Origin: Methanosaeta sp. PtaB.Bin039
Lineage (GTDB): Archaea > Halobacteriota > Methanosarcinia > Methanotrichales > Methanotrichaceae
Assembly: GCA_002067795.1 (NCBI GenBank)
Contig: MVQI01000065.1
Coordinates: 1-40,315, forward strand
Length of the DNA stretch: 40,315 nt
Direction: 5' to 3'
Both the position numbers and the translations under genes were made by a program. Shown piece after piece: positions 1 to 40,315 of the stretch (its first letter is position 1; each line of letters starts with the position of its first letter). The notes beneath the pieces were generated by a model, which saw only the letters and a list, made by a program, of their open reading frames with translations, did not search any database and had not been told where the DNA came from.

Positions 1-306
1 TTTTTTACTCTGCTCTCTGCAAAGCCTCTTCACATTCAGCGAGATATCTCTGGTTCTCTATGAAAGTTCCATCAGAGAATACAGCAAAGTTGGATATACC
101 AACGTCTATACATACCGCTTTCTCGGATTTCGGTAGAACAGCGCTTGGGGCATCTTCTACCAGAAAAGACACATGCCATTTCTTTGTAGAAGACCGTCTT
201 ATAGTCAGGCGCTTAATGGTTCCTTCAATGTGGCAATTTGGATCTTTGTTGGCTTCAATCTATAACGAAACACTTTAGGCATCTTTGAGATATAGACTTT
301 ATTGCC
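1..306 (-). pseudogene. Decayed TnpB (IS200/IS605 OrfB) fragment
   Basis: The minus strand from about 236 down to a TAA at 5-7 reads as a TnpB-like stretch. It contains the motifs IEGTIKRLTIRR, KKWHVSFLVED and IDVGISNFAVFSDG, the last matching the RuvC-I region (IDxGI...SDG) of the TnpB nuclease family. The preceding segment, read from about 304 down (NKVYISKMPKVF), is in a different frame, so at least one frameshift separates them. The TAA cuts the protein where the family continues with its basic helix and later RuvC motifs, and no N-terminal domain is visible upstream. I read it as a dead remnant. A similar hairpin at 341-360 lies just upstream. The family assignment is by motif memory, not by search. 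Confidence 0.65.
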
Positions 307-340
307 TAATAAGTCTTACGGTCGTAGGTACGGGCTGTAT

Positions 341-360
341 CCCGCCAATGAATTGGCGGG
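341..360. repeat. Perfect 9-bp hairpin next to the TnpB remnant
   Basis: CCCGCCAAT (341-349), a 2-nt loop and ATTGGCGGG (352-360) form a perfect inverted repeat. It resembles the subterminal hairpins of IS200/IS605 elements. The rest of 310-550 shows no convincing gene; the ORFs there are antisense shadows or too degenerate. Confidence 0.5.
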
Positions 361-551
361 GATTAGCCCTGAGTTCGTCCTAAAAAGGCCTCAGCCTCTC
401 GCGTCTTGGAGGCCTGGGGCCGACGCTGTTTGGCATAGGCAGCGGTGCGTTATCAATCGGGCATCGAACAGCAGCTCAGAGCGGCACTCGATAAGCAGCT
501 CATGCGATGCTCAGTGCCAAAGGGGACCTTTTTTATCTTCTCAGCCACCTG

Positions 552-1502
552 TCAGATACCGCTCAGCTTTTCAACCAGCCGGTCAACGATTCGGTCGAGG
601 CTGATCCTGGCGGGGCTCTCAGTCCCAACAAATGGCCGGCCCCTGTCGGCCAGCTTCCCGATTGCAGGGTCCAGCGGAACCTCTCCCAAGAACTCTATGC
701 CCAGACCTGACGCAACCGCCTCTGCCTGCCCCTTCTCAAAGACGTCAATGGTCTGGCCGCAGTGAGGGCAGAGCATACCGCTCATGTTCTCGATTATCCC
801 AATTATCGGCACCCCCATCGACCTAAACATGCTGACTGCCTTGGCTGAGTCCAGGAGGGCCACGTCCTGCGGGGTGGTGACGATGATAGCTCCGTCCAGT
901 CCTGGAAGGAGCTGAACCAGGCTGATGGGCTCGTCGCTGGTTCCCGGCGGCAGGTCGACTATCAGAAAGTCCAGGTCCCCCCAGCTGACGTCAGCTACGA
1001 ACTGCTTGATGGCAGCCATCTTCATGGGACCCCTCCAGACGACGGCTGAGTCGCGGGAGGCCAGTATGAGGGCCATCGATATCACCTTTATGCCATCGGC
1101 CATTGCCGGCTCGATGCCCTCAGGTCCTGATCTAAGCCTCTGATCCTCGATGCCCATCATCTTGGGGATGTTGGGCCCGGTGATGTCTGCATCCAGGAGG
1201 CCGACTCGAAATCCCCGGCTCTTGAGGTTATGGGCAAGGTTGACGGAGACCGTGCTCTTGCCTACCCCTCCCTTGCCGCTGCCAACAAGCACCTTGTGCT
1301 TGATCCGGGAGAGCTGCGAAGATGACGCAAAGGCCTGGGATGCCCGGGGATCGGAGCAGCTTCCCTTTGACGCACAGCTCTGGCACGAGCTGTCGCAGCT
1401 CTCAGGCGATGCCTTTTCGGATGTCTTGCTGGCGCTTTCTGCCGGTCTTCTCTTTCCTTTGCCGGGCTTAGTTCTTGGGACACTCTGGTCAGCGTTCTTC
1501 AT
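552..1502 (-). CDS. Mrp/NBP35-type Fe-S cluster carrier P-loop ATPase
   Basis: This is a P-loop ATPase of the Mrp/ApbC/NBP35 family, which in known members binds and transfers [4Fe-4S] clusters in the cytoplasm. The frame is open from a GTG at 1556 (334 aa). I prefer the ATG at 1502 (316 aa) because GGTGAG sits 6 nt upstream of it. In the longer numbering the deviant Walker A motif GSGKGGVGKS is at 92-101, the Walker B-like VDLPPGTSDEP at about 200-210, and the conserved CPHC cluster-binding pair at 263-266. An NBP35-like N-terminal cysteine set (C54, C58, C61, C67) follows a Lys/Arg-rich tail. Such a double cysteine arrangement is typical of the archaeal branch. No operon partner is apparent. 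Identity is secure; the exact client proteins are unknown. Confidence 0.93.
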   Translation of the reverse strand: MKNADQSVPRTKPGKGKRRPAESASKTSEKASPESCDSSCQSCASKGSCSDPRASQAFASSSQLSRIKHKVLVGSGKGGVGKSTVSVNLAHNLKSRGFRVGLLDADITGPNIPKMMGIEDQRLRSGPEGIEPAMADGIKVISMALILASRDSAVVWRGPMKMAAIKQFVADVSWGDLDFLIVDLPPGTSDEPISLVQLLPGLDGAIIVTTPQDVALLDSAKAVSMFRSMGVPIIGIIENMSGMLCPHCGQTIDVFEKGQAEAVASGLGIEFLGEVPLDPAIGKLADRGRPFVGTESPARISLDRIVDRLVEKLSGI

Positions 1503-1705
1503 CCAGATCTCACCATCAGAGGATTTCTGGCCCGGAGAAGCGAAGAGTACCTTCACCGTCCATCATATCCATGGCACTTCTGCCCACCAGATATAGTTTT
1601 CCAAAAGAGATGTGCATGGGCCGGTCGCTGGCATTGGAATAAGTATTTTGTTTCGTCTATCGGGATTTTTTTTCGTGATATTTGAGTGGGGATCTGCATA
1701 GGCCG

Positions 1706-1825
1706 ATGAGAGGCATGACCAGACTGAACCTGAAAGGCACCGATATCATACCCCCAGAAATGGCTGAAATATGCCAGAAGATTGCTGCCTCCAGCAGTGA
1801 CGCCATTGGACACTGCCCCCTTTAA
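1706..1825 (+). CDS. Candidate small protein, 39 aa
   Basis: An ORF from ATG 1706 to TAA 1823-1825 encodes a peptide starting MRGMTRLNLKGTDIIPPEMA and ending DAIGHCPL, with balanced amino-acid composition. It lies in a gap between two minus-strand genes, and a T-rich run (GGGCGCC then T7) follows the stop, as in archaeal terminators. A second ATG is at 1715. No strong Shine-Dalgarno is visible. I do not recognise the family. Conservation in related genomes would decide it. The rest of 1557-1897 shows nothing else convincing. Confidence 0.3.
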   Translation: MRGMTRLNLKGTDIIPPEMAEICQKIAASSSDAIGHCPL

Positions 1826-1897
1826 CGGGCGCCTATGTTTTTTTGCAGCCCCTGTGTTTCCGAATTTGAAAAAAACGCCCAAAATTACAGCTAGATT

Positions 1898-2788
1898 TCA
1901 GATCTTGGCGAAAAAGAAAAGCCGACCGTCCAGACTGGACCGGGTGATCTTCTTCTCTGCCTCAAGGATCTTCAGATACTTCATCAGGTCGGAGCACGAC
2001 AGCTCAGTCCCTGCAGACAGGTCTTCAACCGTAGCTCCTTGATTTAAAAGGGAGAGTATCTGGGCCTCTGCTGCCGGCGGAACTTGCCAGTCCCAGTCCG
2101 GGATGATCTCTGCATCCGGGAACACCTCCAGCATATCCAGCATCTCATCCTGGCTGAGTGGCAGGACGGGTTCGGATGGGGGGCGGACAACGGTGTTGAG
2201 CTGGAGCCGGTCAGGCGAGATCTCCTCCGCGGCTTTGGCAATCCTTTCCGCATCGGTCTCGTTCACTCCTTTTACCAGCATCACCTCGAGCCAGATCTCA
2301 CCTCCGAACTCCGTTCGGAAGGACTTAAGCCCCTCTATGATGTCTCCGATGAGCAGTCCTGGTGCAGGGCGGTCTATCTGCTCGAAGACATCCTGGCTTG
2401 CAGCGTCCAGAGAAGGCAGAACCAGGTCTGCAGAGGCCACCTCCCGGCGCACCGCCGGGCTGGTCAGAAGGCTGCTATTGGTTATGACGGCAATCGGTCG
2501 GTCCATCATCTCCCTGGCGGCTCGGATTATATCGCCGAGGCCAGAGTGAAGCGTGGGCTCGCCTGATCCTGCAAATGTCAGAAAATCGAAATCCTGGTCG
2601 CAAACCGATCTGATCTCGCGCAATACCCGCATCTCAGGTACGAAGCGATCTCGCCTGGTGGTGAGACACGTTGTCGACCCTATCTCGCAGTAGCTGCAGT
2701 CCATGCTGCATGTCTTGAGCGGAAGCAGGTCAACTCCCAGCGATAGTCCCAGCCGTCGGGAGAGCACTGGTCCAAATACGTGATCCAT
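1898..2788 (-). CDS. Radical SAM protein (COG0731/TYW1-like) with C-terminal winged helix
   Basis: A 296-residue radical SAM enzyme. The cluster motif CSMDCSYC lies at 27-34, and the SAM-binding GSGEPTL segment follows near 95, as in COG0731 Fe-S oxidoreductases that are distant relatives of the tRNA wyosine enzyme TYW1/Taw1. The N-terminal FGPVLSRRLGLSLGVDLLP is characteristic of that family. Residues after about 235 (AAEAQILSLLNQGATVEDLS onward) look like a small winged helix, an appendage often seen in this group. The substrate is unknown. It lacks the extra N-terminal CCxxC region typical of true Taw1 enzymes, so I do not call it Taw1. It is monocistronic as far as can be seen. Confidence 0.85.
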   Translation of the reverse strand: MDHVFGPVLSRRLGLSLGVDLLPLKTCSMDCSYCEIGSTTCLTTRRDRFVPEMRVLREIRSVCDQDFDFLTFAGSGEPTLHSGLGDIIRAAREMMDRPIAVITNSSLLTSPAVRREVASADLVLPSLDAASQDVFEQIDRPAPGLLIGDIIEGLKSFRTEFGGEIWLEVMLVKGVNETDAERIAKAAEEISPDRLQLNTVVRPPSEPVLPLSQDEMLDMLEVFPDAEIIPDWDWQVPPAAEAQILSLLNQGATVEDLSAGTELSCSDLMKYLKILEAEKKITRSSLDGRLFFFAKI

Positions 2789-2855
2789 CCATCACCGATC
2801 CTCTCCGGAGATTCGCCGGATCGATCTTAGCTCCTCAGCTTTAACTGTGCTGCCA

Positions 2856-2995
2856 ATGGCTTATATCACTGTTGATCAGGCCAAGGAAGCCAAAAAAGCG
2901 TGATAGGAGAATGCGATTCTTCGGAAAAAAAGCTCCTGGTCTGGCTGGACGCAGTCGCTAGCCGCAATGAATCGAAAAAGCAGCCTTGGGCCTGA
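2856..2995 (+). pseudogene. Possible micro-gene split by a frameshift
   Basis: ATG 2856 opens MAYITVDQAKEAKKA and stops at a TGA right after an A6 run. A -1 shift at that run continues into IGECDSSEKKLLVWLDAVAS and ends with KKQPWA at TGA 2993-2995. Joined, they give a coherent peptide of about 46 residues. It could be an indel-broken small gene, a site of frameshifting, or chance. The rest of the gap 2789-3080 shows no other gene. Confidence 0.3.
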
Positions 2996-3080
2996 TGCAG
3001 GAGGCATGACTGAAAAATGCTGTCTCGATTTTGTGGCAGATTGGCCGTATAGTCCAAGCCAGAGAACATAATTGCTCTTC

Positions 3081-3926
3081 TTATGCCTTTTGTTCTCGAC
3101 TATCCACTATCGCCTTTGCAACCCTGACCGCGATATTGGCGCCGGGTATCAGCATACCTGCTGTCGTCTCCCCGAGATCGAAGATAAGATCGCGAGTAAC
3201 GACCTTCTCAACCTGCTGCCGCAGAGTGATTCCGCCTGTAGCCATGGCTCCGGTCAGGCCGTCGAACTCAGCCACGGCCGTCTTTCCCTTTGCTTCCCAT
3301 TTATATTCAAAAGCGTATACCGGTCGGAAGTATAGCTCAATTTTCTTGATATCAACGCTCTCCGTGTGTATCTCGTCTGCCTGGATTGGCCTTAGCATCG
3401 ATGTGAGAACCTGTCTTACAGCGGCGCTTGCATGCATTTCAGGCTGCACGATGATGTTTCCCTCTGGCGCAGCCTTTGAGAGGTCAGTTACGCGTTCTTT
3501 ATCAAATAACAGGTACTTCTTCCAGTCTCGTTGCTGATTATGCATGGCGTCAAAGATGAATTCAGAGCTGTTCTCCTCGACGCAATGCTCGACTCCGTCA
3601 AGTACAAACTGGTGAGGCTCAGCAGTCACATCATAATCCGTTCCGTTTATCGTAACACGCCGGACTTCGGGCGCGAGAACTGGAACGATAAAATTTCGCC
3701 TGCGGTCGTATTCATAGCATACCTGGCAGACAACATGCCAGAACGGCTCGTACCTGCATTCGCTGTATGAAATCTGGACTTCCTCAGCCTTTGGTCTCGA
3801 AAGCAGTCCAGCCAAACCGCTGCTAAATACCATCGTCTTTTTATCCCATGCCTTTTCCCTTGCCTTTTCCATATTTATCATTGGAAGCAGGCGAAATATC
3901 TCCTCCTGGCCCAGCGTAATTTCCAT
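3081..3926 (-). CDS. Hypothetical protein, 281 aa
   Basis: The frame is open further upstream to 4394, but the start is set at ATG 3926 (MEITLGQEEIFRLL) because AAGGAGGG lies 7 nt before it. The upstream extension also runs through an IS-like repeat at about 4041. Nothing upstream of 3926 looks like protein. The product has no signal peptide or clear membrane helix. It includes a short Cys pair (VCQVCYEYDRRR), which may be a minimal metal site. The C-terminal region is hydrophobic and Gly/Ala-rich (GMLIPGANIAVRVAKAIVDS). I do not recognise the family and assign no function. Confidence 0.75.
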   Translation of the reverse strand: MEITLGQEEIFRLLPMINMEKAREKAWDKKTMVFSSGLAGLLSRPKAEEVQISYSECRYEPFWHVVCQVCYEYDRRRNFIVPVLAPEVRRVTINGTDYDVTAEPHQFVLDGVEHCVEENSSEFIFDAMHNQQRDWKKYLLFDKERVTDLSKAAPEGNIIVQPEMHASAAVRQVLTSMLRPIQADEIHTESVDIKKIELYFRPVYAFEYKWEAKGKTAVAEFDGLTGAMATGGITLRQQVEKVVTRDLIFDLGETTAGMLIPGANIAVRVAKAIVDSREQKA

Positions 3927-4040
3927 TCGATGCCCTCCTTGCCTGTTATCAGCACAACATAAGATCCCTGCTTGTCTAATATCTCTTTCGCAAATAGAGA
4001 CATGAAGATTATTCTCAATCAGTATATTATAAATATTTGT

Positions 4041-4075
4041 TAATTGGCGACGACGCAACCCGCCGCAGAGCTCCA
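4041..4075. repeat. Copy of an IS-end-like GC repeat
   Basis: TAATTGGCGACGACGCAACC followed by CGCCGCAGAGCTCC resembles the start of the element at 6199 (TCAAATTGCGGCGGCGCACC followed by CCGCAG) in the same orientation. It sits within AT-rich DNA upstream of the 281-aa gene. Assigned by visual alignment only. Confidence 0.4.
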
Positions 4076-4288
4076 AGGACATTACGATAAGATCCACGAA
4101 CTTATCTGATATGCCGAGATAGTATAATGTCTCGTTCTTCAGATTAGAGAGAATCTGCAGCCGCAGATCCGGGCAGGGGGTGAACTGCCAGATCAGATGG
4201 CATTTCGGAGGAAAGGGATGCTGCAGCCGAAGCATGATCATGAATAATACCAACAAATTTATGGCAGATACAAGAGCTATGTTATCGT

Positions 4289-5455
4289 GTGCAAACCTCG
4301 AAGAGCGCCTTGGCCCTTGTCGCTGCAGTGCTAATCCTTTCCATGGGATGTGCCATCGCAGCTTATGACAGGCCCATGAAGGAAGTCCAGGCAAGCGAGA
4401 TTGTGGGCAAGATTAAGAATAATAAATCTGTGGAATATGATCGCATTATAGTTAAAGGGCCACTGGATTTAAAGAATTTAATTACGAAATCTCATATAGA
4501 AATAACCAATTCTAGATTCGAGAGTTACATTGACCTCAGAAGCTCCACACTTAGCAATTTCGTGATCTTCCGAGGATCCACGTTCGGAGCAAATGTTTAC
4601 TTCAATTCGTCGAACTTCAATGGAGCCGTTGCGGATTTTAGGGGATCTACTTTTATCAGAAATGCCAATTTCGCGCATTCTACCTTTGAAGGATATGCCG
4701 CCTTTCAAGGTTCGACGTTTGCTGGGGACGCTGACTTTTCTGAGTCCACATTCAACGATTATGCCGTCTTTAGTGATTCTAAATTTAGCAGGACCGCAGA
4801 TTTCATTCTATCAAAATTTATTAAACATGCATATTTTGTAAATTCTACGTTCAATGAATCCGTTTGCTTAGATGATTGCCAATTTGAGGACGATGCCCTT
4901 TTTAACGGCGCAAAGATCCTGGGATGTCTGCGCCTTCAAAGAACAGATTACGATAAATTATATATTAGATGGAACAATATTAAAGAGCTATCTTATGAGG
5001 ATACTGCTTATCTTCGGTTGATCGAGAACTTCAAGAAACTGGGGATCTATCCCGATGCCGACCAGTGCTACGTCTCCTACCGAAACGAGAATCGTCAGAC
5101 TTTGCCTCTTTACTATCGCCCTATCGACTGGCTGCTCTGGATCCTGTACGGCTACGGGACCATGCCAGAGCTGCCGTTCATCTGGTCGGTCCTCGTAATC
5201 CTCCTAAGCGGCGGATTCTTCTACTTTACGGCGGATATCGAGACTCCCGACAAGAAGACAACCCTCATGGAAGCAATGTACCTCAGCGCAGCGGCGTTCA
5301 CGTCCGGCGCCAGGACGCTGGGCGGTTTCGTCTCCACCCCGGAGGACGTGTTGGTGAAGGGAAGAGCCAGATATGTGCTGGCTGCCGAGAAGCTGCTGGG
5401 CCTGCTCCTGGTGGGTCTGTTCCTGACCGCCCTTGCCAGGACAGTGATCAGGTAA
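4289..5455 (+). CDS. Secreted pentapeptide-repeat protein with C-terminal channel-like membrane domain
   Basis: 388 residues from a GTG start. No good Shine-Dalgarno is visible, so the start is uncertain. Residues 1-25 form a signal peptide (KSALALVAAVLILSMGCAIA). Residues about 50-215 are degenerate pentapeptide-type repeats with a recurrent A-x-F-x-x-STF pattern (ANFAHSTFEGYAAFQGSTF), expected to fold as a right-handed beta-helix. After a linker, the C-terminus has a hydrophobic segment (LPFIWSVLVILLSGGFFYF), a possible pore loop (LSAAAFTSGARTLGG) and a final membrane helix (LLGLLLVGLFLTALARTVI). That arrangement resembles two-helix ion channels, but the TxGYG potassium filter is missing. 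The repeat half would face outside the cell. The repeat half is visibly AT-richer than the membrane half. Function is unknown. Confidence 0.85.
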   Translation: MQTSKSALALVAAVLILSMGCAIAAYDRPMKEVQASEIVGKIKNNKSVEYDRIIVKGPLDLKNLITKSHIEITNSRFESYIDLRSSTLSNFVIFRGSTFGANVYFNSSNFNGAVADFRGSTFIRNANFAHSTFEGYAAFQGSTFAGDADFSESTFNDYAVFSDSKFSRTADFILSKFIKHAYFVNSTFNESVCLDDCQFEDDALFNGAKILGCLRLQRTDYDKLYIRWNNIKELSYEDTAYLRLIENFKKLGIYPDADQCYVSYRNENRQTLPLYYRPIDWLLWILYGYGTMPELPFIWSVLVILLSGGFFYFTADIETPDKKTTLMEAMYLSAAAFTSGARTLGGFVSTPEDVLVKGRARYVLAAEKLLGLLLVGLFLTALARTVIR

Positions 5456-5633
5456 TCGGCATTTTTTCGGATCAGCTCTGCTGCTGAAAAGCCCTGGCAA
5501 GATAGCATCCCTCGGAGCTATGCTGATCGCAGGAAGCCTTTGCAGCTCCACGTTGCAGGTCCTGTCCATATCAGTCCTCAGGATTCGCTTGCAGCCAGGC
5601 ATTCATGCTCGATGCTTATCATCGCCACAAGTG

Positions 5634-5850
5634 TCATAAAGGAACGAGGGGCTGTCGAACGGCTTTTCCTTTGGGATCGAACTTGGATTCAGGCGGATTG
5701 CCCAACGGCACTAGAGACTTGATGAATGCTTCCTCGGATTCGTCTATCCGGCTTCTGCTGAGACCAATCGCTTTTTTGCCCCCTAGATACATCACCAGCC
5801 TCACATTGGCCAGGTACGGACTGTGACTTCTACATGCGGGCTTTTGATGA
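5634..5850 (-). pseudogene. Protein fragment of unknown family
   Basis: The minus strand reads YLANVRLVMYLGGKKAIGLS followed by RSRIDESEEAFIKSLVPLG and ends at a TGA immediately below 5634. The composition looks coding, but no start with a ribosome site is evident; a GTG inside ANVRLV could start a 56-aa peptide. Surrounding DNA is decayed, so this is probably the 3' end of a lost gene. The remainder of 5456-6419 holds structured or IS-like sequence and no convincing gene. Confidence 0.35.
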
Positions 5851-6198
5851 TGCCTATCCAGACAAGTAAGTAGTCCAGCAGCTTGCCGGACAAATACCAT
5901 GGTAACACAACGTGGTCATCATCAACAGGATCAAAGATCCAAAGGCGCGGGGAACGGTACATCCGTGCCTGCATCGAGAATGGCTGGAGCAGGGTCCGGC
6001 GAAATGTGCATCAGCCGAATGGCGTAGCCGAGTACCTGCTGGGCCAAGGCGCTCCCAGTAAGCCTGAAAGGCAACCTGCCAAGAGTGGAGCACCCGAAGG
6101 CGGAATGGAAGTCGGTGGGGATGAGGGGGCATAAAGGCTATGGGAACCGGGATAATCAGAACACATAGACGAAGATCTTCTATAGATATTAACTAAAG

Positions 6199-6250
6199 TC
6201 AAATTGCGGCGGCGCACCCCGCAGTAGAACTGCGGGGCATGCTTCGCGCC
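6199..6250 (+). repeat. IS200/IS605-end-like element with 8-bp hairpin
   Basis: TCAAATTGCGGCGGCGCACC leads into a perfect stem CCCCGCAG (6217-6224) / CTGCGGGG (6230-6237) with loop TAGAA, then CATGCTT. The layout (GC-rich lead-in, hairpin, then [C/T]ATGCTT) recurs at 8265-8313 and in part at 4041 and 6369. Confidence 0.55.
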
Positions 6251-6368
6251 GTAGCCTAAGGATTCTGGTTTTTAGGAAAGCCCTCTAACATGTGGCACCG
6301 TTAAACCGCAGAATATTGTCCCAAAATACGTGAACAGAGCAACTGTTTGTCTATTATATGCTCATCCG

Positions 6369-6390
6369 CGCAGCAGAGCTGCGGGGTATT
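6369..6390 (+). repeat. Short hairpin related to the IS-end-like elements
   Basis: CGCAGC (6369-6374), loop AGA, GCTGCG (6378-6383), followed by GGGTATTCG. It lies about 30 bp downstream of the stop of the radical SAM maturase and could also serve as its terminator region: on the minus strand, transcripts of that gene run into it. Confidence 0.4.
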
Positions 6391-6419
6391 CGATAAAAAT
6401 AAAAAATTTATCTCTGCAA

Positions 6420-7823
6420 CTATAGATCTCGTGAGGTGCCCAATTTTCGCTTATTATAATTCATAGATGTCAATAGATTTTTTGTCCTAGTGTCATCTTG
6501 AAATATATCTGCAATCTCTGGCAGCAAGGCTTCAAGTATTGATTTCATCTCGAGACATCTTCTCTCTGTAGGTCGAGACAGTTCTCCATATGAGATATAG
6601 GATTGCCAATGGCACTCCCCTCCACACAAGAACCTAGCCCAGCAGGAGCTGCAATGATTGGAAGTATATACATTTGATTTATAAAATAATTCTCTAATTC
6701 TTGTGAATCTTTCTCCAGGAAAATCCTCATCATGAACATTTCCCATGTGGAATTCCTCTAATCCTATAAACATATGACATGGGTACACATCTCCGTCAGC
6801 GGTTATCGTTATGAACTCTCTGCCAGCTGAGCACATATATATTTTTCTGGTCTTAGTCAGCATATGAATTAATAAATCTGATATATGTGACCTGAATTTT
6901 ACCGCTTCCCCCCTTGCTAGCCGATTTATGTTTTTGACCAGAATTGTTGTCAATTCCTGCACATATTCTGCAAACGCGTCATCATCTATATAGAATTCAC
7001 TATCCTGGGGAACGGCTTTGACAGATCCGATAGCCATAAAATCTATGTTAAAGGACTCTATATGTTCTACAATTTCTGTTAATCTATTAACGCCTTTCTT
7101 TGTGATGATGGATTTGATCGATAAAGAATGACTTCTTGGATTGAGCCGATCTATTGTCTCAATAATGCAATCATGGACGCTTTCATTAAGCCCAAACCGT
7201 TGCTTGTCATTGATATCTTTGGGTCCATCCAGACTTATGCTTAGATAAAAGAGCTTATCATTAAGGAAATTCTTTATTTCATCATTTATTACAGTCCCAT
7301 TAGTTACGGCAATATATTTCGATCTCAAATTTCTTTTGCATAAATAAGAATCTATCTCTTTAATCAGCGAAAAGTTCAATAGTGGTTCTCCTCCAAAAAA
7401 GACAATAAAGTTGGCGTAATCCTTGCTAAGAAGCTTATCTATGCACCTCTTTGCAGTTACATAGCTCATAAATCTTCTTTCAGCTCCGTATGATCCGCAA
7501 TTCGCATAACAATATCCGCACTTCAGGTTACAATCTTGGCTGATCATAAGATTTAGAGTCCTCGGTTCTGAATTGACCCAAGCGGGATCCTTCGATGAAT
7601 CATGCCCAATATTCTCTGAAATATAATTTAATAATTTTGGGATGTAATCTTCTGATTCGATAGAGCCTTCTGCCAGGGAATCTGAATCTTCAGAAGGAAC
7701 CGGAGAAGATCTTAAGGTTTCTCCAATGCATTCCTTAGCATAGAACAATCTAAGCGACTCAGGATGAAAAACGGCAAATTTGCCATCTTTTCTAATTATA
7801 TGGATATCATTTATATCTATCAT
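6420..7823 (-). CDS. Radical SAM/SPASM peptide maturase of a probable RiPP locus
   Basis: 467 residues. Residues 1-60 form an N-terminal region typical of peptide-modifying radical SAM enzymes (KDGKFAVFHPESLRLFYAKE). The radical SAM cluster motif CNLKCGYC is at 98-105, and FFGGEPLLN near 142-150 is the SAM-binding GGEP motif. The SPASM domain carries C331 and C349 (CSAGREF...DGDVYPC) and C391, C394, C400, C404 and C423, enough for two auxiliary [4Fe-4S] clusters. Known SPASM maturases cross-link or oxidise short peptides. A 34-aa candidate substrate is encoded just upstream (7985-8089). There is no Shine-Dalgarno at ATG 7823, so translation may be coupled to the short ORF overlapping it. The gene is clearly AT-richer than its neighbours, suggesting transfer. 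The N-terminal region and adjacent peptide argue against an anaerobic sulfatase maturase. Class is sure; chemistry is unknown. Confidence 0.92.
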   Translation of the reverse strand: MIDINDIHIIRKDGKFAVFHPESLRLFYAKECIGETLRSSPVPSEDSDSLAEGSIESEDYIPKLLNYISENIGHDSSKDPAWVNSEPRTLNLMISQDCNLKCGYCYANCGSYGAERRFMSYVTAKRCIDKLLSKDYANFIVFFGGEPLLNFSLIKEIDSYLCKRNLRSKYIAVTNGTVINDEIKNFLNDKLFYLSISLDGPKDINDKQRFGLNESVHDCIIETIDRLNPRSHSLSIKSIITKKGVNRLTEIVEHIESFNIDFMAIGSVKAVPQDSEFYIDDDAFAEYVQELTTILVKNINRLARGEAVKFRSHISDLLIHMLTKTRKIYMCSAGREFITITADGDVYPCHMFIGLEEFHMGNVHDEDFPGERFTRIRELFYKSNVYTSNHCSSCWARFLCGGECHWQSYISYGELSRPTERRCLEMKSILEALLPEIADIFQDDTRTKNLLTSMNYNKRKLGTSRDL

Positions 7824-7890
7824 AGCACTGACTCATAAAGTCGGGGCCACATATAGCGGCCCCAATCTCAAACCTCTTGTCAGTCCACAT
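7807..7890 (-). CDS. Possible short coupling ORF, 27 aa
   Basis: ATG 7890 to TGA 7807-7809 encodes MWTDKRFEIGAAICGPDFMS followed by QCYDRYK. Its 3' end overlaps the maturase start by 17 nt. It has no Shine-Dalgarno. It could be a second peptide, a translational coupler or chance; part of it runs through the intergenic hairpin. Confidence 0.2.
   Translation of the reverse strand: MWTDKRFEIGAAICGPDFMSQCYDRYK
7843..7863 (-). promoter_or_regulatory. Hairpin between precursor and maturase
   Basis: GGGGCC (7843-7848) and GGCCCC (7858-7863) form a perfect 6-bp stem with a 9-nt loop, in the transcript between the peptide ORF and the maturase. Such hairpins commonly attenuate or process RiPP operons so that precursor exceeds enzyme. 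That role is inferred. Confidence 0.45.
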
Positions 7891-7912
7891 CTTCGAGGCG
7901 TACTTGTTGCTT

Positions 7913-7979
7913 CGATCCTAATCTGTAACTAGATGCAGATGGATGAATTTATCCACTATCTATTATCATTCTAGGATCG
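7913..7979. repeat. Inverted repeat downstream of the precursor ORF
   Basis: CGATCCTA (7913-7920) and TAGGATCG (7972-7979) are perfect 8-bp complements separated by 51 nt, just past the precursor stop. They could close a long 3' stem in its mRNA. A chance match is possible. Confidence 0.3.
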
Positions 7980-7984
7980 GATTT

Positions 7985-8089
7985 CTAGTGACGTGGATCC
8001 GCACCAGGGTCGCAGAACGCCGTGTTCTCAATAAAGACCTCTTGAAGTCCTTCGATTTCTGGTATCTCTATTTCAACAATCCCATCCAT
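7985..8089 (-). CDS. Candidate RiPP precursor peptide, 34 aa
   Basis: ATG 8089 to TAG 7985-7987. The near-perfect ribosome site AAGGAGGTGA ends 5 nt before the ATG, the best in the window. The peptide begins MDGIVEIEIPEIEGLQEV, a strongly acidic amphipathic stretch of the sort that serves as a leader bound by the maturase. It then runs FIENTA and ends FCDPGADPRH, with a single Cys near the C-terminus followed by Asp, Pro and Gly. That terminus is the likely core; the lone Cys suggests a thioether or other Cys- or backbone-based modification, but this is inference. The gene is directly upstream of and co-directional with the SPASM maturase. It matches no peptide family I can name. Confidence 0.75.
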   Translation of the reverse strand: MDGIVEIEIPEIEGLQEVFIENTAFCDPGADPRH

Positions 8090-8159
8090 ATCATTCACCT
8101 CCTTGCAATTCATTGTTAATTGATACGCTGTTATGACCTGTATTGTACGTGTGGCTATT

Positions 8160-8185
8160 TATGGATATATGAAAATGTACTAAGA
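8160..8185 (-). promoter_or_regulatory. Candidate archaeal promoter of the precursor/maturase operon
   Basis: On the minus strand this reads ACATTTTCATATATCCATAA, an AT-rich TATA-like stretch about 75-95 nt upstream of the precursor start. It is the best TATA-like sequence in the gap 8110-8520. Placement is approximate. Confidence 0.3.
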
Positions 8186-8264
8186 ATTAACTCGAGAAGC
8201 CAATTCAAAAATTTTATGAATTTATGCTAACTGGTGAGGAATTAGTTTTAAAATTACTGAGAAA

Positions 8265-8313
8265 TCAAACTGTGGCGGCCACCTCGCCCTAAAGGACGGA
8301 GTATGCTTTGAGC
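8265..8313 (+). repeat. IS200/IS605-end-like element
   Basis: TCAAACTGTGGCGGCCACCT leads into an imperfect hairpin CTCGCCC-TAAA-GGACGGAG, followed by TATGCTTTGAGC. It aligns by eye with the copy at 6199. The flanking 8314-8520 shows no gene. It lies upstream of the precursor promoter, so an IS end may bound the peptide operon. Confidence 0.5.
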
Positions 8314-8521
8314 TGCACACCCGGTTAGCCGGAACTCAGGACTCCTCCAGTCTTAGTTGCCCAAATCTCTTTATCAGAATCATTGTGACTCTGCTATCGG
8401 TTTTCAGAGGAGCCTTATTAATCAATCTAAGGAATATGAAAACCGGGCGAGGGTTCACTTCATCTCCAACCTAATGTTGAGGTATTCGTGATCCTCCGTG
8501 CTCCCGAATTAATAAACTAAC

Positions 8522-10222
8522 TCAATAATCTATTAAAGTGCATTCCTCCAGATGCTCGTAATCACCCCACCCAGATCCAAACTCGAATCCCTTGAATTCG
8601 CTACTCATAATAGCATATTCCATTGGGTGCACCAGTGGAATCAATCCCACATCCTCGAATAGGATATTGCATGCGTCGCAGATATATCCATCCCTCTCCT
8701 CTCTGTTCGATGCCATGTAGGCGTTATACACAAGATCTGCGAGACTGTTATTTACATTGTCATACTTGGCTTTGAATGACATCATACTAGAATTGAAAAT
8801 CAACATTTGTTGTGCCATTGGATAGGTCCTGACATTGCTTCCGGCCAATAGCAGCTCATAATCTCCCACTTTGCGAGACTCCTTATAACCATTATAGTCA
8901 AATGTTTGAATATTTATAGCAATTCCTATATTCTTGAGCTGGGATCGGACTATTACCGCCACATCCTGCATCCATTCCAAACCCGGTGCAGATGAGATTG
9001 TCAAGTCAAGGCTTTCAAGCGGTTTCCCGTTCTTATCAAGAAGGCCATCTCCATCCGAATCTTTCCAGCCCGCTTCAGACAATAGCCTCTTAGCCATTTC
9101 TGGATTATGATTGTAGCCCTGTTGGCAGCAAGCTGGAACCTCGGGCAATTGCGGAGAGAGGTACATAGTATCGATGGCTTCTGTTGCGTATCCCCTGAAG
9201 GCACTAGCTACTATCTCCTTTCGGTCAATTGCGTAGCACATAGCCTTCCTTAGCAGTATGCCATCTGACCCATTGAAAGGCTCCTTCCAATAAGCTGTTG
9301 CTAGGTAATAGGTTCTGGCGTCTGGTCTTGTCTTTATGGTTATCTTTGGGTTGTTCTCTAGCGGTACAATCGAAGATAGAGATGGATTCCAATATCTACA
9401 AATATAATCTATCTCACCTTTTTCCAAGGCCTTGATAGCGACCTCTGGATCTTCGATATACTTTAGCACTATCTTGTCCGCCTTGGGTTTATGGAAGTTC
9501 AAATCATCTCTCCATGAGTGTCTCTTTTTGAGAACCACTACCTGGTTAGGAGTTGACTCATTTTCGTCCACCCAATAAGGCCCAAGCCCATTGTACCTCT
9601 TATCTGATCTCAATATTCCTTTGATATCCCAGGCAGGAGTTACATCCTGGGGATGGATGAACGCCGATAATGTTGGAGTCGAGCTGAGATCCCGCGCCAC
9701 ATTCAGCCAGCCTTGAGAAAAATGGACCTTGAAAGTTCTCTCATCTGCTGCCTCTGAATAATCATAGTAAATATATATAGGTAAATTATATATATCTCGG
9801 AGGTCTGTATAGCCGTGAGTTATCAATCTATCGAAGTTGAACTTCAGGATTGATGCATTCAGCGGCGTTTCATCTGCGAACCTGACTCCCTCCCGCAGAT
9901 GAAATGTCACAGTCTTGGTGTCGTCAGAAACTTCAAAGGATTCTGCCATCCAGGGGATGATATTTCCGTCACCATTCACTTCGATCAAAGGAGAGTAATG
10001 TGTATAGGAGTGGTAGTTTTCCAAACCACCAATATCGGGCCATACCTTACTGCTGAGAGTTGGATCGATTTCGAAGCTCTTCATAGCTTGGGCATAGGGC
10101 CCTATGCTGATGTTCAGAGTGTTCTCCGTTGATGAGGCAGCCTGAAGCCCCGAGAGAAGCAGCAATATCATCAGTATTCGAAAAACGATATTCAATGCAC
10201 TCAAGCTTAGATAATCCCTCAT
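8522..10222 (-). CDS. Family 5 (oligopeptide/nickel type) extracellular solute-binding protein
   Basis: 566 residues with an N-terminal signal (VFRILMILLLLSGLQAASS) lacking a lipobox Cys, so probably a secreted or N-terminally anchored form. The body has the SBP_bac_5 features: Y-x-PLIE near 77, an ESFEVSDDTKTVTFHLREGV stretch near 91-110, an LRKAMCYAIDRKEIV segment and a PEMAKRLLSEAGW segment. Family members bind oligopeptides, nickel or similar solutes. No matching Opp/Nik-type permeases are next to it; the neighbouring transporter is ABC-2 type. It shares an intergenic region with that divergent transporter, and AGGATG precedes the start. In this context it may bind the peptide product or an extracellular signal peptide. 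A stand-alone Ni/peptide receptor is the alternative. Confidence 0.9.
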   Translation of the reverse strand: MRDYLSLSALNIVFRILMILLLLSGLQAASSTENTLNISIGPYAQAMKSFEIDPTLSSKVWPDIGGLENYHSYTHYSPLIEVNGDGNIIPWMAESFEVSDDTKTVTFHLREGVRFADETPLNASILKFNFDRLITHGYTDLRDIYNLPIYIYYDYSEAADERTFKVHFSQGWLNVARDLSSTPTLSAFIHPQDVTPAWDIKGILRSDKRYNGLGPYWVDENESTPNQVVVLKKRHSWRDDLNFHKPKADKIVLKYIEDPEVAIKALEKGEIDYICRYWNPSLSSIVPLENNPKITIKTRPDARTYYLATAYWKEPFNGSDGILLRKAMCYAIDRKEIVASAFRGYATEAIDTMYLSPQLPEVPACCQQGYNHNPEMAKRLLSEAGWKDSDGDGLLDKNGKPLESLDLTISSAPGLEWMQDVAVIVRSQLKNIGIAINIQTFDYNGYKESRKVGDYELLLAGSNVRTYPMAQQMLIFNSSMMSFKAKYDNVNNSLADLVYNAYMASNREERDGYICDACNILFEDVGLIPLVHPMEYAIMSSEFKGFEFGSGWGDYEHLEECTLIDY

Positions 10223-10239
10223 TGAAAAACATCCTGAAT

Positions 10240-10255
10240 TAACATTTTTTTATAG
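10240..10255 (-). promoter_or_regulatory. Candidate TATA box of the solute-binding protein gene
   Basis: The minus strand reads ATACTATAAAAAAATG here, about 20-30 nt before ATG 10222. That is the distance expected for an archaeal TATA element with a very short leader. Confidence 0.4.
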
Positions 10256-10603
10256 TATTACAATAAATACTACGGCGGTCGAATGCAATACACTGGCGCT
10301 AACCCAGCTGCGCGACAGAAGGGGAACGAGGTCTGCGGCGCGATGCCCATGTCCTTATTCGTACTAATGCACTTCATGTTGATCATTAAATATCAATTTT
10401 ATATCATATTATAGCATTAGATGTTACTAACATAAAGATATATAAGTATTTCTGAACCCAAAAATCTTTGACAACCTAAGCAGCAAGCATAGAATTGGGA
10501 AATCACACTGTAATCCTATTATCATCAGATCCATATCATGCATCAGTCAAACTATATATGATAAATACAAATACCATAAATCATAAATTTACACTTTACC
10601 GAA

Positions 10604-10612
10604 AGATATAAC
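10604..10612 (+). promoter_or_regulatory. TATA box of the DrrAB-like operon (leaderless)
   Basis: AGATATAAC is centred 29 bp before ATG 10637, and no Shine-Dalgarno precedes that ATG. Both suggest a leaderless archaeal transcript. A further TATA-like AGATATATAAG lies near 10436. The gap 10223-10636 is otherwise AT-rich with no convincing gene. Confidence 0.5.
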
Positions 10613-10636
10613 ATAATTGATGCTACTCATTATATT

Positions 10637-11596
10637 ATGGGAAATCCGATCATCTCCATGAAAAACCTGTCCAAGGCGTACCATGGCGAAAAAGCGGTAG
10701 ATAACGTGAACCTGGAGATCGATAAGGGAGAGTTCTTTGGGTTACTTGGGCCCAACGGTGCTGGCAAGAGCACAGTGATAAAGATGCTGACGACGATAAT
10801 TCACCCAACGGAGGGAACCGCAACCATCCATGGACATGATATAATCGAGGAGCGGGACGCAGTTAGATCCTGCATTGGGGTCGTATTCCAAGATTCCGTC
10901 CTGGACAGAAAACTCACAGGCAGAGAGAATCTGGATTTCCACGCAAGACTGTACGGCCTGCGAGGGGATATGCGTCGCGAAAGAATAGAAGAAGTCTTGG
11001 AGCTTGTGGAGCTTAAGGATAAGGCTGATGTCTTGGTGGAGAGATACTCCGGTGGAATGCAGCGCCGCCTGGCCATAGCCCGCGGGCTTATGCATCACCC
11101 AGGAGTCCTCTTCCTCGATGAGCCGACTTTAGGCCTGGATGCCCAATCCAGACGCCATATCTGGAAATACGTAAAAGAGCTGAACCTTCGCGAGGACATT
11201 ACAATAGTCCTTACCACCCATTATATGGAAGAGGCGGATCAACTGTGTGAGAGGGTCGCCATAATCGACCGAGGAAGAATAGTAGCCCTGGATACGCCTG
11301 AGAACCTGAAAGGCCTAATCGGCGCCGATACCATTGTGATGCACATCCAGAGCGGTGGCGAGATTCTGCTCCAATCTCTCAGCTTCTTTCCTTGGATTGC
11401 TTCATCAGAAGTGAGCAATGGTAAGATTCTCTTGCGGGTAGATGATGCACAATCGCGAATACCACAGGTGGTTATCGAAGCCTGCATGAACAGGGCAATT
11501 GTATCTCATGTGGGTATTATTGAACCGACATTGGAGGACGTCTTTCTAAAGCTCACCGGTCGAACCTTGCATGAATGCGAGGACTCGGGCAATTGA
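10637..11596 (+). CDS. ABC-2 type exporter ATP-binding protein (DrrA-like)
   Basis: 319-residue ABC ATPase. Walker A GPNGAGKST is at 38-46, the Q-loop at Q85, the signature SGGMQ at 138-142, Walker B LFLDEP at 158-163 and the H-loop His at 195 (TTHYMEEAD). The C-terminal about 80 residues match the DrrA/CcmA-type extension, ending with the common GIIEPTLEDVFLKLTGRTL. Such proteins power export of antibiotics, peptides or polymers through an ABC-2 permease, here the next gene 27 bp downstream. The pair is divergent from the solute-binding protein and near the radical SAM peptide genes, which makes peptide export the leading hypothesis. Confidence 0.95.
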   Translation: MGNPIISMKNLSKAYHGEKAVDNVNLEIDKGEFFGLLGPNGAGKSTVIKMLTTIIHPTEGTATIHGHDIIEERDAVRSCIGVVFQDSVLDRKLTGRENLDFHARLYGLRGDMRRERIEEVLELVELKDKADVLVERYSGGMQRRLAIARGLMHHPGVLFLDEPTLGLDAQSRRHIWKYVKELNLREDITIVLTTHYMEEADQLCERVAIIDRGRIVALDTPENLKGLIGADTIVMHIQSGGEILLQSLSFFPWIASSEVSNGKILLRVDDAQSRIPQVVIEACMNRAIVSHVGIIEPTLEDVFLKLTGRTLHECEDSGN

Positions 11597-11623
11597 ATTT
11601 GGCTCTTCAAAGGAGACAGCATC

Positions 11624-12391
11624 GTGAGATTTTATCTCTATGAGGCATATAGTCTCTGGCGCAGGGATATGCTGAGCTTCTCCAGGCAGAAGGATCGATT
11701 AATCGGTTACTCCTTTGCTCCATTGTTCCTATTGGCGTTCATAGGACTCGGATTTAAGAACCAGATCTATTTTCCTGAGATGAAGAACATCGATTACCTG
11801 AGTTTCCTCACCCCCGGAATGGTGGCAATGACTCTGCTTACCGCATCCAACTCTACAAGCTTCCTGATGCTATGGGATAGAGAGATGGGCTTTCTTAAGG
11901 AGATCATGGTCACTCCTTCCAGCAGGATTGGGATAATCCTTGGAAGAACTGCTAGTGGAGTTACTGTCGCCATATTTCAGAGCTTTATTATATTATTTGG
12001 AGGAATAGTCATGGGCTCGAGATTCCATAGGCCAGAAGGGATGCTGATCTCGTTGATCTTCATGGCGTTAATTGCCTCGGCATTTATAGGCCTGGGATTA
12101 TCGCTAGCATCCTTCAAGAAGGAGACTTACGGATTTTCGCTCGTCCTGAACTTCATTCTATACCCGTTCCTCTTCCTATCCGGCGCTCTCTACCCTGTGG
12201 ACCGCCTACCGTCCTTAGTTGCTCCATTGTCATACTACAATCCGCTCACTTACGGCATAGACGGCCTGCGATACAGCCTCCTTGGGGTAAGCAGCTTCAG
12301 TCCCGCTCTTGACCTGGGAGTAATGGCCGCAAGCTGCCTGGCCATGCTCGGCCTTGGAACCTACCTATTTGAGAAGGGCGAGTGGGATTGA
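11624..12391 (+). CDS. ABC-2 type transporter permease (DrrB-like)
   Basis: 255 residues from a GTG start with AAAGGAGA 8 nt upstream. About six membrane helices are visible, for example FAPLFLLAFIGLGF, FLTPGMVAMTLLT, FQSFIILFGGIVMG, ISLIFMALIASAFIGLGLSL, LNFILYPFLFLSGALYP and LGVMAASCLAMLGLGTYLF. The cytoplasmic MGFLKEIMVTPSSRIGIILG is the family's conserved coupling segment (E-x-MVTP). It forms an exporter with the preceding ATPase. After its stop the same frame stays open from TTG 12395 to TAA 12541 (starts AIGQDLIIAATEYAGNYGLK), perhaps a gene remnant. Confidence 0.93.
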   Translation: MRFYLYEAYSLWRRDMLSFSRQKDRLIGYSFAPLFLLAFIGLGFKNQIYFPEMKNIDYLSFLTPGMVAMTLLTASNSTSFLMLWDREMGFLKEIMVTPSSRIGIILGRTASGVTVAIFQSFIILFGGIVMGSRFHRPEGMLISLIFMALIASAFIGLGLSLASFKKETYGFSLVLNFILYPFLFLSGALYPVDRLPSLVAPLSYYNPLTYGIDGLRYSLLGVSSFSPALDLGVMAASCLAMLGLGTYLFEKGEWD

Positions 12392-12655
12392 GGATTGGCT
12401 ATTGGTCAGGATCTCATTATCGCCGCAACTGAATATGCTGGGAACTACGGGCTGAAGCTTCATGGACAGATAGAGGAAGTCCAGATTCTGCACCAGCATA
12501 GAAGTGGCAAAACCAATACCGTTGAGACTAGTACATACTAATTGTAATTTATGGCGCATTTATTGATATAATATCCCATAACTATTGCTAAGATACATTG
12601 AAATACTATTAGATCGTAGAACTGTTAAGGTGTCAACATACGTAAGTGAATTCCT

Positions 12656-12922
12656 ATGAGGCAGAGGAGAAGAAGCAAGGATATGATCCTTCACGATATC
12701 CTGAGTGTCTGCACCAAAGGGGAGAGTATTACCCAGATAGTGTACAAATCAAACATCAACTTCCCCATAGCCAGACGGTTTCTCGAGCCGATGCTTAAGA
12801 GCAATCTGCTCGAGAAGATAGACAATTCGCCCGTCATCTATAAGACCACTCCCAAAGGCGAGGACACCCTGGCGCGGCTAAAGATACACCTGGATCAGAT
12901 GAAAGGGGTATTCGGAGATTGA
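12656..12922 (+). CDS. Small winged-helix transcriptional regulator (HTH_45-like)
   Basis: 88 residues. The order is SKDMILHDILSVCTKGESIT, then the recognition-helix region VYKSNINFPIARRFLEPMLK, then the wing (IDNSPVIYKTTPKGEDTLAR) and a short C-terminal helix. That is the archaeal ArnR1/HTH_45 winged-helix pattern, proteins that bind DNA as dimers. It follows the exporter genes on the same strand after a 264-bp gap and is the likely local regulator of the peptide/exporter island. Its start lacks a clear ribosome site. A mainly AT-rich stretch without a gene (12923-13185) follows. Confidence 0.85.
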   Translation: MRQRRRSKDMILHDILSVCTKGESITQIVYKSNINFPIARRFLEPMLKSNLLEKIDNSPVIYKTTPKGEDTLARLKIHLDQMKGVFGD

Positions 12923-13185
12923 AGGCCAAGAACGGAAGGGCAATAGTATGACCCTTTGGACACCTGCAACTATAGTCAACGACCTCATCTCAAATTTTGG
13001 ATAGAATAAGAAATGCTTCAGTCAATATTGCCGTCCTTTTTTTATATAAGCCGAATTCGACTAGCGTCCAGCTATCAACGAAAAACGCATAATCTGCGTA
13101 AATCCATTTTTCAGCAGTTCTCTTGCTTATAAGCCGCTTGCGTACTAGGTTGTCGCCCCAATCTGCACGTCAGGCTACGAGGATA

Positions 13186-13728
13186 CTATTCGAAGTGCCT
13201 CCCGGCCCTCCTTATGGTCTCTCTGTGCTGCCACCACATAAGCCCTAAGGCCCGATTGGAGCCTAAGTATCCGAATATGGGATTTGGGTAATGACATTTT
13301 GTCGTATCCTCGGGATTTGGCTTGAGCACCCGGCACTGGGCAGGCTTTGAAGGGCTGGTGCAGCCTTTCTCAGCATCCCAGAATACGCAGGTTCCAGTCT
13401 TTCCCCCAGAGTGGTCGAACACCGCCCCGCGAGTCTCCACATGGGCCGGCCTGATGTAGTAGGCCATGGCTTTCGGGGCGCGGCTCTCGACCCGCTTAAG
13501 CTCTCCGGTCTGAAGCGTAATTGTATAGCCACGCAGCTCCTCAAAGCTCATCATGGGATTTTTATCGTACCAGTCGATCTGGTACATCCCTGTGGACAGA
13601 AGCTTGACCAGGCCATCGTACATCTGCCCCTTGATGTCGCTGGGGAAGAGCGCGCCAGCATGGCGTTTGCAGCACCTGCCGCCGCAGGCAGCGCATGTAT
13701 CGTAGTCCAAGTAGGTATTTGGGCTCAT
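13186..13728 (-). CDS. YkgJ-like cysteine-cluster protein
   Basis: 180 residues. The N-terminus has C12, C15, C19 and C20 (DTCAACGGRCCKRH), followed later by GTCVFWDAEKGCTSPSKPAQ and a downstream Cys (TTKC). This is the zinc- or iron-binding YkgJ-type cysteine set (PF03692-like). Biochemical function of the family is poorly known. The protein is soluble, with no signal or membrane helix. The YYIRPAHVETRGAVFDHSGG segment is not a motif I recognise. It stands alone, antisense to its neighbours. The start is ATG 13728, with a weak ribosome site. Confidence 0.8.
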   Translation of the reverse strand: MSPNTYLDYDTCAACGGRCCKRHAGALFPSDIKGQMYDGLVKLLSTGMYQIDWYDKNPMMSFEELRGYTITLQTGELKRVESRAPKAMAYYIRPAHVETRGAVFDHSGGKTGTCVFWDAEKGCTSPSKPAQCRVLKPNPEDTTKCHYPNPIFGYLGSNRALGLMWWQHRETIRRAGRHFE

Positions 13729-13980
13729 TTGTGATCACGCCTAATTGGTTCGTATGGATACTATGTTGGAGTCTTTTGCTCTAATTCGTCAATCAAATGC
13801 GCTTCTAGTATTAAATATTATAGCTATATGAATCCAAATGTATCTGTAATTAATATTGGTGCTCTGAGATAGATTGAGCAAGCTCTGGTTTTGATCTCAC
13901 AATATCTAACAATAGTAACAAAAAAATTATATATTATAATAGTATCTGAGGCATATGTGGTGATTAGATGGAGATCTATT

Positions 13981-14838
13981 ATGACCACGGAGTTCCGCAG
14001 CTGGCAAGCCATATGGGAGGAGACGATAAGACACTCTAGCCTCAACCGCGTCCGATAGGATCTTTCTGAAAAAGAACGGCTGGACATGATTGCAGAGGTT
14101 TCATTGAAGACTTATGGGGGCAGGCTGGATCAGACAGATCCGAAGAAGAAGGCCGAGTTCGAGGCAGAGCTAAATCGCTTGATGCGATTCATCAACAAGG
14201 ATTCGAGCGTTCTTGACATCGGAGCTGGATATGGCCGCCTCGCCATTCCCCTGGCCAGGCACGTGAGAAAGATGACTGTCGTCGAGCCCGCCCATCCCTT
14301 CATGAATCAACTGAAAAGTGAATGCCAGGCAAGAGGGGGCAGACAACATAGAGTTCGCAGAAGACCTCTGGTCCGACTTTCCTCTGCAAGAGAAGTACGA
14401 CCTGGTCTACAGCACCTGGAGTTCAGCTGTTCGAGACCCCGCCACCCTGATGAAGATGCACGATGCCAGCTGTGGCTACTGCGTTTTGGAATCATTGGCC
14501 AGCCCATTCAGGATCTTTGACTTCTCAGGGTAGATCTATCCACTGATCATGGGAGAGGAGTACCGAGCCCCTGGAAACTATCTGAAATGTGGTGACTACG
14601 CTCCACGACTACCAAATCTATGCCAATATCGAGATCTGTTTGTTCGACAGAGATGAGAGATACCAGACTATGGAAGAGGCACTGGTGATCCAAAAGACGC
14701 TGCTTGCGAACTACATCGAGGCCGACGAGCTAACCGAGGATAAGCCGAAGGCAGTACTTCCGGTCCAAAATGAATCCGGACGGGTCCTATAATACTCGCG
14801 TAAAGAGCGCCAACTGCATGGTGTGGTGGAAGGCATAA
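13981..14838 (+). pseudogene. Broken class I SAM-dependent methyltransferase
   Basis: Reading from ATG 13981 gives MTTEFRSWQAIWEETIRHSS, then TAG at 14056-14058. The same frame continues as LSEKERLDMIAEVSLKTYGG and the SAM-binding motif VLDIGAGYGRLAIPLARHV. A frameshift near 14325 leads into EGADNIEFAEDLWSDFPLQE and STWSSAVRDPATLMKM. A TAG at 14531-14533 follows, with a further frame change to TTLHDYQIYANIEICLFDRD, and another shift near 14790 to VKSANCMVWWKA and TAA 14836-14838. At least one nonsense codon and three shifts interrupt an otherwise full-length gene of about 280 codons. The remaining parts still look well conserved, so inactivation seems recent. The original substrate is unknown. 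Confidence 0.85.
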
Positions 14839-14984
14839 TGCCGAGACAGGCTTTGCGCCTTGCTAGGATACGAAGGCAACGCTGTCAGGGAAGGGCTAAA
14901 GAGCGGAGCTGGAAGGCCCCACCGTCATAGTGGGGATTGAAGAGGAGACTTTGCCCAAATCTTCGGTCCAGATGATTTCCGGGG

Positions 14985-15758
14985 CTAACCCTTGAGCAGA
15001 TAACCACCGTCCACAGGAAGAGCCACACCTGTGATGAAGCTGGCATCCTCTGAGAGCAGAAACAGGATGGCTCTTGAGATCTCCTCGGGCCTTCCCAGGC
15101 GCCTCATGGCGTGTGCGCTGACGAGGGCCTCGAACTTCTCCTTGCCCATCTTCTCGAAGAGCGGTGCGGTAAGCTCGGTCCTGGCGTATCCCGGGCAGAC
15201 CGCATTTACCCTGATGTTCATCTCAGCATAATCTATAGCCATGGACTGTGTAAGGCCAATTAGTCCGAACTTGCTCACGTTGTAGGCAGTACGGGTCCTA
15301 AAAGCATTGATGCCGCCTACCGAGGCGATGTTGACTATGCTTCCCCTCCCCAGCTCAAGCATCTGCCTGGCAGCTGCCCTGGAACAGTTGAATGCTCCTG
15401 TCAGGTTGACATCCAAGGTATCGCTCCAGTCCCTGTACTCTGTATGGAGGATATCGTTTCTGGAAGGATTGATAGCAGCGTTGTTAACCAGCCCGTAGAC
15501 CTTGCCTGATGACGCCTCTATAACTTCGAACGTCTTTTTCACCAGAGCTTCCTCAGAGACGTCGCATCGGTGGACCAGTACCCTGCTGTCACCTCCAAGG
15601 CTCTCCTTTGCACTGGCCAGCTTATCTGCGCTCCTGCCGAGAATATGGACGAACGCCCCTTCCGCATGCAGGTCCCTGGCTGTCTGCAGCCCGATCCCGG
15701 CGCTTCCGCCAGTCACGACAACCGTCTTGCCATCGAAACGACCTGAAGACATCGACAT
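14985..15758 (-). CDS. Short-chain dehydrogenase/reductase (FabG-like)
   Basis: 257-residue classical SDR. The NAD(P)-binding TGGSAGIG is at 16-23, NNAA at 92-95, and the catalytic set is S146 (NIASVGG), Y159 and K163 (YNVSK). The C-terminal FITGVALPVDGGYLLKG is the usual substrate-loop and end motif. Closest in pattern to FabG/glucose-dehydrogenase-like reductases; the substrate cannot be named. Two possible starts (Met1 and Met3) lie close together. No operon partner is visible. The gap 14839-14984 holds nothing recognisable. Confidence 0.92.
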   Translation of the reverse strand: MSMSSGRFDGKTVVVTGGSAGIGLQTARDLHAEGAFVHILGRSADKLASAKESLGGDSRVLVHRCDVSEEALVKKTFEVIEASSGKVYGLVNNAAINPSRNDILHTEYRDWSDTLDVNLTGAFNCSRAAARQMLELGRGSIVNIASVGGINAFRTRTAYNVSKFGLIGLTQSMAIDYAEMNIRVNAVCPGYARTELTAPLFEKMGKEKFEALVSAHAMRRLGRPEEISRAILFLLSEDASFITGVALPVDGGYLLKG

Positions 15759-15963
15759 GTATAGATCCCATTTGAATTTGCAGGATATCGGATATCCTTA
15801 GAGTCTCTTTCCCTATTTCATGTTTGGGGGGTTGTATAAAAATCATTTCTATATCTGCCCCGTTCCCTAAATCCAATCCCGCATAGGTATATAGCATGAG
15901 CGGCAAGGCCGCCAGAGCAACCATGCTGCAAATGATACTGGTGGTTCGCATCCCGAATATGCG

Positions 15964-16662
15964 TTACCAGACAAAGGGCAGCAAGCGATACGGCCTGTTC
16001 ATACGGTATTCATGGTATCCAGGCAAGTCTCTCAGAAGCACCTTCTCCTCGTCGATAATCCTCCATACCAGGAGCGGGATATATAACGAGACTATGGGCA
16101 CTGCCAACCAAGATCCGAGAGCTATGGGCGTGAGGAGATACATTACTAAGACGCCCAGGTACATCGGGTGCCTGATGATGGAATATGGACCTGTTGTAAC
16201 GACCTTCTGACCCTCTTCAACCTCAATTGTCCGAGCCGCATATCTGTTCTCTTTGAAGACCCACAGGATGAGACAGTAGCCAAGAAGCACACCAATATCA
16301 GCCGCAAGTACAGCATATACCGGAACCTGATTCAGTCCATTTTGTCTCAGATCGTAGCCGATGGCCAAAAAGCCAGCAACCAACACGACATATCCCAGTA
16401 GGACGATAGTCTGTTGCTCCCGCTCTTTCTCCTGAAATTTCATCCGCCGCCTCAGTAGCTCTGGATCCGTTCTCAGAAAATAGATTGCTGCCGCAATCAT
16501 TGGGATCGAGAGAACCATCCAGTACAGCCAGCCTTGCCAGTAATGAATGGTTCCAGCCATGGCGAAGATAATAGCGGGTATCATGAGGGCTGCCAATCCA
16601 AAGCGGACCATCGCCTGCTTTCGGATCGCATCAAATCCCTGTGGAGAAATCACGCCTCGCAT
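15964..16662 (-). CDS. Membrane methyltransferase, ICMT/PEMT-like
   Basis: 232 residues with about five membrane segments (AALMIPAIIFAMAGTIHYW; LYWMVLSIPMIAAAIYFL; IVLLGYVVLVAGFLAI; VLAADIGVLLGYCLILWVF; LTPIALGSWLAVPIVSLYIP). The C-terminal half has the signature GPYSIIRHPMYLG, then WRIIDEEKVLLRDLPGYHEY and RPYRLLP. This is the conserved SAM-binding region of isoprenylcysteine carboxyl methyltransferase and phospholipid methyltransferase relatives. In archaea the substrate is unclear, perhaps a lipid or an isoprenoid-linked thiol. GAGGGG precedes the start. Two 37-bp direct repeats lie just upstream. Confidence 0.88.
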   Translation of the reverse strand: MRGVISPQGFDAIRKQAMVRFGLAALMIPAIIFAMAGTIHYWQGWLYWMVLSIPMIAAAIYFLRTDPELLRRRMKFQEKEREQQTIVLLGYVVLVAGFLAIGYDLRQNGLNQVPVYAVLAADIGVLLGYCLILWVFKENRYAARTIEVEEGQKVVTTGPYSIIRHPMYLGVLVMYLLTPIALGSWLAVPIVSLYIPLLVWRIIDEEKVLLRDLPGYHEYRMNRPYRLLPFVW

Positions 16663-16674
16663 CTCACTGATCCC

Positions 16675-16783
16675 CTCAACTCGTGCCTATTCGAATATGA
16701 TCCATTGCGATGCCCCACCATAGGCATTGAAAGATATCTGTTTTCGCTCAACTTATGCCTATTCGAATATGATCCATTGTGAT
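16675..16783. repeat. Two 37-bp direct repeats upstream of the membrane methyltransferase
   Basis: 16675-16711 and 16747-16783 match at 34 of 37 positions, a period of 72 bp. Each contains TGCCTATTCGAATATGATCC with the palindrome TATTCGAATA at its centre. Position immediately upstream of the minus-strand start at 16662 suggests tandem operator or promoter copies. The gap 16784-16983 holds no gene. Confidence 0.7.
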
Positions 16784-16983
16784 ACCGGTCAATTGCAAAA
16801 AAAGGCCCTGCAAGGCCAGTGCATCGCTGCCGGCCGGCCCTCCTCTTTTCCAAATGACGGCCGAATGCTATCGTACCTTGCCGGTGCTCTGCCGGCCATT
16901 TCCCAATATTTCGGCCGGGCTTTTACTGATATCGGATACATGCATACGCTTTTCTTAGAGATCGGCGGTATCTGCCTGATTTT

Positions 16984-18084
16984 TCAGACCTCCCGCTGGA
17001 ATATCTCCCATCCGCTGTAGTCGCTCTGCTCCACAGGATCTGGCCGGGGACTTGACTTGGGCCACCATCTTGAGGTAGCGGCATAGGAGTTATCATCGAG
17101 AACCTTGATCCAGGCCTCTCCGTCGTTTCCGCAGCACCGACCCGGTGTATCATACAGATAACCGTGGTAGAACATCCCGTCGAATTCCATGATTCCGCTG
17201 TGCTCGAAACCCCCATCGGTTCCGACCAGGCGATATGTCCCATTCTCCATCTTGGTTATGGTGACGACCACGCTTCCATGGCTCCATCTCCCGGCCAGCT
17301 CCCCGCCTGCTCCAGCCAAGGCGCCCACTCGGGTCGCCTCCCATCTCCCGCCCGTGGCATATTCAACGGTGTAGTTCCCATTCTCTATCCGATCCCGCTT
17401 GACAGACCTGGATTGCCATACCGACTGGCCTCCCTGCGGAGCCGTCCATTCCATCGTGAACAAAGTCCCGTCGTACTGCCAGGAGCCCAACCTGTAGGCC
17501 CCGGCATTGGCACCATCCGTCTCGGTCCAGGAGAGCGAGCCGTCCGCGCTTAAGGTAAGGTCGGCCTTCCAGCCGTTGAAGCCTTCCTGATGGCCGGTCA
17601 TCTTCCAGTCCCCAGCAAGCGATTCTCTGGACCGGTGATTTGCCTTTAGCTGCTCCTCCGAGGCGTACGCTCCCTCCAAACATGTCACATAGGCGATGTC
17701 GGGGCTGAGCCGGAACCAGATAAGAGCCTCAGAAGGCGACGGCCCGGAGAGGTGGGCTTCCACCATTTCCGGGTCCGGCTCTGAGAGCTCTGAAGTGGCC
17801 GCATCAAAGACGTAGAACTGGCCGCCTCTGAGTTCCACCGGGCCGTAAGCCGTCCATCTATCAGGCTCACCTATCCGATCGCTTGTCCGCGGGCCGCACC
17901 AGATATCATACCACCCGGGCACCAGCGAGGGACCGGCAGAATAAGGATCGGTTGGGTCCCGGGGTTCGAAGTCCACACCCTGATCTGCACAGGGCGGCAG
18001 CGCCGGAGCGCTGTCATCTTCAGGCATCGCACCCAGAGCCGCACCGATCAGGATCAAAGAGACGAGAATCAGAGTCCATTTCAT
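16984..18084 (-). CDS. Secreted hypothetical protein with lipocalin-like repeats
   Basis: 366 residues with a clear signal peptide (MKWTLILVSLILIGAALGAM). The middle and C-terminal parts show two similar beta-rich modules. One starts SLAGDWKMTGHQEGFNGWKA and continues through a DGSLSWTETDGANAG hairpin; the other starts ELAGRWSHGSVVVTITKMEN. Both pair LAG-x-W with strands, like lipocalin-like or META-like beta-barrel domains. Several Cys (PPCADQG, WCGPR, GRCCGNDG) could form disulfides outside the cell. I cannot assign a ligand. The start is set by the signal peptide. Confidence 0.75.
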   Translation of the reverse strand: MKWTLILVSLILIGAALGAMPEDDSAPALPPCADQGVDFEPRDPTDPYSAGPSLVPGWYDIWCGPRTSDRIGEPDRWTAYGPVELRGGQFYVFDAATSELSEPDPEMVEAHLSGPSPSEALIWFRLSPDIAYVTCLEGAYASEEQLKANHRSRESLAGDWKMTGHQEGFNGWKADLTLSADGSLSWTETDGANAGAYRLGSWQYDGTLFTMEWTAPQGGQSVWQSRSVKRDRIENGNYTVEYATGGRWEATRVGALAGAGGELAGRWSHGSVVVTITKMENGTYRLVGTDGGFEHSGIMEFDGMFYHGYLYDTPGRCCGNDGEAWIKVLDDNSYAATSRWWPKSSPRPDPVEQSDYSGWEIFQREV

Positions 18085-18330
18085 TCTTCCACCGTGAATA
18101 TAGATGATAGATCTGGGATACTTATAATCTTGCTTGGGAATAAAAAAAATAATTGCTGCTGTTAGCAGGTTTATTACGGGTGCGGTTGGTGAGATTATCG
18201 GTCATTTTCCTTCGCATTGAAAGGCAGATCCCATATCCATAAATAAGGCCCATCATATCGATTCCCGTCACAAGTGTCTCCGCATAACCGGCCGATACCT
18301 GGCCTTCGGTGGCAAAGTCCTCGCGAAAAA

Positions 18331-18360
18331 ATAGGCCTATAACCAGCCCGATGCGGGCTA
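18331..18360 (-). terminator. Hairpin plus T-tract after the Cys-rich secreted gene
   Basis: Minus strand: the TAG stop runs into CCCGCATCGGGC, a 5-bp-stem hairpin, followed by a short spacer and T6. Consistent with transcription termination after the upstream gene. Confidence 0.4.
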
Positions 18361-19026
18361 GCCGAGGAAGCTCTCCGCCGATTGCGACCAGCTGCTCGTG
18401 GGCTGGCATATGGTGCACACCGGCTTGAAGCAGTACTTTGGCTCTTTAGCCTGGGAATGCCCGCAAATCTCATCTGAACACTTCTTGCAGTCACGTCCCT
18501 CGCTTATGTTGAACTTCTCCTTTGCCTCCTGCTGCAAAAGGCACTCGCAACCATCTGGGCAATCCATCTTGCAGATCAGGAAATCGTTGCTGGAAAGCTT
18601 CTGATTCCCAGTTGAAGACGGCACTGAAATCCAGCTCTGGTTGACCACAATGCCTCCAATGCTGCTGGAGCCGCAGACCGCGGGATGAGGCAGTAATATA
18701 TTGAAGAAATCGCATGAACCGTTTGCAGTCAACTTGAACTCGCCATTGCTATCTGTCTGAACCCTCTTTAAAAATGTGCCCAAGACGCCGGCACTCTTTG
18801 AGCACCATAACTCCACATCGGTTCCGTTGATCGGCTGGCTGATGTTCTCCTCCATCGCCACCTGCAAGACGCGCCCTGAAAATACCGAACTGTTTTGGTC
18901 CAATCCCGCGTCCGAGGGCGGTCCATCAGACTGGCCGACGGATTCAACGGATAACGATATCGTAAGAAGCAAGATCAGAAATACACCTGGAAGCGCTGAT
19001 CCGACCATCTCAAACCATCTTGTCAT
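18358..19026 (-). CDS. Secreted Cys-rich hypothetical protein
   Basis: 222 residues. A hydrophobic N-terminal segment (SALPGVFLILLLTISLSVES) acts as signal or anchor. Residues about 50-140 resemble a carboxypeptidase-regulatory/SpaA-like beta-sandwich (FSGRVLQVAMEEN, VQTDSNGEFKLTANGSC). The last 80 residues are Cys-rich: CKMDCPDGCECLLQQEAKEK, CKKCSDEICG and CFKPVCTICQP, about ten cysteines in short spacing. That suggests a disulfide-stabilised or metal-binding extracellular tail. Family unknown. Neighbouring secreted proteins suggest a cell-surface cluster. A 98-aa overlapping frame at 18122-18418 is probably spurious. Confidence 0.7.
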   Translation of the reverse strand: MTRWFEMVGSALPGVFLILLLTISLSVESVGQSDGPPSDAGLDQNSSVFSGRVLQVAMEENISQPINGTDVELWCSKSAGVLGTFLKRVQTDSNGEFKLTANGSCDFFNILLPHPAVCGSSSIGGIVVNQSWISVPSSTGNQKLSSNDFLICKMDCPDGCECLLQQEAKEKFNISEGRDCKKCSDEICGHSQAKEPKYCFKPVCTICQPTSSWSQSAESFLG

Positions 19027-19362
19027 CTAGATCGCCTGGCTCAAATGTCGAACTTTTTGTTGTCACATGGACAATTCTATTTATATTTGTCGATCTTTTG
19101 ACAAATATTTGGAAAGCATTGGCGTTTCATTGCACGCATCCAGATTAAATGTCCAGGCAACGGTCCCACAATATGCGCCGCGCCAGGCTTTTCTTTTGGT
19201 CTGTGAGGCATGGTTGAATAGGCGCCGCTTAAGATCTGCGACCTTCTGCCTGATCAGATCTGCAGTGAGAGAAGGCAGTCCCAAACCAGATAATGCTCGG
19301 CCAGGTCGATCGGCGAACCCGTGGTCAACCAGACCGGTGTCAACCAGGTCCGAAGTCAGTTA

Positions 19363-19563
19363 TCATCTCTTCGCAGCCCTGGCCGCAATGCCCAGGACCA
19401 CCATGGAAGCTATCCAGATCGGGACGGCAAAGAGCAGCCTGACCGATACCATGACAAATTCGCCGTCGTCCGGTGAAACCGAGTTCCATATGGATGATCC
19501 CACATACATGCCCAGGAGGCCGCCCATTATCAGAAGAAATCCGATGGGTCTTGATATATCCAT
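19363..19563 (-). CDS. Small membrane protein, 66 aa
   Basis: ATG 19563 has GGGTGA 6 nt upstream. The product has two membrane helices (PIGFLLIMGGLLGMYVGSSI and VRLLFAVPIWIASMVVLGIA) joined by the short loop SPDDGEF, with a basic C-terminal tail. It fits a two-helix hairpin protein. Family unknown. The frame in the opposite direction (19067-19642) lacks such structure and I regard it as antisense noise. Confidence 0.7.
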   Translation of the reverse strand: MDISRPIGFLLIMGGLLGMYVGSSIWNSVSPDDGEFVMVSVRLLFAVPIWIASMVVLGIAARAAKR

Positions 19564-19760
19564 TCGGCGTCACCCAGCATGGAAGTTGCGATCGTTTTGT
19601 TATATATATAGCGCTTCAATTGCGGATAACGATGTTCATTGAAATGATCGATCCTGCCCATGGAATTAGAGCGTCTATGCATGCGGCTGCTTTTCTGTGC
19701 CCGACGAAAAGATATTAAGAACGTCTGGGCAAAGGCCACCTTGCAACGGAGTTTTCCTCC

Positions 19761-21491
19761 TTGAAGATAATCCTAATGGGCAACCCAAATGTGGGCAAGA
19801 GCGTCATATTCTCAAGGCTGACCGGCACCGAGGTAATCTCAGCCAACTACCCCGGGACCAGCGTGGGCTATACCGAAGGGCGGGTCACGATCGGCGGCAC
19901 AGCCGCCTCCCTCGTGGACGTGCCTGGGATGTACTCTTTGGACCCATCATCTCCGATCGAGGAGATAGCCCGCCAGATCTTCGACCAGGGGGCGGATGTG
20001 GTGGTAAACGTGGTGGATGCCACCAACCTCGAACGCAACCTCCACCTGACACTGCAGATCCTGGAGGTTGGCATTCCTACCGTGGTGGCGCTCAACCTGT
20101 GGGATGTGGCGGTCAAGAGAGGAATAACCATTGACGCATCTGCCCTCGCAGGAGAGCTGGGCGTGCCAGTGGTGCCTACGGTGGCAGTGAGCGGCCAGGG
20201 CATACGGGACCTGGTCCGAACGGTGGAGGAGACGGCCAGCCAGCCGTCGAATGAGATCTACGGACCCGTATATCCAACGGATTTTGCAGAGTCGACAGAA
20301 CAGCGCTGGGTGCGGGTCGGAGAGATCGTATCCAGGGTGCAGCGTGTGGAACACCGTCACCCGTCCCTTCTTGAGCGTCTGGAAGACATAACAATCCGGC
20401 CCTGGACCGGAATCCCGGTGGCCATATTGGTCCTCTACGTCTGCTTCAGCCTGATCATAGACCTGGGAGAGCTGATCATGGCCAGGGTAACCGACCCGCT
20501 CTTCGATGCCTACTCCAGGTGGGTGTACGCCCTGGTTGCAAGCCATGCCACCGGCCTTCTGCGCGACCTGCTCGTTGGCAGCTCGCCGGAACTGCTCCAG
20601 TCATTCGGCATCCTAACCACCGGCCTATACATACCGCTTGGTGTTGTTCTCCCCTTCCTGATTCCCTTCTATCTGGTGCTGGGCTTCCTGGAGGACCTGG
20701 GCTATCTGCCCCGCATCAGCGTGCTCCTCGACGCAATGATGCACCGTATAGGCCTGCATGGTGCTGCCATCCTTCCCTGCGTTCTTGGCATGGGGTGCAG
20801 CGTGCCTGCCGTGCTTGCAGTCCGGGTCCTAGAGTCTCCCAAGCAACGATATCTGGCTGCAACCCTGATGACCATGACCATTCCCTGTGCCTCACAAACC
20901 GCCATGATCTTCGGCATGCTGGGCCAGTACGGACTGAAGTACATAGCCATGGTCTATGCAACGCTGATCATGGTATTCATTGTCACCGGCCTTCTGCTTC
21001 ACCGGCTGATCAAAGAGGAGTCCCCGGAGATATTCCTGGAGATACCGCCTTACAGGATGCCCGACCCACACGCCCTTCTCAGAAAGACCCATGTCCGGCT
21101 GAAGTCTTTTCTTGCAGAGGCTGTCCCTTACATCGGAGTGGGCATGCTGATAATGAACATATTCCAGATCTCAGGATTTCTGCACCTGGCAGGAGAGTCT
21201 CTGCGACCGGTGGTTTCTGTAATGCTCGGGCTTCCCAGCGATGCGGCCGGAGCCCTGATAATAGGATTTCTGAGAAAGGATGTGGGGATCGGCATGTTTG
21301 CGCCCATGGATATGTCTCCTGAGCAGCTGGTGATCGCTTCCGTGGTGTTGGCAATGTATTTTCCATGCGTGGCAACTTTCATGGTGCTGATAAAGGAGCT
21401 GGGGATATCAGGCACTGCCAAATCTGTCGGATTGCGCCTGGCTGCCTCGCTCGTGGTCGGATCAGTGCTCAGCTATGTGCTTATCCCCTGA
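19761..21491 (+). CDS. feoB: Ferrous iron transport protein B (FeoB), short form
   Basis: 576 residues from a TTG start. The G domain has G1 GNPNVGKS at 7-14, G3 DVPGMYSL at 53-60 and G4 NLWD at 112-115 (NxxD, with Trp in place of the usual Met). A roughly ten-helix membrane region follows after 220. It includes PLGVVLPFLIPFYLVLGFLE, LEDLGYLPRISVLLDAMMHR, CVLGMGCSVPAV with the conserved Cys, and LRKDVGIGMF. These match FeoB's two Gate repeats. FeoB imports Fe(II). It is shorter than bacterial FeoB of about 770 residues, which is common in archaea. No feoA is adjacent. The start lies after CGGAG about 11 nt away, weak. Confidence 0.95.
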   Translation: MKIILMGNPNVGKSVIFSRLTGTEVISANYPGTSVGYTEGRVTIGGTAASLVDVPGMYSLDPSSPIEEIARQIFDQGADVVVNVVDATNLERNLHLTLQILEVGIPTVVALNLWDVAVKRGITIDASALAGELGVPVVPTVAVSGQGIRDLVRTVEETASQPSNEIYGPVYPTDFAESTEQRWVRVGEIVSRVQRVEHRHPSLLERLEDITIRPWTGIPVAILVLYVCFSLIIDLGELIMARVTDPLFDAYSRWVYALVASHATGLLRDLLVGSSPELLQSFGILTTGLYIPLGVVLPFLIPFYLVLGFLEDLGYLPRISVLLDAMMHRIGLHGAAILPCVLGMGCSVPAVLAVRVLESPKQRYLAATLMTMTIPCASQTAMIFGMLGQYGLKYIAMVYATLIMVFIVTGLLLHRLIKEESPEIFLEIPPYRMPDPHALLRKTHVRLKSFLAEAVPYIGVGMLIMNIFQISGFLHLAGESLRPVVSVMLGLPSDAAGALIIGFLRKDVGIGMFAPMDMSPEQLVIASVVLAMYFPCVATFMVLIKELGISGTAKSVGLRLAASLVVGSVLSYVLIP

Positions 21492-21508
21492 ACATTGACG
21501 AACCGAGG

Positions 21509-22198
21509 TCACTGCCTCAGCCTGTCCAGCGGTATGGATCGGTCGTGCACAGCCGTGGCCACAAGCGCGCCGGCAAATCCCATGTCCTCCAGAGCCGACA
21601 GATCCGAGGCTGACCGAACGCCGCCACCCAGCAGCAGCTCATGCCGGCTTATGTTTGCCGCACTCTGCAGGAAATCCCTGTCCAGACCGCAGCATGTGCC
21701 CACCCTATCCAGCTCGAGGATTATGATCTCCCTAAACGCAGACCGGTTGAGCATTCTGAGGGCTTCGAATGGATCTTTTGGGATCGTCTGGTCTCTGGAC
21801 AGAACCTGTCTGTCGAGAAGGTCCAGGCTCACGACCACATCGCGATCCGATGATGCTTCTTCCATAAGCGAGAGAGTCGCAGACTCAGTGCCCAGGACCG
21901 GCACCGCCGGAGGCTTGAGAAGATCGAGGTCGGTCCTATTTGTCATTCCGATATCTGCAATAGTCCTGACCCTAAGTGATATCTCACTTACGATCTGCAG
22001 GTTACCACCCTGTCCAGTCAGCCGGTTCAGATCTGCAAGATAGACCTCTTTTGGGGACGCCTCCTTCAGCAGATCGATTGGATCTGACGTGGTCACGATG
22101 CGGCTGTGCTCATGGACCGGACGGTATCTGTTCCTCTGCCCCCTCACTGCATGCACTACCTCACCGTTAAATAGATCCATGACAAAGACGCAACGCAT
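21509..22198 (-). CDS. HisA-like TIM-barrel protein
   Basis: The frame opens further upstream, but I choose ATG 22198 (MRCVFVMDLFNGEVVHAVRG), giving 229 residues; ATG 22207 is the alternative. The N-terminal phosphosugar-binding pattern (VMDLFNGEVVHAVRGQR) and the GGGVRSASDL phosphate loop near the end match HisA/HisF-family (ProFAR isomerase-like) barrels. ADIGMTNRTDL and VVSLDLLDRQVLSRDQ fit barrel strands. It is the archaeal HisA-related group often found with methanogen cofactor genes, and here its start is 25 bp from the divergent mfnB. Reaction unknown. A true histidine-pathway HisA is less likely. Confidence 0.8.
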   Translation of the reverse strand: MRCVFVMDLFNGEVVHAVRGQRNRYRPVHEHSRIVTTSDPIDLLKEASPKEVYLADLNRLTGQGGNLQIVSEISLRVRTIADIGMTNRTDLDLLKPPAVPVLGTESATLSLMEEASSDRDVVVSLDLLDRQVLSRDQTIPKDPFEALRMLNRSAFREIIILELDRVGTCCGLDRDFLQSAANISRHELLLGGGVRSASDLSALEDMGFAGALVATAVHDRSIPLDRLRQ

Positions 22199-22223
22199 CG
22201 CGTTCATCTTGGGTATGGTTGAT

Positions 22224-22925
22224 ATGAGGTTGTTGGTCAGTCCTATGAGCCTTGAGGAGGCATGGGCCGCCCTGCAGGGCGGAGCAGATATCCTGGACGT
22301 GAAAAATCCCAGGGAAGGGTCGCTTGGGGCGAACTTCCCCTGGGCCATAAGAGAGGTAGCAGCAATGGCAGCTGGCCGGGTGCCTGTGAGCGCCACCATC
22401 GGCGACCTGCCGTTCAAGCCAGGGACTGCCAGCCTGGCGGCTCTTGGAGCAGCGATCTCCGGAGCAGACTATGTGAAGGCCGGGCTTTTAGGGGTGAGGA
22501 CGGCGGATGAGGCAGAGGAGATGATGGCTGCAATAGTCCGGGCAGTCAGGGAGGTGGACGGCCGAAAGAAGGTTGTGGCGTGTGCCTACTCCGATTTTCA
22601 GCGAGCTGGATCGCTTGATCCCATGCAACTGGCTGGACCGGCAAAGAGAGCGGGGTCTGACCTGATAATGGTCGACACCGCAGTAAAGGACGGCCGCTCC
22701 ACCTTCGAGTTCATGACTGAGGATGATCTGAGCGGCTTTGTGAAGGCAGGCCATAAGGGCGGGATGGAGGTTGCCCTGGCCGGAACCATCGGATTTGAAC
22801 ACATCGGGATGCTGAAGGACATAGCCCCCGACATCATCGGCGTGCGAGGTGTGGTCTGCGGAGGCGACCGCCAGACTTGCATTAAGGCCGAGCTTGTCCG
22901 GGAACTCAAGGATAGGCTGATCTGA
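22224..22925 (+). CDS. mfnB: (5-formylfuran-3-yl)methyl phosphate synthase
   Basis: 233 residues from ATG 22224 (MRLLVSPMSLEEAWAALQGG); ATG 22215 is possible, but the family's N-terminus matches the later one. MfnB condenses two triose phosphates to the furan precursor of methanofuran, the C1 carrier of methanogenesis. The conserved GGADILDVKNPREGSLGANF carries the active-site Lys, followed by VPVSATIGDLPFKPGT and GADYVKAGLLG. DLIMVDTAVKDGRS contains the second Lys. Length matches the Methanocaldococcus jannaschii enzyme of about 235. Divergent HisA-like neighbour, no operon seen. Good evidence that the host is a methanogen or relative. Confidence 0.95.
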   Translation: MRLLVSPMSLEEAWAALQGGADILDVKNPREGSLGANFPWAIREVAAMAAGRVPVSATIGDLPFKPGTASLAALGAAISGADYVKAGLLGVRTADEAEEMMAAIVRAVREVDGRKKVVACAYSDFQRAGSLDPMQLAGPAKRAGSDLIMVDTAVKDGRSTFEFMTEDDLSGFVKAGHKGGMEVALAGTIGFEHIGMLKDIAPDIIGVRGVVCGGDRQTCIKAELVRELKDRLI

Positions 22926-23085
22926 AAAGGCCCAACTGCGATGGGCATATCCGGGCCGCCTTGGCCGAGACCTCTTAAGGCGGCCTGAATTTGGGAGGAA
23001 GTATGTCCAGGCAAGATGGATTTCATCTGATGCCTGGATATACGAACACCAGACCCTGATCGGATCTCCGAGGTTCGCTCTTTTT

Positions 23086-24657
23086 TTAGAGCTGGATCGT
23101 CCGGGCTTTGACCACGCCAGATACCGAGCATATCTTTTTCATGGTCTCTTCGGATGCGGGCTGGTCCACATTCAGGACCATGAGCTGAGGCTGGCCTGCC
23201 TCTATCCGGCCTACATGCATGCCACCGATATTGATCCTGTCCTCGCCCAGAACCATGCAGACAGGGCCTATGATATTTGGCCGATCCTCGTGAACTGCCA
23301 GCACCAGATTGCCCTCTGTAGGTACATAGACCTTGAACTGGTTTATCTGGACGATTCGAGTATCCCTGGACCCATATACCGTGCCGTGTACCGATATGCT
23401 CTCTTTGGCGGTCTTGAGGGTCATTATTATCATGTTGCTGTAGCCGTTGGCGCTCTCGGTCTTTGACTCCACGAGCTTGATCCCACGCTCTCGAAGCAGG
23501 CTGCTTGCATTTACGAAGTTGACCGAACCGCCGATCGACTCCAGCAGGCCTTTGATCGCAGAGACGGTGACTATCCTGGTGTCCCTCTGCGCCACCGAGC
23601 CGCCATACACGATCTCCAGCATCTCGAAACGGGAATCTCCCAGCTGTCCTACTAGGCGGCCCATCTTCTCGGCGAGGTCCATGTAAGGCCCCATAAGGGC
23701 CAGGGTCTCTGGAGATACGGCTATCATGTTCAGCGCAGTGGTCGGAAGCTCCCCCTTGCTTATGGCGATGATCTGATCTGCCACGGCCAGAGCCACGTTG
23801 ATCTGGGCCTCTGCGGTTGAGGCACCCAGATGTGGGGTGGTGATTATGCGATCCTGATCCAGTAGCGGATTTCCGGTTGGCGGCTCTTTTGTATAGACAT
23901 CTATAGCTCCGCCGGCAATCCGGCCTTCGGCCACTGCCTTGGCCATGGTTGCCTCGTTTATGATTCCCCCCCGTGCGCAGTTGATCAGCCGCACCGTGGG
24001 CTTCATCATGGCTATCTGGGGCTCATCTATCATGTTGCGGGTCTCAGGAGTCAGCGGGGTGTGAACTGTTATAAAATCGCTCTCCCGGTAGATCTCCTCA
24101 AGCGTGGAAAGCCTTATGCCCAATTCCTGGGCTTTGGCCTCGGTGATGAATGGATCGTAGGCCAATATCCTCATGCCGAACGATAGCATCCTCTTGGCAA
24201 CCTCGACTCCGATGCGGCCCAGCCCCACAATTCCAAGGGTCTTGTGAAATACCTCGACTCCGTTGTACTTCCTCCGGTTCCATTCTCCCTTCTTCAGGGC
24301 AGAGTTGGCCTGAGGAATGTTTCTTGAAGCGGCCAAGAGCATAGCGATCGTGTGCTCGGCTGCCGATATGGTATTTCCGCCAGGGGCATTGAGCACTATG
24401 ATGCCCTTTCTTGTCGCGGCATCCACGTCAACGTTATCCACGCCGACCCCAGCACGGCCGATGACCTTGAGCCGGTCAGCTGCATTTATTATCTCGGCTG
24501 TTACCTTGGTACCGCTCCTGATCACCAGGGCGTCATAATCCTTTATCTTTTCCTTTAGCTCTTCTGGGGAGAGGTTGGTTATCACGTCAACCTCTCCTGC
24601 CGCCTCCAGCCGCCGTACACCCTCCTCCGCCAGTGAATCGCTGACCAGTATTCTCAC
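23086..24657 (-). CDS. serA: D-3-phosphoglycerate dehydrogenase
   Basis: 523 residues, first committed step of serine synthesis (3-phosphoglycerate to 3-phosphohydroxypyruvate, NAD-linked). GLGRIG is at 145-150. The catalytic set is R229 (CARGG), E258 (TKEPP) and H276 (TTPHLGAS). An allosteric substrate-binding domain follows from about 320 (ETLALMGPYMDLAEKMGRLV), and the last about 70 residues (GNLVLAVHEDRPNIIGPVCM to the end) are an ACT domain. This is the long bacterial/archaeal form. Downstream is T-rich DNA (GCTC-T7-AGAGC near 23079). Start ATG 24657. Confidence 0.97.
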   Translation of the reverse strand: MRILVSDSLAEEGVRRLEAAGEVDVITNLSPEELKEKIKDYDALVIRSGTKVTAEIINAADRLKVIGRAGVGVDNVDVDAATRKGIIVLNAPGGNTISAAEHTIAMLLAASRNIPQANSALKKGEWNRRKYNGVEVFHKTLGIVGLGRIGVEVAKRMLSFGMRILAYDPFITEAKAQELGIRLSTLEEIYRESDFITVHTPLTPETRNMIDEPQIAMMKPTVRLINCARGGIINEATMAKAVAEGRIAGGAIDVYTKEPPTGNPLLDQDRIITTPHLGASTAEAQINVALAVADQIIAISKGELPTTALNMIAVSPETLALMGPYMDLAEKMGRLVGQLGDSRFEMLEIVYGGSVAQRDTRIVTVSAIKGLLESIGGSVNFVNASSLLRERGIKLVESKTESANGYSNMIIMTLKTAKESISVHGTVYGSRDTRIVQINQFKVYVPTEGNLVLAVHEDRPNIIGPVCMVLGEDRINIGGMHVGRIEAGQPQLMVLNVDQPASEETMKKICSVSGVVKARTIQL

Positions 24658-24764
24658 AGCATCTTCCTCCAGCGCTGCTCAAAGATGTACAAGGATTTTA
24701 CCTTTGCCGTTGGCCTGTGCTGAGGTCAGGATTTATAGATGAAAGCTGTCATCTAGGATCTGTT

Positions 24765-25124
24765 ATGGCAAGAAGACTAAAGGATCTGGATATGAAGGAC
24801 TTCAAAGCCCTGCCCCCACTGACCCACGACCATACCTATATGGGCTGGGAGATGATCCTGCTCCACCTATACAACGGAAGGAATATGCACTGGTATATGG
24901 CTGAGTTCGATCCCATGGGCCAGAGGTTCTTCGGTTATTTCGAGGGAGGAGGAGAAGGGATCAACTCAGGCTTGTACTCCTTGGATTTCTTTCGTTCCTA
25001 TGATAAGAAGGGCGGCAAATGGGAGGTCATGGTGGACGATGACTGGAAGCAGATCCGGGCTCAGGAGATACCTATCCTGAAGAATTATATCAAGATGATG
25101 ATATGCCCTCAGGAGAACTTCTGA
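24765..25124 (+). CDS. DUF2958-like protein, 119 aa
   Basis: Start chosen at ATG 24765, since a TATA-like ATTTATAG at 24731-24738 lies about 30 bp upstream and no Shine-Dalgarno is seen, suggesting a leaderless or near-leaderless transcript. The core NMHWYMAEFDPMGQRFFGYF and NSGLYSLDFFRSYD matches DUF2958 (W-Y-x-x-EFD ... FFGY ... LGYFSL). Function of that family is not established. Soluble, no signal peptide. The gap 25125-25454 behind it has hairpin-rich GC sequence but no convincing gene. Confidence 0.7.
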   Translation: MARRLKDLDMKDFKALPPLTHDHTYMGWEMILLHLYNGRNMHWYMAEFDPMGQRFFGYFEGGGEGINSGLYSLDFFRSYDKKGGKWEVMVDDDWKQIRAQEIPILKNYIKMMICPQENF

Positions 25125-25388
25125 TCGATTGCAGATATATGAGGCATGGGTCCGGGAAGATGTTATCGTCGGGATGTGGCGCACCTTCAAATGAGACCTG
25201 CAAAAGAGAAGCCAATGAGCATCGAGTGCAGGGATAGAGGTGGATCGAGGATATCAGCAGGTGCAATTCCCTCGCCGGATACCTCAGAGACGCCGACTCG
25301 GGTCCGCACAATTCGCAGTCTGCGATCTTCAGGCGAATCGTTTGAGGCTCCGTTTGATGTTCCTTTTCCACTGCCCCTGGGGAAATGG

Positions 25389-25405
25389 GGCCCCGTGATG
25401 GGGCC
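25389..25405. terminator. GC hairpin downstream of the FKBP gene
   Basis: GGCCCC (25389-25394), loop GTGAT, GGGGCC (25400-25405): a perfect 6-bp stem about 50 nt past the FKBP stop on its strand. A terminator-like role is inferred; there is no strong T-run. Confidence 0.35.
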
Positions 25406-25454
25406 AACCCGGAATTCCCGTGCCAAAATGGCCCCCCGAATAAATCCGGGTTTT

Positions 25455-25883
25455 TCAGATTATATCCAATAGATGTATATCGAATATCAGTTCGACTCCA
25501 GCCAGTGGATGGTTGGCGTTGACCACGACGGTCTGATCGAAGACGTCCAGCACCTCCACCGGCACAACACGCCCGTCCTCCTCGCATATCTCCAGCCTCT
25601 GGCCGATCTCTGGCTCGAAGCCCTCCGGAAACTTGCTCCTATCCAGCTCCAGCTCCAGATCCTGCCGGTAGGCTCCATAAGCTCTCTCTGGCGGCACACG
25701 CACCGTCTTCGATTGGCCTGGTGTCATCCCCACCACCGCATCTTCAAATCCCTGAACGAGCTTGCCCTCACCAATCCTGAAGACCAGAGGCTCTGAATCC
25801 TCCGAAGAGTCCAGCACCGTTCCACGATCCAGCTTGGTGGTGTAATGAACCCTGACCGTATCGCCTGCCTTAGCTTCTGCCAT
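25455..25883 (-). CDS. FKBP-type peptidyl-prolyl isomerase (SlyD-like)
   Basis: 142 residues, the small archaeal FKBP type. The FKBP core is VRVHYTTKLDRGTVLDSSED and then GEGKLVQGFEDAVVGMTPGQ, the latter carrying the conserved Q-G-x-E pocket residues. An insert-in-flap domain (YGAYRQDLELELDRSKFPEG) follows, and the last strand is VELIFDIHLLDI. It isomerises X-Pro bonds and acts as a chaperone in the cytosol. There is no His-rich SlyD tail. Start ATG 25883, with GAGATAGGTGATGAT-type ribosome sequence just upstream. Confidence 0.93.
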   Translation of the reverse strand: MAEAKAGDTVRVHYTTKLDRGTVLDSSEDSEPLVFRIGEGKLVQGFEDAVVGMTPGQSKTVRVPPERAYGAYRQDLELELDRSKFPEGFEPEIGQRLEICEEDGRVVPVEVLDVFDQTVVVNANHPLAGVELIFDIHLLDII

Positions 25884-26077
25884 ATCATCACCTATCTCAT
25901 GACCAAAGCCTAAAAACCAGTCCTAGTCTGCGCTCCAGCTATATATTCGATGCCGTGGAACGAAAAAAAAGACGATCGCATTTGGAAACGACAACCCCTG
26001 AGATCGACTATCCCGAAACACGATGCTTCCGATGGCTGTCACGTTTCCTTATGCTGAAAAGGGCCTGGGCAAATCGT

Positions 26078-26086
26078 TTTATATTT
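26078..26086 (+). promoter_or_regulatory. TATA box, leaderless promoter
   Basis: TTTATATTT lies about 27 bp before ATG 26109 (centre to start), the spacing expected when the transcript begins at the start codon. A weak AAGGA directly abuts the ATG. Confidence 0.45.
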
Positions 26087-26108
26087 TGCCTTAGATACGT
26101 TAAGGAAC

Positions 26109-26789
26109 ATGACTAGGGTCCAGATTCTTGGGCTGGCTCTTCTTATGATGTTGGTGCCAGCTGAGAGCCTGCTCACCTCCTCGGAGAGCATTTCGCAGAT
26201 AGCCGGCCGGTTTTACTATCTGGAGGACGGCAGATACCTCTGGGCAGGGATTGAGCCGCTGCACCTGGATCAGACGCCAGGGACGTCGAACCCGGCCGCG
26301 CTTTACGCCTTTGGCCCCCAGCTCCGCCTGTATAATGGCATCAACATCTCGACAGAGAGCCGCATCGGAAGCCTGGCCTCTGCAGAACTCGCCTGGAAGG
26401 ACGCCGACTACTCGGTTATAAGAGGGCCTTACCCGGTCTTGCTGAACATCGATAATCCTTTCTGGGTGCCGTCCTGGTATGTTCAGGGGCGGTTGTGGTC
26501 TCTTTACTATCAGCAGAGGCATTGGAGCGATGATCTCTTCGGAGATACCGATCATATCCAGGCCATCGAGGAGTTCAGACGGGCTGGATGGCGTCCGGTC
26601 CCCCTGGGCTATGAGAATCATATCCCAGCTCTCGGAGAATTCATGACCAGAGGCACTGGGCAGAGAGCACCAGCGGATTTAAGCCAGCACATACCAGCCA
26701 TTAAGGAGTTTCTGAGCGACGATTGGACGCCGCCTGGCCCGCCGGATAGCCAGACATATCCTGGCCTGGCAGAGTTCCTGCGCGACTGA
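26109..26789 (+). CDS. Secreted hypothetical protein with C-terminal repeats
   Basis: 226 residues. Signal peptide at 1-20 (ILGLALLMMLVPAESLL). Residues about 28-150 form an unrecognised domain (AGRFYYLEDGRYLWAGIEPL). From 155 onward come four degenerate repeats based on H-I/Y-x-A/G-I/L-x-EF: HIQAIEEFRRAGWRP, HIPALGEFMTRG, HIPAIKEFLSDDWTP and YPGLAEFLRD. Repeat spacing is near 20-25 residues. It is probably an extracellular protein with a binding repeat. No family recognised. Leaderless promoter likely. Confidence 0.75.
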   Translation: MTRVQILGLALLMMLVPAESLLTSSESISQIAGRFYYLEDGRYLWAGIEPLHLDQTPGTSNPAALYAFGPQLRLYNGINISTESRIGSLASAELAWKDADYSVIRGPYPVLLNIDNPFWVPSWYVQGRLWSLYYQQRHWSDDLFGDTDHIQAIEEFRRAGWRPVPLGYENHIPALGEFMTRGTGQRAPADLSQHIPAIKEFLSDDWTPPGPPDSQTYPGLAEFLRD

Positions 26790-26844
26790 GAACGGATTTC
26801 GGGAGCGGTTGGCAGTTGTGGTACATGGCAGAGATCCAGTCCTT

Positions 26845-28299
26845 CTATAGACCGATCATCGACCATACGCGGCTGATGTCCAGGTGGGACTTCACTGCCG
26901 CTGCCAGCTCGTCGAAGCCCTGGCCAGGAGAAGAATCGCGCCGGTCCAGATTCTTCTTCTCGTACAGATAGTTCAAGAAAGCCTCCCGGAAGTTCTGGTT
27001 CTCGAAGAGGCCATGAAGATATGTGCCTATCACCATGCCGCTGCCAGCCACAGCCCCATCGTCCCCAAATGCCGGCTCTGCCGATCCGCTGGTCTTTCCC
27101 ATATGGATCTCATATCCCCTGACGGTCTGGCCCTGGATAGGACCCAAGATTGGGCCGCATCCAGCCACCTCCTTTGTGACCTGAACAGTCCTCTTCTCGT
27201 ACCGATCAAACCTGGTCACCGCATCGATAAGACCCAGCCCTTTAACCGTACCTGCGACGCATTCTATCCCCCCATCGATTATCTCTTGTCCCAGCATCTG
27301 GTAGCCTCCGCATATCCCCAGTATAGGCACATCCCGAAGGGCCAGGATCTGCCTGTCCATTCCCTTTTCTCGCATCTCCTGCAGATCTGAGACGGTGTTC
27401 TTGGTACCCGGAATTATAACTGCATCAGGACTTCCGAGTGGCTGGTCAAGCTCGACATATCTGACTGCAGCGGCCCTTTCAAGAGGCTCGAAGTCGGTGA
27501 AGTTGCTTATTCGCGGCAACCGGATTACGGCGATCTCAACACCAGCCGTTTGATCGGATGTTGGCCGGGCCGGCTTATCTCCGAGGGATACCGAATCCTC
27601 CGATGGTATATTCAGGTCCAGGTAAGGAAGCACCCCTAAAACCGGCACTCCGGTCAGATCTTCCAGGGCTGCCAAACCCGATCCCAGGATGGCAGGATCT
27701 CCACGGAACTTGTTGATGACCAGGCCCTTCACGAGGGGGCGCAGATCGTCTGGCAGGAGCTGAAACGTGCCGTATAGGCTGGCGAATACGCCGCCGCGCT
27801 CTATGTCACCAACCAGGATTATGGGCGACTTTAAACGGCGCGCCACGTAGATATTGGCGAGATCGCGGTCGTACAGGTTTATCTCGGCAGCCCCGCCCGC
27901 CCCTTCCACAATGATATAGTCGTACTGAGAGGAGAGCTGGTCCAGTGCCTGATCCACCACACCCTTCAGGGAATGGATCTCACGGTAGTAATCGGCAGCA
28001 GACCGGTCAGCAACAGGACGGCCAAGGACAATGACCTGGGAGGTGCGGTCGCCCTTGGGCTTCAAGAGGATGGGATTCATGAGCTCGGTGGGTTCCTCTC
28101 CAGCAGCCCAGGATTGGCAGGCCTGAGCGATGCCTATCTCCGATCCGTTGGCGGTGACCCAGGAGTTAAGGCTCATATTCTGGGACTTGAAAGGCGCCAC
28201 CTTTAATCCCCGGTTGCGAAGGAGACGGCATAGGGCAGCTACCAGGGTGCTCTTGCCGGAATGGGAGGTGGTGCCCAGAACTACTAAGAAGCGGGTCAT
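26845..28299 (-). CDS. cobQ: Cobyric acid synthase
   Basis: 484 residues. Amidates four side-chain carboxylates of adenosylcobyrinate a,c-diamide using glutamine and ATP, a late step of corrinoid synthesis needed for methanogen methyltransferases. The N-terminal dethiobiotin-synthetase-like ATP domain has GTTSHSGKST at 9-18 and KSQNMSLNSW at 38-47. The C-terminal class I glutaminase-like domain has the nucleophile C330 (LGICGGYQMLG) and H429 (GTYLHGLFEN). Length is normal. Start ATG 28299. The gap 28300-28656 holds no gene, but includes AT-rich stretches likely for the two divergent promoters. Confidence 0.97.
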   Translation of the reverse strand: MTRFLVVLGTTSHSGKSTLVAALCRLLRNRGLKVAPFKSQNMSLNSWVTANGSEIGIAQACQSWAAGEEPTELMNPILLKPKGDRTSQVIVLGRPVADRSAADYYREIHSLKGVVDQALDQLSSQYDYIIVEGAGGAAEINLYDRDLANIYVARRLKSPIILVGDIERGGVFASLYGTFQLLPDDLRPLVKGLVINKFRGDPAILGSGLAALEDLTGVPVLGVLPYLDLNIPSEDSVSLGDKPARPTSDQTAGVEIAVIRLPRISNFTDFEPLERAAAVRYVELDQPLGSPDAVIIPGTKNTVSDLQEMREKGMDRQILALRDVPILGICGGYQMLGQEIIDGGIECVAGTVKGLGLIDAVTRFDRYEKRTVQVTKEVAGCGPILGPIQGQTVRGYEIHMGKTSGSAEPAFGDDGAVAGSGMVIGTYLHGLFENQNFREAFLNYLYEKKNLDRRDSSPGQGFDELAAAVKSHLDISRVWSMIGL

Positions 28300-28659
28300 G
28301 GGCTGCCCGATGGTCCGTGAAAGTTTATTTGTCTTTCGGCAAAATATCTTTTGTTATTGGCCCGTAGCTGGCGAGATCATCTGCTAGATCCGCTTCTATG
28401 CAGCTGAGGCTCAATTATGTCGATTGAAAATATCCGAAGCATCAGGCCCTGAGCAGGCCGATCTTCTTCTCAGAAGCCAAGGTTTTTCAGTGAGCCGATT
28501 CAGCCTGGGAATATCGACATAATATTCGTGATCGATGCGGCAATAAATGGGCGGTTTCTTTGGCTGCCGCGAGCGGCCAGAGCAGGGTTATCTCAGGCCT
28601 GCCCCAGCTTTATTCAGAAAATATTAAATACTTGGTATTACTTATAACATACTAAGGTG

Positions 28660-29544
28660 ATGAGTTTGAAGCTATTGGTATCTGCAATGGTTTTTTTAAT
28701 AGTACTGTGTTTTGCTTCGGTCAATGCTCATGAGAGCTTCGTCCGGCCAATCTCCGGCTGGGCCGAGGTGGGGGATACGGCTATCCTGCCGATCGGAAGC
28801 GGTCACACTACTGAATCCTCTGAGCTTCCTCTTGGCCTGGCCTACATAAAGGTCATCTCTCAGAGCGGACATGTGCTGAACCACACACTGAGCCAGAAGA
28901 CAACCACCAACGGATACTGGATGATCTACGATTTCGACGTGGACGGGCCCGGGCTGAATATAATCGACCTATATCATACCGAGGGTTCCTGGACACACTT
29001 CATCACCAATCCTCCTGCCGGTGGATTCTGGGAGCACAAATCCGCAGAAGAGATCAACTGGACCGAGCTGGACACCACCACCTGGGCGGATGACTGGTAT
29101 GTGGAGAAATCCTATCCAAAGCACTGCTATGCCAAGGCATTTGTTGCCGGACCCGAGTCCGACTTCTCCCTGGCATCGCGTGCCATCGGCCAGAAGCTGG
29201 AGATCGTCCCTCTGGACAACATAACCACTGTGGGGCAGGGTGAGTTCTCCTTGCAGGTCCTCTTCGATGATGAGCCATACAAAAACGTGACCGTCACAGC
29301 CCAGCGTGTAGGAGACGACACCGAGTTGCAGGCGACAACCGATTCAGAAGGCAAAGTCAGGTTCAACCTCAGCGGACCATCGGAGGTCATCGAATGGTTG
29401 ATCAAGACCAACACCGGCATGGACCCGCAGGTCGTTGAGCTGGTGGATCTGCCAAGGGGCAAGGACTCCAAGGAAAAGAGCTACGTAGGACCTGTTTACC
29501 GGACGATACTTGCGCTCAGAAATGACTACATAAAGGCGGAGTGA
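28660..29544 (+). CDS. Secreted DUF4198-like (NikM/CbtK-type) protein
   Basis: 294 residues from ATG 28660, which follows AAGGTG directly; a GTG three bases earlier is possible. Signal peptide LLVSAMVFLIVLCFASVNA, then mature HESFVRP, the N-terminal His pattern seen in DUF4198 (COG5266) proteins, some of which bind Ni or Co near transporters. A first beta domain (EVGDTAILPIGSGHTTES) precedes a carboxypeptidase-regulatory-like domain (GQGEFSLQVLFDDEPYKNVT) and the end (VYRTILALRNDYIKAE). TATA-like ATTAAATA lies at about 28624-28630. T-rich tracts at about 29560 and 29581 probably end transcription. Metal role is inferred only from family. Confidence 0.8.
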   Translation: MSLKLLVSAMVFLIVLCFASVNAHESFVRPISGWAEVGDTAILPIGSGHTTESSELPLGLAYIKVISQSGHVLNHTLSQKTTTNGYWMIYDFDVDGPGLNIIDLYHTEGSWTHFITNPPAGGFWEHKSAEEINWTELDTTTWADDWYVEKSYPKHCYAKAFVAGPESDFSLASRAIGQKLEIVPLDNITTVGQGEFSLQVLFDDEPYKNVTVTAQRVGDDTELQATTDSEGKVRFNLSGPSEVIEWLIKTNTGMDPQVVELVDLPRGKDSKEKSYVGPVYRTILALRNDYIKAE

Positions 29545-29820
29545 TAACCCACACGCCCCTTTTTTCTGCTCTCAGCTGTCTTTTTTTCGCGTGGCTAACC
29601 TCGCTAACCTCTATACATCACGATGCCAGATCAAGAGACAGGCTCATGAACCAGGGCGTTGGGGGATGATCGTCGAGCAGATCAGGATGGTGGAGGTGGG
29701 CATCCTGGACTGTTTTCTGCCATCTGGCGTATTCACAGGAAGAACCGGGCAGCCCTTCCTTTTTAAATTGGCAATAGGTTATTAAGCAAAAATGGGGGAT
29801 ATATACGCTAAAAGAAAAAT

Positions 29821-29826
29821 AGGAGG
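29821..29826 (+). promoter_or_regulatory. Ribosome binding site pointing to an AUU start
   Basis: AGGAGG ends 8 nt before ATT 29835, which is in frame with the sulfatase. No ATG, GTG or TTG lies in a suitable position within 12 nt after it. It decides the start of the next gene. A TATA-like GATATATACG is near 29796. Confidence 0.6.
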
Positions 29827-29834
29827 GTTTCTTT

Positions 29835-32366
29835 ATTAGAGCTTCGCATAGAGCCGCATGGGCTGCCCTTGTTCTTTTGATGACGATCCTGGGTGCCCAG
29901 GTCAGCACTTCCTCAGATCAGGAAGCAGCTGACTCACGTTATATTCAACTGAGCAACAACTCTACCGCTTATCAATTGCTGAGCGATGCTGACAGAAGCA
30001 TCGACCTTGTGACAAACCGCAGAAATCCGCTGACCGTCAACTCCAGCCTCGATTCGATGGCCTACGGAGATATAACCGAGTCCCAGTCGGAAGGCAGCGT
30101 GGTCGTGATCCAGTCCAACGACAGCACAGAGTGCCAGCCTGTAATTGGCACCACCTATCGCGATTCCGTCCCCTGTCAGATTGAGCCGGTGCAGGCCCCC
30201 AAGGGTGCGCCAAATGTGATCTACATCGTACTGGACGACATTGGATTCGGCGGGCTGGGCTGCTTTGGAGGGCCGGTAGAGACCCCCAATATAGACCGCC
30301 TTGCATCGACAGGGCTGAGATACAACAACTTCCATACAACGGCCATCTGTTCTCCTACCAGGGCCTGCCTCCTTACCGGCCGCAACCACCACTCGGTCGG
30401 TGTGGGTACCCTGATGGAGTTTGCCAGCGGCTATCCTGGTTACAACGCCCACCTCTCCAAGAATGCAGCCACAATACCTGAGATGCTTGTAGAGCAGGGT
30501 TACAACACATATTGCGTGGGCAAGTGGCATCTGGCCCCTTCGGAAGATCTGAATGCAGCAGGACCCTACGACCAGTGGCCGTTGGGGCGCGGATTTGAGC
30601 GGTTCTACGGATTCTTGGAGTCGCATACAAGCCAGTGGTATCCGGACCTGGTCTATGACAATCACCGCATAGATCCGCCGGCGACGCCCGAGGAGGGATA
30701 CCACCTGTCCAAAGACCTTGTGGACAGATCCATAGAATTCCTGAGCGACGGCAGATCGGTAACCCCAGATAAGCCCTTCTTCCTCTACCTGGCCTTTGGA
30801 GCCGGACACTGGCCGCACCATGCTCCCAAGGAGTTCATAGAGAAGTACAGGGGCAGGTTCGACCAGGGCTGGGATGCGATGAGAAACGAGACACTGGATC
30901 GGCAAAAGGAGCTGGGCATTGTGCCCGAGAACACAACTCTTCCGCCAAGAGATCCTTATGTGAAGGCCTGGGACAACCTCTCTGAAGACGAGAAGAAGGT
31001 TTATGCGCGGCTGGCCGAGGTCCATGCCGGCTACGTGGACTACACCGACCAGGAGTTAGGCAGGTTCCTCGATTACCTTGAGCAGAGCGGAATTCTCAAC
31101 AATACCATAATCGTGCTGGTTTCCGACAATGGAGCTTCTCCTGAGGGAGACGCCAACGGCTACGACAACATGGCATTCTGGTCAAACGGATTATCTGAGG
31201 GCGGGGATTTCTCTGGTTTCCTATCTGATTATCAGCAGGTCCCTGGATCCAATATCAGCACCCTGCTCTCCAGACTGGATCTGATTGGAGGACCGATGTC
31301 CTATCCGACATATCCTCTGGGGTGGGCCATGGCGGATAACACCCCGAACAGGCTTTACAAGTGGACCACTTATCAGGGCGGGGTGCATGACGCCATGATA
31401 ATATCATGGCCCGCCAGGATAATGGACAATGGCAGCATAAGAACGCAGTTCTGCCATGCTATCGACGTCGTGCCGACAATCCTTGAAGCCGTGGGCATAG
31501 GAGCTCCTGAGGTCTATAACGGGTATCCGCAGAAGCCGATCGAGGGAATCAGCCTTGTCTACACATTCGATCAGCCGGATGCGCCGACTCGAAAGACCGT
31601 CCAGTACTTTGAGATGATGGGCACCAGAGGGATCTGGCATCAGGGCTGGAAGGCCGTGGCATTCCACCATGTGAACTCCGGCGGCAACTTCGATCAGGAT
31701 ACCTGGGAGCTATACGACCTGACCAACGACACTTCAGAGTCCCACGATCTGGCAGCAGAGTATCCGGAGAAGTTACAGGAGATGGAGGATCTGTGGTGGG
31801 CAGAGGCCGAGAAGTACAATGTACTGCCACTGGACGACCGGGCTTTGGCCAGGTACGAGACGGTTCCCAAGACCGGGACCTTTGTCTTCTATGCGGGCGC
31901 GGAAAAGGCGATGGAACCCAACATACCCGACACCAGGAACAGCTCTTATTCCATAACCGCAGATGTGGAAATTCCGCCGACCGGAGCGGAGGGCGTGCTA
32001 TTTTCCATCGGCGGGAGGTTCTCTGGCCTCTCACTGTACATCCAGGACAGCCACCTGGTCTTCGACTACAACTTCCTGGGAATCAAGCATCACACCATCG
32101 TCTCACAGGATGAGATAGCCGCAGGACCTGCTGTCATGGGCTTTGCCTTCAACAAGACCGGGCCTTACCATGGCATGGGCACGCTTTATATCAACGGCAC
32201 TCAGCAGGGCCAGATGCCCATAGGGCCCACAGTCCCGAACCGCTACTCCTTTGAGGAGGGCCTCGAGATAGGCAAGGACCCGCAAACCCCTGTCAACGAG
32301 AGCTACAGCAGTCCGTTTTCGTTCACAGGGACTCTGAAGAAGGTCGTATTTGAGGCGGAGGGATAA
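29835..32366 (+). CDS. Secreted arylsulfatase-family protein
   Basis: 843 residues if started at ATT 29835 (829 from TTG 29877). The extended start restores a full signal peptide, RASHRAAWAALVLLMTILGA, after the initiator Met. In the 829-residue numbering the sulfatase domain begins APNVIYIVLDDIGFGG (metal Asp120/Asp121). The maturation motif is C158-S-P-T-R162, with Cys for formylglycine conversion, then GRNHHSVG and GKWHLAP. The C-terminal 180 residues are a LamG/concanavalin-like beta-sandwich (EGVLFSIGGRFSGLSLYIQD). It should cleave sulfate esters outside the cell. Sulfatases are uncommon in methanogens, so transfer from bacteria is likely. No matching formylglycine-generating enzyme is recognised in the window. 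Confidence 0.92.
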   Translation: MRASHRAAWAALVLLMTILGAQVSTSSDQEAADSRYIQLSNNSTAYQLLSDADRSIDLVTNRRNPLTVNSSLDSMAYGDITESQSEGSVVVIQSNDSTECQPVIGTTYRDSVPCQIEPVQAPKGAPNVIYIVLDDIGFGGLGCFGGPVETPNIDRLASTGLRYNNFHTTAICSPTRACLLTGRNHHSVGVGTLMEFASGYPGYNAHLSKNAATIPEMLVEQGYNTYCVGKWHLAPSEDLNAAGPYDQWPLGRGFERFYGFLESHTSQWYPDLVYDNHRIDPPATPEEGYHLSKDLVDRSIEFLSDGRSVTPDKPFFLYLAFGAGHWPHHAPKEFIEKYRGRFDQGWDAMRNETLDRQKELGIVPENTTLPPRDPYVKAWDNLSEDEKKVYARLAEVHAGYVDYTDQELGRFLDYLEQSGILNNTIIVLVSDNGASPEGDANGYDNMAFWSNGLSEGGDFSGFLSDYQQVPGSNISTLLSRLDLIGGPMSYPTYPLGWAMADNTPNRLYKWTTYQGGVHDAMIISWPARIMDNGSIRTQFCHAIDVVPTILEAVGIGAPEVYNGYPQKPIEGISLVYTFDQPDAPTRKTVQYFEMMGTRGIWHQGWKAVAFHHVNSGGNFDQDTWELYDLTNDTSESHDLAAEYPEKLQEMEDLWWAEAEKYNVLPLDDRALARYETVPKTGTFVFYAGAEKAMEPNIPDTRNSSYSITADVEIPPTGAEGVLFSIGGRFSGLSLYIQDSHLVFDYNFLGIKHHTIVSQDEIAAGPAVMGFAFNKTGPYHGMGTLYINGTQQGQMPIGPTVPNRYSFEEGLEIGKDPQTPVNESYSSPFSFTGTLKKVVFEAEG

Positions 32367-32420
32367 GAAGAGCGGACCAGGTTTTGAGATGGTTAAGTAA
32401 GAACCAGCCTGCATGAATTT

Positions 32421-32455
32421 GGGGGATGAAATAGTCTCATCCCCCTCAAGTTTTC
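32421..32455 (+). terminator. Strong hairpin terminator of the sulfatase gene
   Basis: GGGGGATGA (32421-32429), loop AATAGTC, TCATCCCCC (32437-32445): a perfect 9-bp stem followed by TCAAGTTTT, 55 nt after the stop. Confidence 0.7.
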
Positions 32456-32559
32456 AGTCAGAACGAGAGCATCAAATCGTATCATCCTTCGGATATGGTG
32501 GCCTGTCAGGCGATCTCTGCACTTCTTGAAGATCATGTGGCACAGACCATGCATTATGG

Positions 32560-32657
32560 CTATCCGAGCGAGGCATCCCAATGATCCTCAATCTATCTGA
32601 GCGAGGCATACGAATTATCATCAATATATCTGAGAGAGCATACGAATAATCCTCAAT
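32560..32657. repeat. Three tandem copies of a 33-bp unit
   Basis: Copies at 32560-32592, 32593-32625 and 32626-32657 (last 32 bp) share CTATC[C/T]GAGCGAGGCAT and an ending ATCAAT-type core. Unit is 11 codons long, and one frame gives LSERGIPMILN, LSERGIRIIIN and ISERAYE then stop, but without a start codon. It sits in a 560-bp gap (32367-32926) with no recognisable gene. Confidence 0.7.
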
Positions 32658-32926
32658 TTATCGGCTGGCCGAAATCCTGGATCAAGAACAAAAAAAGCGC
32701 GTCAGGTCTGGACGATTCAGCCACGATCCTTATCGGTGCGAGGGAAAAGACGCCTGCTGGACCCATAACCTCTGGAAAATGACCGGATTTACTATGCTAT
32801 TTCTCCTCCGTCATGCTGTCCGCGTCCTCAGGCATCTCTGCGATCCTCCTGAAAATGGAGAATTGTGGCTTCATATTTGGGTGAGCTTTTTCTACGATTG
32901 GTGATAATTCGGACCTGAGTGATTCT

Positions 32927-33556
32927 ATGGAGATCGAGACACTCAAAAAGCTGGCCTTAATGGGTGCGGGAGGTGAGCAGATCGCGATCTCTGCCGCCAG
33001 CCTGGCCCGTGAGCTCTCAGCCAGCCCTCAGACAGCAGCAAGAAGGCTGTGTTCCCTGGAGAAGAGCGGTTATATCACCCGCACAACGATCAGAGGCGGA
33101 CAGAAGGTAAAGATAACGGATAAGGGCATTGTCGCACTGCTCTCTGAGCACCGCGACTACCAGAGGATATTTGAAAAGGAGCCCCGAAAGATCAGGGGGC
33201 GCCTGGTCTCAGGACTTGGCGAGGGGCAGTATTACATCTCCCACGACGGTTATCGATCTCAGTTCAGGGAGGTTCTGGGCTTCGATCCGTATCCAGGCAC
33301 CATGAACCTGAAGCTCTCCCAGCCGTTCGTGCTTGGCCAGGGGGAAAGCCAGAAGATCCGCGGATTTTCGGATCACAGCAGGACCTATGGTGGATGCCTC
33401 TGTATTGCGGCAAGAGTTGGAGAGATAGAATGTGCAGTGGTCAGGCCAGAGCGCAGCGCTTATCCTGCCGACCTGATGGAGCTCATAGCTCCGGTGAACC
33501 TCAGAGAGACCCTGCGGCTCTCAGACGGAGATGTGGTGGAGGTGGTCCTGAGATGA
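32927..33556 (+). CDS. ribK: CTP-dependent riboflavin kinase with N-terminal winged helix
   Basis: 209 residues. Makes FMN from riboflavin using CTP, the archaeal route. Residues 1-75 are a winged helix (SLARELSASPQTAARRLCSL, then KSGYITRTTIRGGQKVKITD). The C-terminal domain (about 90-209) has KIRGRLVSGLGEGQYYIS, FDPYPGTMNLKL and VRPERSAYPADLMELIAPVN, all signature stretches of archaeal RibK. The winged helix suggests autoregulation or control of flavin genes, as seen in related fusions. Its TGA overlaps an ATG (ATGA) that opens a 12-codon ORF (MTDPDLKRELAG then TAG), perhaps the stump of a lost coupled gene. Confidence 0.95.
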   Translation: MEIETLKKLALMGAGGEQIAISAASLARELSASPQTAARRLCSLEKSGYITRTTIRGGQKVKITDKGIVALLSEHRDYQRIFEKEPRKIRGRLVSGLGEGQYYISHDGYRSQFREVLGFDPYPGTMNLKLSQPFVLGQGESQKIRGFSDHSRTYGGCLCIAARVGEIECAVVRPERSAYPADLMELIAPVNLRETLRLSDGDVVEVVLR

Positions 33557-33707
33557 CCGATCCTGATCTAAAAAGAGAACTCGCAGGATAGCGATATCTC
33601 CAGGAGCCGCAAAGATAGAAAAATTATGTTTCTGGGAAAGCCCTTCCGGTCAATTCCGCTTGAGTCAGAAGAGCCCCCGAGCTTTCCCTGTCATGAAATC
33701 CTGGCGG

Positions 33708-34202
33708 CTACTCCACTTTTTTAAAGAGAGCTCCATCGGCGCCGCAGACCTGGCAGGCGTGGGGCGCTTGCCTGGCCACGGTGTTTCCGCAGTAAGGGCA
33801 TACATAGTAAGGATAGCTCTCCTGAGAGTCAGTTGCTGCCGACATGCCGCCGAACAGGACGGAATGGATCTTCTCGACCTCATTGGCGAAATGAAACGAC
33901 ATCTTAGCACCCTTTTGCCCTTCCCTCTCAGCAGCAGAGATCATCTCTGGATACATCTTCTCCCATTCGTGGTCCTCCCCAGAGACTGCCTCCTTCAGGT
34001 TATCTCTTGTCGACTTTATGGCCTTCATAGCCCTGAGGTGGTTTGCAGCGTGGACTGCCTCAGCCTCGGCAGCTGCCCGGAAAAGCCTTGCAGCCTGATG
34101 TAGTCCTTCCTTGTCAGCCATCTCTGCGAATGATGCGTATTTGCGGTTGGCCTGGGACTCCCCAGCGAATGCCTCCTGGAGGAACTTCTCGGTATCGGAC
34201 AT
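33708..34202 (-). CDS. rbr: Rubrerythrin
   Basis: 164 residues from ATG 34202 (MSDTEKFLQEAFAGESQANR), with GAGAGG 9 nt upstream; an upstream ATG at 34223 is less likely. Non-heme diiron peroxidase that reduces H2O2 in anaerobes. The N-terminal four-helix domain has Glu ligands in FAGESQANRKYASFAEMAD and the EAEAVHAANHL region. The C-terminal rubredoxin-like domain has CPYCGNTVARQAPHACQVCG, four Cys for one iron. Length is usual. Stands alone. Confidence 0.95.
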   Translation of the reverse strand: MSDTEKFLQEAFAGESQANRKYASFAEMADKEGLHQAARLFRAAAEAEAVHAANHLRAMKAIKSTRDNLKEAVSGEDHEWEKMYPEMISAAEREGQKGAKMSFHFANEVEKIHSVLFGGMSAATDSQESYPYYVCPYCGNTVARQAPHACQVCGADGALFKKVE

Positions 34203-34485
34203 TTGTACGACCTCTCGATTCAAAGTGAGGACGAGACCTCCCAGAACTTATCGTTTTTGGCGGCCGGCTGCGAGCCCAAATTGCATTCGCTGTCGATTTG
34301 ATAGGAGCGGACGATTTGCGGCCCCCGAGGTATGGAGATGTCAGCGGCGCCTCGAGGGCTGCGAGTCGATCATTTGCCGTATCCATCGGATGGGGCGGCG
34401 GCGACCTGACCCAGGCGGGCTGGCCCTCTCCTGGCCAAATACTTTTTCTTCTGCGAGCGACCATGAGGCCATTGGAGAGATTCAT

Positions 34486-34872
34486 ATGTTCAAGAGACTT
34501 GCAGCACTACTGCTGCTGGTGTCCGTTGCTTCAGCTGCTATTGACCTGACCGGACAAAGCGGGCTGGACGTATTGAGATCCCTAAATCAGGCAGACCAGG
34601 CCGGTCTCGGAAATGAGACCGATATATTGAATCAGACAAACAAGACCCTTCAGCTCTATCAGAACGCATCGCGCAACCTGATCGCACCCGAATTTGCGCT
34701 GAATCTGACGCCGTCGCAGTCTTTCAGCGGCTCAAACCTGTGGAGCTGGGGAAATATCCCACTCGGATATAAGCTGACCGACGGCCAGCTAACCCCTGGA
34801 GAGCAGGTGGAGAACCTCTCCAAGATGGAGACTCCAAGCCAGGCCCTAGAAAGCACCGGAGCCTATCTGTGA
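34486..34872 (+). CDS. Small secreted protein, 128 aa
   Basis: ATG 34486 is preceded by TTGGAGAG 5-7 nt upstream; the frame is open further upstream, but without signal. Signal peptide FKRLAALLLLVSVASAAID. The mature part has Asn/Gln-rich helical text (LNQADQAGLGNETDILNQTN) with several N-x-T/S sites. It ends with GYKLTDGQLTPGEQVENLSK. No family recognised. Probably an exported or surface protein. Confidence 0.65.
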   Translation: MFKRLAALLLLVSVASAAIDLTGQSGLDVLRSLNQADQAGLGNETDILNQTNKTLQLYQNASRNLIAPEFALNLTPSQSFSGSNLWSWGNIPLGYKLTDGQLTPGEQVENLSKMETPSQALESTGAYL

Positions 34873-34942
34873 GCCTGGCCTCTGGATACTGGAATCAAGG
34901 GCGATTCAGCGGTTTTGGTCAGCTCAACATCGCGCGAAAAGC

Positions 34943-34988
34943 GGCATTGAAAATGCCAGAAACCTCTGCTATCAACGTTTCTGGCATT
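34943..34988 (+). promoter_or_regulatory. Alternative hairpins sharing one arm
   Basis: AATGCCAGAAAC (34952-34963) can pair with GTTTCTGGCATT (34977-34988), a perfect 12-bp stem with a 13-nt loop. Its first half, AATGCC, can also pair with the upstream GGCATT at about 34944-34949, so two exclusive structures exist. Likely the terminator of the upstream secreted gene, or a switch for the downstream winged-helix gene. Confidence 0.5.
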
Positions 34989-35134
34989 CTTTGGCCCCTT
35001 GGAAGGAGTAGGCCTATCCCTGTACTGTCCGCCAGCCTGGGGGCTTTTGCTGCCAATCCTGATGCTGAAATGGGCATTTTTTTCGCGACTAATGTCATGC
35101 ATCCAATCCGATCCGGATACCCGGGTGATTTCCG

Positions 35135-35392
35135 ATGGATACTACGGACTATATGATCCTCAAGGCCATAGCCGATCTGCGGCTGGCCTCTCCCAGAGCA
35201 GACCAGATAGCCACCCACGTTCGACTGGACGCGGAGGAGCTTGAAGCTCGACTGGGAATACTTGAGATGGAAGGCTACATAAGGACCCGCAGCGGAGAAG
35301 ATATTCCCGGCGTCACCCTTCCGGGAGGCATCTTCGCTGCCTCAATAACCGACCGGGGACGAAAGGCCCTATCAGGCAACCGATGGCAATAG
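35135..35392 (+). CDS. Small winged-helix protein, 85 aa
   Basis: ATG 35135 follows GGTGATTTCCG. The product MDTTDYMILKAIADLRLASP, VRLDAEELEARLGILEMEGY and then GIFAASITDRGRKAL is a short winged-helix domain, like archaeal PadR/MarR-like single-domain regulators. The sole domain suggests a DNA-binding transcription factor; target unknown. The preceding region 34989-35134 includes T-rich and GC-paired text but no gene. Confidence 0.65.
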   Translation: MDTTDYMILKAIADLRLASPRADQIATHVRLDAEELEARLGILEMEGYIRTRSGEDIPGVTLPGGIFAASITDRGRKALSGNRWQ

Positions 35393-35560
35393 CCTGACAC
35401 AAAGGCAATCTTGCTGGCACAAAGCATTGGATATGGAGAAATGGGCATCAGATTGAGAGATTTCCATGTATTCAGATAAAGCATGGCCGATCGGGCGTCT
35501 TTTGGAAACGGGTTTTCTCTGAGATCGAGGGCAAGGGTTTTTCGGTCAGAAGATAAGGAC

Positions 35561-35566
35561 TATAAG
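35561..35566 (+). promoter_or_regulatory. TATA box for the DUF2148 gene
   Basis: TATAAG is 26 bp before ATG 35589 (TATA centre to start), matching archaeal leaderless spacing. It makes the earlier ATG at 35580 unlikely as the start, as it would lie before the expected transcript start. Confidence 0.4.
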
Positions 35567-35588
35567 CCGCCGATCCCATATGCCTATT

Positions 35589-36149
35589 ATGAACGATATA
35601 TCGATGGAGAGCAAAGCGGCGGAGCTGGTGGCTATGCTGATGGCCATCTCTGCGCGCACGGCCCCCAAGGCCAGAGGAGTGGACTCACTGGTAATTAAGG
35701 TGATCAGCGGCCAGGATCTGGCTGCACTTGCCAAAGAGATGAGACGCCTGGCCGAGGATAAGGGGGCCAAGTCGTTTTCGAGAGACTCTCACAACCTGGA
35801 GCAGAGCGATGCATGCCTGCTGATAGGCTCTGAGTCGAATAGCGTGGCAAATCTGAACTGCGGAGGCTGCGGCTTTGCCTCCTGTCAGGATATGCTGGCA
35901 GCAAAGGAGGCTGCCCCTACAGGCCTGCCCTATCGGGGACCAAACTGCGCCATACGAATGACCGATCTTGGCATCGGCCTTGGCTCGGCAGCAAAGACCG
36001 CAGGCCTGCATAACCTGGACAGCAGGATCATGTTCTCTGCCGGCGCTGCTGCGCTCTCCATTGGCTGGCTGGAAGGATGTCAGGTTGCCTTCGCTATTCC
36101 GATCAAGGCATCTGCCAAGAGCATATACTTCGACCGGCCGTCCGCTTAG
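35589..36149 (+). CDS. DUF2148 ferredoxin-domain protein
   Basis: 186 residues from ATG 35589. Contains the DUF2148 (COG4739) Cys set NCGGCGFASCQDM, then RGPNCAIRMTDLGIGLGSAA and later CQVAFAIPIKASAKSIYFDR. Members have a ferredoxin-like Cys cluster and are seen in strict anaerobes; biochemical role is unknown. Soluble. The N-terminal MNDISMESKAAELVAMLMAI helix pattern is typical. Monocistronic with a leaderless promoter. The gap 35393-35579 shows nothing else. Confidence 0.88.
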   Translation: MNDISMESKAAELVAMLMAISARTAPKARGVDSLVIKVISGQDLAALAKEMRRLAEDKGAKSFSRDSHNLEQSDACLLIGSESNSVANLNCGGCGFASCQDMLAAKEAAPTGLPYRGPNCAIRMTDLGIGLGSAAKTAGLHNLDSRIMFSAGAAALSIGWLEGCQVAFAIPIKASAKSIYFDRPSA

Positions 36150-36301
36150 AATAAAGAACGCCTTTGCCAGCGACATCATCTGCTCCAGGCAGCCACCACA
36201 CCGTCCCCAACACACTGAGGTCAGCACTCTTTAGACTTTTTGACAAGATCCTGCCAGACATGGAAGGATAAAACTCAAATGCCATCTGGTGACGCATCGA
36301 T

Positions 36302-36430
36302 ATGGATTTAATACTAGACCAGTTTTTTCTTCTTGCCGCCATTGCCGATCAGAAGTCAGATCCCGAATGGTACGGCCCAGATGTCTCAGGATTTGGCGAT
36401 ACGGAGGCCTATACCTCTGTGCCAGGCTGA
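36302..36430 (+). CDS. Candidate small protein, 42 aa
   Basis: ATG 36302 with GGTGA 8 nt upstream. Sequence starts MDLILDQFFLLAAIADQKSD and ends DTEAYTSVPG. It overlaps the 3' end of the minus-strand panE-like gene by 22 bp. Composition is plausible, but conservation is unknown. The rest of 36150-36301 shows no gene. Confidence 0.35.
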   Translation: MDLILDQFFLLAAIADQKSDPEWYGPDVSGFGDTEAYTSVPG

Positions 36431-37371
36431 TCTCGCTCCTGAAGCGACCAGACCAGGGAGCATAGGGTCTGGTTTAAGGGTGCCTCAAGGCCGTGCTTCA
36501 TCGCCAGACATATCACATATCCGTTGATGGAATCAATCTCTGTCCGGCGGCCGCTGCGGATATCCTGAAGCATGCTCGAGGTGTTGTCCCGGGTGCTGCT
36601 GGCCACCGAACAGATCGACTTCAAGACCTCCTCAGGGTCGAACGCGATGCCCTCTGCCTCAGCCACCGAGACGCACTCCTTTACGACGACACGAACCGTT
36701 GGCTTTAGGTGAGGCGAGAGAACAACGCCGTTTCTCCTGCCACAGAGAGCAGTTATAGGATTTATTACGGCATTTGCGAATAGCTTGTTCCACTGGTGCC
36801 TGCGAAAATCCAGGGCGAACTCCAGATCAAATTCATTCTCATGGAAGCGGCGAAGCATGAACTGGGAGATACCTTCGTCCAATCCCACCTCGATGACGGT
36901 CTTTCCTCGTCCCCGCAGCTCGATTTGGCCCGGCCCGGAGTGGACAACGCCTGTTGAGGTGATCCCCTGAAAGACCTTCCGGCCGAAGAGTCCGAGACGC
37001 TCTACATTGCCCATACCGTTCATCAGCAGGACGAACTGGGAATCCTTCAACTCTCCCTCCAGCAGGCCAGAACTCCTGATCTCCTCCCCTACCTGAGCCA
37101 GGCCAGTGGTCTTGACCGTGATCAGCACAAGATCTGGAGCAAAACCAGAACCTCTAAGCTGGTTCGAGCTGAAGAAGCAATTCCTGAAGCGAAATATCTC
37201 CTGGCCTTCCGAAGACCGAAATGCCAGACCGCTTTTTTGGATAGCCTCGATATGGCTCCTTCGCCCCAGAAGGGCGATCTCGTCCTCAGGCTGCCCGCCC
37301 CGCCCACAACTCAGCAGGCAGGCCATCAATGAACCGATCGCCCCTGCCCCATAGATAAGCACCTTGGCCAT
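36409..37371 (-). CDS. panE: 2-dehydropantoate 2-reductase
   Basis: 320 residues, ketopantoate reductase family; NADPH-dependent step to pantoate for coenzyme A. Rossmann motif GAGAIGS at 8-14. The catalytic region NKLFANAVINPITALCGRRN has K196, N200 and N204, the conserved Lys and Asn. SSMLQDIRSGRRTEIDSING is the C-terminal family signature. Length is typical. TATA-like AAATATATAG at 37407-37416 lies about 40 bp upstream on its strand, consistent with a short leader. Its identity as PanE versus a related homologue of the family is moderately sure. Confidence 0.93.
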   Translation of the reverse strand: MAKVLIYGAGAIGSLMACLLSCGRGGQPEDEIALLGRRSHIEAIQKSGLAFRSSEGQEIFRFRNCFFSSNQLRGSGFAPDLVLITVKTTGLAQVGEEIRSSGLLEGELKDSQFVLLMNGMGNVERLGLFGRKVFQGITSTGVVHSGPGQIELRGRGKTVIEVGLDEGISQFMLRRFHENEFDLEFALDFRRHQWNKLFANAVINPITALCGRRNGVVLSPHLKPTVRVVVKECVSVAEAEGIAFDPEEVLKSICSVASSTRDNTSSMLQDIRSGRRTEIDSINGYVICLAMKHGLEAPLNQTLCSLVWSLQERDQPGTEV

Positions 37372-37430
37372 ACGATCAGATCCCCAGACCCAACAGACCG
37401 CCCTGCAAATATATAGTTCATCCAGTCGTC

Positions 37431-37523
37431 ATGAACCAGGACGAAAAGAGAGATGCCATCATCCAGGAAGGCCTTGATGCCATCATCCAGGAAGGGTTCG
37501 ATCAGCAGATGCGGAGGGCGTAG
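37431..37523 (+). CDS. Candidate 30-aa peptide with an internal repeat
   Basis: ATG 37431 to TAG: a hydrophilic peptide starting MNQDEKRD, then DAIIQEGL and DAIIQEGF in tandem, ending DQQMRRA. DNA repeat GATGCCATCATCCAGGAAGG at 37452-37471 and 37476-37495 (24-bp period). No Shine-Dalgarno. A TATA-like run lies only about 20 bp upstream, closer than ideal. Unknown. Confidence 0.3.
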   Translation: MNQDEKRDAIIQEGLDAIIQEGFDQQMRRA

Positions 37524-37579
37524 AAAAGCAGGACAAAAAAGATCCATGAGGACTCTTCCAGTCCTTTCAAGCGGCAGTC

Positions 37580-39052
37580 TCAAGCAGAATTTAGCTGATA
37601 GGACTCTTTGGCCCGTGGAATCGTCACCTTTGCTCCGAATTCCTGGTTTATGGCCTCTGCCAGAGATCGTGTGGCCTGCGGCTCTCCATGGTTCAGGAAG
37701 ACCCTGGGCGGAAAGTCGTCAAATCCCCTCAGCCACTTCATGATCTCACTGCGGCCGGCGTGAGCTGAGAAGGCGTTCATAGTCTCAAGCCTTGCACGCA
37801 CCTCATACTCCCTGCCCATTATTCGGACCTTCTTGGCCCCGTTCAACATGGCCCTGCCCAGCGTCCCCTCAGCCTGGAAGCCGGCGAAGATGATAGTAGA
37901 CTCCGGCCTGCTGATATTGTGGGCAATATGGTGCAGTATCCTTCCCCCGGTGGCCATGCCGTTGGCCGATATCACGATATGGGGTGAAGCATGGCGGTTT
38001 ATGGCCTTCGACTCATCGGTCGAACGAGATATTCGTATGCCCGGGAAGTCCAGAGGATGATCACCACTGGATATCATGTCCAGCGTCTCCTTATCGAAGC
38101 ACTCAGGATGGCGGCGATAGATCTGGCTTGCTGATATGGCCATGGGGCTGTCTAAGAAGCAGGGCACGCCCTTCAGTGCACCTGACTCTGCAAATGGATT
38201 GATCTCGTAAAGGATCTCCTGCGCTCTTCCCACTGCAAAGGCCGGAATGACGACGTTGCCGCCCTTCTCAACTGTCTCCCGGACTATGTGCAGCAGCTGT
38301 TTTCCCCGGTTGGCGCGATCCTCGTGATCCCTGTCGCCGTATGTGGATTCCAGCACCAGCCAGTCTGCGCTGCGGACCCTCTCCGGGTCCCTAAGGAACG
38401 GGGCATTCGGACGGCCAAGGTCGCCGCCGAATACCAGCTTTCTCTTGCCCAGTGTGAGCTCGAGCATCGAGGAGCCCAGGATATGTCCGGCATCAAGGAA
38501 TCGGCACGATGGCCCGTCCAGGTCCACTGCCTCACCGTATCCGACGCCGCGGAATCGTCGCAGTGATTGCAAAGCCTCCTCTTCATTGTAAAGGGCTGGG
38601 CGATGCGGGGCTTGGATCTGTTCGGGATGGCGCGACTCTCGGAGCTCCTGCTCGATCATCAGGTGAGCGGAGTCCCGCAGCATCAGGTCGCATAGGTCAG
38701 CAGTTGCCGATGTGGAGTAAACGGAACCGCCGAATCCCTGCTTCACCAGCAGAGGAATGCGCCCGCTGTGGTCGACATGGGCATGGGTAAGCAGCAGTGA
38801 CGAGAGCTTGCGCACATCGTGACCAAATCCCGACCAGTTACTCTCCGACTCAAGCCCCTGAAATAGACCGGCATCGATGCCGATTCGCCGACCATCGGTC
38901 TCCAGGACCATGTGAGATCCGGTAACCCCGCCAGCCGCTCCGTAGAACTCCAGTTTTGTGCCGGAAACACTAATACAAATCCCACCATTAAAATAGGAGT
39001 TCTTCAGGCGGAAATAACTATCGCTGGCAGGAAAGAAAATATTGAAAACCAT
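37580..39052 (-). CDS. Beta-CASP metallo-beta-lactamase RNase
   Basis: 490 residues from ATG 39052. MBL domain with HxHxDH at 90-95 (THAHVDH), SCRFLDAGHILGSSML and FGGDLGRPNAP. The beta-CASP insert includes LESTYGDRDHED and VVISANGMATGGR, and the C-terminal SAHAGRSEIMKWLRG carries the last His. These are zinc RNases (KH-less aCPSF-related or RNase J-like) that trim RNA in archaea. The family N-terminus usually begins close to KLEFYGAAGGVTGS. A GGTGG site 7 nt before ATT 38974 suggests the real start may be that AUU, leaving the first 26 residues untranslated. The gap 39053-39264 shows no gene. Confidence 0.93.
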   Translation of the reverse strand: MVFNIFFPASDSYFRLKNSYFNGGICISVSGTKLEFYGAAGGVTGSHMVLETDGRRIGIDAGLFQGLESESNWSGFGHDVRKLSSLLLTHAHVDHSGRIPLLVKQGFGGSVYSTSATADLCDLMLRDSAHLMIEQELRESRHPEQIQAPHRPALYNEEEALQSLRRFRGVGYGEAVDLDGPSCRFLDAGHILGSSMLELTLGKRKLVFGGDLGRPNAPFLRDPERVRSADWLVLESTYGDRDHEDRANRGKQLLHIVRETVEKGGNVVIPAFAVGRAQEILYEINPFAESGALKGVPCFLDSPMAISASQIYRRHPECFDKETLDMISSGDHPLDFPGIRISRSTDESKAINRHASPHIVISANGMATGGRILHHIAHNISRPESTIIFAGFQAEGTLGRAMLNGAKKVRIMGREYEVRARLETMNAFSAHAGRSEIMKWLRGFDDFPPRVFLNHGEPQATRSLAEAINQEFGAKVTIPRAKESYQLNSA

Positions 39053-39264
39053 TCAATCCGGCCTCCAGTTTGCATAATATCATCAGACAAATCATTTGCG
39101 GTAAAGGAATCAGTAGCATTAGAGCCCGCGTGAAATCGGGGCATACACGACCGAAAAGCAGCGCCATCGCGAGGCCTACAGATTTCGTTTATATTGTCAT
39201 GCTCTGAGAGATAAAGGATTTGCATCAATAATAAATCCAAGTCTATCTGCACTCCGGCCTCACG

Positions 39265-39681
39265 CTAGACCGGCTGTATTTGCCTCTCTACTACCTTCTT
39301 GAACTCGAATGGCTTGGATATAGGAGAGAACCTATGCATCGATCCGCCTTTGAGAGTGATCACCAGCGTCCCGTATCCAAGGGCGCGGCCAACAGGACCA
39401 TGCTCTACATTGACGTCTCTTATCGAGTCCAGCGATGTTCTGAGAGATCCCCTGCACAAGACTCCTGTTTGCAGTGATAGTCTCCTGTTGGTAACCACAA
39501 TTTCGGAAGCCAGATAGTTTATTACGGCGACAACAAGCCAGAGGGTAGCAATTATAAAAAAAGATGCGACCTCAAAAAGCACTATACTCAGTGTCAGAGG
39601 CCATAGCATTGCAGACCAATGCATCCTGGTTGTATGGACTATTTGCTCACCATTTTCCAGGCAATGTTCGATGTATTGCAA
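39265..39681 (-). CDS. Membrane PH-like domain protein (bPH2/YdbS-like)
   Basis: 138 residues. Starts with CLENGEQIVHTTRMHWSA, the typical lead-in, and contains two membrane helices (LWPLTLSIVLFEVASFFIIA; LWLVVAVINYLASEI). The C-terminal PH-like core is VVTNRRLSLQTGVLCRGSLR, then DSIRDVNVEHGPVGRALGYG and TLVITLKGGSMHRFSPIS. This is the bacterial/archaeal PH2 family, membrane proteins of unknown role in envelope or stress. Upstream (39682-39800) is AT-rich and holds its likely promoter. Confidence 0.88.
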   Translation of the reverse strand: MQYIEHCLENGEQIVHTTRMHWSAMLWPLTLSIVLFEVASFFIIATLWLVVAVINYLASEIVVTNRRLSLQTGVLCRGSLRTSLDSIRDVNVEHGPVGRALGYGTLVITLKGGSMHRFSPISKPFEFKKVVERQIQPV

Positions 39682-39870
39682 TTATGACACCGTGGCTTTT
39701 CTACGAATCACGATTGTTAAAAAGATTTCGGTGTTAACATGCTGGCCAATCTGAAATCGATAACAATAACCGAATATAAGCTCAATATTTCGCTGAAATA
39801 GTTCTATTTTTTCTTAAATGTTCATAATCGAATATCCTGCGCACCTCCTGGGAGGAAGTCCCACGGCGGA

Positions 39871-40138
39871 GTGCAGATCTTGCGCGGCACGTATCCTGCC
39901 TCCCTGGCTTCTGCGGAGATGGAGAATGTGATCAGGTTGCTCGAACCTATTTTCCTGAGCCCTTCTGCAGCTCGGATAGTGGTACTTGTTCCTGTCTCGG
40001 GGATCCGACGAATGCGCCGGCCATGCTGCTTGGCCTGGTATCTGAGGACGAGCCGGTCTTGATGCAGGCTGTCGCCGCATTCAGCGGGTCCATCGTGAAT
40101 CTGGATCAACTCCTATCCGAGAAATCCCAGACGCAAGT
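39871..40138 (+). pseudogene. Probable decayed coding sequence
   Basis: GTG 39871 reads MQILRGTYPASLASAEMENV and later SPSAARIVVLVPVSG. Near 39999 the coherent text moves to another frame: DPTNAPAMLLGLVSEDEPVL, then QAVAAFSGSIVNLDQLLSEK, stop at about 40138. One indel would join them. After that, a further open frame (STMLQATARLYALKILDLGP) runs to the window edge. No family recognised. It may be one or two broken genes. Chance coding look cannot be excluded. Confidence 0.35.
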
Positions 40139-40315
40139 ATGAACGGAATCGACCATCATCCGGTTGGCGTTCTCCACTATGCTGCAGGCGACTGCAAGAC
40201 TATACGCCCTGAAAATACTGGATCTGGGCCCAGGTCCAACTCACGAATACGCCCCCAGCGTCGTCTGCCTCCTCTCCGCCCTGGACTCCGCCTTGCCCTT
40301 CACCGGCGCTCTCGG

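Follow-up and report, generated by a model that had tools for sequence, protein, structure and literature searches.

A candidate minimal precursor and radical SAM/SPASM maturase pair of the RiPP kind in a methanogen genome

Introduction

The locus described here raises the question of whether a 34-aa open reading frame (ORF) ahead of a SPASM radical SAM (rSAM) gene encodes the substrate of that enzyme, and whether the transport and regulatory genes next to both belong to the same system. RiPPs modified by rSAM enzymes are widely predicted in archaea. A survey published in 2025 found few identified archaeal RiPP products and left the rSAM-modified ones for future work (PMC12144867).

The window, which is the whole 40,315-nt stretch of DNA analysed, corresponds to contig C65 in a genome of 2.45 Mb. 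The gene content is that of a methanogen, with a (5-formylfuran-3-yl)methyl phosphate synthase (methanofuran biosynthesis) that passes its cut-off and a match to CTP-dependent riboflavin kinase that does not. An initial annotation of the sequence had combined a small precursor, a maturase, a binding protein, an exporter and a regulator at 6420-12922 into a system that makes, modifies and exports a peptide.

Gene content of the locus

All of the claimed genes are present at the coordinates and on the strands assigned initially, and the SBP_bac_5, DrrA-like ATPase, ABC-2 permease and HTH_45 assignments were confirmed (Table 1). On the minus strand the order of transcription is binding protein, 34-aa ORF, rSAM gene. 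The locus is AT-rich, its GC content being 0.38 compared with 0.55 for the remainder of the window, in line with acquisition from another source.

Table 1. Features of the locus, with positions in the window.
Feature	Position	Strand	Details
Radical SAM/SPASM peptide maturase	6420..7823	minus	467 aa; RRE-like N-terminal domain (residues 5 to about 85)
Structured spacer, peptide to maturase	7824..7984	minus	161 nt; two strong long hairpins, including GGGGCCGC-UAUAU-GUGGCCCC
Candidate RiPP precursor	7985..8089	minus	34 aa, MDGIVEIEIPEIEGLQEVFIENTAFCDPGADPRH; residues 1-25 acidic and leader-like, FCDPGADPRH core-like
Codon of Asp31	7997..7999	minus	proposed thioether acceptor (Cys-X4-Asp), a putative role based on PapB tolerance of n = 0-6
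Codon of Asp27	8009-8011	minus	alternative putative acceptor (Cys-X0-Asp)
Codon of Cys26 (single Cys)	8012..8014	minus	proposed thioether donor (putative role)
Shine-Dalgarno sequence	8095..8103	minus	AGGAGGTGA, 5 nt (ATGAT) ahead of ATG
Family-5 binding protein	8522-10222	minus	SBP_bac_5, 230 bits; same strand as peptide and enzyme
DrrA-like ATPase and DrrB-like ABC-2 permease pair	10637-12391		divergent from peptide and enzyme
HTH_45 winged-helix protein	12656-12922		divergent from peptide and enzyme

The candidate precursor gene

The strong ribosome site attributed to the 34-aa ORF was borne out. In the arrangement AGGAGGTGA-ATGAT-ATG, 9 nt match the anti-SD complement AGGAGGTGATC at ordinary spacing. 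Of all the 12-120 aa ORFs across the 40-kb window, most of the others listed overlapping larger genes, this one alone has nine or more contiguous bases matching that complement. Openness of the frame means little by itself, because 34 open codons would arise by chance at the local composition with a probability of about 0.11, and the Shine-Dalgarno sequence carries the case. Codon usage is uninformative (log-likelihood 2.0; 14% of random ORFs with the same composition score at least as high). The case for a gene rests on the ribosome site together with placement and composition.

Residues 1-25 include seven acidic residues and no Lys or Arg, in agreement with the acidic leader-like half and FCDPGADPRH end originally described, and the N-terminal half alternates hydrophobic and acidic residues (IVEIEIPEIEG). 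The sole Cys is residue 26. Within FCDPGADPRH, Asp27 directly follows this Cys and Asp31 lies four residues on, with the turn-prone DPGA between.

Searches with tblastn of the genome itself, 394 genomes of the phylum and plasmids recovered no homologue of the peptide, all matches being at chance level, and none of the known precursor families matched. The initial view that the single-Cys core sets the peptide apart from known precursors was too strong, as NxxcA has one thioether and PapB takes single-Cys minimal substrates.

The region from 7800 to 7990, which spans the spacer, has a folding energy of -56.3 kcal/mol (z = -3.97), and none of 200 shuffles was equally stable. The hairpins could possibly form an mRNA processing element or set the levels of precursor and enzyme. 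No Rfam family was detected in 5.4-13 kb of the window. A 41-base stretch with CCCTAAAGGACGGAGT at 8262-8302, between the genes for the binding protein and the peptide, recurs with 86% identity near a contig end (G000:C51:160162-160202) and may be an insertion-sequence remnant.

The SPASM radical SAM enzyme

The enzyme, described initially as a co-directional SPASM rSAM protein with full cluster motifs, has every expected ligand and is of the RRE-SPASM peptide-modifying type. The rSAM set and all seven SPASM Cys are complete, with CX3CX2C at residues 98-105, CX12GX4C at 331-349, CX2CX5CX3C at 391-404, and Cys423. By sequence, the closest PDB relative is CteB (5wgg, E 4.7e-51), and the top match of the predicted fold is also CteB (5why/5wgg), over almost the full length.

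The N-terminal domain was compared with the RRE fold using the predicted strands and helices and the nearly full-length fold match to CteB. Three strands (E8-12, E15-20, E25-29) are followed by helices (H31-39, H60-72), as in an RRE, in a model with pLDDT of 81-84 at residues 11-30 and <50 in the loop at 41-60. This predicted arrangement makes it most likely that the domain recognises a leader.

The best NCBIfam match is TIGR04064, for nif11-like peptide maturases, at 220 bits, but its cut-off of 519 is not reached and, by the family models, the 34-aa ORF has no nif11 or NHLP leader. Scores for PapB (204 bits, cut-off 340), SCIFF (204 bits, cut-off 425) and QhpD (185 bits, cut-off 453) are similarly below their cut-offs. 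All four are models of thioether maturases that act on peptides or proteins. As the enzyme is far under all of these equivalog thresholds, its chemistry is not readable from families, and neither the SCIFF nor the PapB model places it with the ranthipeptides.

The second match of the predicted fold is to anSME. At 29877-32366 this methanogen has a gene resembling arylsulfatases, with CSPTR as a Cys-type active-site motif. Its product would supply a substrate if the enzyme were an anaerobic sulfatase maturase, and a sulfatase Cys had been named at the outset as a substrate that would overturn the peptide reading. However, a bona fide anSME is encoded elsewhere in the genome (G000:C60:22968-23951), scoring 503 bits on TIGR03942 against a cut-off of 349.45, while the enzyme in the window scores only 113.5 bits and has the additional RRE-like N-terminal domain. 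This identity was rejected, and next to no probability is attached to it.

Relatives of the enzyme and their neighbours

A search of 50 genomes of the order gave no further copy exceeding 31-32% identity, and among 394 genomes of the phylum there were just three relatives at about 30% identity. A check for conservation of the 34-aa ORF beside the same maturase, as suggested initially, came out negative, with no close maturase in the searched genomes and no detectable homologue of the peptide. A two-sequence profile recovered better-scoring relatives, in G938 and G943 from the same class and in G800 and G808 from a search centred on an Acidobacteria genome. In a first tree the enzyme paired with an Acidobacteria enzyme (97/95). 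In a larger tree with more relatives it is sister to a clade formed by L023 (from an Acidobacteria MAG), G800 and G938/G943, with moderate support (93/96); the one-clade test of this tree does not inform this placement, because G800 nests inside the named group.

Where the context is readable, a Cys-bearing ORF is close to every maturase of this nearest clade. In G938/G943, a 153-aa protein with GFGCGGGCDAWGFGCGLGC ends 9 bases before the maturase, and in G800 a 171-aa protein with CGIGCGSNCGGTCGISC directly follows it. In L023, a Cys-rich ORF of 58 aa lies ahead of the maturase, at a distance of about 770 bases. Since such an ORF is found beside each relative, an adjacent substrate fits for the enzyme in the window. 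The peptide has no significant similarity to these neighbouring ORFs, and of seven tests for a leader shared with other candidate precursors only one rose above shuffles, and that marginally (p = 0.04). From these sequences, the adjacency rule holds with a substrate that is not conserved, and the subfamily appears to have changed substrates. The greater length and Cys-rich nature of the candidate substrates of the relatives count against the pair, as does the distance of the one in L023.

Precursors of the NHLP/Os17 type accompany related maturases in G163 and G017. The locus in G017, a genome of the same family (L082, G017:C180:6000-18000, 1660-6477), includes such a precursor at 57.7 bits, above the cut-off, along with a SPASM maturase and two large putative B12-type rSAM enzymes. 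Relatives on viral contigs were set aside as distant and of unrelated context. Two IMG/VR contigs (L051, 4604-6908, and L049, 4680-6961) carry SPASM rSAM enzymes beside Cys-rich repeat proteins and phage-like genes, and possibly represent phage-encoded peptide or fibre modification.

Rhizobial relatives of the enzyme adjoin large ferritin-like proteins and not short peptides. This would agree with the enzyme being a RiPP or protein maturase with a substrate that is encoded elsewhere or lost, the 34-aa ORF being unrelated or untranslated. The absence of conservation of the ORF, its uninformative codon usage, the 161 nt that separate it from the enzyme gene, and the low GC content, which fits an isolated acquired fragment, point in the same direction. 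However, the ribosome site far surpasses all others in the window, no other short Cys-bearing ORF with a good ribosome-binding site was found adjoining the enzyme, and in related loci a Cys-bearing ORF nearby is the norm. A substrate elsewhere is thus considered somewhat unlikely, and a precursor and maturase pair, irrespective of the chemistry, is the likely arrangement.

Transport and regulatory genes

By sequence, the binding protein is a member of a family of the uptake type, and its best NCBIfam model is the nickel-binding NikA, below cut-off. Relatives sharing 46-62% identity are present in several copies in the same genome and in three related genomes; several have methyltransferases as neighbours, OppB/OppC-type permeases occur in a single case, and no RiPP maturase was seen beside them in the stretches read. 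Of 50 genomes of the order, 32 have DrrB-like genes, most at 45-57% identity, and those inspected have DrrA partners beside them without this maturase.

Joint action of all five parts, namely precursor, maturase, binding protein, DrrAB exporter and regulator, would be in keeping with their physical neighbourhood and shared low GC. Against it are the settings of the binding-protein family and the distribution of DrrB, the maturase being found only here, and the position of exporter and regulator on the opposite strand. A broken methyltransferase of the type seen beside the binding-protein family is also left in the window. The make-modify-export scheme is therefore very improbable; the binding protein and exporter were rejected as system parts on distribution and neighbours, and the transporters most likely have nothing to do with the pair.

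The methyltransferase remnant consists of class I fragments in two frames at 14086-14533 and is apparently frameshifted. A contig assigned to another genus (L114, G016:C4:1-3133) is near-identical to the window from 11891, with 6 differences in 2,900 bases, and probably comes from a close strain and was mis-binned.

Other RiPP-like clusters in the genome

A probable RiPP cluster on C13 of the same genome (L085, G000:C13:14000-28000, 6877-12297, minus strand) contains the tandem precursors MFAELVKGSDESTESVGSWCWPWRNWCFPMGDGPDKSCAEGTAP and MFAELIKGSDDGTDPVRGWCLPMGDCPDCKCIDGKAP and at least two more decayed copies, together with two CefB-like SPASM enzymes and an MsbA-type ABC exporter. The tandem short ORFs have a common FAELxKGSD leader and Cys-rich ends. 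Parallel clusters on C53 (L083, G000:C53:47000-58000, 5473-10076) and C60 (L084, G000:C60:1-7000, 700-5029) each include a CcpM-like SPASM enzyme, a second rSAM protein with a weak grasp-with-spasm match, and an ABC exporter, and a 42-aa Cys-bearing ORF is found ahead of the cluster on C53. These three clusters look fuller than the pair in the window. Their presence makes RiPP production by the organism credible, and the genome suggests that several rSAM peptide clusters, unrelated to one another, can coexist in one methanogen.

Proposed product

The explanation preferred here is a minimal precursor and maturase pair, with the 34-aa peptide as the putative precursor. Its N-terminal half, containing IVEIEIPEIEG, would bind the RRE-like domain, and the enzyme, through SAM radical chemistry, would link Cys26 with a downstream Asp side chain, either Asp31 across the DPGA turn or Asp27. 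The predicted product is a single-ring, ranthipeptide-like peptide that is 2 Da lighter. A single Cys-Asp thioether ring is the most economical prediction because the peptide has one Cys with both Asp27 and Asp31 at spacings accepted by PapB; the chances that the pair makes this ring are about even.

The same pair may perform other chemistry, forming an alpha-carbon sactionine, an upstream link as in NxxcA, an epimerised residue or a C-C link. The similar scores of the enzyme on several thioether families, under all cut-offs, would allow this, and Asn22 is 4 residues before Cys26, while NxxcA links Cys23 to the upstream Asn20. However, the closest characterised relatives, CteB, PapB and QhpD, make non-alpha Cys-Asp/Glu or similar links, and Asp residues follow Cys26 at accepted spacings. 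Other chemistry is accordingly regarded as quite unlikely.

No gene for a protease or a dedicated exporter of the peptide was found in the locus, and any cleavage or export is something that we infer. A more speculative and rather doubtful extension is that the enzyme of this methanogen represents a distinct lineage of ranthipeptide-like synthases, the single-ring, Cys-Asp cross-linked decapeptide FCDPGADPRH being used without a dedicated transporter, for example in an intracellular or signalling role.

If this extension holds, the system would be among the smallest natural rSAM peptide-cyclisation systems and one of few worked archaeal examples. With one peptide, one enzyme and one expected bond, a two-gene pair with a single Cys would offer an unusually simple test case.

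Comparison with known systems

The pair is best regarded as a probable addition to the rSAM/SPASM RiPPs and not as an established ranthipeptide. With the CteB/SCIFF maturases (PDB 5wgg, 5why), the enzyme has in common an RRE-like N-terminus, the rSAM core and full SPASM ligands. SCIFF precursors, however, have six Cys in forty-five residues, whereas the candidate precursor has one.

QhpD and SCIFF-type enzymes make non-alpha thioethers, which in the case of QhpD join Cys to Asp or Glu (PMC8326336). The model for QhpD, the maturase of quinohemoprotein amine dehydrogenase, matches residues 6-434 of the enzyme, including the N-terminus, but the substrate of QhpD is a protein subunit and no such subunit is encoded at this locus.

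The ranthipeptide NxxcA has a single thioether and a single ring, like the proposed product, but its acceptor, Asn20, is upstream of Cys23 (PMC8326336), unlike the downstream Asp proposed here.

The freyrasin maturase PapB connects a Cys with an Asp or Glu downstream of it, tolerates 0 to 6 intervening residues and requires little beyond the leader (PMC9413430). It accepts a single Cys-Xn-Asp with n = 0-6, a range that includes both spacings in the 34-aa peptide (n = 0 and n = 4). Natural PapA carries six CX3D motifs, whereas the candidate precursor has a single Cys shared by one CX0D and one CX4D.
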